This document shows positions 1 to 64,000 of a stretch of DNA of 64,000 nucleotides, piece after piece. The DNA comes from Natrinema mahii (GTDB lineage: Archaea > Halobacteriota > Halobacteria > Halobacteriales > Natrialbaceae). The translations under genes were made by a program, and so were the position numbers. Location of the stretch: NCBI GenBank assembly GCA_000690595.2, contig JHUT02000001.1, positions 682,001-746,000 on the forward strand, in the 5' to 3' direction. The notes under the pieces were generated by a model that saw only the letters and a list, made by a program, of their open reading frames with translations, searched no databases and was not told the origin of the DNA. Numbering within the stretch: the stretch's first letter is position 1; every line of letters begins with the position of its first letter.

Positions 1-1
1 G

Positions 2-829
2 ACGCTCAACGATGTCGCCCACACCGCGCCGCCCTACGGCTACCGGTGCTCGCGCTGTGAGGGCGGGGAGTGTGACTCGGGGTGTGCCGACGAACTCGAG
101 CGGGTCATCGGCTCGCATACGAGCGGCGACCTCGCGGCGATCGTCGTCGAGCCGGTCATGGGCGAAGCCGGGATCGTCGTCCCGCCGGAGGGCTGGCTCG
201 AGCGGGTCCAAGAGATCGCCCACGACCACGGCGCACTGTTGATCGCCGACGAGGTCCAGACCGGCTACGGCCGGACGGGCGAACTGTTCGCGAGCAGCCA
301 CTTCGACGTCGAACCGGACGTTCTGACCCAGGCCAAGGGGATCGCGAACGGCCTGCCGCTCGGGGCCTTTACCGCCTCCGCGGAGATCGCGGACGCCTTC
401 GAGTCCGGCGACCACCTCTCGACGTTCGGCGGGAATCCGGTCGCCTGTGCGGCCGCGCTGGCGACGATCGACGAACTACAGGACGGGATCGTCGACGACG
501 CCCGCAAGCAGGGCCAGTGGCTCGCCGACGAACTCGGGGCACTCGAGGACGAGTACGACGTCGTCGGGCAGACCCGCGGGCTCGGGCTGATGTGGGGCGT
601 CGAACTCGTCGAGCCGGGGACGACGGGGCCACAGAACGTGTCGCCGGCCCCGGACAGCGACCTCGCGGCCGCCGTCAGCGACTACCTCCGCGACGAATCG
701 AACGTCGTGATGGGCGTCGGCGGCTACTACAAGAACGTCATGCGCTTCCAGCCGCCGCTTTCCATCTCGCGCGACCAACTGCAGTACGCCGTCGACGAAC
801 TCCGGGCCGCGCTCGAGACGGTCGCTTGA
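2..829 (+). CDS. Class III PLP-dependent aminotransferase, 3' part
   Basis: The 5' end lies outside the window; 275 residues remain. The family transfers an amino group between an amino acid or omega-amine and a 2-oxo acid. Landmarks are EPVMGEAG, then LLIADEVQTGYGRTG (the PLP-binding Asp region), and AKGIANGLPLGA carrying the Schiff-base lysine, followed by the usual small C-terminal domain. A cysteine cluster near the visible start (CSRCEGGECDSGC) recalls alanine-glyoxylate aminotransferase 2-like members. Substrate cannot be fixed from sequence: GABA, beta-alanine or alanine/glyoxylate are all possible. No partner genes follow; 447 nt separate it from the next gene. Confidence 0.88.
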   Translation, partial: TLNDVAHTAPPYGYRCSRCEGGECDSGCADELERVIGSHTSGDLAAIVVEPVMGEAGIVVPPEGWLERVQEIAHDHGALLIADEVQTGYGRTGELFASSHFDVEPDVLTQAKGIANGLPLGAFTASAEIADAFESGDHLSTFGGNPVACAAALATIDELQDGIVDDARKQGQWLADELGALEDEYDVVGQTRGLGLMWGVELVEPGTTGPQNVSPAPDSDLAAAVSDYLRDESNVVMGVGGYYKNVMRFQPPLSISRDQLQYAVDELRAALETVA

Positions 830-962
830 GCCGACGGCTCGAGCAGCGACGGGAACCGGTCGGACCGCCCGGCGGTGACTCGTTTCCATCGGCCGATCGA
901 ACCCGTCGGCCATCTCCGGCAGCGAGAGATGTATCGTAACGACCGAAACGAGTCACATACCG

Positions 963-1048
963 ATCCCACAGCCGTCGTGGGATTGTAACGGGACGTGCAG
1001 TCTGGTAGGACTGCCGGGACGACAGCGTCCGACTCGAGCGAGAGTCGG
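963..1048. other. Three consecutive stem-loops in a gene-free stretch
   Basis: The 447 nt between positions 830 and 1276 hold no convincing gene. They contain three perfect hairpins in a row: 963-969/977-983 (7 bp, ATCCCAC), 997-1002/1009-1014 (6 bp, GCAGTC) and 1029-1035/1042-1048 (7 bp, CCGACTC). They could form a 3' structure after the aminotransferase gene or part of an untranslated RNA. A TATA-like GTATAAG lies at about 1162-1168 without a clear gene behind it. Confidence 0.35.
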
Positions 1049-1276
1049 CTCTCAGCGACGGCGTCGACCGAAAGGAACGGGGGCGTGCCCGGGTGGCTGT
1101 AGAGGTGGCACAAGGGATGAGTGACACGCCGATTGATCGTCGGGAACGGGACGACTTAGCCGTGTATAAGTGACCAATACAGCACTATAGACGGTCAGTA
1201 ATGAGTACGGATCACACACGTCCGCCACGCCATCGCCGGCCCGCCGCTTTTGGGTCGGGTCGGGATAGGGCGAGCC

Positions 1277-1660
1277 ATGAGCGACGGACCGAACCGCGAC
1301 CGGGCACAGGACAGCGCGGAACAGCGGAAGGCCGAGCGGGCCGATCGCACCGAGTCGATCCTCGCGGCCGTCGAACGCGATCTCGACGACCTCGAGTATC
1401 CGGTCACCAGCGAGGAACTGGCGACGGAGTACGCCACCGAGCCGATCGACATGCCCAACGAGACGGAGTCGCTGGGGAGCGTCTTCGATCGACTGGCTGG
1501 CGAGCAGTTCGACTCGCCGGCGGCGGTCCGGGAGGCGGCCGACGGCGAGATCACCGGCGAAGCCGGCAGCCCGAACGAGGCGACCCCCGAGCGCGACCGC
1601 TCGAAACTGGACGAGGGCGAGGGGGACTCGATCGACGAGCGCGGCGGGGCGGGTTACTGA
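1277..1660 (+). CDS. DUF5789 family protein
   Basis: A 127-residue acidic protein. The core YPVTSEELATEYATEPIDMP, then ESLGSVFDRL and FDSPAAVREA, matches the small haloarchaeal DUF5789 family, whose role is unknown. The start at ATG 1277 is preferred to upstream codons because a TATA-like CTTTTGGG sits about 27 nt ahead, implying a leaderless mRNA. The C-terminal third is low-complexity and charged, probably disordered. It stands alone, with its own promoter. Confidence 0.8.
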   Translation: MSDGPNRDRAQDSAEQRKAERADRTESILAAVERDLDDLEYPVTSEELATEYATEPIDMPNETESLGSVFDRLAGEQFDSPAAVREAADGEITGEAGSPNEATPERDRSKLDEGEGDSIDERGGAGY

Positions 1661-1879
1661 CACGGCGCGCTCGAGTCCCCCGCCGACGACCGGCGGATGG
1701 CGGTCCGCGACTCGTCGCTGACAGCCGTCACGCGGCCGCTCCCGCGATCGGATCGTGATATAGTAGCCACGGAAACGATTCCACACTGACCGCGACGCTC
1801 TCGTGCGATCAGGTGTGCAATGACTGTCAGTGGCTACGATAGCAGAACGGATTTACGTTCGCGTCGCCTGTTTTCGCGT

Positions 1880-2491
1880 ATGGATTACGAGTCGAGTCTC
1901 GACCGAGCGATGGAGGATGTCCCCGATATCGGGGGCGACGAACAGCGGCTGCAGATCCCGGATCCTGAACCCCAGAAAGACGGTGCGTTCACCCGCGTCA
2001 CCAACCTCGACGAGATCGCGGACGTCCTCTCGCGGGACACCGAACATCTCCACCGGTTCATCCAGCGCGAACTCGGTACCAGCGGCAAGCTCGAGAACGG
2101 CCGAGGCCGGTACAACGGCACCTTCTCCCAGAAGGACTTCGACGCGGCGATCGACGCCTACGTCGACGAGTACGTCCTCTGTTCGGAGTGTGGCCTGCCC
2201 GACACCCGCCTCGTCCGCGAGGACCGGACGCCGATGCTGCGCTGTGACGCCTGCGGTGCCTTCCGCCCGGTGACCAAGCGCTCGACGGCCAGCCAGCAGC
2301 AACAACAGCAGGAGGCCGTCGAAGAGGGCAAGACCTACACCGTCGAGATCACCGGCACCGGCCGCAAGGGCGACGGCGTCGCGGAGAAAGGCGAGTACAC
2401 GATTTTCGTCCCCGGCGCGGACGAGGGCGACGTCGTCGACATCTACATCAAGAACATCTCGGGCAACCTCGCGTTCGCCCGACTCGACTGA
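1880..2491 (+). CDS. eif2b: Translation initiation factor aIF2 subunit beta with TRAM domain
   Basis: Beta subunit of the GTP-dependent factor that brings initiator Met-tRNA to the small ribosomal subunit. 203 residues. Residues 1-100 form the alpha-beta core (FTRVTNLDEIADVL, HLHRFIQRELGTSGKLENGRGRYNG). A C2-C2 zinc ribbon follows (CSECGLPDTRLV and CDACGAF). After a Gln-rich linker comes a TRAM domain (GKTYTVEITGTGRKGDGVAEKG), an RNA-binding beta-barrel also fused to this factor in other halophiles. The start at 1880 fits a TATA-like GGATTTACG about 26 nt upstream. Monocistronic. Confidence 0.96.
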   Translation: MDYESSLDRAMEDVPDIGGDEQRLQIPDPEPQKDGAFTRVTNLDEIADVLSRDTEHLHRFIQRELGTSGKLENGRGRYNGTFSQKDFDAAIDAYVDEYVLCSECGLPDTRLVREDRTPMLRCDACGAFRPVTKRSTASQQQQQQEAVEEGKTYTVEITGTGRKGDGVAEKGEYTIFVPGADEGDVVDIYIKNISGNLAFARLD

Positions 2492-2809
2492 GACGGCTCG
2501 CCGTACCGATCGCCCGGTGGGACCGCGACCGTCCTGCCGTCGCCGGCAATGACGGATCGGAGGCCGGATGGACCTCGTTTTCGTCGCGGCGCGGTTTCGA
2601 CGCCGCCGACCGCAGTGACGACGCCGCCGACCGGCCGTCCCGGTCGGCGAACCGCCGCTGTTCGAGCCGACCGCGAGCGGTCGATCGCACCGATCGTCCG
2701 TCCGTCTGGCCGCGACGGTATCGACGGATGCCCGACTCTCTCCAGCGGGCGCCGGCCCCGCCGGCAGCGGATCGCGAAATTAAAGTCGACTTGTGGTAGT
2801 CACACCACC
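2492..2809. other. Intergenic region ahead of the cobamide operon
   Basis: Nothing coding or repeated is apparent. The useful signal is at its right end: AAATTAAAG at 2777-2785, a TATA element about 28 nt before the GTG at 2810. Confidence 0.5.
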
Positions 2810-3457
2810 GTGGGAGTATCGTTCGACCTCTTCGGGACGCTCGTCGACGCTGATCGACCGACCGATCCGGCCGCCGCGGTCGCGGCCGAACTCGAGAAAC
2901 GGGACGTACGAGTGCCCGACGACTGGGCCGCGGCCTACGCGGAGCCACACGTCGACGCGCCCGAGGGCGCGGAGATACCGTTGCCGGCTCACGTCTCGCG
3001 GGCGCTGGCGAGCCGCGGCGTCGACTACGAGGGCAACGCGGCCAGGCGGGCCGTCGTCGCGGCGTTCGATCCCGCAGTCGAGACCCGGCCGGGCGCGCTC
3101 GAGGCGGTCGCGGCCGCCCGCGATCGGGGCCCCGTCGCGATCTGCTCGAACTGCAGCGTCCCGGAACTCGTCGGCCGCACGCTCGTCCGCTCGGCGTTCG
3201 ACCGCGACGACTTCGACGCCATCGTCTCGAGCGTGGGCTGTGGCTGGCGCAAGCCCGCTCCCGAGATCTTCGAGCTGACCGCCGAGGAACTCGGCGTCGC
3301 GCCCGCCGACCTCGTCCACGTCGGCGACGACCCCGGCACCGACGGCGGGGTCGAGTCCGTCGGCGGCACGGCGTTGCTCCTCGAAGAACTGTCGCTTGCG
3401 GACGTTCCCGACCGGCTGGCCACGGTGTCGACCGACGAACACAGCAGTAATGACTGA
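2810..3457 (+). CDS. HAD-superfamily phosphatase heading the cobamide operon
   Basis: 215 residues. The HAD nucleophile motif is at the N-terminus (FDLFGTLVD), then a cap region, motif II-like CSNCS, the motif III lysine region GWRKPAPEIFE and motif IV HVGDDPGTDGG, so a Mg-dependent phosphohydrolase is likely. The GTG start is placed 28 nt after a TATA element and directly before GVSFDLFGT. cbiB follows 39 nt later, so it appears to be the first gene of the cobamide operon. By context it could supply the missing phosphatase step, for example on alpha-ribazole or adenosylcobalamin 5'-phosphate. That role is inference; a generic housekeeping phosphatase is equally compatible with the motifs. 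Confidence 0.82.
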   Translation: MGVSFDLFGTLVDADRPTDPAAAVAAELEKRDVRVPDDWAAAYAEPHVDAPEGAEIPLPAHVSRALASRGVDYEGNAARRAVVAAFDPAVETRPGALEAVAAARDRGPVAICSNCSVPELVGRTLVRSAFDRDDFDAIVSSVGCGWRKPAPEIFELTAEELGVAPADLVHVGDDPGTDGGVESVGGTALLLEELSLADVPDRLATVSTDEHSSND

Positions 3458-3496
3458 ACGCTGCCCCGCTCCGACTAGCATGGAGGCGACGCCGGT

Positions 3497-4507
3497 GTGC
3501 TGACGACGCTTGCGGTCCTCGGGCTGGCGTTCAGCCTCGACCTGCTCGTCGGGGAGCCCCCGACCGCCGTCCATCCGGTGGCCTGGTTCGGCCGCCTCGT
3601 CGACGCCGTCGACCGGGACTGGACCGACGGCGAGCGGGGACAGCGACTGGTCGGGGTCGTCGTCGCCGCCCTCACACCGCTGGTCCCCGCCGGCATCGCC
3701 GGCGGCTTCGTCCTCGCGGCGACGCCGTTGCATCCGATGGCCGGCCCCGTCGCCGCCGCGATCGCGCTCTTTCTGACGACCAGCCTGCGCTCGCTGCTCG
3801 AGCTGACCGCGGACGTCGTGGCGGCGACCGAGGGAGAGCCCGACCGGGCCCGCGAACGGGTCCGCGGGCTGGTCGGTCGGGACACGAGCGACCTCTCGCC
3901 GGCCGGGATCCGCAGCGCGGCCGTCGAGAGCGCGGCCGAGAACCTCGCCGACGGGCTGGTCGCGACGCTGGTTCCCTTCGCCGTCCTCGCGCCGATCTCG
4001 CTGCCGGCGGCCGCGGCGGCCGCCGCCTGGGTCAAGGGCGTCAACACCCTCGACTCGATGCTGGGCTACCCCTCGAAGCCGATCGGGACCGCCAGCGCCC
4101 GACTCGATGACCTCGTCATGTACCTCCCCGCGCGCCTCGCGGCCGTCTCGATCGCCGTCGCCGCGGTCGACCCGCTCGCGCTCGCCCGCGCTCGAGCATG
4201 GGCGCGAACCCCGCCGTCGCCCAACTCCGGCTGGCCGATGGCGACGCTTGCCTGCGCGCTCGGCGTTCGCCTCGAGAAAGCGGGCGTCTACGATCTCAAC
4301 CCCGACGCTGCCCTGCCGACGCTGGCCGAGGGTGAGCGGGCCGTCGCCGTCGTCGGCCGCGCGGCCGTCGTCTCGATCGCTATCGCGGTCGCGCTGGCGG
4401 CCGTCGTCGCGACCGTGGCGACGCCGTTCGTCCCCGACCTCGAGCCGTTGACGGCGGTACCGACGGCCAACGATACCGCCCCACCGGAGGTGATCGGATG
4501 GGGCTGA
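3497..4507 (+). CDS. cbiB: Adenosylcobinamide-phosphate synthase CbiB
   Basis: Integral membrane enzyme that attaches aminopropanol phosphate (or its threonine-phosphate-derived equivalent) to adenosylcobyric acid. 336 residues. It opens with the family signature SLDLLVGEPPTAVHPVAWFGRLV and continues with several hydrophobic helices and the conserved stretch NTLDSMLGYPS. It starts at GTG 3497, with GGAGG at 3482-3486 as ribosome-binding site; an ATG at 3480 is out of frame and soon stops. Its end overlaps cobS by 10 nt. Its substrate partner comes from CobD, encoded later in the operon. Confidence 0.94.
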   Translation: MLTTLAVLGLAFSLDLLVGEPPTAVHPVAWFGRLVDAVDRDWTDGERGQRLVGVVVAALTPLVPAGIAGGFVLAATPLHPMAGPVAAAIALFLTTSLRSLLELTADVVAATEGEPDRARERVRGLVGRDTSDLSPAGIRSAAVESAAENLADGLVATLVPFAVLAPISLPAAAAAAAWVKGVNTLDSMLGYPSKPIGTASARLDDLVMYLPARLAAVSIAVAAVDPLALARARAWARTPPSPNSGWPMATLACALGVRLEKAGVYDLNPDAALPTLAEGERAVAVVGRAAVVSIAIAVALAAVVATVATPFVPDLEPLTAVPTANDTAPPEVIGWG

Positions 4508-5277
4508 TCGGCCGCTGGATCGGGGCCCTCCGCGGTGGGCTGGGCTTTCTGACCAGGTTGCCGGTCGGCCACCGCGACGGGGACTGGACGGCCTTTCGGA
4601 CGACGCCGGCGGCGTTCCCGGTCGTCGGCCTCGTGGCGGGAACGCTCGCGGCGCTGCCGCTACTGGCCGTCGGGACGCTCGCGGCCCCAACCGTCGCGCT
4701 CGGCTACCTGCTCTCGGTCTATGTCGTGACGGGGATCCACCACCTCGACGGGATCGCTGATCTGGGCGACGCCTTGGTCGTCCACGGTGATGCCGAGCGC
4801 CGCCGCGAGGTCCTGACGGACACGACGACCGGCGTCGGCGCGCTGCTCGCGGTCGCGATCGCCATCGTCGCGCTCGCGCTGGGCGGGCTCGGGCTGGCCG
4901 GCCTCCCGCTTCGGGCGGCGATCGGCGTCGCGATCGGTGCCGAGATCGGCACGAAACTCGGGATGGCCGCCATGGCCTGTTTCGGCCGCGCCGCGTACGA
5001 GGGGATGGGCAAGGGGTTCACCGACGCGTCCGCGCCGAGTTCGTTCCTGCTCCCCCTCGCGGTCGCCGTCGCCGCGGCCGTCGGCGTCGGCGCTGTACTC
5101 GCCCGGCCGCTCCCCGTCGGGGTCGCGCTGGCCGGTGCCGTCGCCGGCCTCGCGCTCCCGTGGTACTGGGCCGACCGCCACCTCGGCGGGATCAACGGCG
5201 ACATCTTCGGCGCGGCCAACGAGATCGGTCGCGTCGCCGGCGTCCACCTGGGGGTGATCGCGTGGACGCTGTTGTGA
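4498..5277 (+). CDS. cobS: Adenosylcobinamide-GDP ribazoletransferase CobS
   Basis: Membrane-bound cobalamin-phosphate synthase that joins GDP-activated cobinamide to alpha-ribazole (phosphate), completing the nucleotide loop. 259 residues. Signatures are GFLTRLPVGHRD, the acidic GIHHLDGIADLGDAL where Mg is expected to bind, and TTTGVGALLAVA, amid about six hydrophobic helices. Overlaps cbiB upstream by 10 nt and cobY downstream by 16 nt, indicating translational coupling along the operon. Confidence 0.94.
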   Translation: MGLIGRWIGALRGGLGFLTRLPVGHRDGDWTAFRTTPAAFPVVGLVAGTLAALPLLAVGTLAAPTVALGYLLSVYVVTGIHHLDGIADLGDALVVHGDAERRREVLTDTTTGVGALLAVAIAIVALALGGLGLAGLPLRAAIGVAIGAEIGTKLGMAAMACFGRAAYEGMGKGFTDASAPSSFLLPLAVAVAAAVGVGAVLARPLPVGVALAGAVAGLALPWYWADRHLGGINGDIFGAANEIGRVAGVHLGVIAWTLL

Positions 5278-5864
5278 TGTGCGGCGGGAAGGGGACCCGC
5301 CTCGAGAGCGCCCACGAAAAACCCCTCCACCCGATCGCCGGGACCGCCATGATCGATCGCGTCCTGTCGGCGCTCGGCGAGAGCCGGGTCGGGACGGTCT
5401 ACGCCGCGGTCTCGCCGAACGCGCCCGAAACGCGACGGCATCTCGAGGAACGCGACGGCGTCCGAACGATCGAAACGGCCGGGGACGGCTACGTGGCCGA
5501 TCTCGTGGCCGTCCTCGAGCGACCCGACCTCGACGCGCCGATCCTGACCGTCGCAGCGGACCTGCCGCTGCTCGAGCCTCCGGTCGTCGACCGGATCCTC
5601 GCGGCCCACGGCGACCGCGACGGCTCCCGAACCGTCTGCGTCCCAGCAGCGCTCAAGCGCCGACTGGGCGTCAGTATCGACTCGCGGCTCGCGCCCGACG
5701 ACCACCTCGCGCCGACCGGGGTCAACGTGGTCGGCACGACCGACGATTCACCATCCATGACCGACGTCTACTACGACCCACGACTCGCGGTGAACGTGAA
5801 CCGACGCGAAGACGCACGGCTCGCGGCCGACCGGCTGCGGACTCGAGACGGGGAGGGGCGCTGA
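5262..5864 (+). CDS. cobY: GTP:adenosylcobinamide-phosphate guanylyltransferase CobY
   Basis: Archaeal, non-orthologous replacement of bacterial CobU: it transfers GMP to adenosylcobinamide phosphate and lacks kinase activity. 200 residues of MobA-like nucleotidyltransferase fold: VVMCGGKGTRL is the nucleotide-binding loop, KPLHPIAGTAMIDRV follows, and LTVAADLPLLEP gives the metal-binding Asp region. The GTG start at 5262 sits just behind GGGGTGATC, a strong match to the anti-16S sequence, although it lies inside the cobS end. cobT begins 2 nt after the stop. Confidence 0.93.
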   Translation: MDAVVMCGGKGTRLESAHEKPLHPIAGTAMIDRVLSALGESRVGTVYAAVSPNAPETRRHLEERDGVRTIETAGDGYVADLVAVLERPDLDAPILTVAADLPLLEPPVVDRILAAHGDRDGSRTVCVPAALKRRLGVSIDSRLAPDDHLAPTGVNVVGTTDDSPSMTDVYYDPRLAVNVNRREDARLAADRLRTRDGEGR

Positions 5865-5866
5865 CG

Positions 5867-6910
5867 ATGCGCGTCGTCCTCCCCGCCGGAACGACCGAGA
5901 CGGCTCTGATCGACGGCATCAGCGCCGCCGGGGCCGCCCCGGAGCTGATGGAACACACCCCCTCCGCGGACGTCGAGATCCTCGCGTACGGGGAACCCGT
6001 CGCATCGCCGGTGACGCCGGTGAGTCCGAACGGCTGTCCGACGCCGGCGGCCGTGACCCGCGCCGTTCGCGAGGTGATCGACTTCGACGTCTCGATCGTC
6101 GACGCGGGGCTCGTCCAGTCGACGGCCGCACCGACCGTCGAGATCGGGGCCGACCCGGGGGCGGACGTCCGCGAGTCGGCCGCCGTTCCCGGCGCGGCCG
6201 CGGCCTTCGACCGCGCCTACGACTACGGCGCGAGTCTCCCCGACGACGAACTGCTGATCGGGGAGACGGTCCCCGGCGGGACGACGACCGCGCTCGGCGT
6301 CCTCACCGCGCTCGGCGAGCCGACCGCCGTCTCCTCGTCGCTGCCGGAGAACCCCATCGAGCGCAAACGCCGCGTCGTCGACGAGGCGCTGGCCGCGAGC
6401 GACCTCGAGCCCGGCGACTGCGAGGGCCGCCCGCTCGAGGCGATCGAAGCGGTCGGGGATCCCGTCCAGCCGACGGTGGCCGGGATCGCCGCCGGCGCGC
6501 TCGAGTCCGGCACCGCGGTGACGCTGGCCGGCGGCACGCAGATGATCGCCGTCGCCGCCGCCTTGCGCCACGCCGGGATCGAGGCCCCGCTGTCGATCGC
6601 GACCACGTCGTTCGTGGCCGACGAGCAGGGCGACCGCCTCGAGGCGGCCTGCGAGCGGGTCGGCTGCGACCTCACCGTCACCGACCCCGGCTTCGACGGA
6701 CGCGACCACGTCGCGATGGAACGCTACTGCGCCGGCGAGGCCAAGGAGGGCGTCGCCATGGGCGGCGCGCTCTCGCTGGTCCCCGACGACGAGATGGCCG
6801 CGGTCAGGGACCGGCTCGAGGCGGTCTGTGCCCGTCTCGGGATCGAGGCCGAGGGAGACCCGAGCGCCAACCCGAACGCCGACGCGACGGAGGGCGGTCG
6901 TGGACCCTGA
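5867..6910 (+). CDS. cobT: CobT-like nicotinate-nucleotide phosphoribosyltransferase (archaeal type)
   Basis: Activates the lower-ligand base by transferring phosphoribose from nicotinate mononucleotide, giving alpha-ribazole phosphate. 347 residues. The archaeal branch (formerly UPF0284) is recognisable by TPVSPNGCPTPAAVTRAV, IGETVPGGTTTALGVLTALG, and TLAGGTQMIAVAAALRHAG near the active site. The last 20 residues are a variable charged tail. ATG 5867 follows the cobY stop by 2 nt; the end overlaps cobD by 11 nt. Confidence 0.92.
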   Translation: MRVVLPAGTTETALIDGISAAGAAPELMEHTPSADVEILAYGEPVASPVTPVSPNGCPTPAAVTRAVREVIDFDVSIVDAGLVQSTAAPTVEIGADPGADVRESAAVPGAAAAFDRAYDYGASLPDDELLIGETVPGGTTTALGVLTALGEPTAVSSSLPENPIERKRRVVDEALAASDLEPGDCEGRPLEAIEAVGDPVQPTVAGIAAGALESGTAVTLAGGTQMIAVAAALRHAGIEAPLSIATTSFVADEQGDRLEAACERVGCDLTVTDPGFDGRDHVAMERYCAGEAKEGVAMGGALSLVPDDEMAAVRDRLEAVCARLGIEAEGDPSANPNADATEGGRGP

Positions 6911-7949
6911 CGCGATTCGACGCGGGGAACGTGTCCCCCACGGCGGCGAGCCCGACCGGGACCTGCTCGACTTCTCGGCCAACACCAATCCGCGGACGCC
7001 GGACGGGGTCGAGGACGTGTACGGAGCCGCGCTCGAGGACTCACGGCGCTATCCCGACGACGACTATCCTGACTTTCGGGCCGCTGCAGGCGAGTTCGTC
7101 GGCTGCGAGCCCGAGCGGGTGACCCCGACCCCCGGCGGGCTCGCCGCAATCCGACTTGCGATGGAGTCCGTCCTCGAGCCGGGCGACGAAGCGCTGGTAC
7201 CGTATCCCAGCTTCGGCGAGTACGCCCGGGAGGTCCGGCTACAGGGCGCAGCCCCGCGGTTCGTCAGCTACGACGACCTCCTCGACCTCGGGCCGACCAC
7301 CCTCGAGCCGTGCGCGCTGGCGATCGTCTGTACGCCGAACAACCCGACCGGTGACGCCGCCGATTCGGACGCCCTCGAGTCGTTCGCGGCCCGCTGTGCC
7401 GCGGCCGACACGACGCTGCTCGTCGACGAGGCGTTCCTCGGCTTCACCGACCGGCCGTCGATGGCGAGACGCGATCACGAACACGTCGTCGTTGCCCGCT
7501 CGCTCACCAAGCTCTTCGGCCTGCCGGGGCTGCGGGCCGGCTTCGCCGTGGCGAGCGGCGACCGACGCGACGCGCTCGAGACCGCCCGCCGCTCGTGGTC
7601 GCTTGGCACGCCGGCGGCTCGCGTCGGTGCCCACTGCCTTCGACGAGAGGAGTTCGTCCGCGAGACGCGCGAGCGGGTCGCGAGCGAGCGCGACCGGCTT
7701 CGCGACGCCCTCGGGGAATGGTTCGACGTTCACCCCTCCGTTGCCCCCTACCTGCTGTGTGACGTCGGTGACCGCGACGTGGCGACGGTGATCGCCGACG
7801 CACGGGCCGCTGGCGTCGCCGTCCGCGACGCGACGACGTTCCGCGGGCTGGATTCGCACGTCCGCATCGCCGTCAAGGACCGCGCGGCGAACGACCGACT
7901 GCTCGCGGCGCTTGGCGTTCGCGACGCCGACGAGGGCGGCGACGACTGA
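6900..7949 (+). CDS. cobD: L-threonine-O-3-phosphate decarboxylase CobD
   Basis: PLP enzyme making aminopropanol phosphate for CbiB. 349 residues, histidinol-phosphate aminotransferase-like fold: LLDFSANTNPRTP at the N-terminus, IVCTPNNPTGD, LLVDEAFLGF, and RSLTKLFGLPGLRAGF with the Schiff-base lysine. The FSANTNP opening and the operon context favour CobD over HisC. Starts with GTG 6900, preceded by GGAGGG at 6889-6894 and overlapping cobT. cbiZ begins 2 nt after its stop. Confidence 0.92.
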   Translation: MDPDAIRRGERVPHGGEPDRDLLDFSANTNPRTPDGVEDVYGAALEDSRRYPDDDYPDFRAAAGEFVGCEPERVTPTPGGLAAIRLAMESVLEPGDEALVPYPSFGEYAREVRLQGAAPRFVSYDDLLDLGPTTLEPCALAIVCTPNNPTGDAADSDALESFAARCAAADTTLLVDEAFLGFTDRPSMARRDHEHVVVARSLTKLFGLPGLRAGFAVASGDRRDALETARRSWSLGTPAARVGAHCLRREEFVRETRERVASERDRLRDALGEWFDVHPSVAPYLLCDVGDRDVATVIADARAAGVAVRDATTFRGLDSHVRIAVKDRAANDRLLAALGVRDADEGGDD

Positions 7950-7951
7950 CG

Positions 7952-8737
7952 ATGTCCGACCCCGACCCGGCCTACGATGCGATCCGACGCGACGGCGTCC
8001 TCCGCGTCAGTCGGCCGGACGCCGAGTGGCTCTCGACCGGACCGAACGGCGGGCGTCGGACGGCCGATCACGCCTACAACATCTCGGTGCCCGAGGGCTG
8101 GGAACGGACGGATCTGGCCGCCTACGTCGGGGAACGCCTCGAGCGGGCGGGCTTCGATCCGCCGGGCGCGACGCGCCGCGGGCCGGCCCTGCTGACCGGC
8201 GTCGATATCGCCGACGCGCGCGGCGCGTGCCGCGGGCCGGTCACGGTCTACGCGACCGCCGGGATCTCGAACCCGGCCGCGTTACCGATCGAGGGGGGCC
8301 GCGAGGCGGCGGGCCGAGTCGACGGGAGCAACCCCGACGACCTCGCGTCCGACGAGTCGGCCCGCGGGCAGGGCCGGGGGACCGTCAACGTCGTTGTCGG
8401 CACGACGCGGGCGCTCGCGCCGGGCGCGCTCGAGAACCTGATCGCCGTCGCCGCGGAGGCAAAGGCCGCGACGCTGCTTTCCGAAACCGGGTTTCCGGGG
8501 ACCACGACCGACGCGATCGTCGTCGGCCACGATCCCGAGGGCCGGTCGGCCGAGTTCTCCGGCAGCGGGACCGAGGTCGGTGGCGCGACCCGCGCCTGCG
8601 TTCGGGACGCCGTCCGGGCGTCGCTCCGGGCCCACTACGCCGACCGCGACGCGGGCGCCCCGGACTCGGTCGCCGACGCGCCCTACGGTGTCGCCACCGA
8701 CGGCCGCGCCGCGGTCTTTCGGCCGCGACTCGAGTGA
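7952..8737 (+). CDS. cbiZ: Adenosylcobinamide amidohydrolase CbiZ
   Basis: Salvage enzyme that hydrolyses the amide between corrin ring and aminopropanol, returning cobyric acid to the CbiB step; archaea need it to reuse scavenged cobinamide. 261 residues. Recognisable stretches are GPALLTGVDI, VYATAGISNPA, GTVNVVVGTTRALAPGALENLI and TTTDAIVVGHD. A charged insertion (about residues 112-145) interrupts the core compared with the expected compact fold. Last gene of the operon; its presence beside de novo genes suggests both synthesis and salvage. Confidence 0.92.
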   Translation: MSDPDPAYDAIRRDGVLRVSRPDAEWLSTGPNGGRRTADHAYNISVPEGWERTDLAAYVGERLERAGFDPPGATRRGPALLTGVDIADARGACRGPVTVYATAGISNPAALPIEGGREAAGRVDGSNPDDLASDESARGQGRGTVNVVVGTTRALAPGALENLIAVAAEAKAATLLSETGFPGTTTDAIVVGHDPEGRSAEFSGSGTEVGGATRACVRDAVRASLRAHYADRDAGAPDSVADAPYGVATDGRAAVFRPRLE

Positions 8738-8771
8738 AATCCCCGAGGCGGGCTCGACGGTCCGGCGTCGG

Positions 8772-8882
8772 CTACAGGACGCCGACGTACTGCAGGCCGG
8801 CGATCAGCAGGATCGCGAGGAGCAAGACGACTTTGAACAGCCAGGGCGGCACGTCCTTCCGGATTCGGAGGGCCCAGTCCAT
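8772..8882 (-). CDS. Single-span membrane miniprotein, 36 residues
   Basis: On the minus strand an open frame encodes MDWALRIRKDVPPWLF, then one hydrophobic helix (KVVLLLAILLIAGLQYV) and stops. The basic start followed by a transmembrane stretch suggests a single-pass protein with the N-terminus inside. I know no family for it. It lies convergent to cbiZ, 34 nt away. Too short for usual gene calling, but the frame is clean and the hydrophobic profile purposeful. Confidence 0.6.
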   Translation of the reverse strand: MDWALRIRKDVPPWLFKVVLLLAILLIAGLQYVGVL

Positions 8883-9011
8883 ACAGAATGGTGTCGTTTC
8901 TATTACAATAGTCTTCGGTCGGGTTCCGAGCACGAACCACCGTCGGTCGGTGCCAGTACGGCGGCGGTTCGAACCCGACAGTTAACCCGTCTCGAGCCCA
9001 ACCGTCGGCCG

Positions 9012-9467
9012 ATGGACGATCCGTCAGGCACCGACGACGGGCGGGGCGGAGACGATCCGGGAGCGATCCGGTCGATCGCACTGTCACCGGAGGACGCCGT
9101 CGACGCCTACGTCTACGGTCGAGAGAACCCCGGCGACGCCGTCCTCCGGGTCACGCCGCCGTTTCACGGCCGGATGCGGGCCCGAATCCACGTCTACCGC
9201 CGCGACGACGCCGAACTGACCGGCGCAGTCCATCTCTCGCCGGCCGCCGTCATCGCCGACGACGTCGCCGCCGACTACCCCGACCTCGAGTCGGCGCTCG
9301 CCGACGCGGACGCCGACCCCGGCTCCGACGCGGCCGAGCGACTCCGCGAGCGCCACGCCGACTCGGTCGCGGCGTGGCGAGAGCGCGCCCGCGAGGCGAT
9401 CGTCGAGACGGTCGCCCTCGAGACCGACGAGGGGTCGCGGCGGGTCGAGATCAAGACGGTGGGGTAA
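9012..9467 (+). CDS. Conserved haloarchaeal protein of unknown function
   Basis: 151 acidic residues, soluble, no metal motif. A structured middle (SIALSPEDAVDAYVYGRENPGDAVLRVTPPFHGRMRARIHVYRRDD) is followed by a helical, charged part. I recognise no characterised family. The start at 9012 is supported by GTTAACCC about 27 nt upstream, typical of a leaderless transcript. Neighbours are unrelated. Confidence 0.75.
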   Translation: MDDPSGTDDGRGGDDPGAIRSIALSPEDAVDAYVYGRENPGDAVLRVTPPFHGRMRARIHVYRRDDAELTGAVHLSPAAVIADDVAADYPDLESALADADADPGSDAAERLRERHADSVAAWRERAREAIVETVALETDEGSRRVEIKTVG

Positions 9468-9599
9468 CGCGGCGCGACTGCGGCCGCCGACCGGTCCGAC
9501 TCGAGACGCAACTCTTGGCCTCGAGCGTCGCTCCGTCCCGCACTTTCACTTTCACTCCGGACGGGTCGGTTTGATGAACAGTCGGTCTCACTGTACAGT

Positions 9600-9824
9600 A
9601 TGCAACTGACACTCGAGCGGACGGACGACCGAACCGAGCGCGCCGAGGACGAGAGGGCCGCCGTCGCTGCGACCGCGGACACGACCGGACGGCAGCGACG
9701 CCGCATCGACGTCACCGACCGCCGCGCGGCGGACCTCGAGGAGTTCGTTCGGACGAACGTCGAGGCCGACGCCGTCTCGCTCGAACACCGCGGCGGTCGG
9801 ACCTATCTGCTGCTCGAGGACTGA
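9600..9824 (+). CDS. Small charged protein of unknown function
   Basis: 74 residues, rich in Arg, Asp and Glu, with a C-terminal segment (DLEEFVRTNVEADAVSLEHRGGRTYLLLED) that reads as helix plus two strands. A weak TATA-like GGTTTGATG lies about 28 nt upstream. No family recognised. Plausible but unproven gene. Confidence 0.6.
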   Translation: MQLTLERTDDRTERAEDERAAVAATADTTGRQRRRIDVTDRRAADLEEFVRTNVEADAVSLEHRGGRTYLLLED

Positions 9825-9906
9825 CCGCGGGGAGTCGCGACCCGTGTCGCTCGAGCGGCCGCTATCGTCCCGTATAAACAGTCTCGACGTGACCAGACGA
9901 GGTCCC

Positions 9907-10146
9907 TTAGAGGCGCTGCAGTCGGACCTCGTCGTCGGAGATCGACTCGACGTGGTCGTCGTCGAGCGGGTAGGTGTCCTCGTCGCGGTCGCCCCAGCCG
10001 AGTTTCGACTTGATCGAGTCGGTCATTCCCGGGTCGGGATCGACGTGGGCGGTCCCGCCGCTGACCGATTTGATCATGCCGATTTCATCGCCGTTGGCAT
10101 TCACGATCCGTTTCCCCTCGTCGTCGTCGGTGAAGTGTGCGGACAT
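9907..10146 (-). CDS. Small PRC-barrel-like protein (paralogue of 47109-47402)
   Basis: 79 residues: an N-terminal beta-barrel-like part (DDEGKRIVNANGDEIGMIKSVSGGTAHVDPDPGMTDSIKSKLGW) and an acidic end with DDHVESISDDEVRLQRL. The layout resembles PRC-barrel or DUF2171-type stress proteins. The gene at 47109 shares the same plan (GKPVENVTGETVGVVAAVEG, PDPSAVESIKSSLGW, REITPDAVRLEG), so the two are paralogues. GTCTATACC upstream is a likely TATA element. Function unknown. Confidence 0.78.
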   Translation of the reverse strand: MSAHFTDDDEGKRIVNANGDEIGMIKSVSGGTAHVDPDPGMTDSIKSKLGWGDRDEDTYPLDDDHVESISDDEVRLQRL

Positions 10147-10298
10147 GCACGTTCCCCTCCGCGGGGCGTCGGGGTATAGACTGGCCCTGCATCTGCCCGG
10201 GATCGCCGACCCGCCGGGCCTCGCGATGAGTCGGTCGACCCGAACCGGCTCGCAGTGGAACCGGTACGACTAATCGGCAGGAACCGACACCGCCGGTA

Positions 10299-11057
10299 AT
10301 GAAACTCGCGCGGATCGCGACCGACGACGGCCCGGTATCGGGACGGTACGAGGACGGCGTCGTCCACGCCGACGACGGCGTCTACGAGGTGGGGACGGAC
10401 GCCGACTTCCTGCCGCCCTGCGAGCCCTCGGCGCTGTACTGTGTCGGCCGGAACTTCGCGGCGACCATCGACCAGATGGAGTACGAACGCCCCGACGAAC
10501 CGGACTTCTTCATCAAGCCGCCGGCGTCGCTGGTCGGCCACCGGGATCCGGTGCCGTACCCGTCGTTCAGCGACGAGGTGACCTACGCCGGCGAACTCGC
10601 GGCCGTCATCGACGAACCCTGTCGGAACCTCGCCGAGGACGAAGTCCCCGATGTCGTCCGCGGCTACACGATCATGAACGATGTGGACGCGCTCGATCAG
10701 GGCGGGCGCACGCCCCGGAAAGCCTTCGACGCCTCCGGCCCGCTGGGCCCGTGGCTCGAGACCGCCGTCGACCCGACCGGGATCGACATGTACACCGACG
10801 TGGCCGGCGAGCGCCGCCAGGAGGCAACCACCGAACTGATGTTGTTCGACCCCGACGAGATCATCTCGTATCTCTCCCGGCGAGTTACCTTCCGGCCCGG
10901 CGACGTGGTCTCCTTTGGCAGCCCGGCCAACCCCGGCCTCGTCGAACCCGGCGACACCGTCGAAATCACCTACGAGGGCGTCGGGACGCTCCGGAATACC
11001 GTCGTCGACGCGAGCGAGCGCGAGACCCTGCCGCTCGAGGCACCCGCTCGCACGTAG
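10299..11057 (+). CDS. Fumarylacetoacetate hydrolase family protein
   Basis: 252 residues, soluble. The FAH fold is visible: ALYCVGRNFAATIDQM, FFIKPPASLVGHRDPVPYP, then YAGELAAVIDEPCRNL with a metal-binding glutamate and GYTIMNDVDALD, ending in GDVVSFGSPANPGLVEPGDTVEITYEGVGTLRNTV. Relatives hydrolyse or isomerise acylpyruvates and hydroxyhepta-dienedioates or decarboxylate oxaloacetate; which applies is undecidable here. No catabolic operon surrounds it. Confidence 0.9.
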   Translation: MKLARIATDDGPVSGRYEDGVVHADDGVYEVGTDADFLPPCEPSALYCVGRNFAATIDQMEYERPDEPDFFIKPPASLVGHRDPVPYPSFSDEVTYAGELAAVIDEPCRNLAEDEVPDVVRGYTIMNDVDALDQGGRTPRKAFDASGPLGPWLETAVDPTGIDMYTDVAGERRQEATTELMLFDPDEIISYLSRRVTFRPGDVVSFGSPANPGLVEPGDTVEITYEGVGTLRNTVVDASERETLPLEAPART

Positions 11058-11245
11058 GGACGTCGATCGTGACGAGTCCCCACCGCATTGCAACCCGGTT
11101 GCTGCTACCCTCGCGTCCCACCGCCGGGCGGGAACGAAAGGGGCTGGCGCTTTCAGGATCCCGGTGATCGCCACGGTCTGCTGTGCAAACTCAACCGAGG
11201 AGACGGGTAGAAAGGCACTTTACCGCGACCGCCCACCGACGACAC

Positions 11246-11755
11246 GTGAGCGCCGACACCCGACGCGTCGAGGTCTACCCCGGCCGCGAGGTCGTCGTCG
11301 AGTTCGACCCCGAACTCACCTTCGAGTGCGTCGACGACTGCACGTGGTGCTGTCACCACGGCGTGTTGCTCTACGATCGGGACCTCCTCGAGCTGGCCCA
11401 GCGGGCGAACCTCTCGGAGACGACGACCGACTTCCGGAGCGAGAAGTTCGTCACCCGCGAGCCGAAAGACCGCGACGACCACGTCGCCGAGGACGGCCAC
11501 GCCTGTGCCTTCCTGCGCGAGGACGGCCTCTGTACGCTCCACCTCGAGGAAGACTGGAAGCCGACCCGGTGTTCGGTCTTTCCGCTCGCCGTCCGGCTCG
11601 AGGACGGCGACCTCCACGTCGACATCCGGGACTCGGCCCACGACCACTGCGACGGGTTGAACGTCAGCGAGCGGTCGGTCATCGACAACCTCGAGGCGTT
11701 CCTGCCGGAGGTGCTGTGGGACCTCGAGAACCCGGACTCGGAACGGGAGCTGTAG
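11246..11755 (+). CDS. YkgJ-family cysteine cluster protein
   Basis: 169 residues with the Fe-S/Zn cysteine pattern of the family: CVDDCTWCCHHG near residue 30, CAFLREDGLCTLH and CSVFPLAV further on. Such proteins are thought to bind a metal cluster; their role is unclear. GTG 11246 is chosen because CACTTTACC lies about 26 nt upstream; longer forms from 11183 would start before that promoter. Confidence 0.85.
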   Translation: MSADTRRVEVYPGREVVVEFDPELTFECVDDCTWCCHHGVLLYDRDLLELAQRANLSETTTDFRSEKFVTREPKDRDDHVAEDGHACAFLREDGLCTLHLEEDWKPTRCSVFPLAVRLEDGDLHVDIRDSAHDHCDGLNVSERSVIDNLEAFLPEVLWDLENPDSEREL

Positions 11756-11869
11756 CCGCGGTTCGGATCGGACCCGCTCGCGGGCCGACGACCGATCGCG
11801 TCCCCACGGCTCCGAACCCAGAAACAGTCGAACAGTATCGTGGGGGAAGCTACCGTGGCTCTCCAAGCG

Positions 11870-11877
11870 TTTAAAAG
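11870..11877 (+). promoter_or_regulatory. TATA box of eIF1A gene
   Basis: TTTAAAAG, about 25 nt before the GTG start at 11899. It is one of the clearest TATA elements in the window and implies a leaderless mRNA. Confidence 0.75.
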
Positions 11878-11898
11878 GCTGCCGCACGTAGTTAAGCT

Positions 11899-12183
11899 GT
11901 GACAGAAGACTCCGGGCGACGGAACCTCCGTATGCCCAACAGCGATGAAGTATTCGCCGTCGTAACCGAACACCTCGGTGGCAACCACGTCCAACTGCGG
12001 TGTGAAGACGGCAAGGAACGGCTCGGCCGCATCCCCGGGCGCATGAAATACCGCACCTGGATCGAGCAAGACGACATCGTCGTCGCCGAGCCGTGGGACT
12101 GGCAGGATGAGAAGGCCACCATCGAGTGGCGCTACACCGGTCAGGACGCGGATCAACTGCGTCGCGAAGGCCATATCGATTGA
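11899..12183 (+). CDS. eif1a: Translation initiation factor eIF1A
   Basis: 94 residues, the archaeal homologue of IF1/eIF1A that occupies the ribosomal A site during initiation. An S1-like OB fold is seen in [52 protein letters not shown], followed by the short helix and KATIEWRY. The GTG start fits the leaderless promoter. Length is normal for haloarchaea. Confidence 0.96.
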
Positions 12184-12290
12184 ACCACGCGACCGGGTCC
12201 GACAACTACTAGCTTTCTCTCGAGACGACGACCTACCTAGCAACAGCTCCTCCTCGAGCCGTGAAAAATCGGACGACGAGGCCGACTGTG

Positions 12291-12464
12291 TTAACAGAAG
12301 TACACCCAGTAGGTGTGGCCGTCCGAACAGGTAACCGTCGTGTGGTCGCCAAACGCCGCGACCGACTGCCGTATCTTCACATCGACCTCCTCACGTGGAA
12401 GGGAGACCGTCGCGCTCTCCCCGCAGTGCGGACAGGTGACCGCTTTCGTCGCGATTGCTTGCAT
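12291..12464 (-). CDS. Zinc-finger miniprotein, 57 residues
   Basis: Encodes a tiny protein with CPHC at residues 11-14, CSDGH at 46-50 and a C-terminal cysteine (VYFC), enough ligands for one zinc site. The middle (REEVDVKIRQSVAAFGDHTTVTC) looks like a strand-helix-strand. Small CPxCG-type zinc fingers are common regulators or adaptors in haloarchaea, but this spacing does not match one I know. Convergent with the eIF1A gene. Confidence 0.65.
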   Translation of the reverse strand: MQAIATKAVTCPHCGESATVSLPREEVDVKIRQSVAAFGDHTTVTCSDGHTYWVYFC

Positions 12465-12578
12465 TGTCGTTCCCCGTGGTACAGTATGGCACGAGGGAGC
12501 ATAACTGTTCGTCGCGGTCCGATCGCTCGCGGTCGACGCGTGTCGCGGCGAAACTGATCTACCGGACGGCGAACGCCG

Positions 12579-12770
12579 TTACGTTCGACCGTCGGTCCGT
12601 GCCTCGACGCGCATTTCGACGTACCGATCCGCCCACGTCCGGACGTGCCGCCGGATGGACTCGCGGACGGTCGAGATGAGTCCGTCCGTCGGGGCGTGAT
12701 CGACGTGATCGGCGTCGTCCTCGAGTGCGGACTGCTCGCCCGGCTTCCGTGGCCCTTCTGGAAAACTCAT
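12579..12770 (-). CDS. Small conserved-looking protein, 63 residues
   Basis: Starts MSFPEGPRKPGEQSALEDDADHV; the second half is amphipathic helix (LISTVRESIRRHVRTWADRYVEMRVEA). CACTAAATAC about 23-27 nt upstream is a reasonable TATA element, so the start at 12770 is preferred to one 22 codons earlier. No family assigned. Divergent from the TSUP permease gene. Confidence 0.6.
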   Translation of the reverse strand: MSFPEGPRKPGEQSALEDDADHVDHAPTDGLISTVRESIRRHVRTWADRYVEMRVEARTDGRT

Positions 12771-12948
12771 CGTGCTAGTACGTACCGTATTTAGTGTGAT
12801 AAAGATTGAGGATATTTCCGCCACGCGGGAGCCCACGAGCGCGCTCCACTGTCTTCAGCCGCACTTGCCGCCATATGAACGGGTCACATGGACGGGACAG
12901 ACGAAAATACTCTTGTTTCGGACCTCCGATAGCAGCGTTCACGCCTCA

Positions 12949-14037
12949 ATGACCGATACGTCAACGTCGCCGAGCATCCAAAAGACGCTCCTCAAGTACC
13001 AACACGTGTTCGTGTTTCTCGCGCCGCTTTTGTTCGTCGTCGGCGTCTACTTTGTCGCACCGACCCCGGCGGATGCCGGGACTGGCTACTGGCTCGAGTA
13101 CTGGTGGCTGTTCGTCGCATTTCTCATCGGCGCGACCATCGTCAACACCGTCGGAATCAGCGGCTCCGCGCTGTTCGTCCCCTTCCTCATCTTCGTCTTC
13201 CCGCTGGTCGCGTATCCGCTCGAGCCGAACACGCTGGTGAAGATCGGCCTCATCAGCGAGTCCTTTGGCCTCTCGAGTTCCGCGCTGGCGTTCATCCAGT
13301 ACGGGCTGGTCGATCGACGGCTCGGGACGGCGCTGATCCTCGGTGGCGTTCCGTTCGTCGTCGCCGGAGCCTTGCTGTCGTTTGTCATCCCGGAACCGCT
13401 GTTTCACGCCCTGCTCGGGATCGCGCTCCTGGCCGCGGCGTACCTCCTGCTCAAGGCGGACCTCAGCCACGAGGAACCCGGCGGTGGCGACGGTGGCGAG
13501 GCGGTGGCGGCCGACGGTGGGGCCACGGAGTTGCCAAACGACGCGAACAAGCTCGGTCCCGCGGGGGTCGAAACGAACGATGCGGGGACCGTGACGCGGG
13601 TCGATCGCGACGGCAACGACTACCGGTACTCCCGGAACGGCTACCTCGAGCGGTTCGCCAACTACAGCGTCGGCGGCGTCTTTCAGGGGCTCGCCGGGTT
13701 CGGAATCGGTGAACTGGGCATTATCTCCATGCTCCGGACCGACGTCCCCGTTCGCGTCGCGATCGGGACCAACCACATCGTCGTCGCGACGACGGCCGTG
13801 TTGGCCTCGCTCGTTCACGTCTTCGGCGGCGGGCTCGTGCCCGGCGGACACACGATGGACCTCGCCTCGACGCCGTGGAACATGGTCGTCTGGACGGTGC
13901 CGGCGACGACGCTGGGCGGACAGATCGCTCCCTACGTCTCGGCGGCGCTCGATACGAGCACGATCAAGAAAGGCGTCGGCGGCCTGTTCGCGATCATCGC
14001 CGTCGCGCTGTTCCTGATGGCCTTCGGCGGGTTCTGA
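12949..14037 (+). CDS. TauE/SafE-family (TSUP) membrane permease
   Basis: 362 residues with eight or so hydrophobic helices in two halves, split by an acidic cytoplasmic or external loop (about residues 175-235) unusually long for the family. The repeated family motif appears as VNTVGISGSALFVPF in the first half and VGGVFQGLAGFGIGELGI in the second. The family exports or imports sulfite, organosulfonates or other anions; the substrate is unknown. No sulfur genes adjoin it. Confidence 0.86.
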   Translation: MTDTSTSPSIQKTLLKYQHVFVFLAPLLFVVGVYFVAPTPADAGTGYWLEYWWLFVAFLIGATIVNTVGISGSALFVPFLIFVFPLVAYPLEPNTLVKIGLISESFGLSSSALAFIQYGLVDRRLGTALILGGVPFVVAGALLSFVIPEPLFHALLGIALLAAAYLLLKADLSHEEPGGGDGGEAVAADGGATELPNDANKLGPAGVETNDAGTVTRVDRDGNDYRYSRNGYLERFANYSVGGVFQGLAGFGIGELGIISMLRTDVPVRVAIGTNHIVVATTAVLASLVHVFGGGLVPGGHTMDLASTPWNMVVWTVPATTLGGQIAPYVSAALDTSTIKKGVGGLFAIIAVALFLMAFGGF

Positions 14038-14102
14038 GCGCGGCCCTCGCCACTCGCCTCGCGGCCGGGGAGCGACCTCGAACCGCCGACTGTCGTGACG
14101 CC

Positions 14103-14801
14103 TCACCGCGTCGCGCCCTTCCACTCTCGGAGCCCGACGGTCTCCCCGTCGAGCGCCGTCGGATCCGCCTCGGTCGCCGCCCAGACGAACATCGGCGCGA
14201 CGGCTGCCGGATCGCGACCGGTCCCGCCCGAGAGTTCCGTCGCGACGATGCCCGGATCCAGACAGCCGACGACGTACTCGGTGTCGGCGGCGAAGCCGCG
14301 TGCCACCGCCTCCGCCGTCGCCTTCGAAATCGCGTAGGAGCCGTAGCCCGCGCTCCCGTCTCGAGCGACCGCACCCGTCGGGACGAGGACCCGCGCGCCG
14401 TCGTTCAGGTGGGGCAGCGACTCGCGGATCGTCGCGTACGCGCCGCGCCCGTTCGTCCGCCAGTGGTCGTCGAACGCCGCGTACGACTCGTCGTCCGTCG
14501 GCGTCTCCCCCGGCTCGCCGTGATAGACCCCCGCCGCGGGGACGACGACGTCGATCCCGCCCTCCGAGCCCGCCCGCGCGGCGGTCTCGGTTAGCCGCTC
14601 TACGTCGTACTCGTCCCGAACGTCGGTTCGGTGGCCGTCGGCGGTCGCGCCCGCCCGCTCGAGTTCGTCGACGGTCGCTGTGACCGCCTCGGCGTCTCGA
14701 GCGCCGACGACGACGGTCGCCCCCTCGGTCGCGAACGCCTCGGCGACGGCCCGGCCGATTCCGCGAGTGCCGCCGGTCACGACGGCTGTCGTTCCGTCCA
14801 T
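14103..14801 (-). CDS. Short-chain dehydrogenase/reductase
   Basis: 232 residues, Rossmann fold: TGGTRGIGRAVAEAF at the N-terminus (TGxxxGxG nucleotide site), NAG-equivalent PAAGVYHG, catalytic YGSYAISKA (YxxxK), and the serine region VPTGAVA, where the usual catalytic Ser is not obvious. Starts at MDGTTAVVTGG. Substrate unknown. Convergent with the permease gene, and divergent from crtD. Confidence 0.88.
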   Translation of the reverse strand: MDGTTAVVTGGTRGIGRAVAEAFATEGATVVVGARDAEAVTATVDELERAGATADGHRTDVRDEYDVERLTETAARAGSEGGIDVVVPAAGVYHGEPGETPTDDESYAAFDDHWRTNGRGAYATIRESLPHLNDGARVLVPTGAVARDGSAGYGSYAISKATAEAVARGFAADTEYVVGCLDPGIVATELSGGTGRDPAAVAPMFVWAATEADPTALDGETVGLREWKGATR

Positions 14802-14913
14802 ACTGCACCGACGGGACCGAGTCACAGGAAACCACCGGACGGCCGGACGCCGAATCGGGCACTCGGGACCCTCCCCGATAACCGATCGGGTTCCCTACCT
14901 ATGTATGACACAC

Positions 14914-14920
14914 GTTTAAC
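14914..14920 (+). promoter_or_regulatory. TATA box of crtD
   Basis: GTTTAAC about 29 nt before ATG 14946, giving a nearly leaderless transcript for the carotenoid operon. Confidence 0.6.
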
Positions 14921-14945
14921 ACCGGGCCGCTACTCACGTACGACC

Positions 14946-16442
14946 ATGCAATCGCTGTCCGGTGAGTCGGTCGTCGTGATCGGGGGCGGGATCGGTGGGC
15001 TCTCGACGGCCTGTTACCTCGCCGATGCGGGTGCCGACGTGCGCGTCATCGAAAAGAACGAACAGCTTGGCGGCCGGGCGAGCCGGCTGGAGAAAGACGG
15101 CTTCCGGTTCGATATGGGGCCCTCGTGGTATCTGATGCCCGACGTCTTCGAGCGCTTTTTCGCTGAGTTCGGCCGGACGCCGAGTGACTATTACGACCTC
15201 GAACACCTCGACCCCCACTATCGGATTTTCTTCAAGGACGGCGATCAGGTGGACATCACGCCCGATCTCGAGCGGACGAAAGCCGTCTTCGAGGAGTACG
15301 AACGGGGGGCGGGCGAGGCCCTCGAGCGCTACCTCGAGAAGTCGAAGGAAAACTACGAGGTCGGGATGGAACACTTCGTCTACGAGGACCGCCCGCGGCT
15401 GCGAGACTACCTCGACCTCGACGTCGCACGACAGGCTCGCGGCCTCTCCTTGCTGGGGTCGATGCAGGGCCACGTCGAGGGCTACTTCGACCATCCGAAA
15501 CTCCAGCAGATCATGCAGTACACGCTCGTCTTCCTCGGCGGGTCGCCGACGAACACGCCGGCGCTGTACAACCTGATGAGCCACGTCGATTTCAACCTCG
15601 GCGTCTGGTACCCCGACGGCGGGATCGGCGCGGTCATCGACGGGATCACGGACCTCGGCCGGGAACTCGGCGTCGAGTACGAGACAGGTCGCCCGGCGAC
15701 GGAGATCAAGGGTCGCACGGGCGGGTTCGAGGTCGAGACCGCCTCGGGACCGATCCCGGCGGATCTGGTCGTCAGCAACGTCGACTACGCCCACACCGAG
15801 CAGGAACTGCTCACTCCCGAACGGCGCGGCTACGACGCCGACTACTGGGAGGACCGTACCTACGCCCCCTCCGCGTTCCTGCTCTATCTGGGCGTCGAGG
15901 GCGAGGTCGACGACCTCGCGCATCACACGCTCGTGCTGCCGACCGACTGGCAGGACCACTTCGACAAGATCTTCGAGGACCCACAGTGGCCCGACGACCC
16001 CGCCTACTACCTGTGTGTCCCCTCCGAGACCGACGACAGCGTCGCGCCCGAGGGCCACAGCACCCTCTTTGCCCTCGTCCCGATCGCGCCCGGCCTCGAG
16101 GACACCCCCGAGATCCGCGACGAGTACCGCGACCGGGTCCTCGCGGACATCGCCGCGAACACGGGCACCGACCTCCGGGACCGGATCGTCCTCGAGGAAC
16201 GGTTCACCGTTTCCGACTTCGCGAGCCGATACAACAGCCACGACGGGACGGCACTGGGGATGGCCCACACCCTCCGCCAGACGGCGCTTTTCAGGCCCCC
16301 ACACCGCTCGAAAGAAGTCGACGGACTCTACTTCGTCGGCGGCGATACCACGCCCGGAATCGGCATGCCCATGTGTCTCATCAGCGGCGAACTGACCGCC
16401 GACGCGGTCCTCGACGACCACGGGACCGCGCACACGCCGTGA
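14946..16442 (+). CDS. crtD: Carotenoid 3,4-desaturase, CrtI/CrtD family
   Basis: FAD-dependent desaturase of the phytoene desaturase family, 498 residues. The N-terminal dinucleotide motif VVVIGGGIGGLSTACYLADAGADVRVIEKNEQLGGRAS and the C-terminal FVGGDTTPGIGMPMCLISGE are diagnostic. In characterised haloarchaea the order crtD-lyeJ-cruF encodes the conversion of lycopene to bacterioruberin; CrtD introduces the 3,4 double bonds. The same order here supports that role rather than phytoene desaturation. Followed after 109 nt by lyeJ. Confidence 0.92.
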   Translation: MQSLSGESVVVIGGGIGGLSTACYLADAGADVRVIEKNEQLGGRASRLEKDGFRFDMGPSWYLMPDVFERFFAEFGRTPSDYYDLEHLDPHYRIFFKDGDQVDITPDLERTKAVFEEYERGAGEALERYLEKSKENYEVGMEHFVYEDRPRLRDYLDLDVARQARGLSLLGSMQGHVEGYFDHPKLQQIMQYTLVFLGGSPTNTPALYNLMSHVDFNLGVWYPDGGIGAVIDGITDLGRELGVEYETGRPATEIKGRTGGFEVETASGPIPADLVVSNVDYAHTEQELLTPERRGYDADYWEDRTYAPSAFLLYLGVEGEVDDLAHHTLVLPTDWQDHFDKIFEDPQWPDDPAYYLCVPSETDDSVAPEGHSTLFALVPIAPGLEDTPEIRDEYRDRVLADIAANTGTDLRDRIVLEERFTVSDFASRYNSHDGTALGMAHTLRQTALFRPPHRSKEVDGLYFVGGDTTPGIGMPMCLISGELTADAVLDDHGTAHTP

Positions 16443-16551
16443 CGGCCGCTCGAGCGGCCCGACGGACCGAACGCACCGGGCGACGCTCCCCGGAGCGAGA
16501 CGACCGACCGCGCCGCGGAAGTCGGTGCGGGACAGCCCCGAGACACGATCG

Positions 16552-17424
16552 ATGAGTTCGGAATCGACCGCCGCGAGCGAGACCGCCCTCGGCGAGCGGC
16601 TGTCGTACCTGCTGTCGCTCTCGCGGCCGCGGTTCTGGCTCTATCTCGCGGGGCCGGTCGTCGTCGGCGTCGCCTACGCCGCCGACGCCCCGAACGAGCT
16701 GTTTACGCCGGCCACGGTCGCGCTGTTCGCCTACTTCCTCCTGCCGGCGAACGTCTTCCTCTACGGCATCAACGACGTCTACGACCGGGAGATCGACGCC
16801 GCGAACCCGAAGAAGGAGGATCGGGAGACACGCTATCGCGGGCAGGGGTACGTCCCGGCGGCCGTCGGGCTCTGTGGGGCGCTGCCGATTCTGCTCGTCC
16901 CACTTGTCGGGGCGGCCGCGGTGCCGTGGCTCGCGGCCTTCCTCGTCCTCGGGGCGGCCTACAGCGCCCCGCCGGCGCGGCTCAAGACGACGCCGCTGCT
17001 GGATTCGATCTCGAACGGGCTCTATGTCACGCCCGGGATCGCCGCGTACGCGACCGTCGCCGGCGCGGCACCGCCGCTCCTCGCGATCGTCGGCGGCTGG
17101 CTCTGGGCCATGGGGATGCACACCTTTTCGGCGATCCCCGACATCGAGCCCGACCGCGAGACGGGCATTCGCACGACCGCGACGGTACTCGGCGAACGGC
17201 GGACCTACGTCTACTGCGGCGCGTGCTGGCTCGCCGGCGCGGCCGCGTTCGGCACGATCGACGTGCGGTTGGGTGCCCTCCTGCTCGTCTATCCCGCCCT
17301 CGTGGCCGCCATCGCGACCGCGAGCGTCGCCGTCGACCGCGCGTACTGGTGGTTCCCGGCGATCAATACCGTCGTCGGCGCAGTGTTGACCATGGGCGGA
17401 CTCTGGAGGCTGCTGTATGGATAG
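16552..17424 (+). CDS. lyeJ: Bifunctional lycopene elongase/1,2-hydratase, UbiA family
   Basis: Membrane prenyltransferase of 290 residues that adds C5 units to lycopene ends (and hydrates them) on the way to C50 carotenoids. The first aspartate-rich motif is INDVYDREIDAANPKKEDRETRY, the second IPDIEPDRETGI, between about eight hydrophobic helices. ATG 16552 is preferred; GTG 16525 would add nine residues. The end overlaps cruF by 8 nt, so the two are translated together. Confidence 0.92.
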   Translation: MSSESTAASETALGERLSYLLSLSRPRFWLYLAGPVVVGVAYAADAPNELFTPATVALFAYFLLPANVFLYGINDVYDREIDAANPKKEDRETRYRGQGYVPAAVGLCGALPILLVPLVGAAAVPWLAAFLVLGAAYSAPPARLKTTPLLDSISNGLYVTPGIAAYATVAGAAPPLLAIVGGWLWAMGMHTFSAIPDIEPDRETGIRTTATVLGERRTYVYCGACWLAGAAAFGTIDVRLGALLLVYPALVAAIATASVAVDRAYWWFPAINTVVGAVLTMGGLWRLLYG

Positions 17425-18361
17425 CGGCGAACCGACCGCGCCGGGATCGGACGGCGACGCCGCGAGCCCGATGGCGGACGCGTCGGGCCGCGCCGCCGAG
17501 CCCTCGAGCCCGCGTCGCGGCGACGCGGGTGCCGCCGACGATTCGCGACGGGCGACCGTCCAGCGCCGCCTCGAGGCGCTGATCCGCGAGAACCGGTTTA
17601 CCATCGCGGTCGTCTTCCCCGTGATCGGTGCGGTGACGCTGGTCGCCAGCGCCGAGGGATTGCTCCCGCCGGCGCTGTCGTACAATCCGTTCCTGATCCT
17701 GTTCGGGACGCTGGTGATGCGGTCGCCGCTGGTCGTCGCCCTGTTGCCGCAGATCGACCGGCGGGCGGCCCTGCCGCTGGTCGTGCTGATCGCTTACACC
17801 TACGGGATCGAACTGCTGGGCGTTCGGACGGACTGGCCCTACGGGGCCTTCGAGTACGGGATCAGTCTCGGGCCGATGCTCGGCGGCGAGGTGCCGCTTG
17901 CCCTACCGCTGTTTTTCGTCCCGCTGGTGTTGAACGCGTACCTGCTGACGCTGCTGGCGCTTGGCGATCGAGCGGCCCGGCTCGTTCCCCGACTGCTCGG
18001 AGCGATCGCCGCCGTGGTGGCGGTCGATCTGGTCCTCGACCCGGCGGCCGTCGCCATCGGCTTCTGGTCGTACGTCCCGTCCGGCGGCTACTACGGCGTC
18101 CCCCTCTCGAACTACCGAGGCTGGCTCCTCTCGGGGACGATCGCCGTCGTCCTCGTCGAGGCGGCCTTCGACCGACGGGCGCTCGTCGAACGCGTCCGGG
18201 CCTGCGAGTTCGCGCTGGACGATCTGGTGAGCTTCGTCCTCCTGTGGGGGGCGATCAACCTCCTCTATACGAACTGGCTGGCGGCCGGCGTCGCCGGCGC
18301 GTTCTGTCTCGGCCTGCTCCGGACCGACCGCTACGACCTCGGGATGCTCCGGGGAACGTGA
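17417..18361 (+). CDS. cruF: Bisanhydrobacterioruberin hydratase CruF
   Basis: Membrane C50-carotenoid hydratase, last step to bacterioruberin. 314 residues: a disordered charged N-terminus (about 50 residues, longer than needed) then seven or so helices with conserved polar turns such as YTYGIELLGVRTDWPYGAFEYG and FWSYVPSGGYYGVPLSNYRGWLL. Position directly behind lyeJ matches the known haloarchaeal operon. Confidence 0.92.
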   Translation: MDSGEPTAPGSDGDAASPMADASGRAAEPSSPRRGDAGAADDSRRATVQRRLEALIRENRFTIAVVFPVIGAVTLVASAEGLLPPALSYNPFLILFGTLVMRSPLVVALLPQIDRRAALPLVVLIAYTYGIELLGVRTDWPYGAFEYGISLGPMLGGEVPLALPLFFVPLVLNAYLLTLLALGDRAARLVPRLLGAIAAVVAVDLVLDPAAVAIGFWSYVPSGGYYGVPLSNYRGWLLSGTIAVVLVEAAFDRRALVERVRACEFALDDLVSFVLLWGAINLLYTNWLAAGVAGAFCLGLLRTDRYDLGMLRGT

Positions 18362-18454
18362 CGGTCCCGCGAACGCGACCGTGGACCGGCCCGCGTCGAA
18401 CGCGACCGAGTGTGCCGGCCCCCCGCTTTTGCTCGCGGCCCCCGTGGCACCCGT

Positions 18455-18616
18455 ATGGCGACCAAGGAACCCCTCGAGTGTCCCGTCTGCCGCGAGTCGC
18501 CGGGAGCCGGCACGCAACTCGAGGACCATCTGGTCGACGAACACGAAAAGCGCAAGCTGGCGAAGTTTATCGTCGCCGAGACGGCGGCGCTGACGACCGA
18601 CGACGTCTCGGAGTGA
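18455..18616 (+). CDS. C2H2-type zinc-finger miniprotein, 53 residues
   Basis: MATKEPLECPVC starts a single C2H2 finger: CPVC, twelve or so residues, then HLVDEH. The rest is helical (KRKLAKFIVAETAALTTDD). CGCTTTTGC about 27 nt before ATG 18455 supports a leaderless start. It stops one base before the convergent stop at 18617. Likely nucleic-acid or protein binding; no known role. Confidence 0.7.
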   Translation: MATKEPLECPVCRESPGAGTQLEDHLVDEHEKRKLAKFIVAETAALTTDDVSE

Positions 18617-18769
18617 TCAGACGAACAGACTCGAGATGGCGTCGCCCAGCAGGAGCAACAGCACTACTGCGGCGACGGTAATCGCGAGCCAGACGCCGAG
18701 ACCGATCGCCGTCGTCCGAGCCATGCGTTTATCGGTGCCGGTGATATCGGACCCCGTGTCCGTGGACAT
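18617..18769 (-). CDS. Single-span membrane miniprotein, 50 residues
   Basis: MSTDTGSDITGTDKRMARTT, then a hydrophobic helix (AIGLGVWLAITVAAVVLLLLLGDAI) and a short tail. A tail-anchored topology is likely. Its stop codon abuts that of the zinc-finger gene, leaving no space for terminators. Downstream of crtB on the same strand, but transcription would read away from it. Unknown function. Confidence 0.65.
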   Translation of the reverse strand: MSTDTGSDITGTDKRMARTTAIGLGVWLAITVAAVVLLLLLGDAISSLFV

Positions 18770-18831
18770 ACCGTCGGATACGGGACCGATCACAACGAAA
18801 GAATAGCCACCATATCGAGGGGTTTGAAGAG

Positions 18832-19782
18832 CTACCGCGTCGGGACGCCGTCGCCGTGTTCGGGCCCGTGACGGCTGGGCTCGCGGGTCGGCACCGCCGA
18901 CACCCGCTGGAACACCGCTTCCGGATCCCGGTTCCAGTGCCAGTGCCAGCGCGTCTTCGCGAGACACCACAGCTTCCGGGTCGTCGACAGCGACGGCTCG
19001 GCGGAGAGGACGTCGTACTCTTGGGCACGGATCAGCGAGTGGTGTTCCGCATAGAGGACGGCCGCCAGCAACACGGGCAGCTGACAGTCCTCGGGGAGAT
19101 ACCGGATCCCGGCGACCCCCTCGCGGTAGAGGTTCTCGGTCCGCTTGAGTTCGGCCGCCATCGCCGCCGCGAACGACTCGGAGTGTTCGAGGCGTTCGAT
19201 CTGGGCCGGATCGACGCCGTGTTCCCGGAGCGTCTCCTGTGGGATGTAGATCCGGTCCCGTTCGACGACGTCCTCCCGGACGTCCCGCAGGAAGTTCGTC
19301 ATCTGGAACGCCTCGCCGAGTGTCACCGCGTGGGGAATCGCGGTCTCCTCGGCCTCGGGCTCCATGATCGCGGTCATCATCACGCCGACCGCAGCCGCCG
19401 ACCCGCGCATGTACGACTCCAGGTCCGCGTAGGTCTCGTACCGGTGGGTGTCGATGTCCGTCGCCATCGCGTCGATGAAGACCGCTACCTCGCGGTCACT
19501 GATCCCGTATCGCTCCCGAAGCTCGACGAACGCCTCGAGGACCGGATCGTCGGGCTCGCGCTCGCCCAGCGCCTGTGCCCGGAGGTCCTCGAGTCGCTCG
19601 CGCTGTCGTTCCGGGTCGACGCCCGCGGCGTCGTCGACGACCTCGTCGGCGATCCGAAAGAACGCGTAGAGGACGTGCGTGGCGCGTCGCACTCGCTGGG
19701 GGAGAAACCGCGTCGCGAGATAGAACGTCTTCCCGGTCCGCTTCTGTATCGCCTTGCCTGCGTCGATGTGTTCCTGTTGCAT
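18832..19782 (-). CDS. crtB: Phytoene synthase CrtB
   Basis: Condenses two geranylgeranyl diphosphates to phytoene, the entry to bacterioruberin. 316 residues of the squalene/phytoene synthase fold: YAFFRIADEVVDD (first Asp-rich motif), SYMRGSAAAVGVMM, and QMTNFLRDVREDVVERDRIYIP (second motif). A TTTTATA element on this strand near 19845 gives a leader of about 30 nt. It converges on the crtD-lyeJ-cruF operon, and a Bat-like regulator gene lies 139 nt upstream on the same strand. Confidence 0.95.
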   Translation of the reverse strand: MQQEHIDAGKAIQKRTGKTFYLATRFLPQRVRRATHVLYAFFRIADEVVDDAAGVDPERQRERLEDLRAQALGEREPDDPVLEAFVELRERYGISDREVAVFIDAMATDIDTHRYETYADLESYMRGSAAAVGVMMTAIMEPEAEETAIPHAVTLGEAFQMTNFLRDVREDVVERDRIYIPQETLREHGVDPAQIERLEHSESFAAAMAAELKRTENLYREGVAGIRYLPEDCQLPVLLAAVLYAEHHSLIRAQEYDVLSAEPSLSTTRKLWCLAKTRWHWHWNRDPEAVFQRVSAVPTREPSRHGPEHGDGVPTR

Positions 19783-19921
19783 TCTCTGTTGCTGACCCTA
19801 CCCGCCGGCGAACGGATGTATATGGTACGACAGGAGAGTATAAAATAGCATACCCTCACTATGTTCAGAATCGCTGTCGGACGACGGTCGCGCTTCCGAC
19901 ACAGTCCCGTCGACCGACGGG

Positions 19922-21523
19922 TCACTCGAACAGTTCCTCGAGGACTTTCCGTTGTGCGGTCCGGAGATGCTGATGGAACGTCGACCGGGAGATGTCCATC
20001 GAGTCGGCCAGCTCCTCGCCGGAGACGTCGCGGGGCCACTCGAAGTAGTTCGCGTAGTAGGCCTTTCGCAGCGCCAGCGACTGACGGTCGGTCAGCGACG
20101 ACTCGAGCCGCGACGAGACGTCGTGTGGCCGTTGGCTCGGCTCTTCCCGTTCGTGATAACGGATCAGTTCGACCCGGTCGTACCGACGCTCGAGGAGGTC
20201 GTACGCGGAGCGAGCGGACCGGCTGTCGGGCAACTCGACGGCGAGGTCGGCGACGCCGTCGCTGACCGACAGTTCCTGGACCACCGCACCGTGTTCGTTC
20301 AGCGCCGTCACGGGGCCGTCTCCGGCGGTGACCTCGAGGAGCGTCCCGCCGTCGGTCTCCGAGAGGACCGAGAGGGCGCGGGCGTCCGCGTGCGGCGCGA
20401 GCGCCGTCTCGTCGTCGAGTTCGCGATCGGCGTGGAGAATCAGCCGCGGCGTCTCGTCGGCGTCGTAGGTCAACCCGCGGTAGCTGATCGTCGCGTCGAC
20501 GCGCTCGGACAGCGACGTGACGAACAGCGACGGGTCCTCGACGGCGACCTCGATCGAGACGACGGCCTCGCTCGTGAGCATCCGTCTGGCCTCGAGAGCG
20601 TTCATCGCGGTCGCGACCGTCCCGGCGAGCGACTCGAGGACCAGCGACTCCCGCTCGTCGAAGGCGCCGGGTTCGTCGGCGAACACCACGAGGACGCCGT
20701 AGGTCACGTCGCCGTACGCGAGCGGCAACGCGGCGACCGATCGGAACCGCTCGCCGGCTCCCACGGGCCACCAGCGATCGGCGTCGTCGAACGCGTCGAT
20801 GTCGTCGATCACTCGCGGCTCGCGATCGACGAACGCCCGGACGGCGGGGTGGGATTCGTCGCTCTCGAGGACGAGTTCGTCGTCCTCGAGCGGGACGTCG
20901 TCACGACTGGCCCACTCGCGGGGAGAGAGCCGCCGTCTCGTGACGTCGACCCGGCCGGTCCAGGCGAGGACGTACGGATCGGTGTCGGTCAGCCGCGTAC
21001 AGACGTCGCGCTCGAGGGTCGCCCGGGTCTCCGCGCCGACCGCCGCGTCGGTGATTTCGCTGACCAGTCCGTCGACCCGCTCGAGGACGTGTTCGACGGC
21101 CTCCCGTTCCGCGCGTACCTGTTCGGCGTTCTCCTCGGCGGCGATCTCGGCCAGTTTCCGGTCGGTGATCTCGAGGTGGACCAGCGAGGCCAGTCGCCGG
21201 CCCTCGTGTGAAAATCGGGTGACGCGCATCAGGAACCAGTGCTTCCGATCGGGCGAGTGACACGGATACTCCATGGAAAACGCTTCCCGGTCGCCTGCGA
21301 GGACGGCCTCGATCCCCGCGACCGCCCGCCGGGCGTGTTCGTCCTCGGCCGTCGTGGCGCTCGCGAGGTAGTCGACGCCGACGTGGTCCGCGGAGTCGTC
21401 CGCGGGACCGAACTCGCGCCAGGAACGGTTGGTCAACACGATCTCTCCGTTCTCATCGATGAGTGCGACGGTGATCGGGAGGTCCTCGAGCGCCGACGCA
21501 GCGAGTTCGTGCCGAGTGCCCAT
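19922..21523 (-). CDS. Bat-like regulator: PAS, GAF, bacterio-opsin activator and HTH-10 domains
   Basis: 533 residues. PAS domain first (about 15-125, ALIDENGEIVLTNRSW), a coiled linker, GAF domain (about 150-310, FRSVAALPLAYGDVTYGVLVVF), a BAT domain, then HTH-10 at the end (LTDRQSLALRKAYYANYFEWPRDVSGEELADSMDISRSTFHQHLRTAQRK). In Halobacterium, Bat activates bop and crtB under low oxygen or light. Its place beside crtB suggests carotenoid control here, by analogy only. ATG 21523 lies about 27 nt after GTTAAGAGG on this strand, so a leaderless start is preferred to one 11 codons earlier. Confidence 0.88.
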   Translation of the reverse strand: MGTRHELAASALEDLPITVALIDENGEIVLTNRSWREFGPADDSADHVGVDYLASATTAEDEHARRAVAGIEAVLAGDREAFSMEYPCHSPDRKHWFLMRVTRFSHEGRRLASLVHLEITDRKLAEIAAEENAEQVRAEREAVEHVLERVDGLVSEITDAAVGAETRATLERDVCTRLTDTDPYVLAWTGRVDVTRRRLSPREWASRDDVPLEDDELVLESDESHPAVRAFVDREPRVIDDIDAFDDADRWWPVGAGERFRSVAALPLAYGDVTYGVLVVFADEPGAFDERESLVLESLAGTVATAMNALEARRMLTSEAVVSIEVAVEDPSLFVTSLSERVDATISYRGLTYDADETPRLILHADRELDDETALAPHADARALSVLSETDGGTLLEVTAGDGPVTALNEHGAVVQELSVSDGVADLAVELPDSRSARSAYDLLERRYDRVELIRYHEREEPSQRPHDVSSRLESSLTDRQSLALRKAYYANYFEWPRDVSGEELADSMDISRSTFHQHLRTAQRKVLEELFE

Positions 21524-22010
21524 CGACTCGGCATACGTGGTACCGCCTCTTAACACGATTGGACGGCCCGACTGCGATCACACCGCTCGACGGGAACGAG
21601 CGGCCGATCGAGTAGCGCCGTTCGATAGCGATAGTGATGAAATTCGTATATGTTCGATAACGTTTTTATCGCTGTTCGTGGACGGCTCCCACGGAGATCC
21701 GGCGCCCCGGACCGCCGAACAGACGACTCGAGCCCTGCATCGGGCGTTTTGCCGGAGACGGCTCGCCCGTCAGCAGGCCCTCGAGGATGGCGGTCGATCC
21801 GACGAGCCGATCTCCGAACTCGTCCACGCGATCCCGGGCGCGCTCGACGTCCGTTCGCCGGCCGACCCACGGGTCGCGTCGTCCACGCGTCATCCCCTGT
21901 CAGACGCGGTCGCGGCCGGTCGTCCCGATCGGCCGCTCGACCCGTCGAAACCGAGAGTGGTTGTCCAGTGTGAACAAATATCTATGTATCATCGTCGCAT
22001 ACTCCCGCTC
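21524..22010. other. Gene-poor interval with uncertain small frames
   Basis: 487 nt without a confident gene. A minus-strand frame at 21666-21893 (75 codons, MTRGRRDPWVGRRTD) and a plus-strand frame from GTG 21678 both have GC-rich third positions, so neither can be preferred. A clear TATA-like GTTTTTATC lies at 21661-21669 on the plus strand. At the right end CAAATATCT serves the next gene. Confidence 0.35.
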
Positions 22011-22172
22011 ATGGCACAGGATCAGGCGACGCGCGGACGGTCACGGTGTCGCAACTGCGGCTTCGAAGCGCCCGGCGGGGACGACGACTGGCGACGGATC
22101 GAGGTCCCGAAACTGGGCCGGATGACCCAGTGCCCGGACTGTGAGAGTACGGACGTCATCACCACCCGCTGA
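22011..22172 (+). CDS. Two-CxxC zinc-ribbon miniprotein, 53 residues
   Basis: [20 protein letters not shown] ... [13 protein letters not shown]: two CxxC knuckles 28 residues apart make a zinc ribbon. TATA-like CAAATATCT centred about 21978 would start transcription just before ATG 22011, disfavouring the in-frame ATG at 21984. The stop codon's last base is the first base of the large palindrome at 22172-22252. Role unknown; such ribbons often bind RNA or assist protein complexes. Confidence 0.75.
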
Positions 22173-22252
22173 TACGGTTTACTGTCACTGTTTCCTGGTG
22201 TCCCCGCGACCGTCCTGCGGGGACACCGGTACTGATTGACAGTAAACCGTAT
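22172..22252. repeat. 81-nt nested perfect palindrome
   Basis: Outer arms of 16 bp match perfectly: ATACGGTTTACTGTCA at 22172-22187 and its reverse complement at 22237-22252. Inside, 11-bp arms GGTGTCCCCGC (22197-22207) and 22217-22227 form a second stem around a 9-nt loop. The outer and inner arms share one centre, so the whole folds as one long hairpin with symmetrical internal loops. Only one copy in this window. It may be a terminator for the preceding small gene or a dispersed palindromic repeat. Confidence 0.85.
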
Positions 22253-22324
22253 GAGGTGCCCGTCCGACGAGCGTCGGGCCGTCGTCACGGACAGACTCTT
22301 CAACGACTCGCCCCTACTGTGGGT

Positions 22325-22726
22325 ATGAGCAACGAATCGGCGGAACCCCCGTCGGCCGACGAGGAGTGGCGCGACCGGCTGAGCGACGAGGAGTACCGGA
22401 TCCTCCGGGAAGCGGGAACCGAACCGGCGTTCAGCGGCGAGTACGTCGACCACAAGGAGGACGGCACCTACGCCTGTGCCGGCTGCGGTGCCGAACTGTT
22501 CGACTCCGAGACGAAGTTCGAGTCCGGCTGTGGCTGGCCCAGCTTCTACGACACCGACAGCGACCGGGTCGAAACCCGCCTCGATACGAGCCACGGGATG
22601 CGCCGAACCGAGGTCGTGTGTGCGAACTGTGGCGGCCACCTGGGCCACGTCTTCGACGACGGCCCCGAACCGACCGGCAAGCGATACTGCATCAACTCCG
22701 TCGCGCTCGAGTTCGACGACGAGTGA
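22325..22726 (+). CDS. msrB: Peptide-methionine (R)-S-oxide reductase MsrB
   Basis: Repairs methionine-R-sulfoxide in proteins. 133 residues with both zinc CxxC pairs (CAGCGAELF and [12 protein letters not shown]), the GCGWPSFY motif, and the C-terminal catalytic cysteine in [10 protein letters not shown]. Normal length for a stand-alone MsrB. A GC-rich hairpin (CCGCCCG/CGGGCGG, 22771-22792) lies 45 nt after the stop and may help terminate transcription. Confidence 0.96.
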
Positions 22727-22801
22727 CGGCCCGCGGCGAGCGATCGGCGAGCCGACCGCCCGCGGGCAGTCCGCCCGCCGTCGTTCGGGCGGGTCACCGC
22801 G

Positions 22802-23056
22802 GTGGCGACTGCAGGCAGCATGGGTTTTGAAACCCCTGTCTCATCACCGCCCACGTCGGGAAAGCGGCCGACGGCCGGGAAACTGCGTCAGGGGATGGCC
22901 GCCGAGATCGTTCAGGACGACGCGGATCCACAGTCCGAGGACGCGGAACCGATCGTCGGCGAAGTCGGGGCGATCGACGGCGACGAGTCCGAGGGCCCGC
23001 ACGTGACACTGCACGGTACCGTCGGACACGTCCGGTCGATCGCGGCCGACCGGTAG
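22802..23056 (+). CDS. Doubtful small acidic protein
   Basis: An 84-codon frame from GTG 22802, or 78 from ATG 22820, ending GPHVTLHGTVGHVRSIAADR. The second half (AAEIVQDDADPQ onward) has haloarchaeal acidity and a beta-strand-like end, the first is low-complexity. No promoter or ribosome-binding site is clear. Kept as a weak candidate. Confidence 0.35.
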   Translation: MATAGSMGFETPVSSPPTSGKRPTAGKLRQGMAAEIVQDDADPQSEDAEPIVGEVGAIDGDESEGPHVTLHGTVGHVRSIAADR

Positions 23057-23196
23057 CAACCACCGAGTTCCGAGGTTCAACTCGGGTGGCAAATGCGATC
23101 GATATCTAAACGAAATCTGCGAATTATGTCCACTGTTCAACCACCGATCGGCCGTCTTTCGGAACATTCATACTCCTTGTGGCGGAACTGGCGACC

Positions 23197-23370
23197 ATGA
23201 CGCCCGAAGCGACACCGGTCGGACGAGAGGCGGACAGGGCGAGTGACGTCGTCGCTGCAGTCGACGAGATCGACGGTCGGCCGCACCTCGTGATCGCCGA
23301 CATCGCTCGAGACGACGCCTGGATCGCGATGGGCGAGTCCGGGGCCGTCGCCGTCGAAGACCACCGGTAG
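23197..23370 (+). CDS. Small conserved haloarchaeal protein, 57 residues
   Basis: The sequence MTPEATPVGREADRASDVVAAVDEIDGRPHLVIADIARDDAWIAM fits a widespread tiny haloarchaeal family (I believe DUF7556) of unknown function. ATTCATACT about 26-30 nt before ATG 23197 favours this start over GTG 23179. Independent transcription unit. Confidence 0.7.
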   Translation: MTPEATPVGREADRASDVVAAVDEIDGRPHLVIADIARDDAWIAMGESGAVAVEDHR

Positions 23371-23601
23371 ACCGCTCGGGATTTCTCAGACGGATTCTCG
23401 GCACTGTGACCCCGGACACCGTCAGCGATCGCTGTCGGCCTCGCGGCGCTGCGCGGACCGCCGCGACGACCCCGGCCGGCACCCGCCCTCGACGGTGACG
23501 CACCGAGCCGCCCCACCGGGCTCGAGCGGCGAACGGGCGTCGGTCCCGGCGAGCGCGACCGGAACGATGGGTTCTATCGGCCGGAGGTCGTAACGGGAAC
23601 G

Positions 23602-26562
23602 ATGGCTTCCGAACGGCCGCTCGACGGCGCCCGGCTCCTCGTCGTCGAACCCACCGACGCGAGACCCGAGCCGCTGGCGAGCGTCCTCGACGACGACGCG
23701 CTCGACGCGACCGCGGTGTCGACCGCCGCGGCGGCGCTCGAGCGCCTCGAAACGACACCCGTCGACTGTCTGTTGACCGTCCAGGCGCTCCCGGATCGGA
23801 GCGGGCTCGCCCTCCTCGAGGCGGTCAGGGAGCGCGAGCCCGACCTGCCGGTCGTCCTCGCGCCGGTCGACGGCGACGAGTCGGTCGCCAGCGCGGCGAT
23901 CGCCGCGGACGTCTCGGCGTACGTCCCCCTCGACGACACCGCCGACGGGCCGGCAGAGGACCTCCGGTCGGCGATCGAACGGGCGCTGTCGGCCGCCGCC
24001 GACCGCCGGTGGCGACGGGACCGCGCCCGGGCGTTCGACGCCGTCTTCGACGATCCGGAGGCGTACGGCTGGCTGCTCGCGCCGGACGGAACCGTGCGAC
24101 GGGCCAACGAGCCCGCGCTCGAGGCGATCGACGCGACCGCGACCGACGTCCGCGGCCGCCCCTTCGCGGACCTCCCGTGGTGGGAGGCGACCGTCGACGG
24201 GGATGCGGTACTCCGAAACGCGATCGAGACGGCCGCGAGCGGGGAGATCACACACCGAGAACTGACGCGCGTCCGCGCCGACGGTGTGGGCGTCTCCGGA
24301 CGGGACGGAGGCGACGCTGCGAGGGAGACGGCCGATCCCGACCGGGGTCGAACGTTCGACGTGACCGTCCGGCCGATCCGCGACGAGTCCGGGACCGTCG
24401 TCTCGCTGTTTGCACGGGCGAGCGACGTCACCGAGCGCGCCCGCCTCGAGCGGGAGTTACGCGAGTCCGAGCAGCTACACCGCGTGACGCTCAACAACAT
24501 GACCGACACGGTCCTCATCACCGACGACGACGGGGCGTTCACCTACGTCTGTCCGAACGTTCACTTCGTCTTCGGCTACTCCGACGACGAGATCCACGAG
24601 ATGGGGACCATCGACGAACTGCTCGGGCCGGACCTCTTCGACCGCGACGAACTCGAGGCGGCCGGCGTCCTGACCAACATCGAGTGTACCGCCACCGACA
24701 GGGCGGGCCGGGAACACACGCTGCTGGTCAACGTCCGGGAAGTCTCGATTCAGGGCGGGACGACCCTCTACAGCTGTCGGGACGTGACGACGCGGAAACG
24801 ACGCGAAGAGGCGCTGACGGCGCTGCACCGAACCACCCGCGAGCTGTTGTACGCCGAGACGGACCGCGAGATCGCCGACATCGTCGTCGACGACGCGACG
24901 GACGTCCTCGACCTCGAGGCCAGCGCCGCGTACCTGTTCGACACGGACGAGAACGTCCTGCGGCCGGCCGCGTCCTCGCCGGCCATGGAGCAGTTACACG
25001 GACCGGTCCGGGACCACCGGGCGACGGACGACAGCGTTCCCGGTCGCGTCTTCGTCGACGGCGAGAGCCGGTTCTTCGCGGACGTCCACGGGTCGCCGTT
25101 GCTCTCGAACCCGGGCACGGAGCTGCGAAGCGTCGCGTCCGTTCCGCTCGGGGATCACGGCGTCTTCGTCGCGGGCTCGAGCGAGCCGGACGCCTTCGAC
25201 GACGTCGCCCGCGAATTGACGAACCTGCTGGCCGCGACCGCCGAGGCCGCGCTCGACCGCGTCGGGCGCGAGCGGACGCTGCGCGAACGCGACCGCGAAC
25301 TCGAGCGGCGCAACCGCCAGCTCACCCGTCTGAACGGCGTCAACGAGATCATCAGGGACCTCGATCAGGCGCTGGTCGGCGCGGAGACTCGCGACGAGAT
25401 CGAACGCGCCGTCTGCGACCGGCTCACGACCGCGGATCGGTTTTCGTTCGCCTGGATCGGAGCGGCCGACGCCGGCGACGACCGACTCGCGATCCGCGCC
25501 GACGGCGGCGCGACCGAGGGGCGGTCGTATCTCGACAGCGTGTCGCTCTCGCTGACCGAGGGCACCGAACCCGCGGTCAGGACCGCGACCGACCGGGCGG
25601 TAACCGGCGTCGCGAACGTCGCCGACGGGCTCCGCGAGGAACCGTGGCGGTCGGAAGCGCTCGCCTGTGAGTTCCAGTCCGCCGTGAGCGTCCCGCTGTC
25701 CTACGACGACTTCACGTACGGCGTCCTGACCGTCTACGCCGATCGGCCCGACGCGTTCGACGAGATGGTCCGGACCGTCCTCGCCGAACTCGGGGAGACG
25801 ATCGCCGCCGCGATCGCCGCCGTCGAGCGCAAGCGCGCGCTCCTTTCGGACTCGAGTACGCGCCTCGAGTTCGCGGTGGGCGACGAGACGTTCCTCTTTA
25901 CCCGCCTCGCCCGGCGGACCGACTGCACCGTCTCGTTCGACGGCGGCGTTCGCCACCGCGAGGACGGCGCGACCGTCGTCGTGACGGTCGCGGGCGCGTC
26001 GCCAGACGACGTCGCCGCCGCGGCCACGGACCTCGTCACCGTCGATGGGGCGCGGGTCATCGGCCGCGACGGCGACGGGGACGGCTCCGACGAGGACGTC
26101 GGCGGGGCGGTCCTGCTCGACCTCTCGCGGCCGGTTCTCGCACTGCAACTCGCGGACCACGGGGTACTGCTGCGCGGCGTGGAAGCGACCCCCGACGACA
26201 CGCGCGTCGTCGTTGACGTCCCCAGTTCCGTCGACGCGCGGGGCGGTGCCGACGTCGTCTCGACGGTGTTTTCCGAGGTCGAACTGCGGTCGAAGCGATC
26301 CGTCGAGCGGACGACCCCGCGTGACTTCCACGCGAGCCTCCGCGACCGGCTCACCGACCGCCAGCTCGAGGTCGTTCGGCTCGCGTACTACGGCGGCTAC
26401 TTCGAGTCGCCCCGCTCGCAGTCCGGCGAATCGATCGCCGAGACGCTCGACATCTCGCCCGCGGCGTTTTACCGGCACGTGCGGACCGTCCAGCGGAAGC
26501 TCTTCGCGATCGTGTTCGACGAGATCGGACTGCCGGCAAACTCACCGCAAGGGGTTGAATAG
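23602..26562 (+). CDS. Large Bat-like sensor-regulator with degenerate receiver domain
   Basis: 986 residues, soluble. Order: receiver-like domain (about 1-130), PAS (about 145-285), PAS (about 290-410, TVLITDDDGAFTYVCPNVHFVFGY), GAF (about 415-560), coiled segment, GAF (about 590-745, FQSAVSVPLSYDDFTYGVLTVYAD), BAT domain (about 755-915), HTH-10 (LTDRQLEVVRLAYYGGYFESPRSQSGESIAETLDISPAAFYRHVRTVQRK). The receiver lacks the acidic pair and phospho-accepting Asp: it has LLVVEP and DCLLTVQALPDRSG where active members have DD and a D. It is therefore probably not phosphorylated. No histidine kinase domain. Targets unknown; glutamate dehydrogenase genes follow. Confidence 0.87.
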   Translation: MASERPLDGARLLVVEPTDARPEPLASVLDDDALDATAVSTAAAALERLETTPVDCLLTVQALPDRSGLALLEAVREREPDLPVVLAPVDGDESVASAAIAADVSAYVPLDDTADGPAEDLRSAIERALSAAADRRWRRDRARAFDAVFDDPEAYGWLLAPDGTVRRANEPALEAIDATATDVRGRPFADLPWWEATVDGDAVLRNAIETAASGEITHRELTRVRADGVGVSGRDGGDAARETADPDRGRTFDVTVRPIRDESGTVVSLFARASDVTERARLERELRESEQLHRVTLNNMTDTVLITDDDGAFTYVCPNVHFVFGYSDDEIHEMGTIDELLGPDLFDRDELEAAGVLTNIECTATDRAGREHTLLVNVREVSIQGGTTLYSCRDVTTRKRREEALTALHRTTRELLYAETDREIADIVVDDATDVLDLEASAAYLFDTDENVLRPAASSPAMEQLHGPVRDHRATDDSVPGRVFVDGESRFFADVHGSPLLSNPGTELRSVASVPLGDHGVFVAGSSEPDAFDDVARELTNLLAATAEAALDRVGRERTLRERDRELERRNRQLTRLNGVNEIIRDLDQALVGAETRDEIERAVCDRLTTADRFSFAWIGAADAGDDRLAIRADGGATEGRSYLDSVSLSLTEGTEPAVRTATDRAVTGVANVADGLREEPWRSEALACEFQSAVSVPLSYDDFTYGVLTVYADRPDAFDEMVRTVLAELGETIAAAIAAVERKRALLSDSSTRLEFAVGDETFLFTRLARRTDCTVSFDGGVRHREDGATVVVTVAGASPDDVAAAATDLVTVDGARVIGRDGDGDGSDEDVGGAVLLDLSRPVLALQLADHGVLLRGVEATPDDTRVVVDVPSSVDARGGADVVSTVFSEVELRSKRSVERTTPRDFHASLRDRLTDRQLEVVRLAYYGGYFESPRSQSGESIAETLDISPAAFYRHVRTVQRKLFAIVFDEIGLPANSPQGVE

Positions 26563-26674
26563 TGAACCCCCACCAACCGACGACGCTAGTTATCTGACGA
26601 ATAGGTTCATCCTAATATCCCTATTATTCCTAAGTGCGACGAACGCACGATTAGCCGCGCTCGTCATCTCTCAC

Positions 26675-26821
26675 ATGCAACACAAAGACGCCGAACTCGA
26701 CCCCGAAACGGAATCGACCTACGAGTGTTTCGAATGCGGTACCGTCGTCCGCGCCGCCGCGCCGGACGCCTGCCCCGAGTGCGGGGCCGAGATGCGAAAC
26801 CGGCGCACACCGATGGAGTAA
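26675..26821 (+). CDS. Rubrerythrin-like zinc-ribbon miniprotein, 48 residues
   Basis: [43 protein letters not shown] (written here in parts: [10 protein letters not shown] and ACPECGAEM) is a complete rubredoxin/rubrerythrin-type ribbon without a diiron domain. It ends TAA at 26819-26821 and the glutamate dehydrogenase ATG follows 2 nt later, so both sit on one mRNA. A metal or redox partner role for the enzyme is possible but unproven. Confidence 0.78.
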
Positions 26822-26823
26822 CG

Positions 26824-28146
26824 ATGGCATCGCAAAATCGTTCTTCGCCCTCGAATCGGGAAGCGACGGGTGAATCGGCCGAGTCGGAAACCGCACTCGA
26901 GACGGCGCGCCGGCAACTCGACCGCGCCGCCGCCCGACTGGACGTCGACGACGCGGCCCTCGAGCGGCTGCGCCACCCCGCGTCGGTCTACGAGGTAACA
27001 GTACCCCTCGAGCGCGACGACGGCTCGGTAGAGGTCTTCACCGGCTACAGGGCCCAACACGACAGCGTTCGCGGCCCCTTCAAGGGCGGACTGCGCTATC
27101 ATCCCGACGTGACCCGCGACGAGTGTGTCGGGCTCTCGATGTGGATGACCTGGAAGTGTGCGGTGATGGACCTGCCCTTCGGCGGCGCGAAAGGCGGGAT
27201 CGTCGTCGACCCCAAGCGCCTGAGCGACGACGAGACCGAACGGCTCACGCGTCGGTTCGCACAGGAACTGCGCGACGTGATCGGGCCGAAGTCGGATATC
27301 CCCGCGCCGGACATGGGGACCGATCCGCAGACGATGGCGTGGCTGATGGACGCCTACAGCATGCAGGAAGGCGAGACCATCCCCGGCGTCGTCACCGGCA
27401 AGCCGCCCGTCATCGGCGGCAGTTACGGCCGCGAGGAAGCGCCGGGGCGAAGCGTCGCCATCGTCACCCGGGAGACCTGCGAGTACTACGACTACCCCCT
27501 CTCCGAGACAACCGTCGCCGTCCAGGGCTTCGGTAGCGTCGGTGCCAACGCCGCCCGCCTGCTCGCCGACTGGGGCGCGACCGTCGTCGCCGTCAGCGAC
27601 GTCAACGGCGGGGTCTACGACCCCGACGGGATCGACGTCGCGGCGATCCCCTCCCACGACGAGGAGCCCGAAGCCGTCACCCGGTTCGCGGCCGGTCTCA
27701 CCGAGGACGACAGTCCGCGCCGGCTCTCGAACGAGGAACTGCTCGAGTTAGACGTCGACGTCCTGATCCCGGCGGCCGTCGGCAACGTCATCACCGCCGA
27801 CAACGCCGACGCCATCGCCGCGGACATCGTCGTCGAAGGTGCCAACGGCCCGACGACGTTCGCGGCCGACACCATCCTCGAGGAACGCGGGATCCACGTG
27901 ATCCCGGACATCCTCGCGAACGCGGGCGGCGTCACCGTCTCTTACTTCGAGTGGCTCCAGGACATCAACCGCCGTGCGTGGGCGCTCGAGCGGGTCAACG
28001 AGGAACTCGAGTCCGAGATGATCCGGGCCTGGACCGCCCTGAAAGACGAGGTCGAACGGGCGGACGTCTCGTGGCGCGACGCCGCCTACGCCGTCGCGCT
28101 CGAGCGGGTCGCCGAGGCCCACGAGGCGCGCGGTCTGTGGCCGTGA
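26824..28146 (+). CDS. gdhB: Glutamate dehydrogenase family enzyme (Glu/Leu/Phe/Val dehydrogenase)
   Basis: Oxidatively deaminates glutamate to 2-oxoglutarate, or the reverse. 440 residues, with a charged 30-residue N-terminal extension. Catalytic region [17 protein letters not shown] with the active lysine; [15 protein letters not shown] binds substrate; [28 protein letters not shown] is the dinucleotide fold; VEGANGPTT and [14 protein letters not shown] close the site. Coenzyme preference is not readable with certainty. Haloarchaea carry several paralogues; this resembles GdhB. Co-transcribed with the zinc-ribbon gene. Confidence 0.94.
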
Positions 28147-28260
28147 TCGAGAGACCCCGGTGAGCCGCCGCTTTCAGGAGGGTACAAACGATAGCAGCCA
28201 CTGACCGTCATTTCGCTCCCGATCGCACGACGGCGTCGCGATCAGTGTGTTTCGCTCGCC

Positions 28261-28881
28261 TCACTCGAGGTATTCGAGCGCTTCGTCGTCACTGACCTGG
28301 CCGAACGTCCGATAGTACTGGCCGACGGCACGGAAATCGGTCGGCGTCTCCAGCGCGATAATCTCGTCGGCCTCCCGCTCGAGGTCGTCGACCGCTCGCG
28401 GGGAGCCCACGGGGACGGCGAGCCCGACCCACTCCGGGCCGGCCTCGCGGACCTGCCGGAGACAGGCAGTCGCGGTCGCGCCGGTCGCGACACCGTCGTC
28501 GACGACCAGCACGCGCTTTCCCGCCAGCTCCGGCAGCTCGTCGCCCTCGCGGTAGCGGGCGGCCTTCTCGCGGGCGTTTGCGGCTTCCTCCGCGCGGATC
28601 TCCTCGAGGTATTCCTCGTCGGGATCGAGCCGCTCGAGCAGGCCGTCGTTGTACCAGACGCTGCCGTCGCTGGCGACGGCACCCAGCGCCACCTCGGGGT
28701 TTTCCGGCGAGCCCAGTTTGCGGGCAACGACGACGTCGATATCGGCCGCGAGCGCGTCGGCAACCGGCCGCGCGACCGGCAGGGCACCGCGGGGGATCCC
28801 GAGAACGACGTCGACGTCGAGGCCGCGATCCACGAGCGCCGCGGCGAGGCGGTCGCCGGCGTCGGTTCTGTCCTCGAACAT
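28261..28881 (-). CDS. Phosphoribosyltransferase domain protein
   Basis: 206 residues. The PRPP-binding loop VLVVDDGVATGATATACL is clear, with LGIPRGALPVARPVADAL upstream and a central hood (VARKLGSPENPEVALGAV). This architecture resembles the stand-alone PRTase proteins of unknown substrate rather than adenine or orotate PRTases. Start at ATG 28881 is supported by AACTAATATGG about 27 nt upstream. Confidence 0.88.
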   Translation of the reverse strand: MFEDRTDAGDRLAAALVDRGLDVDVVLGIPRGALPVARPVADALAADIDVVVARKLGSPENPEVALGAVASDGSVWYNDGLLERLDPDEEYLEEIRAEEAANAREKAARYREGDELPELAGKRVLVVDDGVATGATATACLRQVREAGPEWVGLAVPVGSPRAVDDLEREADEIIALETPTDFRAVGQYYRTFGQVSDDEALEYLE

Positions 28882-29191
28882 GGCTCGAGCTACGACGCCG
28901 ACCCATATTAGTTTCCGCCGCACCTGTCCGTTGGACCGGAACTCGCCTGCCGAACGGCTACACGGGACCGCTCGGGACGTGAGATACGGGCCGCCTCCGG
29001 CAAACGCTCTCGAACGTCAGCGACGAGACGGGACGCGACAACGGCCGCGTCGGCATCGTCGGCGGCGCGATCGAACGCGCGCTCGAGGCGGGTCTCTCGA
29101 ACGCGATCTTACCACCCAGCGGTGCCGAGGGCGAGCGGATCCCGAAGGCGACTCCGGTAGCCCGCGGGCGCACAATCGGAGTCGCTCGAGC
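28882..29191. other. Interval with a possible gene remnant
   Basis: 310 nt with no intact gene. Around 29015-29180 the plus strand keeps an open, codon-like frame (NVSDETGRDNGRVGIVGGAI, then ERALEAGLSNAILPPSGAEG) with no start or recognisable family. It could be a decayed gene end or chance in GC-rich DNA. Confidence 0.3.
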
Positions 29192-29827
29192 TTACGACTC
29201 CCGTCGCCGTCGGAGCCGACCCCGCACGACCGGCGTCGCCGGAACGACGCCGAGCCGGGTGCGTTCGACCTCGAGGACGTCGAACGCGTCGTGGCCGACG
29301 AACCGCTCGACGGTCTCGCGGGTCAGGTGACAGCCGCCCGCAGCCCGCTCCCAGATGGGGTTCAGTCGGTCCTGTATCCGCGCGCGCCAGCCGTCGTTAC
29401 GGACGTGTTCGAGAAAGCGCAGTTCCCCGCCCGGCGCCAGCACGCGGGCGACCTCGTCCAGCGCTCGATCCGGCTCCCCGATCGTACAGAAGACCAGACT
29501 CGAGAGTACGGTCTCGAACGCGTCGTCCACGTACGGCAGCGACTCCGCGCGGTCGTCCCGGATGCGGGTCCGCAGGGCCGACCGATCGGCCGTCGCCGCC
29601 GCTCGACGGCGCATGTTCGGGTCGGGCTCGATCCCGTGGTACTCGAGGTCGTCGCCAGCTGCGGCGACGTAGGGGATCATCGCGCCCGTCCCCGCGCCGA
29701 GGTCGAGGACCCGTCCCGAGAGATCGGCCGCGAGATACTCACGGTGGGGCCCGACCAGCAGCCGATCCGGCATGCACCGGTCGTAGAGCGCCGCGAAGCA
29801 GGGGTGGTCGATCCGTCGCTCGCCCAT
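29192..29827 (-). CDS. Class I SAM-dependent methyltransferase
   Basis: 211 residues, soluble. Motif I is LSGRVLDLGAGTGAMIPYVA, acidic motif II YHGIEPDPNMRRRAAA, then ESLPYVDDAFETVLSSLVFCTI and the Ubie-like ARVLAPGGELRFLEHVRNDGW. Relatives methylate small molecules or lipids; substrate unknown. An in-frame ATG at 29854 would add nine residues. Divergent from the aminotransferase gene, 158 nt away. Confidence 0.88.
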   Translation of the reverse strand: MGERRIDHPCFAALYDRCMPDRLLVGPHREYLAADLSGRVLDLGAGTGAMIPYVAAAGDDLEYHGIEPDPNMRRRAAATADRSALRTRIRDDRAESLPYVDDAFETVLSSLVFCTIGEPDRALDEVARVLAPGGELRFLEHVRNDGWRARIQDRLNPIWERAAGGCHLTRETVERFVGHDAFDVLEVERTRLGVVPATPVVRGRLRRRRES

Positions 29828-29985
29828 CGTGCGTCGTGAACTCGAGTCTCCCATTGCCGTCTCGGCCGGACTGACGGGTCGCTGACTGATACTCGTTGCC
29901 CCGCATCCGATCGAGAACGATCGACCGCGAGCCCGCCGCCGCTCGCTCTCGAGCGGTTTATGACCGAACGGCCGATAGCCGTCCC

Positions 29986-31056
29986 ATGAGCGACGACCGA
30001 CTCCGAATGACGCCGGGGCCGACCGCGGTGCCGGCCGCCGTCCGCGACCGGATGGCCGAACCGACGCCAAACCCCGACGTCGAGCCCGAATTCTTCGAGT
30101 TCTATCGAGACTTGACCGACGACCTCGGGGCGATCTACGGCGACGACGATATCGTGATCCTCGGCGGCGAGGGCATCCTCGGCCTCGAGGCCGCGGTCGC
30201 CTCGCTGGTCGAGCCCGGCGACCGGGTACTGTGTATCGCCAACGGCCCGTACGGCGAGGGCTTCGCGGACTTCGTGGAGACATACGACGGCGAGGCCGTC
30301 GTCTGTGACTCCTCGTGGCGCGACCCCATCGATCTCGCGGCCGTCGAGTCCCGCCTCGAGGAGGGCTCGTTCGACGTGGCGACGATGGTCCACTGCGAGA
30401 CGCCGACCGGCGTCCTGAACGACCTCGAGCCGGTCCTCGATCTCCTCGAAGACCACGGCGTCATCAGCGTCGTCGACGCCGTCTCCTCGCTTGGGGGCAC
30501 GGCGGTACCGACCGACCGGATCGACGTTTGTCTCGGGGCCTCCCAGAAGTGTTTCAGCGCGCCGCCGGGACTGACCGTCGCCTCGGTCAGCGACCGCGCC
30601 TGGACGAAGATCGAATCGTTCGAGACCCGCGGCTTCTACACCGACCTCGAGCCCTGGCGCGACGCCGCCGACGAGGAGTGGTTCCCCTACACGCACCTGT
30701 CCGCGAACCTCTCCGGACTCGGCGCTGCAATCGACCTGCTGCTCGAGGAGGGGCTCGAGACCGTCTTCGAGCGCCACGAGCGGGCCGCACGGCGATGTCG
30801 CGAGCGGGCCGCCGACCTCGGGCTGTCGGTCTACCCCGACGACGCCCGGCCGTCGCCGACGGTGACCGCGCTCGAGGTCCCCGGCCGGGCCGAGGCGCTA
30901 CAGCGGACGCTGGCCGACGACCACGACGTCGTCCTTGCGACCGGGCTCGGCGACCTCGCCGACGACGTCCTCCGGGTCGGCCACATGGGACACAACGCCC
31001 GGGTCGACCGGGTCGAGCGAACGATGGACGCGCTGGCGACCGTCCTCGAGGAGTGA
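29986..31056 (+). CDS. Class V PLP-dependent aminotransferase (alanine-glyoxylate/serine-pyruvate type)
   Basis: 356 residues of the fold-type I class V family. MTPGPTAVPAAV is the typical opening, HCETPTGVLNDLEPVL binds cofactor, VVDAVSSLGG carries the PLP Asp, and GASQKCFSAPPGL contains the Schiff-base lysine. Such enzymes transaminate alanine, serine or phosphonates with glyoxylate or pyruvate. GGTTTATGACC about 27 nt upstream fits ATG 29986. Single gene. Confidence 0.9.
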   Translation: MSDDRLRMTPGPTAVPAAVRDRMAEPTPNPDVEPEFFEFYRDLTDDLGAIYGDDDIVILGGEGILGLEAAVASLVEPGDRVLCIANGPYGEGFADFVETYDGEAVVCDSSWRDPIDLAAVESRLEEGSFDVATMVHCETPTGVLNDLEPVLDLLEDHGVISVVDAVSSLGGTAVPTDRIDVCLGASQKCFSAPPGLTVASVSDRAWTKIESFETRGFYTDLEPWRDAADEEWFPYTHLSANLSGLGAAIDLLLEEGLETVFERHERAARRCRERAADLGLSVYPDDARPSPTVTALEVPGRAEALQRTLADDHDVVLATGLGDLADDVLRVGHMGHNARVDRVERTMDALATVLEE

Positions 31057-31193
31057 GGGCGGCGGATCCCGCGACAACGTCGTTCCAACACCGCGACGGA
31101 CCGTGCCACCGGCGACGCTGACGATCGATTCCCGGACCGGAATATTATACTCCACTAACACTACAACCAATACATGTCACGGAAAATTGTAAC

Positions 31194-31232
31194 TCGGGAC
31201 GACATCCCGACAAGCACAAACAACAATTAAGG
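31194..31232 (+). promoter_or_regulatory. Promoter and inverted repeat upstream of the CstA gene
   Basis: AATTAAGG at 31225-31232 is a TATA element giving a leader of about ten bases before ATG 31266. Fifteen bases upstream lies a perfect inverted repeat TCGGGA-N5-TCCCGA (31194-31210), in the position of an upstream activator or repressor site. Confidence 0.5.
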
Positions 31233-31265
31233 TTATCCGTCTCACTTCACCTGTGTAGGGGTACC

Positions 31266-33116
31266 ATGACACAGGTCATCTGGATCGTCGCGGCAGTACT
31301 AGTAACATTCACCGCAGGGTACGTGGGGTATTCGCGGTATCTGACACGGTTCGTCGAACTCGACGAAGACGCGGAGACGCCGGCACACAAATACGAGGAC
31401 GGGCAGGAGTACGTTCCCTCGAAGAAACCGGTCCTGTTGGGCCATCACTTCTCGAGTATCGCCGGTGGGGCACCGATCGTCGGTCCGATTACGGCCGGTG
31501 CGATCTGGGGATGGGTACCCGCGCTCGCGTGGGTCGCGATCGGGAACCCGCTGATGGGGGCCGTCCACGACTTCATCTCGCTGTCCGGCTCACTGCGCCA
31601 CGAGGGGAAGTCGATCGGCTACATCATGGGCGAGTACGTCGGTGAGCGCGGCAAGGACATGTTGCTGTGGTTCGCGTTCCTGACGATCATCCTCGTCGTG
31701 GCGGTGTTCGCGCTCGTCGTGGGCATCGTGTTGAACGCCTATCCGTCGGCCGCGACCGCGAGTCTGGTGTACATCGCGCTCGCATTGGTGTTCGGCGTGT
31801 ACCTCTACCAGCTCGACGGACCGTTTATTCCCGGGACGGTGCTGTTCGTCACAGGTGTGTTCGCGGGCGTCTGGGTCGGTATCCAGTACCCGCTCGCGCT
31901 GTTCGAACTCGCCGAAGGGACCCATCCCGAAGGGACGCTCGTACTGTTCAGCGGCACCGGTTCGTGGGTGCCCGGTGCTGGCGCGCTCGGCGGAAACACC
32001 GCCGCGTGGGTGCCGGTAATCCTGCTGTACGCCGCAGTCGCCAGCGCGCTCCCGGTCTGGACGTTGCTCCAGCCCCGGGACTACCTCTCGTCGTTCCTGC
32101 TGTACGCGGGCGTCGGTGGGGCACTCATCGCCATCATCGTCGGCACGATCTTCGGCACGTCGTCCGAACCGCTCGTCGTTGACAGCAGTATCGGTGCGTT
32201 CGAGGGCTTCCTCGGCGTCGAGAGCGTCTCACCGTACCCGCTGTTCCCGATGCTGTTCATCACGATCGCCTGTGGGACCATCAGCGGCTTCCACTCGCTC
32301 GTGTCCTCGGGGACGACGGCGAAGCAACTGAACAAGGAAACCGACGCCCGTCTCATCGGCTACGGCGGAATGCTCGGTGAGGGCCTGCTCGCCGCGACGG
32401 CGCTGTCCGCGCTCGCGATCGCCGGCTTCGCGTCCGACGCGGCCGCCGGCGGTATCGGCGGTGCGCTCCCGAACTTCGCTGAGGGCGGCGGAATCATGCT
32501 CACGAGTCTCAACATACCGACCGAGTACGGTGGCCCGTTCATGGCGCTGGTCCTCGTGAGCTTCCTGCTCACCTCCACCGACACGGCCGCTCGCCTCGGC
32601 CGCTACATGATGGAAGAGATCGTCGGCACTCCCGGAAGCGGCACCGATACCGGTCTCTCCGGGGGCATCGAGTCGTTCGCTCGCGGCCGATACACGAACC
32701 CAGTCGTGCAGATCGTCGTCGCCTATGCGCTGGTTGTCTCCGGTGAGTGGGAGACGCTATGGGCGCTGTTCGGCGGTGCCAACCAACTGCTGGCCGCACT
32801 CGCGCTGCTTACCGGGACCGTCTGGCTCGCTAACTGGGACAAGTCCAAACAGCTCATCAGCACCGGCGTTCCGATGGCCATTATGGTCCTCATCACGATG
32901 CTTGGACTCTCGTGGCTGGCGTTCTACGAGAACCTCTACGTCAACCTGATTCAGGGCGGCGCGGCAGGAACGGGTGCACAGATTTCCGCGGTCATCCAGA
33001 TCGTCCTCGCGCTCGTGCTCCTCTTCTTGGCGCTCTCGCTCGTGCGTATCGGGTACGACAACATCACGAGTGTCCGCAGGGATCGCGGCCCCACGGCGGA
33101 GCCGAGCGACGACTGA
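31266..33116 (+). CDS. cstA: CstA-family transporter (pyruvate/peptide uptake)
   Basis: 616 residues with about 16 hydrophobic helices. CstA signatures: KKPVLLGHHFSSIAGGAPIVGPITAGAIWGW, GAVHDFISLSGSLRHEGKSIG, CGTISGFHSLVSSGTTAKQL and TSTDTAARLGRYMMEE. Bacterial relatives (CstA, BtsT) import pyruvate or peptides when carbon is scarce. Start follows the promoter at 31225. A 206-residue protein of unknown role is convergent downstream. Shorter than E. coli CstA (about 700 residues) but with the full core. Confidence 0.93.
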   Translation: MTQVIWIVAAVLVTFTAGYVGYSRYLTRFVELDEDAETPAHKYEDGQEYVPSKKPVLLGHHFSSIAGGAPIVGPITAGAIWGWVPALAWVAIGNPLMGAVHDFISLSGSLRHEGKSIGYIMGEYVGERGKDMLLWFAFLTIILVVAVFALVVGIVLNAYPSAATASLVYIALALVFGVYLYQLDGPFIPGTVLFVTGVFAGVWVGIQYPLALFELAEGTHPEGTLVLFSGTGSWVPGAGALGGNTAAWVPVILLYAAVASALPVWTLLQPRDYLSSFLLYAGVGGALIAIIVGTIFGTSSEPLVVDSSIGAFEGFLGVESVSPYPLFPMLFITIACGTISGFHSLVSSGTTAKQLNKETDARLIGYGGMLGEGLLAATALSALAIAGFASDAAAGGIGGALPNFAEGGGIMLTSLNIPTEYGGPFMALVLVSFLLTSTDTAARLGRYMMEEIVGTPGSGTDTGLSGGIESFARGRYTNPVVQIVVAYALVVSGEWETLWALFGGANQLLAALALLTGTVWLANWDKSKQLISTGVPMAIMVLITMLGLSWLAFYENLYVNLIQGGAAGTGAQISAVIQIVLALVLLFLALSLVRIGYDNITSVRRDRGPTAEPSDD

Positions 33117-33197
33117 CGACGCCGCTGGCCGTTCGGGTTCGTTCTTCTTTTGACCTCGAGTTCTAGTCCGTTTCCGCGTCGCCGGCCGGCGACGCGA

Positions 33198-33818
33198 TCA
33201 CTGCCAGAAGCGTTTCGTGAACCTCGAGAGCAGCCCCTCCGGGGGCTCGGAAACGTCGTCCCAGAGCAGAAACGCCTCGGCGACGTCGGCGACCTCGCTC
33301 GCAACGGATTCCTCCGGCTGCGGTGCGACGACAACCAGATTGACGTCGTAGTGGCCGTAGTAGCCGAACTTCAACAGCGTTCGATCGCGAAATCCCGAGA
33401 CGAACTCGCGAACGTCGGACGGCAGTTCGTCGGCGACGAGCACGAACGTCACGTCCGTCCCGAAGTGTTCCTCGTCGGCGACGATCCGCTCGTCGGCCAC
33501 GTCGTGGCCCAGGTCGACGAGTCGCTCGAGTTCGGCAACCGACGGGCGCGACTCGCGCCGGGCGAAGAGGTACTCCTCGGTCTCGTGGTCGGCGTAGGAA
33601 AGCGCCGGATGGAGGAACTGCTTCTGATTGCGGACGCGCATCTCACCGTACAGCTCCCACCGTTCGCCGGCGACGCGGGCGTCCTTCTCGAGGTCGTAGC
33701 TGTACATGAGTCGATCGGAGACCCGGTCGAAGTACTCGTCGTCCCACTCCGGGACGCGCTCGCGGATTTCGGCGGGCAACGCGTCGGCTTCGAGAGACGC
33801 CGTGTCGTCGTCGCTCAT
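33198..33818 (-). CDS. Conserved-looking soluble protein of unknown function
   Basis: 206 residues, acidic, alpha/beta. Features: DEYFDRVSDRLMYSYDLEKDARVAGERWELYGEMRVRNQKQF in the first half and a strand-rich part, TFVLVADELPSDVREFVSGFRDRTLLKFGYYGHYDVNLVVVAP, in the second. No catalytic motif or membrane segment recognised. Convergent with cstA and 81 nt from it. Confidence 0.72.
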   Translation of the reverse strand: MSDDDTASLEADALPAEIRERVPEWDDEYFDRVSDRLMYSYDLEKDARVAGERWELYGEMRVRNQKQFLHPALSYADHETEEYLFARRESRPSVAELERLVDLGHDVADERIVADEEHFGTDVTFVLVADELPSDVREFVSGFRDRTLLKFGYYGHYDVNLVVVAPQPEESVASEVADVAEAFLLWDDVSEPPEGLLSRFTKRFWQ

Positions 33819-33988
33819 GAGTATTCAGAGTCGGAGACGCGGTTCGACGCCGTCCGGACGACGAGACGATATCCCATACCACTCCGTATCGACTGGGCGA
33901 GCAAATAGGCGTCGATGAGCGCAAGCGCGGACGGGTCGTCGCCGAGGTCGGCGGTACGTTTTACCCGGTAGAGCGAGTACACCGTCCC

Positions 33989-34204
33989 ATGGAGCGGAAC
34001 CGAACCGAAGCGTGCGGTCGCTGTAGCATGACGACCGTCGTCGACGCGGTCGACTCCGACGGGGAATCGAGCCGCGATCCGTTCGGCGACGACGCCATCG
34101 AAGTCGACGAGACGGTGCTTCGGCGTGTCTCGCCCGCCGCCTGGCTCGGGCAGCTAGTCGACAGGATCGACGCCGCCGTCAGCCGGTTTATTTACGGCCG
34201 ATAG
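33989..34204 (+). CDS. Small protein of unknown function, 71 residues
   Basis: N-terminal CGRC pair within EACGRCSMTTVVDAVDSDG, then acidic linker and a C-terminal amphipathic helix (AAWLGQLVDRIDAAVSRFIYGR). TTTTACC about 27 nt before ATG 33989 supports a leaderless mRNA. No family recognised. Confidence 0.6.
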   Translation: MERNRTEACGRCSMTTVVDAVDSDGESSRDPFGDDAIEVDETVLRRVSPAAWLGQLVDRIDAAVSRFIYGR

Positions 34205-34226
34205 CCGGCGAAACGGCCGCCCGAAA

Positions 34227-34454
34227 TTACGTCATCGTCACCGCATAGGTCACGGTAAACAGGAGAATTACCGCCGTCGCGACGTTGAAAAAGCCGAACT
34301 CGAGGAATCCGACGAACGAGAGTCCCCAGACGATCGACACGGCGAACAGCGTCGACAGCACGGCGTTCATCGCGAGGAGGACGCGAGGGTCCCCCTGCGA
34401 CGAGGTCATCGCGTCGTCGAAGCCGTCGGCTTCGGGACCCTCCGCATCGGTCAT
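34227..34454 (-). CDS. Small membrane protein with two helices, 75 residues
   Basis: Begins MTDAEGPEADGFDDAMTSSQ, then two hydrophobic spans (VLLAMNAVLSTLFAVSIVWG and FNVATAVILLFTVTYAVTM). The soluble start is acidic. ATG 34454 is preferred to one eight codons earlier. Unknown function; convergent with the preceding small gene. Confidence 0.68.
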   Translation of the reverse strand: MTDAEGPEADGFDDAMTSSQGDPRVLLAMNAVLSTLFAVSIVWGLSFVGFLEFGFFNVATAVILLFTVTYAVTMT

Positions 34455-34584
34455 ACCGTCACACGGACGGTTTGCCACTTAGTTTTGCCGCTCGACCGCG
34501 CCCCGGTCGAACGCGAGGACCGGCCGCCGATCCCGTCGCGTAGTCATCGATCCCGCCACGGTGACGGGTCCACGCAGTCGACGC

Positions 34585-35823
34585 TCAGGGTCCCCAAACG
34601 ACCGTCTCCGCCCCCTGCTCATCGGGGAACGGCCCCTCGAGGTCGTCGTCCCGCTCCGCGTCGGTGACCAGCGCGTCTTCGAGGCCCGCCCGCAGCGCCC
34701 CCTCGTCGTAATCGGTGCCGATGAACACCAGTTCCGTTCGCCGGTCGCCGTGTTCGTCGTGCCACTCGAGATCGGGGCGGTTCGACCGGTACATGTCCCG
34801 TTCGACCGCGGGCAGGCTGGCGATCCAGGGGCCCTGTGCGGTGGCCCGGACCGAGGGACCCGCCCCCGCGATCAACACCCGCATCTCGTTGTCCGCGAGC
34901 CACGCGGTCCCCTTCGAGCGGACGATCGATCGGGGCAGTTCGCGGAGGACGGCGGCGAACCGCTCGGGGTGGAACGGCCGTCGGGCCCGGTAGACGAACG
35001 AGGAGACGCCGTAGACCTCGTCGGGATGGCGATGGCCGTGGTTGTCGTCGTGACCGTCACCGTGCTCCTCGTCGGTGTGGTCGTCGTGCGCCCCGTCGTC
35101 GCCCGACTCGAGCGCGCGCTTCCAGCCCGGCAGGTCGGCTACGCGGTCGGGATCGAACAGGCCGGCCCCCAGCAGCTGGTCGGGATCGACCGCCGCGAAC
35201 TCCGTGCGGATCGTCTCGGCGTCGGGCTGGAGCGCGCCGACGAGGTCTTCGGCCTCCTCGAGTTCCGCCTCGCGACAGCGATCCGCCTTGTTGAGCAAGA
35301 CGAGGTTCGAGACCTCGACCTGTTCGACGAGCAGGTCCGAGAGCGGGCGGTCGTCTTCTTCGCCCCGGCGCTCGGGCGCGTCCTCGCCGGCGAACGCCTC
35401 GAGGAAGGCGGGGGTGTCGAGGACGGTCACGAGGGTGTCGACGTCGTACAGCGCCGCGACCCGGGACTCGGTCGTGAACAGCCGCGCGACCGGCGCGGGC
35501 TCGGAGATGCCCGACGACTCGACGAGCAGGTGATCGAACGAGCGGTCCCGCGCCAGCCTGACGACGGCGGTCTCGAGGTCGTCCTGGAGTTCACAGCAGA
35601 TGCAGCCGTTCGACAGTTCCGCGACGCCGTCCTCGAGTTCCAGTTCGGAGCCCTCGGCGACGAGGTCGGCGTCGACGTTGACCGCCCCCATATCGTTGAC
35701 CAGCACCGCCAGCGACCGGTCGCCGGCGGTCGATAGCAGGTGATTCACGAGCGTCGTCTTCCCCGCCCCCAGGCTGCCCGAGAGGATCGTCACCGGAATC
35801 CCGTCGTCCGTGTCCGCGTTCAT
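34585..35823 (-). CDS. COG0523 (CobW-family) metal-linked GTPase
   Basis: 412 residues. N-terminal G3E GTPase: Walker A GSLGAGKTTLVNHLL, metal site GCICCELQDDL (CxCC), LVESSGISEPAPVA, and NKAD for guanine. A His/Asp-rich loop (about residues 238-262, DDHTDEEHGDGHDDNHGHRH) precedes the C-terminal CobW domain. These proteins insert or traffic Zn, Co or other metals. The His-rich loop points to Zn, but the metal is not decided by sequence. Far from the cobamide operon. Confidence 0.92.
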   Translation of the reverse strand: MNADTDDGIPVTILSGSLGAGKTTLVNHLLSTAGDRSLAVLVNDMGAVNVDADLVAEGSELELEDGVAELSNGCICCELQDDLETAVVRLARDRSFDHLLVESSGISEPAPVARLFTTESRVAALYDVDTLVTVLDTPAFLEAFAGEDAPERRGEEDDRPLSDLLVEQVEVSNLVLLNKADRCREAELEEAEDLVGALQPDAETIRTEFAAVDPDQLLGAGLFDPDRVADLPGWKRALESGDDGAHDDHTDEEHGDGHDDNHGHRHPDEVYGVSSFVYRARRPFHPERFAAVLRELPRSIVRSKGTAWLADNEMRVLIAGAGPSVRATAQGPWIASLPAVERDMYRSNRPDLEWHDEHGDRRTELVFIGTDYDEGALRAGLEDALVTDAERDDDLEGPFPDEQGAETVVWGP

Positions 35824-35897
35824 GTCCGGACACAGGGAGCGGAACGTCTTGAAAGCGAGCCACGAGGGTTTTTAGCGCTCGATACACAGATACTGGC

Positions 35898-36194
35898 ATG
35901 AACCTGGCCGATCGGATCGACGCGTTTCGCGAGACGCTCGAGGAGTGGCTGCGGGGGCTCTATCACGGCATGATCTCGCACCCGGCCTACGAGAAGATCG
36001 AGAAGGAAGCCGAGGACGCCGAGGACGCGTTCATCCTGGCGTGTTTCCCCGACGCCTTCGGCATTCCCTCGCCCGTGTCCTACTACACCGCCGAACTGCT
36101 GCCGTACCTCGAAGACGAGTTCGAAGCCTGGGAGCGGCGGCTGTGGGACCGCGGCACGTATCTCGAACGAAAGGGCCAGCAGTACCACTTCTGA
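35898..36194 (+). CDS. 98-residue helical protein coupled to ArsA/Get3-like ATPase
   Basis: Mostly helical: NLADRIDAFRETLEEWLRGLYHGMISHPAYEKIEKEAEDAEDAFILACFPDAFGIPSPVSYYTAELLPYLEDEFEAWERRLWDRGTYLE, split here only for description, with no transmembrane span. Its TGA shares bases with the ATPase start (TGATG), so the two are translationally coupled and probably interact. GTTTTTAG about 26 nt upstream is the promoter. I know no function; an adaptor or client-handling subunit is a reasonable guess. Confidence 0.82.
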   Translation: MNLADRIDAFRETLEEWLRGLYHGMISHPAYEKIEKEAEDAEDAFILACFPDAFGIPSPVSYYTAELLPYLEDEFEAWERRLWDRGTYLERKGQQYHF

Positions 36195-37168
36195 TGGAGC
36201 CGTTCGTCTTCTTCGGCGGCAAGGGCGGCGTCGGCAAGACGACGGTGTCGTGTGCCTACGGGCTCAAGTGCGCCCGCGACGGCCACCGCACCCTCGTCGT
36301 CTCGACCGACCCGGCCCACTCCGTCACGGACGTCTTCGACCAGCCGTTCGGGGACTCGCCGCGACCGGTCGAGGGGATCGAGGGGTTAGAGGCCATGCAG
36401 ATCGATCCCGAGGACGAGGTCACCCGGCATCTCGACGAGATCCGGCAGGACCTCTCCGAGCAGGTGTCGGCCTCGATGGTCAACGAGATCAACCGCCAGC
36501 TCGAGATGGCCCACGGGACGCCGGGGGCCTACGAGTCCGCGCTGTTCGACCGCTTCGTCGAGGTGATGCGCACCGCCGACGACTACGACCGAGTCGTCTT
36601 CGACACCGCACCCTCGGGCAGCACGCTTCGCCTGCTCGGCCTGCCCGATCTGCTCGAGGACTGGATCGACCGGCTGATGTACAAGCGCCGGACCAGCATC
36701 GACCTCTTCGAGAAGGCCGCCGTCGGCAACAACGAGCCCCGCCGCGTGATGGAGGGGGATCCGGTGTTGGCGCGGCTCGAGGAGCGCAAGTCCTTCTTCG
36801 AGTTCGCCGGGTCGACGCTGCACGACGACGCGGCCTTCTTCCTCGTCGTCACCCCCGACGAACTCTCGCTGAACGAGACCGAACGCTCGATCGCCGACCT
36901 CCGGGAGAAGGACCTCCCCGTCCGCGGGCTCGTCGCCAACAAGCTCACGCCGTCGCCCGACCCCGACGAGAACGGCCGCGGCGCGCGCTACCTCCGCGAG
37001 CGGGTCGCGACGGAAGCGAAGCGTCTCGAGACGATCCGCACGGCGTTCGATCCGCCGCTGGTCGCCGAGATCGGCTGGCGGAGTTCGGAGATCAAAGGCG
37101 ACCTGCTCGACGACGTCGCCGCCGAACTCGACATCGAGACCGCCGTCGAGCCGCCGACGCACGCGTAG
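36194..37168 (+). CDS. ArsA/Get3-family ATPase
   Basis: 324 residues, one ATPase domain. Deviant Walker A FFGGKGGVGKTTVSCAYGL, switch I STDPAHSVTDVF, switch II FDTAPSGSTLRLLGLPDLL, and the nucleotide-specifying region near VANKLTPSP. It lacks the arsenite-binding cysteine triad of true ArsA pumps, and no arsenic genes lie nearby, so a Get3/TRC40-like role in handling membrane-protein tails or another cargo is more likely. Coupled to the 98-residue gene upstream. Confidence 0.9.
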   Translation: MEPFVFFGGKGGVGKTTVSCAYGLKCARDGHRTLVVSTDPAHSVTDVFDQPFGDSPRPVEGIEGLEAMQIDPEDEVTRHLDEIRQDLSEQVSASMVNEINRQLEMAHGTPGAYESALFDRFVEVMRTADDYDRVVFDTAPSGSTLRLLGLPDLLEDWIDRLMYKRRTSIDLFEKAAVGNNEPRRVMEGDPVLARLEERKSFFEFAGSTLHDDAAFFLVVTPDELSLNETERSIADLREKDLPVRGLVANKLTPSPDPDENGRGARYLRERVATEAKRLETIRTAFDPPLVAEIGWRSSEIKGDLLDDVAAELDIETAVEPPTHA

Positions 37169-37282
37169 GGCGAGCGGGGGTATCGACCCGCTCGAGTCGA
37201 TCGCACGGATTTGCTACGGCCACTCATACCACTCCAGCGACGGAGGGAAACCCGTTTACGCTGGCCGCGCCACGGACGGATA

Positions 37283-38482
37283 ATGAGTACGAGTTACCGG
37301 ATCGGACTGGTCGGCAAACCGTCCGTCGGCAAGTCCTCTTTCTTCAACGCGGCGACGATGAACGACGTGCCCGAGGGGGCCTACCCGTTCACGACGATCG
37401 ATCCCAGCGTCGGCGAGGCCTACGCCCGCGTCGACTGTGCGGCTCCCGAGTTCGACGAGGAGTGTACCCCCAACGTGGGCTACTGCGACGACGGCACTCG
37501 CTTCGTCCCGACGAAGCTCGTCGACGTGGCCGGGCTGATCCCCGGCGCACACGAGGGCAACGGGCTGGGCAACCAGTTCCTGACCGACCTGAACGAGACC
37601 GACGTCCTCGTCCACGTCGTCGACTTCTCCGGGCAAACCGACGCCGAGGGCGAACCCACCGAGGGCCACGACCCTCGAGACGATATCGATTTCCTCGAGG
37701 TGGAACTCGATCAGTGGTATCTCGACGTCTTGGAGAAGGGGATCGAACGCTACGAGTCGGGCTACACCACCGAGGACGACGCCATCGAGGACGAACTCGC
37801 CGAACAGATGAGCGCGTTCAAGACGACCGACGACGAGATCAAGCGCCTGATTCGGCGGGTCGACGTCGGCTTCGAGCCCGAGGCGTGGGACGACGAGGAC
37901 AAACTCGAGTTGGCCCGCGAGATCCGCAAGGAGACCAAGCCGATGGTCATCGCGGCGAACAAGATGGACACGCCCGAGGCACAGGAGAACTACGCGGCGA
38001 TCGCGAACGATCCGGACTACGATCACCTGACGATCGTCCCCTGTAGCGCCCACGCGGAGAAGGCGCTGAAGTCGGCCGATCAGGCCGGCGTCGTCGACTA
38101 CCGGCCCGGGGACGCCGACTTCGAGATCACGGGCGACGTCTCCGGCGACCAGAAACAGGGACTCGAGCAGATTCGGGACTTCCTCGACGAGTTCGGCGCG
38201 ACGGGGGTCCAGGCGGCGCTCGAGACCGCGCTGTTCGACGTGCTGGGCGTGACGCCGGTGTTCCCCGGCGGCGCGAACGGGCTGGGCAACGAACGCGGCG
38301 AGGTCTTGCCCGACTGTTATCTGATCCCGCCGAACTCGACCGCGGAGGACTTTGCCTACAGCCTCCACTCGGATATCGGCGACGGCTTCCTGCACGCGAT
38401 CGACTGCCGGACGAACCGCCAACTGGGCAAAGAGTACGAGGTCGAGGCGCGGGACGTGATCGAAGTGATCACGACGAACTGA
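37283..38482 (+). CDS. OBG-type GTPase, YchF-like, archaeal
   Basis: 399 residues. G1 GLVGKPSVGKSSFFNAAT, switch region YPFTTIDPSVGEAYARV, G3 DVAGLIPGAHEGNGLGNQFL, G4 ANKMD, G5-like PCSA, and a C-terminal TGS domain (DCYLIPPNSTAEDFAYSLHSDIGDGFLHAIDC). The intact NKMD favours GTP over the ATP used by bacterial YchF. Such proteins act in translation and stress. CGTTTACG about 26 nt upstream fits ATG 37283. Confidence 0.92.
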   Translation: MSTSYRIGLVGKPSVGKSSFFNAATMNDVPEGAYPFTTIDPSVGEAYARVDCAAPEFDEECTPNVGYCDDGTRFVPTKLVDVAGLIPGAHEGNGLGNQFLTDLNETDVLVHVVDFSGQTDAEGEPTEGHDPRDDIDFLEVELDQWYLDVLEKGIERYESGYTTEDDAIEDELAEQMSAFKTTDDEIKRLIRRVDVGFEPEAWDDEDKLELAREIRKETKPMVIAANKMDTPEAQENYAAIANDPDYDHLTIVPCSAHAEKALKSADQAGVVDYRPGDADFEITGDVSGDQKQGLEQIRDFLDEFGATGVQAALETALFDVLGVTPVFPGGANGLGNERGEVLPDCYLIPPNSTAEDFAYSLHSDIGDGFLHAIDCRTNRQLGKEYEVEARDVIEVITTN

Positions 38483-38524
38483 CCCGTCGACCGGGAACGG
38501 TCGACCGACGGTCGGGACCGCTTT

Positions 38525-40465
38525 CTACTCCTGATACGCGTGGCCGATGTAGTAGTTTCCGTCGTAGATCAGGTTGGCTCCCCGTGGCTCCGACGCGTCG
38601 ATGGGGACAGTGTCGCCGTCCTCGAAGTCGCCGTCGATCTCGTCTGCGAGGTCGATCTCGACGTTTTCCTCGCCGGTCCACACGCGGAGCTCGAGGGTCG
38701 ACGCGTCGAGCGAGTCGCCGCCGACGTGTTCGACCGCGGTGCCGTCCTCGGTGAATTCGAGGTCGATCTGCGGTTGCGGGTACGCCCTGCCGACGCGGAC
38801 GTCGTCTTCGCCCCAGACGACCTTGACGTCGGTACCGACCGGGACGGAATCGACCTCGATCGTCGCACCCGAGGTGACGGTCTCGGCCGCGTCGGCCCAC
38901 TGCGTGTCGGCCGGCTCGCCGTCGATCAGGAGTTCGTAGGCCGAGGCGGGCCGTTCGGTGTCGCCGTCCAACTCGAGTGTCGCCGAGAGCGACCGGTTCT
39001 CGTAGTCGTACTCGAACGCGACGGTGCCCGGCGGCTGGGCGTGATGGGTCGCGATAGCGTCCCGGAAACTCGGCTCGTCCCAGCAGACGTAGACCACGCT
39101 GCCCGGATCGACGTCCGCGATCGTCGCGTCGTCGCCTGACTCCATCGTCGTTCCCGTCCAGGGCTGGGCGGTCGCCGTCGGCTCGGGGTCGTCCTCGCGG
39201 AAGCCGTAGGTGGGTCGGTCCTCGTGGACCGCGAGCCACACCTCGTCGCCGTCGAGCGGGAACTCGTCGGCGTACTCGACGGTGAGTTCCGTCGCGTCGG
39301 GGTCGTACGCGAAGTCGAACCGGAAGTGACCGAGAATCGTCGTCGTACTCGAACTCGAGCCGTACTCGTGATCGTGGGTGAGCGTCACCGAGAGGTCCGG
39401 TTCGACGTCGTCGGTCTCGATCAGGATCGTATCGCCTTCCTCGAGGGTGCCGTGCCCGTTGGTCCAGACCTCGCGGTCGTAGGCCTCGTCGCCGACTTCC
39501 AGCGTGAGATCCTCGATCGGGGTCGGATCACCGCTGCCGATCTCGATCTCGAGATAGTCGTCGTCGAGGTCGATATCGCGCTCGACGCGAAGCGCGCCGG
39601 GGCTGTCGTGTTCCCGGGCGGCCCGTTCGGCAGCGAGGTCGCGTTCCACGGAGACGGTGACGAGGCTGCCGTCGACCTCGGCCGTCGGCTCGTCGGTCGT
39701 CGCCGTGTACGCGAACTCCCCTGCCAGCCGTTCGGCGAGTTCGTCGGTCACGTCGTCCGCGTCGGTAAAGGAGATCGCGAAGTCCATCGCCATCGTGTCC
39801 GGGCCGAGGACGGTGATCGCCCGAACGACGTATTCGGCGGTCGCGTCGATCTCCGGCGGCTGGAGGGCGTCACCGACGGTGACGTTGTATCCGTCGGCGT
39901 CCTCGTAGACGTCGAACGCCTCCTCGAGCAGGGGCGTCGCGTCGAGGAGTCGGTCGGCGTCGCCCGCGCCTGCAGCGACGGCATCGGAGAGCGTGGCCGC
40001 ATCGCCCGTGATGACGACGGCGTCGTCCGTGACTGCGGCGAACTGATCGTCGGTCTCGTAGCGGTCGTACGCGATACCGTCGGCTGTTTCGCGGGACTCG
40101 CCGTCACCGTCGAGATCGATCTCGCCGGTGAGGACCGTCACCGACTGGGTAAACTCGTCATCCGTCGAGTAGACGACCGCCTGTTTCGTGACGTCCTCGT
40201 CGTCGATCTCGAACGGTCCGGTCGCGGCGTGGGGTTCGTAGGGTTCGTTCGCCTCGCGCCGTCGCTCGAGGTCCATCACCGACACCGTCATCGACTCGGT
40301 CGCGACCGAGGCCGGGAGGGAGTCGAGGAGGGACTCGAAACTCGGTGCGTCGGCGCGTTCGCGTTCACCGTTCGCGTCGGTCGAACTGGCGGTGTTGCCC
40401 GCCAGTCCGAGCGCCATCGTCGTGCCAATACCACCGAGGAGGGTTCGGCGGGGATACTGCGGCAT
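38525..40465 (-). CDS. Tat-exported surface or secreted protein with repeated beta domains
   Basis: 646 residues. MPQYPRRTLLGGIGTTMALG is a twin-arginine signal. Residues about 25-300 form an alpha/beta part of unknown family; the remainder shows four related segments, each a 'GD/SGxxI...V.PG..V.V.W' strand pattern (for example LEEGDTILIETDDVEPDLSV and TSGATIEVDSVPVGTDVKVV), like the beta-sandwich found in haloarchaeal pilin-like proteins. Very acidic, no anchor at the C-terminus. Exported and folded before transport by inference. Confidence 0.82.
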   Translation of the reverse strand: MPQYPRRTLLGGIGTTMALGLAGNTASSTDANGERERADAPSFESLLDSLPASVATESMTVSVMDLERRREANEPYEPHAATGPFEIDDEDVTKQAVVYSTDDEFTQSVTVLTGEIDLDGDGESRETADGIAYDRYETDDQFAAVTDDAVVITGDAATLSDAVAAGAGDADRLLDATPLLEEAFDVYEDADGYNVTVGDALQPPEIDATAEYVVRAITVLGPDTMAMDFAISFTDADDVTDELAERLAGEFAYTATTDEPTAEVDGSLVTVSVERDLAAERAAREHDSPGALRVERDIDLDDDYLEIEIGSGDPTPIEDLTLEVGDEAYDREVWTNGHGTLEEGDTILIETDDVEPDLSVTLTHDHEYGSSSSTTTILGHFRFDFAYDPDATELTVEYADEFPLDGDEVWLAVHEDRPTYGFREDDPEPTATAQPWTGTTMESGDDATIADVDPGSVVYVCWDEPSFRDAIATHHAQPPGTVAFEYDYENRSLSATLELDGDTERPASAYELLIDGEPADTQWADAAETVTSGATIEVDSVPVGTDVKVVWGEDDVRVGRAYPQPQIDLEFTEDGTAVEHVGGDSLDASTLELRVWTGEENVEIDLADEIDGDFEDGDTVPIDASEPRGANLIYDGNYYIGHAYQE

Positions 40466-40807
40466 ACGATCCGATTTCGTTTCCCCCACCACAAGTAGGT
40501 TTTCATAACATTCTGAGTCGGAAACAGGTGAGTCGATCGACATCGGTCGACGACCGCACCGCTCAGCGACACGTCTCGGCTCGGCATTCGAAACCGATCT
40601 CGGCCGGCTCGAGCGACTGTCACGTCGCGCATGTCGGCCCGCACGTACGGGACGCGGTCGGCTGCGGGCACACGACCGAAGCGGTGCGTCCCGCCGATGT
40701 GTCGGTTCGTCGGACGGCGCGCGTGATTTCGCCGATCCGTCGACCGAATCCCGGCGAATCCGTACCGAGGCGACAAGTTCTCCTGCCGGGCCCGCTATGT
40801 CCCGGTA
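40466..40807. other. Divergent intergenic region
   Basis: 342 nt between the Tat-protein gene and the spermidine synthase-like gene. No frame, repeat or RNA stood out. TTATGAAAA-like bases near 40496-40508 could serve the minus-strand gene; no TATA element is evident for the plus-strand gene. Confidence 0.4.
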
Positions 40808-42463
40808 ATGAGCTTGGGGCAGCCCGCCGCGTACCGCCCGACGAAACCCGACGTCGCGGTGTTCGTCTCCGGCGTTACCAGTATGGGTCTGGAAATCCTC
40901 GCGGGCCGGATCATCGCCCCGCAGTTCGGGAGCAGCATCTACACGTGGGGGAGCATCATCACCGTCTTCCTCGCCGCACTGAGCCTCGGCTACTGGCAGG
41001 GCGGCAAGCGCGCCGGCACGGCCTCGAACAAGCGAATGAGTTGGATCCTGCTGGGGACGGCCGGCTACGTGGCGATCGTCGTCTACGCCAGCGACCAACT
41101 CCTGCTCTCGGCGTCGACGCTGCCGCTGCCGGCCCGCTACGCCTCGCTGCCGGCGGTCCTGATCCTGTTCGGCCCGCCGACCTATCTGCTCGGTTTTATC
41201 AGTCCCTACTCGGCCGAACTCTCCGAGAAGGAGGGCACCGGCGAGGCGTCCGGTCACGTCTACGCGCTGGGTACCATCGGCAGCATCGTCGGCGCGGGCG
41301 CGACGACGTACTTCCTCATCCCGACCCTGGGAATCGACGCGATCGGGCTGCTGTTCGGCTTTATCCTCGTCGGCACCGCGTTCGCGTTGACCCTGCCGCA
41401 GGTCGCGCCCAGACCCGCGGCCGCGAGCGTCGGCATCGCCTTGCTCCTGATCGTCGCCGGCGGCCTCGGTCCCGTCGCGTTCGACCATCGCGGCGACGTC
41501 GTCTACGAGACCCAGACGGCCTATCAGGACCTCGAGGTCATCGACGACGGCGACGTGCGAACGCTGTATTTAGACGGCGCGCGCCACAGCGCGATGGACC
41601 TCGAGGACCCCGACCGACACGTCTTCGAGTACACGCGGTATTTCCACCTGCCGATGCTGATGACCGACGACCCCGACGAGGTCGACGACGTGTTGTTCAT
41701 CGGCGGAGGCGGCTACACCGGTCCGAAGGACTTCGAGCGGCGCTACGACGTCGACGTCGACGTCGCCGAACTCGATCCCGAGGTGACCCGGGCCGCCAAG
41801 GACTACTTCCGTCTCGAGGAGGGCGAGAACATGACGGCCCACACCGAGGACGGCCGGCTCTTCCTGCAGGAGACCGACGAGACCTACGACCTGATCGTCC
41901 TCGACGCCTACCAGAAGGATCAGGTCCCGATCCACCTGACCCAGCTCGGCTTCATGGAGTTAGTCGAGGATCGGCTCTCCGACGACGGGGTCTTCCTCGC
42001 GAACGTCATCGCCGCGCCCAGCGGGGCCGGCTCGGCGTTCTACCGGGCCCAGTACAAGACCATCGACGAGGCGTTCCCCTCGACCTACAGCTTCCGGACC
42101 TCGAGGCTGGGCTCGGTCCAGAACATCGAGGTCGTCGCGACGAAGGCCGACACCGAGTTCACCGAGTCCGACCTCGCGGCCCGAAACGAGCGCCGCGAGC
42201 TGGGGATCGACCTGAGCGGCGAGGTCGACGCCTACATGGACGAACCGAACACCGACGACGTGCCGGTGTTGACGGAGGACCACGCGCCCGTCGACAACTT
42301 GCAGGCGTCGACGATCGGCCAGGAGTACGTCATCGAGGAGACCGGTGAAGAGGAGACGGAGCCGGAGCCCGCCTCGATCGCGGTCGGGCCGGACCCGCTC
42401 GCGACGGCACGACCCGCCGCGGGCCTCGAGCATATCCAGCAGACACACACTATAATTGAATGA
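40808..42463 (+). CDS. Membrane-anchored spermidine synthase-like protein
   Basis: 551 residues. The first 220 hold about seven hydrophobic helices (from VAVFVSGVTSMGLEILAGRI). The second part is a SAM-type aminopropyltransferase fold: VLFIGGGGYTGPKDFERR, VAELDPEVTRAAKDYF, and VLDAYQKDQVPIHLTQLGF at the active site, where true synthases have a second acidic residue close by. An acidic tail ends the protein. Such fusions are common in prokaryotes; polyamine synthesis activity is unproven. A terminator-like hairpin follows at 42504. Confidence 0.85.
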   Translation: MSLGQPAAYRPTKPDVAVFVSGVTSMGLEILAGRIIAPQFGSSIYTWGSIITVFLAALSLGYWQGGKRAGTASNKRMSWILLGTAGYVAIVVYASDQLLLSASTLPLPARYASLPAVLILFGPPTYLLGFISPYSAELSEKEGTGEASGHVYALGTIGSIVGAGATTYFLIPTLGIDAIGLLFGFILVGTAFALTLPQVAPRPAAASVGIALLLIVAGGLGPVAFDHRGDVVYETQTAYQDLEVIDDGDVRTLYLDGARHSAMDLEDPDRHVFEYTRYFHLPMLMTDDPDEVDDVLFIGGGGYTGPKDFERRYDVDVDVAELDPEVTRAAKDYFRLEEGENMTAHTEDGRLFLQETDETYDLIVLDAYQKDQVPIHLTQLGFMELVEDRLSDDGVFLANVIAAPSGAGSAFYRAQYKTIDEAFPSTYSFRTSRLGSVQNIEVVATKADTEFTESDLAARNERRELGIDLSGEVDAYMDEPNTDDVPVLTEDHAPVDNLQASTIGQEYVIEETGEEETEPEPASIAVGPDPLATARPAAGLEHIQQTHTIIE

Positions 42464-42503
42464 ACACAGTTTTGTGAGACTCCGGATAGTATACGTTCGG
42501 AGA

Positions 42504-42544
42504 CTATACTTTCGTAAAGACAGTAAAGTATAGCAATACTTTTT
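42504..42544 (+). terminator. Hairpin plus T-run after the spermidine synthase-like gene
   Basis: Perfect 9-bp stem CTATACTTT/AAAGTATAG (42504-42512 and 42525-42533, 12-nt loop), followed by CAATACTTTTT. It lies 40 nt after the stop and resembles an intrinsic terminator, although the stem is AT-rich. Confidence 0.5.
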
Positions 42545-42567
42545 GAGTGCGAGATACTAGTAGCCCG

Positions 42568-42597
42568 TGTAGGCACCGCCAATAGACCACGCCTACA
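42568..42597. ncRNA. Possible small structured RNA element
   Basis: A 7-bp stem TGTAGGC/GCCTACA with a 16-nt loop, between the plus-strand terminator and the minus-strand one. It may be a separate RNA or just part of the 3' structures. Evidence is the fold only. Confidence 0.25.
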
Positions 42598-42620
42598 GCC
42601 GATACGATAAATCAGGATGG

Positions 42621-42640
42621 CTGGCCGCCCCAGCGGCCAG
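42621..42640 (-). terminator. Hairpin directly after the 42-residue gene
   Basis: CTGGCCGC/GCGGCCAG, 8 bp with a 4-nt loop, beginning at the base after the stop codon of the minus-strand miniprotein gene at 42641. GC-rich and compact, it is well placed to end that transcript. Confidence 0.5.
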
Positions 42641-42769
42641 TTAGTTGCCGCCTGATTCCTCAGTCGAGGCGGCGACCGCGACGGCGATAAGCGCCCAACC
42701 CAGCGCATTTCCCTGTGCCACCAGGGTCACACCGCCCGTCGCGAGCGCCGCGCGGACGTTTGGAGGCAC
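42641..42769 (-). CDS. Single-span miniprotein, 42 residues
   Basis: Starts with GTG at 42769, preceded by a perfect GGAGGTGA (42776-42783) at six-base spacing, one of the best ribosome-binding sites in the window. The product (MPPNVRAALATGGVTLVAQ, then NALGWALIAVAVAASTEESGGN) is Gly/Ala-rich and hydrophobic with an acidic tail, so probably membrane-inserted. No relative is known to me. The strong site and the following hairpin make it a real gene in my judgement. Confidence 0.6.
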   Translation of the reverse strand: MPPNVRAALATGGVTLVAQGNALGWALIAVAVAASTEESGGN

Positions 42770-42903
42770 GCTACTTCACCTCCTACCGACTCTCTTGTTT
42801 AGCCACGCAATTCGGTGATGCGTGAGTGGTCATCGACCACGCCAGTATGGTCGTGTAGTCGACATAAAAAGCCACCCTTTACGCGCGGGTGTCCAAGCCG
42901 AAC

Positions 42904-43698
42904 CTAATCGGCGAAATCGTCGACCGAAAGCGGCGTCGCGGTCCGCCAGTAGTGATCCAGCGAGTCCTCGGCCCACGAGCGGACGGCGTCGTCGTCGGTG
43001 TCGACCGAGGCCCGCAGGACGCCGGTCTCGTCGCGCAGGAGGAGATAGACCACGTCGTCGACGATCATGATCGCGATGGGGACGCCCTCGTCTCGAACCC
43101 GAACCTCGGCCGTTTCGGCCGCGAGCAGGGCCTCGAGTCGGTCGCGAAGCTCCGACTCCTCGGCGAGGGCCTCGATCGCGCTGCGGCCGAAGACGCCCCG
43201 AAAGCGCTGGTCGCCGCCGGTCACGCGGTCGCTGACGACCTGTAGCGCCTGTCCGTTGAACGTGTGTGAAAACGTCCTGATCGCCTCGCCCTCGCGGACG
43301 AACTCGAGCAGCCGCGAGAGCGGCGCGTTCGGTCGCGTCGCCGTCGGGACGGTGATCGTCGCGTCCGAGAGCCGCCGCAGGTCGAAGTCCATCGCGTGGG
43401 TTGGCAGGTAGTCCACGATGTCGCGGAGCCGCCCCTCCGTCTCGAGGATCTCCTGTAAGTCGGTGAACCCCTCGGCGACGAGTCGGCCGGTCGCGGTCGC
43501 GACGTACTCGCTGCCCTCGTGTCTGACCCACGACCGGGCCTCGAAATCCCCGAGGATCCGGCCCAGCGTCGCCTGCGAGGCTCCCGTTTCGTCGGCCAAC
43601 TCCCTGCGCGTGTGCCGCCCCGCCGAGAGCAACTCCAGCACCGCGACGCGATTCTCCGAGAGCGCCAGGAACTCGATCTCCTCGAGCGCCGATTCCAT
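42904..43698 (-). CDS. Winged-helix regulator with FilR1-type domain
   Basis: 264 residues. N-terminal HTH: LSENRVAVLELLSAGRHTRRELADETGASQATLGRILGDFEARSWV. The C-terminal part (about 100-255, with GVPIAIMIVDDVVYLLLRDETGVLRASVDTDDDAVRSWAE) fits the FilR1 middle domain found in archaeal regulators. It is divergent from an EamA permease gene, and the space between holds a perfect palindrome (43737-43755) plus a half-copy, so it probably controls itself and the permease. Ligand unknown. Confidence 0.85.
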   Translation of the reverse strand: MESALEEIEFLALSENRVAVLELLSAGRHTRRELADETGASQATLGRILGDFEARSWVRHEGSEYVATATGRLVAEGFTDLQEILETEGRLRDIVDYLPTHAMDFDLRRLSDATITVPTATRPNAPLSRLLEFVREGEAIRTFSHTFNGQALQVVSDRVTGGDQRFRGVFGRSAIEALAEESELRDRLEALLAAETAEVRVRDEGVPIAIMIVDDVVYLLLRDETGVLRASVDTDDDAVRSWAEDSLDHYWRTATPLSVDDFAD

Positions 43699-43736
43699 AC
43701 GTCACCTCTCCGGGCCGAGACCAAACCGTTTTCGCA

Positions 43737-43755
43737 CCGTGAAAGGATTTCACGG
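43737..43755. promoter_or_regulatory. Operator-like palindrome CCGTGAAAGGATTTCACGG
   Basis: Perfect 8-bp arms around three bases, about 40-57 nt upstream of the regulator gene start, over the region where its promoter should lie. A second CCGTGAAA-CAG-TTTC copy is 72 bp away. Confidence 0.6.
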
Positions 43756-43808
43756 CTCGAGTGGGTGTCGCGTCGACGGTCCCTTTCCCGGTCCGCTCCA
43801 ATTTCTTG

Positions 43809-43823
43809 CCGTGAAACAGTTTC
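43809..43823. promoter_or_regulatory. Second, partial operator copy
   Basis: CCGTGAAACAGTTTC repeats the left arm and half the right arm of the palindrome at 43737. It directly precedes the TATA-like ACTATATG (43833-43839) of the permease transcript, where TFB and activators bind. Confidence 0.5.
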
Positions 43824-43864
43824 TGAACGAAACTATATGCCCGCCGCTCGTCCGTCCGAGTACG

Positions 43865-43942
43865 ATGATTGCCACTCTTCGCGCGTCGCCCGAGTTCGGG
43901 TCGGCGCACGCGACTTCGACGGCGGTGACGACGCCGTGGTAG
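43865..43942 (+). CDS. Possible 25-residue leader peptide before the EamA gene
   Basis: ATG 43865 is the first start after the expected transcription start (about 27 nt beyond ACTATATG). The frame MIATLRASPEFGSAHATST ends TAG at 43940-43942, overlapping the permease GTG (GTGGTAG). This could couple translation. It could also be chance. Confidence 0.3.
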   Translation: MIATLRASPEFGSAHATSTAVTTPW

Positions 43943-44916
43943 CGCGTCGTACCGCCGTCTTCTTCGCCCTCTCGAGCCTGTTTTTCGGCGGCACGTTCGT
44001 CGCCGCGAAGGCCGGACTCGCGTACTTCCCGCCCCTGCTGTTCGTCGCGCTCCGGTTCGACGTGGCCGCGGTTATCATGCTCGCCTACGTCGGACTGACG
44101 ACCTCGCGGGCCGACCTGTTGCCCCGGACCCGCGGCGATATCGGGGCCGTCCTCGCGACCGGCGTCCTCGCGATCGGGCTGACCAACGCCTTGCTGTTCG
44201 TCGGCCAGCAGTACGTCACCAGCGCGGTGGCTTCGATCATGTACAGCCTCAACCCCATCATGACGCCGATCTTCGCTGCCGTCCTCCTCTCGGACGAGCG
44301 CCTCTCCGCCCGCGGCGCGGCCGGGATGGGGCTGGGCCTGCTCGGCGTCGGCCTCGTGGTCAGCCCCGACCCCGCGAACCTGCTCGGCGGTGCCGTCGGC
44401 AAGGGAATCCTCTTCGTCGGCGCGATCGCCGCCGCGCTCGGGGCCGTACTGATCCGCCGAGCCGACAGCGACCTCTCGAGTACGGTCCGGGTCGCCTGGG
44501 GCCTGCCCTTCGCCGCGGCGCTGTGTCACCTGCTCGCCTGGACCGGCGGCGAGTCGGCGGCCGCGATCGACTGGAGCCTCGAGGCGGTCGCGGCGCTTGG
44601 CTACGTCAGCGTCTTCGCGGGCGTCCTCGCTTACATCGCCTACTTCGGGCTGATCGATGCGGCCGGCGCGATCCGCGCGAACCTGATCTTCTACGTCGTG
44701 CCCGTCGTCTCGACGCTGGGGGGCTGGGCGTTGCTGGGGGAGACGATCGACGTGCTGGCGATCGCCGGCTTCCTGACGATCTTCGCCGGCTTCGCGGTGC
44801 TGGGCAGCAAGTCGGTCGATCTCCGCTCGCTGCGCGAGCGACTCACCCCCGACCCGCGGCTGCCCGACGACGAAACCCCGGTCAGGGACGAACCCCGCGG
44901 CTACCGCTCGGATTGA
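43936..44916 (+). CDS. EamA/DMT-family transporter
   Basis: 326 residues with ten hydrophobic helices in two EamA repeats (SSLFFGGTFVAAKAGL in the first, AAALGAVLIRRAD and YVSVFAGVLAYIAYF in the second) and a charged tail of about 35 residues. The family moves metabolites, often exporting amino acids or nucleosides. GTG 43936 puts the first helix at the N-terminus; an in-frame ATG at 43837 overlaps the promoter and is rejected. Likely regulated by the divergent FilR1-type protein. Confidence 0.87.
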   Translation: MVARRTAVFFALSSLFFGGTFVAAKAGLAYFPPLLFVALRFDVAAVIMLAYVGLTTSRADLLPRTRGDIGAVLATGVLAIGLTNALLFVGQQYVTSAVASIMYSLNPIMTPIFAAVLLSDERLSARGAAGMGLGLLGVGLVVSPDPANLLGGAVGKGILFVGAIAAALGAVLIRRADSDLSSTVRVAWGLPFAAALCHLLAWTGGESAAAIDWSLEAVAALGYVSVFAGVLAYIAYFGLIDAAGAIRANLIFYVVPVVSTLGGWALLGETIDVLAIAGFLTIFAGFAVLGSKSVDLRSLRERLTPDPRLPDDETPVRDEPRGYRSD

Positions 44917-44919
44917 CGG

Positions 44920-45258
44920 TCAAAACAGTGATAGTTCGCCGGTCACACTATCGACACGGTCGTCCGCCGCCGGGCCGACCGCCAGCGCGGTGACGGTCCC
45001 GGGCTCGAGTTGGGTGTGGCCGGCGTCGCGGATGAGCCCGGTGGGAATCCCCTTTCGCTCGGCGATCTCGGAGAGTTCGTGAAGCTGGCGCTCGCTCTCG
45101 CCTTTCAGGACGACCTTCTTCTGGCCGCCTTCCTTCCACTGGTCCCGCAGTTGCCGATCGGCGTTCTCGTAGGCCGACAGCGACGCGTGGGCGACCTGTG
45201 CGGCGAGCTTTCCCTGTCCCATCCCGATGTCCGTGCGAGCGACGATGGCCTGTTTCAT
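44920..45258 (-). CDS. pth2: Peptidyl-tRNA hydrolase Pth2
   Basis: 112 residues. Recycles tRNA from peptidyl-tRNA dropped by ribosomes. The archaeal/eukaryotic type is shown by [83 protein letters not shown] about 27 nt upstream suits a leaderless start. Convergent with the EamA gene, 3 nt apart. Confidence 0.96.
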
Positions 45259-45320
45259 GGCCGACTCGAGGACGCGAACGCCTTTAGCCGTACCTATCGA
45301 TCGCCACGGCCGGTGGCCGG

Positions 45321-46136
45321 TCAGTGGACGATCTCGCTGTCGCGGAAGTACTCCCGTTCGGTCCGCCTCGCCTCCGGCCCCGCCTCGACCAGCGTCGGTT
45401 CGTCGACCGACTCCGAGAACCGGTCGGGATCGGGCTCGACCCGCTCTATCATCGCCGAGAACACCGACCCCCGGCGGCCGCTCGCCGAGACGAAACCGCC
45501 GTACTCTCGCTCTTCGCGGGCGGTCTCGTCGGGGTCGGGGAACTCCTCGCGGATGATCTCGGCCCCCTGCTCGAGATACGTCGCCGCCCGCCGCTGGGAG
45601 TAATGACTCTCGTCGTAGTAGGTTTCGGCGTACTCCTCGTCGAGGTCGTCCGTGGAGTGTTCGGGCGACTCGTATCGGATCGCTTCGGTCGTCTTGTGCC
45701 CGTTGGCAAAGCGGATGTTGACCGTGAAACTGTCCGGATACCGGAGGACCAGCGGCGCGTACAGCATGTCCGTGATCGTGGCCTGCTGTTGGGCGCGCCA
45801 GGCTCCCTCGAGGTAGTACGCGGCGATCGCGCCGATGCGGTCGTCGCGGTCTCCCCGATGGTACGCCCGCGCGACCGCCTTGTAATCGTCGCCGACGATT
45901 CGTCGGAGCCGCCGCTTGAAGCTCTCGGCGGCGTGATCGAACTGTGCCTCGTAGGCGTCTAACACCGTTACTTCGGGATCGGCGAGCAGGTCCGCCTTCC
46001 GCTCCAGCGCGGCCGCGATAGTCAGCATGTTCTCGTGAAACACTCGCTCGGCCTCGAGATCGGGGAGCGGGATCCTGACCGCCCGCTGGTGTAGCACTTT
46101 CGTGTCCCCGTTGAATCGGCCCTGCCTCCCACTCAT
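45321..46136 (-). CDS. Protein of unknown function, 271 residues
   Basis: Soluble, charged and helical: [38 protein letters not shown], then [66 protein letters not shown], described in two parts. No catalytic motif recognised. GATTATAACG centred about 27 nt ahead of ATG 46136 is a clear TATA element. It may be read into the pth2 gene, 62 nt downstream, which also has its own promoter. Confidence 0.75.
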
Positions 46137-46338
46137 GGACCCCCCTTCATCGTACAGCGTTATAATCGGTTAGGCCGTCCGTCCGAGGATTACAGGCGTT
46201 TGAATTGTATCAACGTCATAAATCATGTAAGCCGTTGGCTCGGCCGAGGGCCGCCAGCACCGGGGGACCGGACCGGGACCGCCCCGTCAGCGACGGCGGA
46301 CCGAGGACTTTAGGGTGCCGTGTTCGCTCCCTCTCGAT

Positions 46339-46953
46339 ATGATCCTCTCCGACGCGGACATCCTCGACCGACTCGAGGCCGGCGACCTCGTCGTCGAGCC
46401 GTTAGACGACCCGGAACTGCAGATCCAGCCTGCGAGCGTCGACCTCCGACTGGGACGGGAGTTTCTGGAGTTCCAGCGGACGAACATCCCCTGTATTCAT
46501 CCCAACTCCGAGGACGAAGTCGACGATTACGTCTCCGAGACCGTCGTCGACGAGGACGACGACTTCATCCTCCACCCGGGCGACTTCGTGCTGGGCACGA
46601 CCCACGAGCGCGTCGAGATCCCCGACGACCTGATCGCCCACGTCGAGGGACGGTCCTCGCTGGGCCGACTCGCCGTCGTCGTCCACGCCACCGCCGGCCT
46701 CTGTGATCCCGGCTATCGCGGCCAGATCACCCTCGAGCTGTCGAATCTGGGCTCTGCACCCGTCGCGCTCACGCCCGGCATGCGGATCTCCCAGCTCACC
46801 TTCACCGAACTCAAGACCGCGGCCGACCGGCCCTACGGGAGCGAGCGGGGCTCGAAGTATCAGGACCAGAGCGGGCCCCAGGCCTCCCGCATCGAGAGCG
46901 ACGACGAGTTCGGCGGCGACCAACTCGAGCGCGGGGGTTCGGACGACGAGTGA
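46339..46953 (+). CDS. dcd: dCTP deaminase
   Basis: Deaminates dCTP (possibly also hydrolysing it to dUMP), feeding thymidylate synthesis. 204 residues, trimeric dUTPase-like fold: [67 protein letters not shown] and the C-terminal lid [14 protein letters not shown] 25-residue acidic tail follows. ACTTTAGG about 28 nt upstream matches ATG 46339. Confidence 0.95.
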
Positions 46954-47108
46954 GCGCGAGACTGGAACTCGATCGGCGCTCGAGCCGTCGAACGCCGTTT
47001 CGGTTCCGGTCGACTGACGACGAACCGTCCCCGATCGACCGCCCCGCGGATCACCGACCGGCCATTGCAGGCGCTACCGACTTATTGCGAGTCACGGTAG
47101 CGGACGAT

Positions 47109-47402
47109 ATGTGCGCCGTCTTTTCCGAGGACGACGTCGGCAAACCCGTCGAGAACGTCACCGGCGAGACCGTCGGCGTCGTCGCGGCGGTCGAGGGCGA
47201 CGTCGCCCGCGTCAAGCCCGATCCGTCGGCCGTCGAGTCGATCAAGTCCTCGCTCGGCTGGGAGAAAGGGGCCCGGTATCGCGTCGCGTTGGGTCGGAAC
47301 TCGGTCCGTGAGATCACTCCCGACGCGGTCCGACTCGAGGGCGAGCTGCCGACGGACCCGGACGCCGGGATCGGCGAGATCGGGAAGCGAGACCGCATGT
47401 GA
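47109..47402 (+). CDS. Small PRC-barrel-like protein (paralogue of 9907-10146)
   Basis: 97 residues: MCAVFSEDDVGKPVENVTGETVGVV gives the barrel start, PDPSAVESIKSSLGWEKG and REITPDAVRLEG complete it, matching the gene at 9907 in plan and in the IKSSLGW/IKSKLGW segment. GACTTATTG centred about 26 nt before ATG 47109 supports the start. Unknown function. Confidence 0.75.
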   Translation: MCAVFSEDDVGKPVENVTGETVGVVAAVEGDVARVKPDPSAVESIKSSLGWEKGARYRVALGRNSVREITPDAVRLEGELPTDPDAGIGEIGKRDRM

Positions 47403-47693
47403 CGGCCGATCCGACCGAACTGGCCGATCGAGACGCCGGCCTGTCGCTCGAGTCCGAGAGCGACGACGGCCGGAACGAGTCGGTGACTGCGCGGTGGCGC
47501 GCCCGCTCGGGTGCGCGCTCGCTGCGGGCGACGGTCGTCTCGGCCGCCGTTTCGGGGCTCGTCCCGGCCTGCGAGGGGAGCGTCGTCGGTGTCGGAACCG
47601 ACGCACGCGGGCCGGAAACTGCCTTTCCCGTCCGCCGGCGCCGTAATGGGCCGGGCGGACCACTAAGGTCGCTCTCGTGATACGCTCACCGGC

Positions 47694-48488
47694 ATGGACT
47701 GGACAGCCGAGGGAGCCGACGAGACCGGCGTCGACGTCGCCGGCCCGTCGGACGCCGATTCGATCGTGTTCGTACACGGCGCGATGTTCACCCGGAAGAT
47801 GTGGCTCCCCCAGACGCGAGCGCTTTCCGAGGAGTACCACACCGTCGCGCCCGATTTACCGGGCCACGGCACCCGCGCAGGCAAGCCGTTCCGGATGGAG
47901 CCGGCGATCGACGTCCTCGAGGGGGTCGTGGACCGACACACCGACGGCTCGGCGACGCTCGTCGGGCTCTCGCTGGGCGGCTACGCGGCGACGGAGTACG
48001 CCTATCGCCATCCCGACGCGGTCGACGGGCTGGTGCTGTCGGGCAGTAGCGTCAACCCGGTGAACACGATGGAACTCGGCACGCGGGTGACCGGCGGGGT
48101 GTCGCGGCTCCTGACCAAGCCCGACCTCGGGAAGCGGGCCGTCGAGAAACTCGCCACCCGCTGGGTGCGACAGCGAAACCTCCCGCCAGACATCGAGCGC
48201 GAGATCATCGACGCCGGCTTCTATCCCAAACAGTTCGGCGACGCGGGGCCGGACATCGCCGGTCGCGACGTTCGGGCTGCGCTCTCGACGTACCCGGGCT
48301 CGACGCTGCTACTCAACGGTGAGAACGACACACTCATGCGCCGGGGCGAGCGCGATCACGCCGCCGCAGCCCGGGACGGCCGGGTCGAAGTGCTGGCGGG
48401 AGCCGGCCACATCTGTAACCTCCACCGGCCCGAGACGTACACGGAACGGGTGCGGCGGTTCGCCCGGCAGACCGCTCGCGTTCGGTAG
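47694..48488 (+). CDS. Alpha/beta hydrolase
   Basis: 264 residues. Oxyanion region VFVHGAMFTRKMW, nucleophile elbow GLSLGGYAA, acid in NGENDTLM, and histidine in GAGHICNL. Esterase, lipase or carbon-carbon hydrolase activity cannot be told apart. CACTAAGG about 27 nt upstream fits ATG 47694. Its stop abuts the convergent stop of the BrkB gene. Confidence 0.9.
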   Translation: MDWTAEGADETGVDVAGPSDADSIVFVHGAMFTRKMWLPQTRALSEEYHTVAPDLPGHGTRAGKPFRMEPAIDVLEGVVDRHTDGSATLVGLSLGGYAATEYAYRHPDAVDGLVLSGSSVNPVNTMELGTRVTGGVSRLLTKPDLGKRAVEKLATRWVRQRNLPPDIEREIIDAGFYPKQFGDAGPDIAGRDVRAALSTYPGSTLLLNGENDTLMRRGERDHAAAARDGRVEVLAGAGHICNLHRPETYTERVRRFARQTARVR

Positions 48489-49793
48489 CTATCGACGGTC
48501 GCCGACCGCGTCGCGGAGCCGACCGGGGAGTCCGAGCAGGGAGACCCCGAAGCCGATCAGGACCATCAGGACGTAGAGCCCCAGCGTCGAGGTCCAGACG
48601 ACGAGCATCGCGAGGATCGCCCAACCCCCCTCGAGGAAGTAGAACGCGCCGATCGACATCGCCGTGCCGTAGAGCAAGACGAGGTACGGTCCCCAGTCGC
48701 GGGCGTGCCCGCGGCGGACTCGGCGACGGACGTAGCGTTTCAACTCGCTCTCGAGGGACTCCTTCCTGACGGTGCGGTCCTCGACGTCGGACTCGAAGTC
48801 GTCGACGCGATCGCGGAGTCGCTCGATCTCCTCGCGCAGCGCCGCCGGATCGTCGGCTCGATCGCGGGTTCGGGCGCTCGCGCTCGATTCGCGTGCGCGG
48901 TCGCTCGCGCGGTCCGTGGCTCCCTCGTCGGCGCCCGTGGCGTCGTCGGTCATCGCTTCTGTCGGAATCTGTCGTCGGCCGGGACTTTGTAGCTGCCGAT
49001 CCAGTTCACGGTCGGCGAGCACTGCGTTGACCACCGCCGCGAAGACGAGGATGATCGCGCCGACGTACAGCCAGACGAGGACGAGGAAGACGGCCCCCAG
49101 TGCGCCGTAGACCGCGTACTCCGACAGCAGACCGGCGTACAGCGAGAACGTCCGGCTCAGGACGAACCAGCCGACCGCGGCGATGACCGTCCCCGGCGCC
49201 GCCTCGCGGAGCCCCACGTTCGCGTCCGGGAAGATCACGTACAGCGGCAGGAAGGTGACGAACAGCCCCAGCACGACGAACAGCTGTCCCACGACCGCGA
49301 CCGCGATCGACACCTCGAGCCCCGGCAGGAACCGGACGACCAACTCGAGCGCCCCCAGGAGCGCGAGGCCGGCCGCGATGGCGATCGAGACGATCGTCGC
49401 ATCCCAGATCGTATCGAGCAGCGACTTCTCGCCGACCGTGCCGTAGACCTGCGAGAAGGCCCGGTCGAGACCTCGGAGAACGCGGCTCGAGCCCCACAGC
49501 AGGCCGAGAATACCGACGACGGTCGCCCCGCGCCGCCCAGTCTCGTCGGTGACGGCGTCGGCCAGCAGCGTCTGGGCCTGGACGGTGAGGATGTCGGTCG
49601 CGGCCGCTGAGAGCCGGTCCGCGAGCGCCTCGCCGCCGATCGACGCCGCGATCCCGAGCGCTAGCAACATGAGCGGCACCAGCGAGAGAAACCCGTAGAA
49701 GGCGACGCCGGCCGCCAGCAGGGTCAACTGCTGGGCCCTCGCGAGCCGAAGGACCCGTCTCGTCAGAGCCACCCCTCGTCCCCGATCGATCAC
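48489..49793 (-). CDS. YihY/BrkB-family membrane protein with coiled-coil extension
   Basis: 434 residues. Residues 1-265 are the six-helix YihY core (LTLLAAGVAFYGFLSLVPLMLLALG, LLWGSSRVLRGLDRAFSQVYG, ALGAVFLVLVWLYVGAIILVFAAVVNAVL). Then come a charged, disordered stretch and a coiled coil (LREEIERLRDRVDDFESDVEDRTV), then two more hydrophobic helices. The extension is not in bacterial YihY. Starts at GTG 49793, about 27 nt after ATTACATATTGG. Transport role unproven. Confidence 0.86.
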   Translation of the reverse strand: MIDRGRGVALTRRVLRLARAQQLTLLAAGVAFYGFLSLVPLMLLALGIAASIGGEALADRLSAAATDILTVQAQTLLADAVTDETGRRGATVVGILGLLWGSSRVLRGLDRAFSQVYGTVGEKSLLDTIWDATIVSIAIAAGLALLGALELVVRFLPGLEVSIAVAVVGQLFVVLGLFVTFLPLYVIFPDANVGLREAAPGTVIAAVGWFVLSRTFSLYAGLLSEYAVYGALGAVFLVLVWLYVGAIILVFAAVVNAVLADRELDRQLQSPGRRQIPTEAMTDDATGADEGATDRASDRARESSASARTRDRADDPAALREEIERLRDRVDDFESDVEDRTVRKESLESELKRYVRRRVRRGHARDWGPYLVLLYGTAMSIGAFYFLEGGWAILAMLVVWTSTLGLYVLMVLIGFGVSLLGLPGRLRDAVGDRR

Positions 49794-50024
49794 GGCTCGC
49801 CGTTCGGGATACCACCCAATATGTAATTACAGCACACGGGTTCCCAACGGGCTGTTACGTCGGAACGGCCGAGCCGTACCCTCCACTTGGCGCGGGCCGT
49901 CGTGCTGTAGCGGCCGGTTTCGAGCGCGGCGGTCGATAGCGCGCCGCTATCGATCGTGCGCCGTCGTTTCGCGACGTTCACGCGGACGATGAGGTTCTTT
50001 ATGTCGGCCGTTCAACGCCATCGC

Positions 50025-50225
50025 ATGGAGCAGCGACGCTGTCCCGACTGCGGCGTGACGATGAAAGAGACTACCGTCCGCGATACCGAGGGGATGCGCC
50101 TGTCGATCACGACCGGGAAACGTGACGGGCTGTTAGGCAAGATGGGTGTCCGGAACACGGCGAAAGTACAGGGCGTCTGCTGTCCCGAGTGCGGGCTCGT
50201 TCGCCTCTACGCCGACCTCGAGTGA
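50025..50225 (+). CDS. Zinc-ribbon miniprotein, 66 residues
   Basis: MEQRRCPDCGVTMKETTVRD ... CCPECGLVRLYADLE: two CxxC knuckles flank a basic middle. TTTATGTC at about 49998-50005 puts the start of transcription at ATG 50025, ruling against ATG 49956 upstream. Typical of haloarchaeal small zinc proteins of unknown role. Confidence 0.75.
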   Translation: MEQRRCPDCGVTMKETTVRDTEGMRLSITTGKRDGLLGKMGVRNTAKVQGVCCPECGLVRLYADLE

Positions 50226-50437
50226 GCAGCGTCGAGGCCTGCTCGAGTGTCCGGATCCCGCTGTCGACACGCGGATGAGATCGCTTTCGCAGCCGTTCCG
50301 ACGCCTGGCCAGCCGTCAGAAAACGGTCCATCGGGTCGGTCGGCCCACAGCACCGACAGGAGCCGCGTCGATCTCGGGTCGGCTCCTCGACTGTAGCACC
50401 GGCTCAGTGACGGTACAACGCCGCGGTAAAAATCGGA

Positions 50438-50719
50438 TCAGCTGGGTCGACCGGCCTGCCGGTCGTCGGTCTCCGGCTCCGAGCGGGGCCGTTCTCGGTA
50501 GGTGTTGCGACCGAGCATCGAGTTCATCGGGCACTGCTGCGTGCGAGCCGTGATCGTCAGCACCGCCCCGACGACGAGTGCGAGGACGGCGAGTGCAATC
50601 CCGAGGGTCCCGGCAGCGATCGAGAACAATCCAGCGAGGGCGGCGATCCCGACGACCAGTAGTACCGGACCGACGAGGAGTCGAGTCCTGCGGTCGTATC
50701 CACCGACGTTTTTTTCCAT
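50438..50719 (-). CDS. DUF2892 (YgaP-like) membrane protein
   Basis: 93 residues. MEKNVGGYDRRTRLLVGPVLLVVGIAALAG, a second helix (GIALAVLALVVGAVLTI), then TQQCPMNSMLGRNTY, the family's conserved C-P-x-N tail; a variable charged end follows. These domains often accompany rhodanese or stress proteins. TATATAAC-like bases near 50755 provide the promoter. Confidence 0.85.
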   Translation of the reverse strand: MEKNVGGYDRRTRLLVGPVLLVVGIAALAGLFSIAAGTLGIALAVLALVVGAVLTITARTQQCPMNSMLGRNTYRERPRSEPETDDRQAGRPS

Positions 50720-50781
50720 GGTTTCTGTCACCGTATACTCATACGGCAGCTGACTATATAACGTATGCATATCGTTCATCG

Positions 50782-50949
50782 ATGCAATCAGTCGTTGCTG
50801 ACGTTCGGTCGTGGCTCCGCCGCGTCGATCGGGTCGGCTCTCGTGTATTCTCGATGCAGGACTCGTCCGCTTCGCCGGCAATCAGTGCTTACGGCTCGGT
50901 GAAGACGCGCGCTCGGCGACTCACACGGCGCGCGGTGACGCCGGGCTAG
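50782..50949 (+). CDS. Possible basic small protein, 55 residues
   Basis: ATG 50782 lies about 25 nt after TATATAA (50755-50761). The frame ([20 protein letters not shown], then [21 protein letters not shown]) is unusually basic for a halophile. Its TAG shares the CTAG tetranucleotide with the stop of the convergent trm1 gene. The promoter argues for it, the composition against. Confidence 0.35.
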
Positions 50950-52061
50950 TCGAGACCGCCTTTCGTCGCCGCCCTGATCTCGCCGACGCTCGCGTCGGTT
51001 TTGAACGTCGTCCCGCCGTAGTGGGCCCGGGAGGCGGCGTGGCCCGCCTCGCGCAGGTCGGCGAGGAACTCGTCCATCGCGTTCGCCGGCAGCCCCCAGT
51101 TCCGACAGAGCTTGTGTTGGTCGTAATGGGTCGGCGTGTCGAGTTCGGCCGCGAGCGTGTCACAGAGCTCGCGGGCCTCGGGCGCGGTGTCGAACGTATA
51201 GGGGATCTCGTCGCGAACCGCCCCGATGAACGACGAGTCCTGCACGGATCCGAGCCAGACCGGGCCGGCCGCGAGGACGCGGGTCCCGTCGCAGTGGGGA
51301 CAGCGCTCGAGCGGGTCGGCGATCAGCCCGGGGTCGGCCTCGCGGTAGAGACAGTCTTCACAGTGATAGAGGTGGCCTAACTCGTCGATCGCGGCGTCGG
51401 CCGCGGTGGCCTTGTGGGTCAGCTCGAGGTAGGTCCGAACGTAGTGGCTGGTCGCGTGGGTAAGCAGCGGTTCGACGCCGACATCGAACCGGGCCGCGCT
51501 GCGGGCCAGCGCCGAGACGAGGGTCCGGACGCCCATCTCCGCGTGATAGTCGGTGTTGCGGGGGATCGCGGAGTAGGAGCGCACGCCGCTGTTGAAGTGT
51601 GCGCCACACATCGGCGCGGTGTCGGTCGCGGTGACACAGACCAGATCCCGGCAGTTCGCGAACGCGGCGTCGGCAAACGGCATCGGCGTCCCGTAGGGAT
51701 CCAGATCGATCACGTCGAACGGCTCCTCGTGCATCAGCGCGTTGACGTTGCGGTGTTCGACCCGCCCCTCGCAGTCGTTTCGCTCGAGGTTGTCTTCCGC
51801 GAGTGCGACCGCTTCCTCGTCGACGTCACAGCAGGTCACGTCCCAGCCGTCGGCCGCGGCTCGAACCCCGCGGACGCCGCTTGCCGTCATCGCGTCGAGA
51901 TAGCTCTCGGCCCGCTCCTCGCGCTCGCGGTAGGCCCGCAGCGTCGCGATCGTCAGGTCTCGGTTCAGCTCCTGTCGCGGGTTGTAGAAGACCGCCTCCT
52001 CGATCCCCGCGGTCTGCTCGCCGGGGACCTCGAGGTCGACCCCGCCCTCGGTGACGCGCAT
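50946..52061 (-). CDS. trm1: tRNA (guanine(26)-N2)-dimethyltransferase Trm1
   Basis: 371 residues; methylates G26 of tRNAs with [34 protein letters not shown] at the start is diagnostic, followed by the SAM site ([26 protein letters not shown]), catalytic DLDPYGTP, and a zinc-like cluster [19 protein letters not shown] in the C-terminal domain. Start at MRVTEGG, 52061. Confidence 0.96.
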
Positions 52062-52182
52062 ACCACGTCTCGTGGGTAGCGGGCGAAAAGCGGTGTGGTC
52101 TCCCGCCGGCGGCCGATAGGGAGACGGCGGGCCGGCGGCGGACAACCAAACCGATTTTACAGTTCGGCGCACAGTCACGGAC

Positions 52183-52539
52183 GTGTCGGAGGCCAACCCC
52201 GTCGAGCGATGGCAGGCGAGTCTCGAGGAGACCGGCGAGCTGACGCCGGAGATCGTCGGGGCGATCACGCGGATCCACGGCGACCGCGGCGCCCGCGCCA
52301 TCGAGGCGGTCGGCGAGAATCGCGTGAAGTCCTATCGCGATTTCACCATCGTCGTCGGCTACGAGGACGAGTACATCGTCGAGGACGGCGGCTGTACCTG
52401 CAAGGACAGCGAGTACAACCTCGATGCCGACGACCCCACCGAGAAGTGCTGGCACTCGCTGGCCGTCGCCATCGCTCGCCGGGTCGGCCACGTCGACTAC
52501 CACGACATGTGGTACTCGGAGGTTCGCGAACTGCTTTGA
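52183..52539 (+). CDS. SWIM zinc-finger protein
   Basis: 118 residues. The SWIM motif appears as [21 protein letters not shown] (CxC, spacer, CxH, given in parts: CTC and CWH), near the C-terminus, after an alpha/beta start. SWIM domains bind DNA or protein. CGATTTTACAG about 27 nt before GTG 52183 fixes the start. It may be related to recombination or helicase partners seen elsewhere, but nothing here shows it. Confidence 0.84.
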
Positions 52540-52660
52540 TACCTCTCGGTTACTGTCCAGTCGGAGAGCAGCCGTAGTGAGCGAATCGGCGTGGCGGGTG
52601 TGGTGATTCCTGTTGGGATGCTGGCCGACCGCGTGTGGCCACTATCGTGTGGCCGAGCGG

Positions 52661-53860
52661 TCACTCGGACTCGTTACAGGCGGCGATGATGACCTCGGGG
52701 TCGTCGATCAGCCGATTCTCCATGTAGTTGCCTTTTCCCTTTCCGGCCCACTTGCGCTCCTGATCGATGATCGAGAGGAACTCGAGTTCCGAGAGGATAT
52801 CGCGAACCCGACGGAGCTTCAGGTGTTCCGAGCCGTCCCGATCGCAGAGACGTTTGTAGAGGTCGTACGCCTCGTTGGTCGTCACCGGCGCGTCGTCGCC
52901 CTCCTTTTGCTGGGTCAACAGCGCCATTGCCTCGAGGACGAGTTTCGCGTGACTGGGGCTCTTGGATATCAACTCGGCCAGCCGGCTGGTCTCCTCGCGC
53001 TCGTGTGCCTGATCGACGCAATCCTCAGTGACCGTCTCGAGGGCGTTCTCCTCGGCGATCTCACCCGCAAAGCGGAGGATGTCGATCGCCTTCCGTGCGT
53101 CACCGTGTTCGCGGGCCGCGAGCGCTGCAACGCGGGGAACGACGCCATCCTCGAGGACGCCCTCGTGAAACGCATCGGACCGTGAGCGCAGTATTTCCCG
53201 GATCTGGGTCGCATCGTACGGCGAGAAGACGTACTCGCGTTCACAGAGGCTCGATTTGATGCGCTCGTCCAGCGAGTCCTTGTACCGGACCTTGTTCGAG
53301 ATTCCGATAACGCCGACGGTACTCTCGGTGAGCTTGCCGGATTCGACCGCTCGAGAGAGCTGCATCAGGATGTCGTCGTCCTCGATCTTGTCGACTTCGT
53401 CTAAGATGATCAGGGCGACGTCGTAGCAGGTGTCGACGATGTGCCACAGGCGACGATAGTATTCGGCCGTACTCAGCCCCGAGTGCGGGATCGAGATGTC
53501 CGTCTCGGACTGATCGTTGAGTTGGTGGCTCGTGGACTGCACTGCCTGCGTTTCCGTCGACTCCTGGAGGCAGTCGACGTACGCGACGCCGATCGAGATG
53601 TCGTTGCCCTCCGCACGTTCGATCGCCTGATTCGTGATGAACTTCGAACACAGCGACTTCCCAGTTCCTGTCTTCCCGTACACGAGGACGTTGTTCGGCG
53701 TGTTTCCTCGAGTCGCCGGTTTGATCGCGTTCGCGAGATTCGTCAGTTCGTCCTCGCGGCCGATGATCCGATCGCCGTCGGGGAGGTGTGAGACCTGCAG
53801 CAACTCCTTGTTCCGAAAGATTTCGTTCTCGCTTCCGAAGTAGTCCGTCGAGTCCGACAT
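52661..53860 (-). CDS. orc1: Origin-recognition protein Orc1/Cdc6
   Basis: Replication initiator and helicase loader, 399 residues. AAA+ core: Walker A YGKTGTGKSLCSKF, Walker B LIILDEVDKIEDDD, sensor 1 GVIGISNKVRYKDSLDERIKSSL, sensor 2 region HGDARKAIDILRFAGEIAE, and a C-terminal winged helix (about 300-399) that should read the repeats upstream. It is directly beside a repeat-rich gene-free region of 1.2 kb, as haloarchaeal orc genes often are. Haloarchaea have many such paralogues, each pairing with its own origin. Confidence 0.95.
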   Translation of the reverse strand: MSDSTDYFGSENEIFRNKELLQVSHLPDGDRIIGREDELTNLANAIKPATRGNTPNNVLVYGKTGTGKSLCSKFITNQAIERAEGNDISIGVAYVDCLQESTETQAVQSTSHQLNDQSETDISIPHSGLSTAEYYRRLWHIVDTCYDVALIILDEVDKIEDDDILMQLSRAVESGKLTESTVGVIGISNKVRYKDSLDERIKSSLCEREYVFSPYDATQIREILRSRSDAFHEGVLEDGVVPRVAALAAREHGDARKAIDILRFAGEIAEENALETVTEDCVDQAHEREETSRLAELISKSPSHAKLVLEAMALLTQQKEGDDAPVTTNEAYDLYKRLCDRDGSEHLKLRRVRDILSELEFLSIIDQERKWAGKGKGNYMENRLIDDPEVIIAACNESE

Positions 53861-53887
53861 TCGGGTACCGGCGACTTTCGGCGTCGA

Positions 53888-53897
53888 CTACTTAACC
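53888..53897 (-). promoter_or_regulatory. Promoter of orc1/cdc6 with an adjacent ORB-like core
   Basis: On the minus strand GGTTAAGTAG is a TATA element about 32 nt before ATG 53860. A bare TGCCGCTGTAT core lies just upstream at 53912-53922, close enough for Orc1 binding to affect its own transcription. Confidence 0.5.
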
Positions 53898-53966
53898 GTT
53901 CGGGACCGGACTGCCGCTGTATAGTCTAAAATTCCCGTTCAGAGTCGACACATTCCGGGAAATCAC

Positions 53967-54018
53967 ACCCCAGAGTGCCGCTGTATCGGCCTAGTACTAC
54001 CCCTCAATGCCGCTGTAT
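53967..54018 (+). repeat. ORB-like elements 1 and 2
   Basis: Copies at 53967-53986 (ACCCCAGAGTGCCGCTGTAT) and 53999-54018 (ACCCCTCAATGCCGCTGTAT), same orientation, starts 32 bp apart, about three helical turns. Confidence 0.85.
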
Positions 54019-54090
54019 AGGGCTGTACTTGGCTGCGGTCGCCACTCCCGTCAAAGAACTGCAACCCTGTCGGAACCGAAACGGGTCGGA

Positions 54091-54190
54091 ACCCCGGAGT
54101 GCCGCTGTATGGACGCGCGTCCCTGGGTACGGCTGTGTAGCCGCTGCGAGACATCGTCACGTGGTGGCGAACCCCGGAGTGCCGCTGTAT
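54091..54190 (+). repeat. ORB-like elements 3 and 4
   Basis: Two identical copies, ACCCCGGAGTGCCGCTGTAT, at 54091-54110 and 54171-54190, starts 80 bp apart. Confidence 0.85.
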
Positions 54191-54370
54191 GGCACGGCAG
54201 CCGCGCGGCGACGGACGCGAACCGGACGGCGGCGAGTCGCCAGCGGTGTCCGCAGGGTCAGACGACCGTCGTCGGCGGGTTCCGGGTCGAGTCGGCGAAC
54301 CGGACGGATACCGTCTTTCCGCTGTATCGGATAAAAAGAGTTTCCATTGGACGTGAGCCGGTCGGTTTTC

Positions 54371-54422
54371 ACCCCTCGGTGCCGCTGTATGCGGAGACAC
54401 ACACCCCGCGTTGCCGCTGTAT
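54371..54422 (+). repeat. ORB-like elements 5 and 6
   Basis: Copies at 54371-54390 (ACCCCTCGGTGCCGCTGTAT) and 54403-54422 (ACCCCGCGTTGCCGCTGTAT), starts again 32 bp apart. A degenerate core TTCCGCTGTAT lies upstream at 54317-54327. Confidence 0.85.
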
Positions 54423-54453
54423 AGCTGTGGTGGTGGCCGTGGACTCGAAGTGG

Positions 54454-54540
54454 GGGTCGGATACCGACCCAGAGACCGGGCCGAGCCAACGAGAGATCGG
54501 GCCGAGCCAACGAGAGATCGGGCCGAACGAACGATAAGAC
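54454..54540 (+). repeat. Dyad and 21-bp tandem repeat inside the origin
   Basis: A 7-bp dyad GGGTCGG-ATA-CCGACCC at 54454-54470 is followed by two exact 21-bp repeats (54478-54498 and 54499-54519, beginning GGGCCGAGCCAACG) and a diverged third (54520-54540). Possibly a binding site or spacing element for initiation proteins. Confidence 0.75.
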
Positions 54541-54867
54541 ACGGTGCGACACCGGCTACGGAATTCGTACCGACCAGCAACGACCCCGACGTGGACCCAA
54601 CGATTCGGCCGAGAACAGCCCAAAAGCGACGATAGCGTTCGTCTCGAGCGGCGAAGACGCGTCCAAGGACAACTGGACGCCACCGCGTCCAAGATACTCA
54701 ATGAACGATTACACAGGACTCGTATATACTATTGGTGATTTTGATCGGTGTTGGATCCTCGGTGTCGGATCCGCGTTCGGCAGCGCACGTCAATCTGCGG
54801 GCAACACACGCCAATCCATGAACCGAAATTCGGGGATTTCTCGAGGAAGACGGAATCTCACGGATCG

Positions 54868-54887
54868 ATACAGCGGCAACGCGGGGT
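54868..54887 (-). repeat. Inverted ORB-like element 7
   Basis: Reverse complement is ACCCCGCGTTGCCGCTGTAT, identical to element 6 but facing it across about 445 bp that include the AT-richer GTATATACTATT stretch near 54722. It completes the inverted pair expected of an origin. Confidence 0.85.
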
Positions 54888-55084
54888 GTGTCCCTTCGCT
54901 CCCTACCGTCCGTATTCGTCTTCGAACCGATGCGGAATTCGCGTCCGAGTCGCCGAAATCTTCGTCCCCGAGTCGCAGAGGGAACATGCGGCAGAGAAAC
55001 GACCGGCAGTACGAAACGATCGGTACGAAACGATCGGCACTATGCAACTCCCTCGTTTCGGTAGCTGTTCGTGTCTTGGCGGGA

Positions 55085-55801
55085 CTACGCCTCGGCGCAG
55101 ATTTCAACGAAGTTCCGCAGGATCTGCAGCCCGGTCTCGCCGCTTTTCTCCGGGTGGAACTGCGTGCCGAAGACGTTGCCCTCGTCGTTGGCAACGATCG
55201 AGGGGAACTCGCGCTCGTAGTCGGTCGTCGCGACCGTCGCTTCCTCGTCGTCGGGGGCCGCGTAGTAGGAGTGGACGAAGTAGGCGTAGTCGCCATCGAC
55301 GCTCCCTCCTCGCGGGCTGCGCCCGCTCGGATTCTCCGTTGCGCGTGGCGCAACGCCCTCAACGAGCGGGTGATCGCGCTCGACCGCGAGTTCGTTCCAG
55401 CCCATGTGCGGGACCTTCTGGCCCTCGTCGAAGCGGACGTTGGTCCCGGGGATCAGATCCAGTCCCTGGACGGCCGACTCGCCGTCGGTCTCACCCTCCT
55501 CGCTCGAGGTCAGCAGCATCTGCATCCCGAGACAGATGCCGAAGAGGGGGGTCCCGCGCTCGGCGACTGCGAGGAGATCCTCGCGGAGCGGGTCGGCGTT
55601 CTCGACGCCCTCGCGGAACGCGCCGACGCCGGGCAGGACGACTCCGTCTGCCGCCTCGAAGGCGGCCGGGTCGTCGGTGATCTCGACGTCGGCACCCGCA
55701 CGTTCCAACCCGCGGGTGACGCTGCGGAGGTTCCCGAGTCCGTAGTCGACGACGACCACGGACGCGAGGGATTGCTCGGTCGAAGACGAAACGGCGCTCA
55801 T
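55085..55801 (-). CDS. hisH: Imidazole glycerol phosphate synthase subunit HisH
   Basis: Glutaminase subunit delivering ammonia to HisF in histidine synthesis. 238 residues: VVDYGLGNLRSVTRGLERAG, nucleophile cysteine in GICLGMQMLL, and the His-Glu pair in GTQFHPEKSG. The segment about residues 149-167 (PRATENPSGRSPRGGS) interrupts the normal passage from LVEGV to DYAYFVHSYY and looks inserted; at DNA level it carries two hairpins. Active residues are intact. No other his gene is adjacent. Confidence 0.94.
   Translation of the reverse strand: MSAVSSSTEQSLASVVVVDYGLGNLRSVTRGLERAGADVEITDDPAAFEAADGVVLPGVGAFREGVENADPLREDLLAVAERGTPLFGICLGMQMLLTSSEEGETDGESAVQGLDLIPGTNVRFDEGQKVPHMGWNELAVERDHPLVEGVAPRATENPSGRSPRGGSVDGDYAYFVHSYYAAPDDEEATVATTDYEREFPSIVANDEGNVFGTQFHPEKSGETGLQILRNFVEICAEA
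55297..55354. repeat. In-frame palindromic insertion within hisH
   Basis: About 55 bp with two hairpins: GCGGGC-TGC-GCCCGC (55312-55326) and CGTTGCGC-GTG-GCGCAACG (55337-55354). It encodes an extra low-complexity loop in HisH. It resembles short dispersed palindromes that haloarchaeal genes tolerate in surface loops. Confidence 0.55.
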
Positions 55802-55896
55802 ACGTTCACTCGGAGCGGCGCGTTGAAGTGAATTACCCTTCGGGCAACCGGCCGCTGTTCGAGGGAGAGACGGTCACTCGAACGCCGGTCGATCAC

Positions 55897-56325
55897 TCAC
55901 AGAGTCCCCGCTCTTCCACGGCCCTCGCTACCGTGGAGACGGTGCCGTCGTCGGTACACGTAGTACCCGATCGCTGGGACCGAAAACAGGTACGCAACCA
56001 CCAGTTCCGCCCCGGCGACGTGACCGAGTCCGAGCGCGCCTACAAGCGACGGGTTCGGATTCCATCCCGGCCGGTCTCGAAGCGCGAGTGCGTCCATGAG
56101 CAGCGCGACCGCTACGACGGCGGCGAACAGGAACGACAGCCAGCCGGCGAGGACGGTCACGGCGAAAGAAACCAGTCCGGCACCGAGGGCCTCTCTGTCG
56201 GCAGCCACGACGAAGAAACGGAGTGTAGCGGTGGAAATCAGCGTCAAAAGCGGTGCGATAGGAAACAGGTACACACCGTACCGCCACACGGGATCAGCGG
56301 AGGCGAATTCGGAGGTGGAGGACAT
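55897..56325 (-). CDS. Small integral membrane protein of unknown function
   Basis: 142 residues with four hydrophobic stretches (YGVYLFPIAPLLTLISTATL, GLVSFAVTVLAGWLSFLFAA, AVALLMDALAL, and VVAYLFSVPAIGYYVYRRRH). No family assigned. TATATTAG at about 56351-56358 makes ATG 56325 slightly better than ATG 56334. Confidence 0.72.
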   Translation of the reverse strand: MSSTSEFASADPVWRYGVYLFPIAPLLTLISTATLRFFVVAADREALGAGLVSFAVTVLAGWLSFLFAAVVAVALLMDALALRDRPGWNPNPSLVGALGLGHVAGAELVVAYLFSVPAIGYYVYRRRHRLHGSEGRGRAGTL

Positions 56326-56440
56326 CCGTCCCATTTCTTGACAATCGACACTAATATACTCAGTGAACGGTATCGTCTCCGCTCGACTACTCGCCGCCTC
56401 TTCTCCCGGCGAGTATTCGCCGATGGGTCATGCCGGTCGC

Positions 56441-57034
56441 TCAGAACCCGTCGAGCCGGGACTGTCCGCCCTCGCTCTCGCTGATTCCTGCCAATTCGGC
56501 CGCCTGCCGGATCGCGTCCTCGAACGTCTCCGCCTGACTGCGGTCGTACAGCGTCGCCGCGGGATGGACACAGAGCAACACGCGCCGCGGCGTCCCGTCG
56601 ATCCGGACCTCCTCGAGCGAGCCGGCCTCCTTGGTCACCGCGACGGATCGCTCGAGCAGGTGTTCGCTGGGAACTTTCCCCAGTGTGACGACGATCTCGG
56701 GATCGACGGCCGAAATCTCGCGCTCGAGATAGCCCCGGCAGTTCTCGAGTTCATCGGTCGTCGGGTCGCGGTTCTCGGGTGGTCGACAACGGACACAGTT
56801 GGTGATGCGGACGTCGATCCGGTCGAGGCCGGCGTTCCGGAGGGCGTCGTCGAGAACGGAGCCGCTGCGACCGACGAACGGCTCGCCCTGTTCGTCCTCG
56901 TTGGCCCCCGGTCCCTCGCCGACGAACAGCAGGTCGGCGTCCGTGGGACCAACGCCGTTGACGATCCGGCTCCGCGACTCCACCAGCGCCGGACAGCGCG
57001 TACACTCCGTGACCCGACAGTCCTCCATTTCCAT
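56441..57034 (-). CDS. Family 4 uracil-DNA glycosylase
   Basis: 197 residues; removes uracil from DNA and carries a 4Fe-4S cluster. Cys ligands appear in CRVTECTRCPAL and CVRCRPPENRDPTTDELENC; the active site is GEGPGANEDEQGEPFVGRSG and the second motif HPAATL. Start at 57034; an ATG six bases later is possible. 126 nt downstream (in map terms) lies the DUF99 gene on the same strand. Confidence 0.93.
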   Translation of the reverse strand: MEMEDCRVTECTRCPALVESRSRIVNGVGPTDADLLFVGEGPGANEDEQGEPFVGRSGSVLDDALRNAGLDRIDVRITNCVRCRPPENRDPTTDELENCRGYLEREISAVDPEIVVTLGKVPSEHLLERSVAVTKEAGSLEEVRIDGTPRRVLLCVHPAATLYDRSQAETFEDAIRQAAELAGISESEGGQSRLDGF

Positions 57035-57160
57035 ACCGGTGGCTGCGGCGGACGGCTACTACGTCTTTCGGGTCGCGATTGCCGACTGCTGTCGGCCACA
57101 CCCCGAGCCCCACTTCCGCCACACCCCGGGCCGCACTTCGCCCATCCCCGCGCATCGCGC

Positions 57161-57727
57161 TCACTCGAGCGAGCGAACGTACGCGTCCGCGGCGCGAGCC
57201 GCCTCGCGCGCGACCCGGATCGGCTCCGGACGACCGCCCTCGGGCGTGAAGTCGCGAACGACCGCTGCGGCCTCGCTCGGCTCGAGGCCGACCGCTCTGA
57301 CGTAGACTGTCTCGGCGTTGACCGACACCGCGCGCCGCTCGGGCAGCGACCGGTAGGTCTCGAGTCGCGCCTCGAGTGCCGACCCCGAGAAGGCGTCCCG
57401 GAGGCTGTCCTCGAGGCCGTCGCTGGCCTCGAAGGTCACTGCGAGGACCGGCCGGTCGGCGGTCTCGAAAAGACGTGTGAGATCGAGCAGGTTGTACCAC
57501 GCGGGGGCGACGGTGCCGAGCAGGACGTACCGGGCGTCGGGCCGGCCGAGGTCGTCGATCAGTCCGGCGACGGCGTCGGTGCCGTCGGTGCCGCCGACGC
57601 GACAGGAGCCGTACGCGAACCCGTCACAGACGCGGTCGGCGCGGACGACGGCACCGGCGAGCGTGCTTCGATTCCGATCGCCGCGGTACGATTCGGCGAT
57701 GCCCAGCGCCCGTACCCCGGCTTTCAT
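57161..57727 (-). CDS. DUF99 (endonuclease V-like) protein
   Basis: 188 residues. MKAGVRALGIAESYRG and GTDGTDAVAGLIDDLGRPDARYVLLG are characteristic of UPF0215/DUF99, structurally related to endonuclease V; activity is unknown. Begins 3 nt after the DUF5786 gene ends, so the two are co-transcribed. The UDG gene beyond may belong to the same DNA-repair-like group. Confidence 0.88.
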   Translation of the reverse strand: MKAGVRALGIAESYRGDRNRSTLAGAVVRADRVCDGFAYGSCRVGGTDGTDAVAGLIDDLGRPDARYVLLGTVAPAWYNLLDLTRLFETADRPVLAVTFEASDGLEDSLRDAFSGSALEARLETYRSLPERRAVSVNAETVYVRAVGLEPSEAAAVVRDFTPEGGRPEPIRVAREAARAADAYVRSLE

Positions 57728-57730
57728 CGC

Positions 57731-57907
57731 TCACCCGTCGTCGTCTTTGATCTCCTTGAGACGGTCGAGCAACTCGTCGCTGGAGGCCCCGTTCTCGAAC
57801 TCGATGCTTCCGTCGTGGCTGTTCGCTCCCGACTTCACTGCGTCATCGTCGTCAAAATCAGCGTCGACTTCCTGCTGTTCGGATTCGTCGTAGCTCCCGA
57901 ATCCCAT
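57731..57907 (-). CDS. DUF5786 family protein, 58 residues
   Basis: MGFGSYDESEQQEVDADFDD, then a short strand-rich centre and SSDELLDRLKEIKDDDG: a good match to the small haloarchaeal DUF5786 family of unknown role. ATTTTTTAATC centred about 27 nt upstream is its TATA element and probably drives the DUF99 gene too. Confidence 0.85.
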   Translation of the reverse strand: MGFGSYDESEQQEVDADFDDDDAVKSGANSHDGSIEFENGASSDELLDRLKEIKDDDG

Positions 57908-58109
57908 ACGTGGTGTACTATGGGATACCGATTAAAAAATTCCGCGGTTACCAGTCCGCGAGGCTTCCCGAACCGCCGTAGACCCTCGAGAACGGGGCCA
58001 GCGACGCGAATCGCTCGATGCCAACTACCGTGTTCGAAGCGGTGCCGTCACGGGTCGCCGGCCCGCGGCGACGGCACCGTTTTTGCCGTCGGCCCTCGAG
58101 TGTTCGGGT

Positions 58110-58727
58110 ATGGAAGTCGTTCACGTCACCGAGGACGCGGAAGTCTTCACCTGTAACGCATTCCTCGCGATCGGCGAGGACGGGCAGACGACGCTGGTCG
58201 ACGCCGGCGCGTGGGACGGCGTCGTCGACGAAGTCCGGAGCCACACCGACGATGTCGACGCCGTGGTCATGACCCACCAGCACGGTGATCACGTCGAGCG
58301 CCTCGAGGCCGTCGTCGAGGCCTTCGACCCCGCGGTCTACGCCTACGCGGACCATCCGACCAGGACCCACGCCCTCGAGGACGGCGACACCGTTCGAATC
58401 GGCGACGAGGCGTTCGACGTGGTCTACACGCCGGGCCACGCCGACGACCACGTTTCCTTCGTCTCCGAGTCGGCGCTGTTCTCCGGCGACGTGGTCGTCC
58501 ACGACGACGGGGCCTTCGACTACGGCAGCTTCGGCCGGACCGACATGGCTGGCCAGTCCCGCGAACGCCTCATCGAGAGCATCCGTGACCTGCTCGAGCG
58601 CATGCCCGAAGGCGTCGAACACATGTACGCGGGCCACGGCGGCGTCTTCCACGGCGACGTGCGCGACGTGGTCGAGACGGCGCTCGAGCGGGCGGAGAAG
58701 CGCGAGTCGAAGTATCCCGACGAGTAG
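58110..58727 (+). CDS. Metallo-beta-lactamase-fold hydrolase
   Basis: 205 residues. Zn-binding VVMTHQHGDHVERLEA (HxHxDH), VYTPGHADDHVSF, FSGDVVVHDD and YAGHGG are all present, so an active glyoxalase II-like or related hydrolase is expected; substrate unknown. CGTTTTTGCC about 28 nt before ATG 58110 is the promoter. The last 18 codons and some 110 bp beyond the stop are duplicated twice downstream. Confidence 0.9.
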   Translation: MEVVHVTEDAEVFTCNAFLAIGEDGQTTLVDAGAWDGVVDEVRSHTDDVDAVVMTHQHGDHVERLEAVVEAFDPAVYAYADHPTRTHALEDGDTVRIGDEAFDVVYTPGHADDHVSFVSESALFSGDVVVHDDGAFDYGSFGRTDMAGQSRERLIESIRDLLERMPEGVEHMYAGHGGVFHGDVRDVVETALERAEKRESKYPDE

Positions 58728-59066
58728 AGCCGCGAGCGAACGGGCAGCGCCCGTGAGCGAGCGGTCTTTTTTGGTCCAGATTTTTTGCGTGAGTGGTTCG
58801 CGACCGTCGGGAGCGAACCCGAACGGAAAAAAGGTGGGTCGGAGACGGCGCTCGAGCGAGCGGAGAAGCGCGAGCCGAAGTATTCCGACGAGTAGGGCCG
58901 CGAGCGAACGGGCAGCGCCCGTGAGCGAGCGGTCTTTTTGGTCCAGATTTTTGCCGTGAGCGGTCGGCGAAGCCGACCCGAGCGGGAAAAAGGTGGGTGC
59001 GAGACGGCGCTCGAGCGAGCGGAGAAGCGCGAGCCGAAGTGTTCCGACGAGTAGGGCCGCGAGCGC
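58674..59066 (+). repeat. Tandem triplication of the gene's 3' end
   Basis: Copies start at 58674 (inside the hydrolase gene), 58842 and 59001 (partial): periods 168 and 159 bp, both multiples of three. Each carries the C-terminal tail codons (ETALERAEKRE...DE) and TAG, at 58725, 58893 and 59052, all in the same frame with no other stop between. Copies 2 and 3 are nearly identical. The repeats also hold an ACGGGC-AGC-GCCCGT hairpin followed by T-runs, terminator-like. This explains the gene-free 58728-59139. Confidence 0.85.
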
Positions 59067-59139
59067 GGCGCTCCTCGGACGGCGTCGTCACTGAGCGATC
59101 GGAAACGACGGAGAACGGATCGACCGGTCGATCCAGCGG

Positions 59140-59289
59140 TTATGCGGCGCGGGGTTCCTTCGCCTTGGGGCGAAGCTTCTCGTAGCCGCACTTGCGACAG
59201 CGCTGGGCTCGCTTGGAGTTGCGGGCGTTACAGCGCATGCAGATCATCTTCTCGAGCGTCCGTTTCTCGGCGGCGTCGAAACTGGCCAT
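59140..59289 (-). CDS. rpl40e: Ribosomal protein L40e
   Basis: 49 residues: [40 protein letters not shown], basic tail. The CxxC pairs bind zinc as in eukaryotic L40, without the ubiquitin fusion. GGTTAAATG on this strand lies about 22 nt upstream. Its basic charge stands out from the acidic neighbours, as expected. Confidence 0.95.
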
Positions 59290-59420
59290 ACCCCGGCTTC
59301 GCCCGTGGCACATTTAACCGCTGTGATTGGGGTCGCCGGCGGACGACGGCCGGACGGTGAGTTGCCGAGAGCGAGTTGCCGAGACAACATTTAGGACCGG
59401 GCGGCGTGTCGGCTCGAGTG

Positions 59421-60335
59421 ATGGCGGACTCGATCCGGTGGACGATCGGCCCGCACAACAGCTGGCTTTCGCGGCTCGTCGTGTATGCCCCCTACGGGAT
59501 CGGTGGCGGGCTCGGGCTCGTTCTGGTACTGAGCCTCGCGGGCTTCGCGCTGGCCGGAGCGATCACCGGATCGACGCTGGCGCTCGTCGTGGTCCTCGGA
59601 CTCGTCGGCGGTCCGATATCCCTGCTGTACTGCTGGCTGCTCGTCCAGTACGGGACGAACGGCTCCAAATGGGCCGCCCAGTACGCGGGGGCCGCGCGTC
59701 TCACGAAACGCGGCATCGTCGTCGCGACGGTTGGCGGCGCGGTCCTCATTGCGGGCACGATCGGCACCGCGCCCGAACTGCTGATCGCGCTGTTCGCCCT
59801 CGCGCTGCTGTCGATGCCGTTTCTCGGCCCGCTCACGGCGACGGTCTCCCTCGAGCCGGAGGAGCGCCGATTACAGCTGGGTACGGACGACGATTTTGGC
59901 GGGCCGGCGGTGATCGCCCTCGAGAACGCGGTCAGCGTCCGACGGCTCCCGCTGGGGCGGCTCTCGCAGTGGCGGTTCCTCGTAATGCGCCGGGTTCGGG
60001 GGCCGCCGGTTTTCGTTCCGGTACCGGACCGCCACGTCGCGGCCGTCGACCGCGCGCTCGAGCGGGGGCTCGCGGCGACGCCGACGGCCGAACCGAAGAC
60101 GGCCGGCACGACCCGTCCGATGCGGATCGTCCTGGCGGTCGTCGGCGTCGGGTTCCTCGCGCTCGCGGTCGGGTTTGCCACCCTCGTCGTCCGGCGCGGC
60201 GATCCCGCTGGCGCTCGAGCCGTCTATCCGATCGTCCTTCTCGTCACGTTCGCCGTCGTGGCGCTCGGCTACGCCGGGTACGAGTCGTGGCTCGCACGGC
60301 GGTCGGCACCGCTCAGCGACGAGAGCGACGGGTGA
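59421..60335 (+). CDS. Membrane protein of unknown function
   Basis: 304 residues with about six hydrophobic helices: two after the N-terminus, two around residues 95-140, then a soluble part resembling a PH-like or regulatory domain (ATVSLEPEERRLQLGTDDDFGG, VSVRRLPLGRLSQWRFLVM), then two more. ACATTTAGG about 29 nt before ATG 59421 supports the start. No family recognised. Confidence 0.75.
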   Translation: MADSIRWTIGPHNSWLSRLVVYAPYGIGGGLGLVLVLSLAGFALAGAITGSTLALVVVLGLVGGPISLLYCWLLVQYGTNGSKWAAQYAGAARLTKRGIVVATVGGAVLIAGTIGTAPELLIALFALALLSMPFLGPLTATVSLEPEERRLQLGTDDDFGGPAVIALENAVSVRRLPLGRLSQWRFLVMRRVRGPPVFVPVPDRHVAAVDRALERGLAATPTAEPKTAGTTRPMRIVLAVVGVGFLALAVGFATLVVRRGDPAGARAVYPIVLLVTFAVVALGYAGYESWLARRSAPLSDESDG

Positions 60336-60353
60336 GCCGCCGCGCGTTGGGAG

Positions 60354-60860
60354 TCACTCCTCGTCGTCGGCCAGATAGTCCTCTTGGACCGCGACGACCT
60401 CGCTCGAGTCGGCACACTCGCTGTAGCGACGCAGCGGTTCCTCGTTTAACGTCAGGAAGGTCTCGCCCCAGCGGAACGGCTCGAGTAGCTGCTCGGCGCG
60501 GTCGTACTCGTCGAAGATACAGCAGGCCGCGGCCAGCGCCTCGACGGTGGTCAGCCGGAACGGGCGGCCGTAGTTGATCGGATTCGCGGCCACGAGGAAG
60601 GGCAGCGCTCGGTGAACGCCGCGCATCTGGAACGACGCCTCCTCGGCGGACTCCCACGAGCAATCGAGCGCGACCAGCGTCTCCAGCCCCGCCTCGCGGT
60701 CGGCCGGCGAGAGCGCCTGCTCGGCGTGGGGGTTCAGCACGACCCCGTAGGGCACCTGCCCCATCGACCGATAGAGGGTCGCCTCGTCGAACTGCTCGAG
60801 GCGACGCGCGGTACACTTCTCGGGGTCGTCGTCGCCCTCGTAGTAGACGTGACACTCCAC
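60354..60860 (-). CDS. tsr3: 18S/16S rRNA aminocarboxypropyltransferase Tsr3
   Basis: 168 residues of the DUF367/Tsr3 family, which transfers the aminocarboxypropyl group of SAM to a modified uridine in small-subunit r[56 protein letters not shown] and [15 protein letters not shown] are characteristic. The GTG start (60860) is set by CTTTTGTCC about 27 nt upstream; longer versions would lie outside the transcript. Confidence 0.9.
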
Positions 60861-61042
60861 GGCCGAACACAGGTCGGCTCGGGACAAAAGGGTCGCGAAC
60901 CGCGCTCGAGTCGACCGTTCCGGACGCGACGCCGCGTCGCTTTCCCCCGCTGATCCGATCGACGTGCGGTCGGTGCCACCTCCGACTCGCGTCGCTTCGT
61001 GCGATCGGTGTGCATATGGCAGTCGTGGGCCGAACGAGTGGT

Positions 61043-61945
61043 ATGCTCGAGACGGGGGCAACCGCACCGACGTTCGACGGGCCCGCAGCGGTCGACGACG
61101 AGATCCGCCACGTCACGTTCGACGAGGTGACCGCCGACAGCGGCGTCGTCCTGCTGGTGTTCTATCCGGCCGATTTCAGCCCGAGCTGTACCGAGGAACT
61201 CTGTTCGCTCCGTGACCTCGACCTGTTCGGGCTCCAGAACGACGTTTCGATCGTCGGAATCTCGACCGACTCCGCGTTTAGCCATCGAGCGTTCGCGGAC
61301 CAGTACGACCTCGATTTCCCGCTCGTGTCGGACAGCGACGGCTCGATCGCGGCGACCTACGGCGTCCTTTCGGACGACCAGTACGGCCACCGGCAGGCGG
61401 CCAAACGCGCGGTGTTCGTCCTCGATGGGGAACGGACGGTCCACTGCGCCTGGTCGAGCGACGACCCGCAACGACAGCCGCCCCTGGCGGAGATCCGCGA
61501 GACGATCGAAACGATCTCCGACGACGACGCGGCCGTCGAGCGCTATCGGGTCGCAAACACCCACTATCGCGAGGGCGTGACGGAGTACGAGCGGGGCCGC
61601 GAGGCGTTCGCGGCCGAGGACTGGGTGACGGCGGCGGCCGCCTTCGACGCCGCGGTCGCGCCGCTCACCGACGCGCTCGAGGCGTTCGACGCCGCCAGGC
61701 GGTACGCGGACGACGAAGTAGTGGCCCGGCTCGCGGAACGGGCGAACGAACAGGCGACGGATCGGCGCAACGCCGCGAAGTGGTACGCGAGCGCGGCGGA
61801 CCACTACGGCCGCGGCGACGAGACGACCGGCGACGACTACCGGGCGGACGCCGACCCCGTTCACGCCGCCGTTACCGACCGCGAGGAGCCGCCCGCGCCC
61901 GAGACTCTCCTCGAGACGGTCGATGAGGAATCCGCCGACGACTGA
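61043..61945 (+). CDS. Peroxiredoxin-like protein with helical C-terminal extension
   Basis: 300 residues. Residues 1-160 are a thioredoxin-fold AhpC/Bcp-like domain with peroxidatic Cys in [15 protein letters not shown] and a possible resolving Cys five residues later. Residues 175-300 form a helical, TPR-like part ([40 protein letters not shown]) absent from standard Bcp. GCATATGG about 27 nt upstream fits ATG 61043. Confidence 0.86.
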
Positions 61946-62039
61946 TCAGACGACGACACGACCGATCAGACGACGACTGATCCGACGCCGAGTGATCGGA
62001 GAGTCCCACGCTTTTGTCGGTCGCGACGAAACGTCGCGT

Positions 62040-62363
62040 ATGGACCCCGCCACGCTCGTCAGGCGCTACTACGACGCCCTCGACGATCACGACTACGAGG
62101 CGCTCGAGTCGATCCTCGCCCCCGAGTTCGTCCAGCACCGCCCCGACCGTACCTTCGACGACCGGGCGGCGTTCATCGCGTTCATGCGCGACGAGCGGCC
62201 GAATCCGGACACCGGGCACGAACTCGCAGCCGTAATCGCCGACGGCGATCGCGTCGCGGTGCAGGGCCGCGTCGTCGACGACGGTGCGACGCTCTTCGAG
62301 TTCGCGGATGTCTTCGAACTCGCGGACGAGCGGATCGTCCGCCTCGAGACGTACTCTCGATAA
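62040..62363 (+). CDS. SnoaL-like NTF2-fold protein
   Basis: 107 residues. LVRRYYDALDDHDYEALESILAPEFVQHRPDRTFDDRAAFIAFM, then ADGDRVAVQGRVV and FADVFELADERIVRLETY match small NTF2-like enzymes or ligand carriers (ester cyclases, isomerases). CTTTTGTC about 27 nt upstream fits ATG 62040. Role unknown. Confidence 0.85.
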   Translation: MDPATLVRRYYDALDDHDYEALESILAPEFVQHRPDRTFDDRAAFIAFMRDERPNPDTGHELAAVIADGDRVAVQGRVVDDGATLFEFADVFELADERIVRLETYSR

Positions 62364-62455
62364 CGCGAGCCGACCGGCGGCGGACCCTCGAGCCGCCGAC
62401 TCTCCTCAACCGGCGAGAACGATCATTTAACTGAGACGCCCTCCAAACGAGGGCT

Positions 62456-63985
62456 ATGTCACTGTCCGACTACGTCGCTGCCGTCGTCGCCGTTCTCCGT
62501 CGCCGGCCGGGCGATCTCCTGCCGGCCTATCTCGTCGGCGCGTCGATCCCCGCGATCGTCCGTACCGTCCCGTTCCTGGCCGTCGCCGTCGCGTACCTCT
62601 TTCTCGCGACGACCGGCCGCCTCGAGACGATCCGGACCCACCTGGCCGATCTCGAGCAACCGCCGACGGACCCCAACGCCGACCCCGAGCAGTTCGAAGC
62701 GTGGGCGTCCGGCCTCGAACCCGTCGTCGACCAGTTGATGACGCCGCCGCTGCTCGCGCTCGCCGCAGTGACGGTCCTCGTGAGTATCGCGCTGTTCGCG
62801 CTCGCCTCGGCCGCCGTCGCCGCGGGCCAACTCGGGGCCTGTTACGGGCGGCTTCGGGACGAGCGCGGGCTCGTGGCCGCGCTCGCCGGCGCTCGTCGGT
62901 ACTGGCCGCGCTTTCTCGGCCTGTTCATCCTCGAGCTCCTGTGCTGGGCGGCCGTCCTCGTCGCCGTCGGGACCGTGACTGCGGTGGTCGCCGGCGGCGT
63001 CTCGCTTCTGGGCGGGACGGGCCTGCTGGCCGTCCCCGTCGCGCTGCTGGCCGTCGGCGTCGCGATCGTCGCGCTGCTCGCGATTCGCGCCGTGTTCGCG
63101 TTCGCCCCGGTTGCGGTCGTCGTCGACGATGCGGGCGTGTTCGGCTCGCTGTCGGCGGCGGCCGGCTTCGTCCGCAGGCAGCCGGTCGACGCCGGCTTCT
63201 ACTACGTCATGGCCGTCGGAGCGTTCCTCGCGCTCTCGACCGTCTCCGGACTGCTCTCGCTCGTCGACGTCGTCGCGCTGGGCTCGCTGGCCACGTCGCT
63301 CGTTCTCTTCCCGGCCCTGGACCTGCTGAAGACGGCTGTCTACTGTGGCTATCGCGACCGGCTCGAGCCGCCCGCGTCGCCGACCCGCTCGCTCCGGGGG
63401 CAGCTCGGGGCCGGCCTGACACGGGGCTGGTCGGCACTGACCGCGTTCGTCCGCTCGCATCCGGGCACCCACGCGCTGGTCGTCGTTCTCGCCGGACTGA
63501 GTTTCTGGGCCGGCTGGCTCGTCGCCGACCCCTACGCCGGCACTGTCGAGGCCTCGATCGCCGCCCGCCTCGAGGGACATTTCCCGCCCGCGGCGGCCGT
63601 CGAACTATTCGGCAACAACTGGCTGGTCGCGCTCTCGACGGCCTACGGCGGGCTCGCGCTCGCCGTCCCGGCGATCGTCTCGCTGCTGTTCAACGGTCTC
63701 TTCATCGGAGCGATCGCCCGCCTCGAGGCCGATCCCACGCAACTGGCCGCGTTCGTGGCTCCGCACGGGATCTTCGAGATCCCGGCGATCCTCGTCGCGG
63801 CGGCGCTGGGGCTCTCCGTCGGGGCGGCCGGGTGGCGGACCCTCCGGGGACGGGCCGGCCGAGTCGAGTTGGCCGACACCCTCGAACGGGCGTTCTGGGT
63901 GCTGGTCGGGATCGGGGTGGTACTCGCCGTCGCCGCGCTCATCGAGGGGTTCGTCAGTCCGTACTACTACCGTCCGTTCCTGTGA
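62456..63985 (+). CDS. Membrane protein with C-terminal SpoIIM-like domain
   Basis: 509 residues, about 12 hydrophobic helices. The N-terminal half (to about 300) resembles polytopic haloarchaeal membrane proteins of unknown role; the C-terminal half carries the SpoIIM/stage II sporulation M signature LFNGLFIGAI and APHGIFEIPAILVAAALGLSVG. Related to lipid- or wall-handling proteins in bacteria, but archaea do not sporulate. CATTTAAC about 28 nt upstream of ATG 62456 supports the start. Confidence 0.84.
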   Translation: MSLSDYVAAVVAVLRRRPGDLLPAYLVGASIPAIVRTVPFLAVAVAYLFLATTGRLETIRTHLADLEQPPTDPNADPEQFEAWASGLEPVVDQLMTPPLLALAAVTVLVSIALFALASAAVAAGQLGACYGRLRDERGLVAALAGARRYWPRFLGLFILELLCWAAVLVAVGTVTAVVAGGVSLLGGTGLLAVPVALLAVGVAIVALLAIRAVFAFAPVAVVVDDAGVFGSLSAAAGFVRRQPVDAGFYYVMAVGAFLALSTVSGLLSLVDVVALGSLATSLVLFPALDLLKTAVYCGYRDRLEPPASPTRSLRGQLGAGLTRGWSALTAFVRSHPGTHALVVVLAGLSFWAGWLVADPYAGTVEASIAARLEGHFPPAAAVELFGNNWLVALSTAYGGLALAVPAIVSLLFNGLFIGAIARLEADPTQLAAFVAPHGIFEIPAILVAAALGLSVGAAGWRTLRGRAGRVELADTLERAFWVLVGIGVVLAVAALIEGFVSPYYYRPFL

Positions 63986-64000
63986 TCGAGACCGGTCACG

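Follow-up and report, generated by a model that had tools for sequence, protein, structure and literature searches.

A short non-coding element of two hairpins, here called E, is dispersed behind many genes of haloarchaea, and in most of its copies the end of the upstream gene is found a second time directly after it. We write T for the tail inside the gene and T' for the copy beyond the element. The upstream gene end was duplicated directly after E in 72 of 115 copies, as compared with one of 301 other gene ends without the core, taken from the same loci as control (P = 6e-49). The T-E-T' arrangement occurs at 25 or more gene families, with a start of T' that is fixed for each gene. We consider it probable, with considerable reserve, that T-E-T' cassettes have spread between species by homologous recombination, the tail of the recipient gene being replaced and the native one displaced beyond the element; the transfer, its direction and its agent are inferred from divergence and from a mosaic pattern, and not from a traced event.

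The repeat array in the window

The window, i.e., the whole analysed stretch of 64,000 nucleotides of the Natrinema mahii contig JHUT02000001.1, carries an array of this kind at the end of a gene for a metallo-beta-lactamase-fold (MBL) hydrolase, an orthologue of which is present in 61 of 61 relatives (Table 1). A preliminary description had noted that the tail of this gene recurs twice, with periods of 168 and 159 bp, and this was borne out by the repeat search of the window (units at 58674-58771, 58842-58939 and 59001-59098, spaced by 168 and 159), by TRF (score 612, period 159, 2.4 copies, 89% matches) and by related genomes. The comparison with relatives retrieved two copies of the MBL tail in G004, with the same 168-nt period as the window, and two each in G032, which belongs to another genus, and in G002, with periods of 164 and 149, respectively; the repeat in the window is thus not due to chance. 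The repeat unit had been described as the tail plus about 110 bp of 3' DNA. Three tails are indeed present, but T3 is followed by only ~11 bp of the spacer, and the layout is T-E1-T-E2-T rather than three full units.

Table 1. Features of the MBL gene end and its repeat array, in window coordinates.
Feature	Position	Strand	Basis
Host gene, MBL-fold hydrolase, 205 aa, TAG stop	58110..58727	+	ORF; Pfam PF00753, E 2.3e-12
T1, tail within the gene, 54 nt (18 codons with the stop)	58674..58727	+	Repeat search, sequence comparison
E1, first element copy, left hairpin and core hairpin, 114 bp	58728..58841	+	
E1 core, TTTTTTGGTCCAGATTTTTTGC-hairpin-GGAAAAAAGGTGG, stem pairing the T-tract with the A-tract	58767..58837	+	
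T2, displaced copy of the tail, again ending in TAG	58842..58895	+	
E2, second element copy, 105 bp	58896..59000	+	
E2 core	58935..58996	+	
T3, distal displaced copy of the tail, again ending in TAG	59001..59054	+	
Short left-end remnant of an element, after T3	59055..59066	+	Sequence comparison
Neighbouring gene in convergent orientation, ribosomal protein L40e (context)	59140..59313	-	Pfam PF01020, E 6.4e-08

E1 and E2 differ from each other by 12 mismatches and 9 gap positions over ~114 bp and represent different spacer versions, therefore the array is not the product of a simple recent triplication. E1 is of the type found in G004 (1 mismatch in 114, with 0 of 71 in the core), while E2 is not of the E1 type and corresponds to the element of G026 (3 mismatches in 105 without gaps, 3 of 62 in the core), so that the window array joins two element types. 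The flank behind T3 shows 9 mismatches in 229 with that behind the last tail of G004. The array could be a composite of G004-type and G026-type units, formed by alleles of two lineages that recombined through their tails; alternatively, it might be an older two-element array, from which G004 would have lost E2 and G026 would have lost E1.

The preliminary description had stressed that the triplication preserves the frame, and that serial readthrough of the stops would give proteins with one, two or three tails. Indeed, the frame contains TAGs at 58725, 58893 and 59052 and is otherwise open, as it is through the stops in G004 (open frame of 263 aa). However, the T-to-T' spacing modulo 3 is distributed as 28/22/22 over the 72 loci (P = 0.6), marking the frame preservation as a coincidence, and in G032 and G002 the periods of the same MBL gene are out of frame; serial readthrough is thus not conserved, and we give it hardly any credence. 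The same holds for an artefact of assembly. The genome is a draft of 24 contigs, and short tandem repeats are prone to miscounting, but the same T-E-T' architecture is seen in other, independent genomes, among them single-contig and named complete chromosomes, and the two units of the window differ in sequence.

Two further observations were made in this region. A perfect-looking 21-bp tandem repeat in three copies (93% match) lies at window positions 54471-54534. Furthermore, the MBL protein match is split near residue 170 in the orthologues of the same-genus genomes G005, G008, G011 and G013, which suggests an in-frame insertion of ~15-30 residues.

The dispersed element and the duplicated gene ends

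E measures 50-170 bp and follows the pattern …TTTTTGGTCCAGATTTTTGC–hairpin–GCAAAAAGGTGG. BLAST with E1 against its own genome returned 48 places at E<=10, about 12 of these below 1e-6, and the core pattern was found at 12 sites, as against none for the reversed control pattern; the genome-wide counts for this genome rest on these searches. The earlier suggestion that the repeated unit is an amplified 3' element with hairpins and T-runs thus holds, and the genome search places it behind many genes, in about 12 copies. A contig scan identified 84 E stretches, all of them in records named as genera of the Halobacteria or as haloarchaea, except two in MAGs labelled only Euryarchaeota. Exact cores are present in 51 of 100 relatives, a related stretch occurs on six haloarchaeal plasmids, and no viral contig with the element was found. 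The presence of E among genomes is patchy.

In E1 and E2, the left hairpin is GCCGCGAGCGAACGGGC-AGC-GCCCGTGAGCGAGCGGTC, and the core hairpin pairs a T-tract with an A-tract (CCAGATTTTTTGC...GGAAAAAAGGTGG). The window hairpins have z = -4.9 and -4.7, no shuffle being equally stable. E has near-terminal inverted repeats (CCAGATTTTT/AAAAAGGTGG). Its left and right arms are normally 15-75 bp apart, with the right arm at no more than ~110 bp in 134 of 145 cores and the remainder decayed or truncated. The two basal pairs, scored in 143 cores, are CC/GG in 132, GC/GC in 4, CG/CG in 3, GG/CC in 2 and unpaired in 2. The nine variant cores are all compensatory, corresponding to about four independent changes when gene and clade are considered, and the core hairpin is therefore maintained, through selection or inter-arm copying. 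These structures are based on the arm-to-arm pair count and on single-sequence folds; from 17 cores aligned with MAFFT, RNAalifold derived no structure, the right arms being one column out of alignment. An Rfam search of positions 58000-59400 gave no significant match (best E about 1, outside the element), a scan of the element region for bacterial-type terminators gave 0, and none of the fetched loci contained a longer form that bears a gene between its arms, that is, an autonomous carrier. At locus L080 a variant element adjoins the stop of a convergent gene and has the core TTTTTCATCGAAGTTTTT and the right end AAAAAGTTC, both arms having changed together; further core families probably exist.

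The gene ends were compared by local alignment of the 400 nt upstream with the 250 nt downstream of the core in 119 usable element copies, 67 of which scored above the 99% level of a null built across loci. When a score threshold of 18 was applied and the copy had to start within 12 nt of GGTGG, 72 copies were classed as duplicated and 43 as not duplicated. About 30 clusters of duplicated genes result, a few of which split one gene, hence the figure of 25 or more families. T' adjoins the AAAAAGGTGG end of E and is 20-157 bp long. In the genome of the window itself, the tail is repeated after the element also for purH, where three elements form an array with period 145, and for ileS, argF, an SDR gene and 'g78' (DnaK-like or unassigned).

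Measured from the stop, T' begins at a constant point in each gene across 12 close genomes: -111 in dph, -42 in ileS, -39 or -37 in purH, -45 to -47 in argF, about -41 in sdr, -57 or -27 in vert and -28 in g78. For dph, ileS and MBL the identical start recurs in other genera. Each site therefore arose once or a few times and was then inherited or transferred. The sole clear exception is the g78 locus of G000 (L078), with a start at -89 as compared with -28 in the relatives. As regards the junction after AAAAAGGTGG in duplicated loci, in ~10 of 27 testable families the first 3 nt after GGTGG repeat the 3 nt that precede T in the gene, and 1-2 extra nt (often C or T) come before the copy goes on. 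This exact fit is above chance but does not amount to a general rule. In two places, L115 near 7201 (minus strand) and L185 near 1500, the element precedes a gene, and it is the head of this gene that is duplicated beyond it, the displaced head copy having a different start region; two of the clusters are thus of head rather than tail.

Elements without T' are found in a different setting. The stop of a convergent gene lies at most 7 nt, usually 3, from the right end of E in 23 of the 43 copies without T', as against one of 76 duplicated ones (convergent stops ~3 nt away occur at L036, L038, L092, L116, L118, L121, L131, L157, L165 and others), and E copies lie beside tRNA 3' ends at L098, L105, L108 and L119. 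The right arm always meets either the end of a gene on the opposite strand or a copied tail. Where T' is absent, this arm looks like a terminator for leftward transcripts.

Divergence of the tails and origin of the cassettes

In 102 pairs of T and T', mismatches amount to 3.7/2.9/14.9% at codon positions 1/2/3. The third position holds 246 of 354 differences, with P about 1e-43 against one third, a value that treats sites as independent whereas the loci are not, many of them having a gene family in common. In the same pairs, T' ends with the same stop as T in 55, with another stop in 33 and with none in 14. The codon-position and stop-codon data rule out T' as a decaying pseudogene or neutral copy; either T' recently served as a gene tail or it would be under selection. 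Accordingly, the alternative that the preliminary description had allowed for, a neutral dispersed repeat, stands in one part, similar units following many genes, but not as to neutrality, which is contradicted by the third-position differences, by the stop codons of T' that are kept as stops and by the compensatory changes in the basal stem. A diversity-generating retroelement (VR/TR) was also considered for the tail copy; the differences between T1 and T2 in the window are ordinary transitions.

The in-gene tail is the divergent part of the carrier genes. In the sister pair G006/G026, over six genes, the difference is 2.7% in the body and 10.1% in the in-gene tail (P = 4e-7). The T'-T' divergence, summed over the same six genes, is 13.7%, i.e., not below the T-T value, owing to several T' copies that have decayed or align poorly. 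The dph genes of five carrier pairs (one pair having a single carrier partner) differ by 4.3% in the body and 10.7% in the tail, as compared with 7.6% and 6.1%, respectively, in five element-free pairs. The C-termini of dph in carriers are varied (DATVA, DATVT, DAKLV, DAELS, DAELA, DARLEYSSH), while the T' copies of G026, G006, G002, G018, G028 and G011 end DARLE* or DAQLE*, like the element-free relatives. In particular, the gene ends ...DATVT* in G026 and ...DAELA* in G006, and both T' copies end ...DARLE* and run into a common downstream flank. The left arm of E in dph is, in G026, like those of G000 and G010 and, in G006, like that of G004, in conflict with the relationships of the gene bodies. 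Between G026 and G000, dph T has 7, 1 and 1 differences in its successive 33-nt thirds, a switch of relationship inside T such as a crossover would give. That T' is the tail of the host lineage and T the foreign one thus appears clear for dph in G006 and G026. The tails compared are short (40-111 nt), with most of the weight resting on dph, and none of the comparisons revealed a donor tail that equals the T of a recipient.

Loss of E was observed at dph of G019 (L279), where the gene passes without a break into the flank found behind T' in G024 and G002, and E is gone; what was T' appears now to serve as the tail of the gene. Here the stop is lost, leading to a longer C-terminus, ...SLEVRSGVESR, and the C-terminal change spans 11 residues (ASLEVRSGVESR). 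G016 retains only a remnant of E, part of the left arm, fused to the end of T'. These cases look like removal of E through recombination between T and T' and through a short-homology deletion.

Local tandem duplication, in which slippage or template switching at a terminator hairpin would copy tail and E together, the extra copies then decaying with no transfer, finds support in the arrays of the window, of purH in G000, of vert in G006, G026 and G020 and of the Haloferax loci L112, L126 and L159. Some T' copies are also identical to T, as a recent duplication or conversion would make them, and at L095, L111, L142 and L160 a truncated E comes after the last T', a sign that local tandem duplication also occurs. 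A dead copy, however, should differ evenly by codon position, and here most differences fall on the third; where the stop of T' has changed, it is mostly to another stop. Moreover, it is the in-gene tail of carriers, and not T' alone, that is anomalously diverged, in dph it is T' that retains the native ending with its flank, the new endings being those of T, and the E1 and E2 of the window are of different types. The codon-position and tail-divergence results count against tandem duplication as the whole story, which we regard as rather unlikely. A somewhat lower probability is given to transposition with a long target-site duplication, by which a MITE-like E would insert at gene ends and copy 20-157 bp of target. 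T-E-T' has the shape of an insertion with target duplication, the near-terminal inverted repeats would fit, T ends 0-1 nt from the core at L125, L104 and L163 with unrelated sequence behind T', and in dph T' runs on into the native end. On the other side, the duplicated segment begins at one codon across species and genera, and most copies were therefore inherited or transferred and are not new insertions. We know of no transposase that fits target duplications of 20-157 bp. The repeat length varies over this range, unlike the fixed-length target duplication of MITEs, and neither a gene-bearing longer version in the fetched loci nor a viral contig with the element came to light. Transposition may nevertheless explain how the duplication at each gene was founded.

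Yet another explanation would see T' as functional, an antisense or decoy RNA pairing with the tail of the host mRNA, with E as a bidirectional terminator and selection for pairing keeping T' similar to T. It would agree with the position of E without T' next to convergent stops or tRNA 3' ends, and a conserved T' together with synonymous-only changes in T would give a third-position bias. Against it, no conserved promoter was visible by eye behind T', the stops of T' switch to other stops, T' lengths are widely spread (20 to 157 bp), a crude coding-frame heuristic did not show the neighbouring gene to be consistently convergent, and the new endings of T would be left unaccounted for. We deem it very improbable.

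In the exchange by homologous recombination that we favour, both flanks of E would be homologous to conserved coding sequence, a homology that intergenic DNA would not offer; because of this match, E could enter a new species via any related allele. One crossover would fall in the gene or in T and the other in T' or in E, with the outcome that the gene gains the donor's tail and its native tail is pushed beyond E. Recombination between T and T' would delete E again, and crossovers between arrays would yield arrays with more copies. At the RNA side, E would provide at most a U-tract or hairpin 3' end. Haloarchaea are described in a review as known for homologous recombination between species (PMC4500145). 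Right-hand crossovers inside T' should leave a mismatch gradient along it, but none was seen. The exchange model leaves unexplained the first T' of each gene, the GGTGG-plus-few-nt end and the 1-2 non-matching nt near the E/T' boundary. Tentatively, and with less confidence than for the exchange itself, we propose that E might represent an undescribed class, a non-coding and transposase-free selfish element with coding tail copies as both its homology arms, which the recombination of the cell itself would insert into the same gene of other species, swapping gene tails in the process.

If this is true, a non-coding hairpin could cross species by ordinary homologous recombination with duplicated coding sequence as its ticket, and the C-termini of many core genes (ileS, purH, argF, pheT, the diphthamide-type ATPase and others) would have been repeatedly exchanged at a defined point among haloarchaeal species. 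This would bear on gene trees, on studies of barriers to recombination and on the annotation of gene ends, and the E system could serve as a simple genetic test bed for intergenic sequence that crosses species borders.

Comparison with known systems

No earlier description of E with tail copies was found in a literature search limited to open-licence papers. The closest likeness is with the mORFs of fungal mitochondria, which carry a foreign C-terminus in atp6, atp9, cox2 and nad3 of Glomus and in atp6 of Allomyces, and which share with the cassettes described here the order of gene body with inserted tail, element and displaced native tail. There the native tail is the lineage's own, as seems to hold here for dph in G006 and G026, the inserted tail has diverged mostly synonymously and transfer between species was proposed; the mORFs, however, encode an endonuclease (LAGLIDADG or GIY-YIG) able to drive homing (PMC3630166). 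E has the duplicated tail beyond the element in common with them (72/115 copies, 1/301 control ends), but it is 50-170 bp long, non-coding, found behind many genes and with no nuclease encoded adjacent to it; arms normally 15-75 bp apart hold no homing endonuclease.

E also resembles archaeal aCPSF1 U-tract terminators, as these are described in PMC8716108 and PMC7515710, in setting U-tracts right after stop codons. It is a candidate terminator from its sequence, and a terminator alone would not require a tail copy. Among short non-coding mobile repeats, the MITEs, PATEs and SMRs of Haloquadratum walsbyi likewise have inverted repeats or palindromes; the PATEs and SMRs, however, show no target duplication, the target duplications of the MITEs follow the parent transposon, and no gene-tail duplication is reported there for any of these repeats (PMC3119063). 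REP, BIME and REPIN sequences, associated with RAYT transposases, are small dispersed extragenic palindromes, at times clustered (PMC2817692, PMC3116915). E is a dispersed extragenic palindrome as well. To our knowledge, REPs do not hold a copy of the neighbouring gene's end. Their number is typically >100 per genome (PMC2817692), as compared with about 12 for E. E is akin both to tail-carrying mobile elements and to dispersed palindromes, and may form a separate class of its own.
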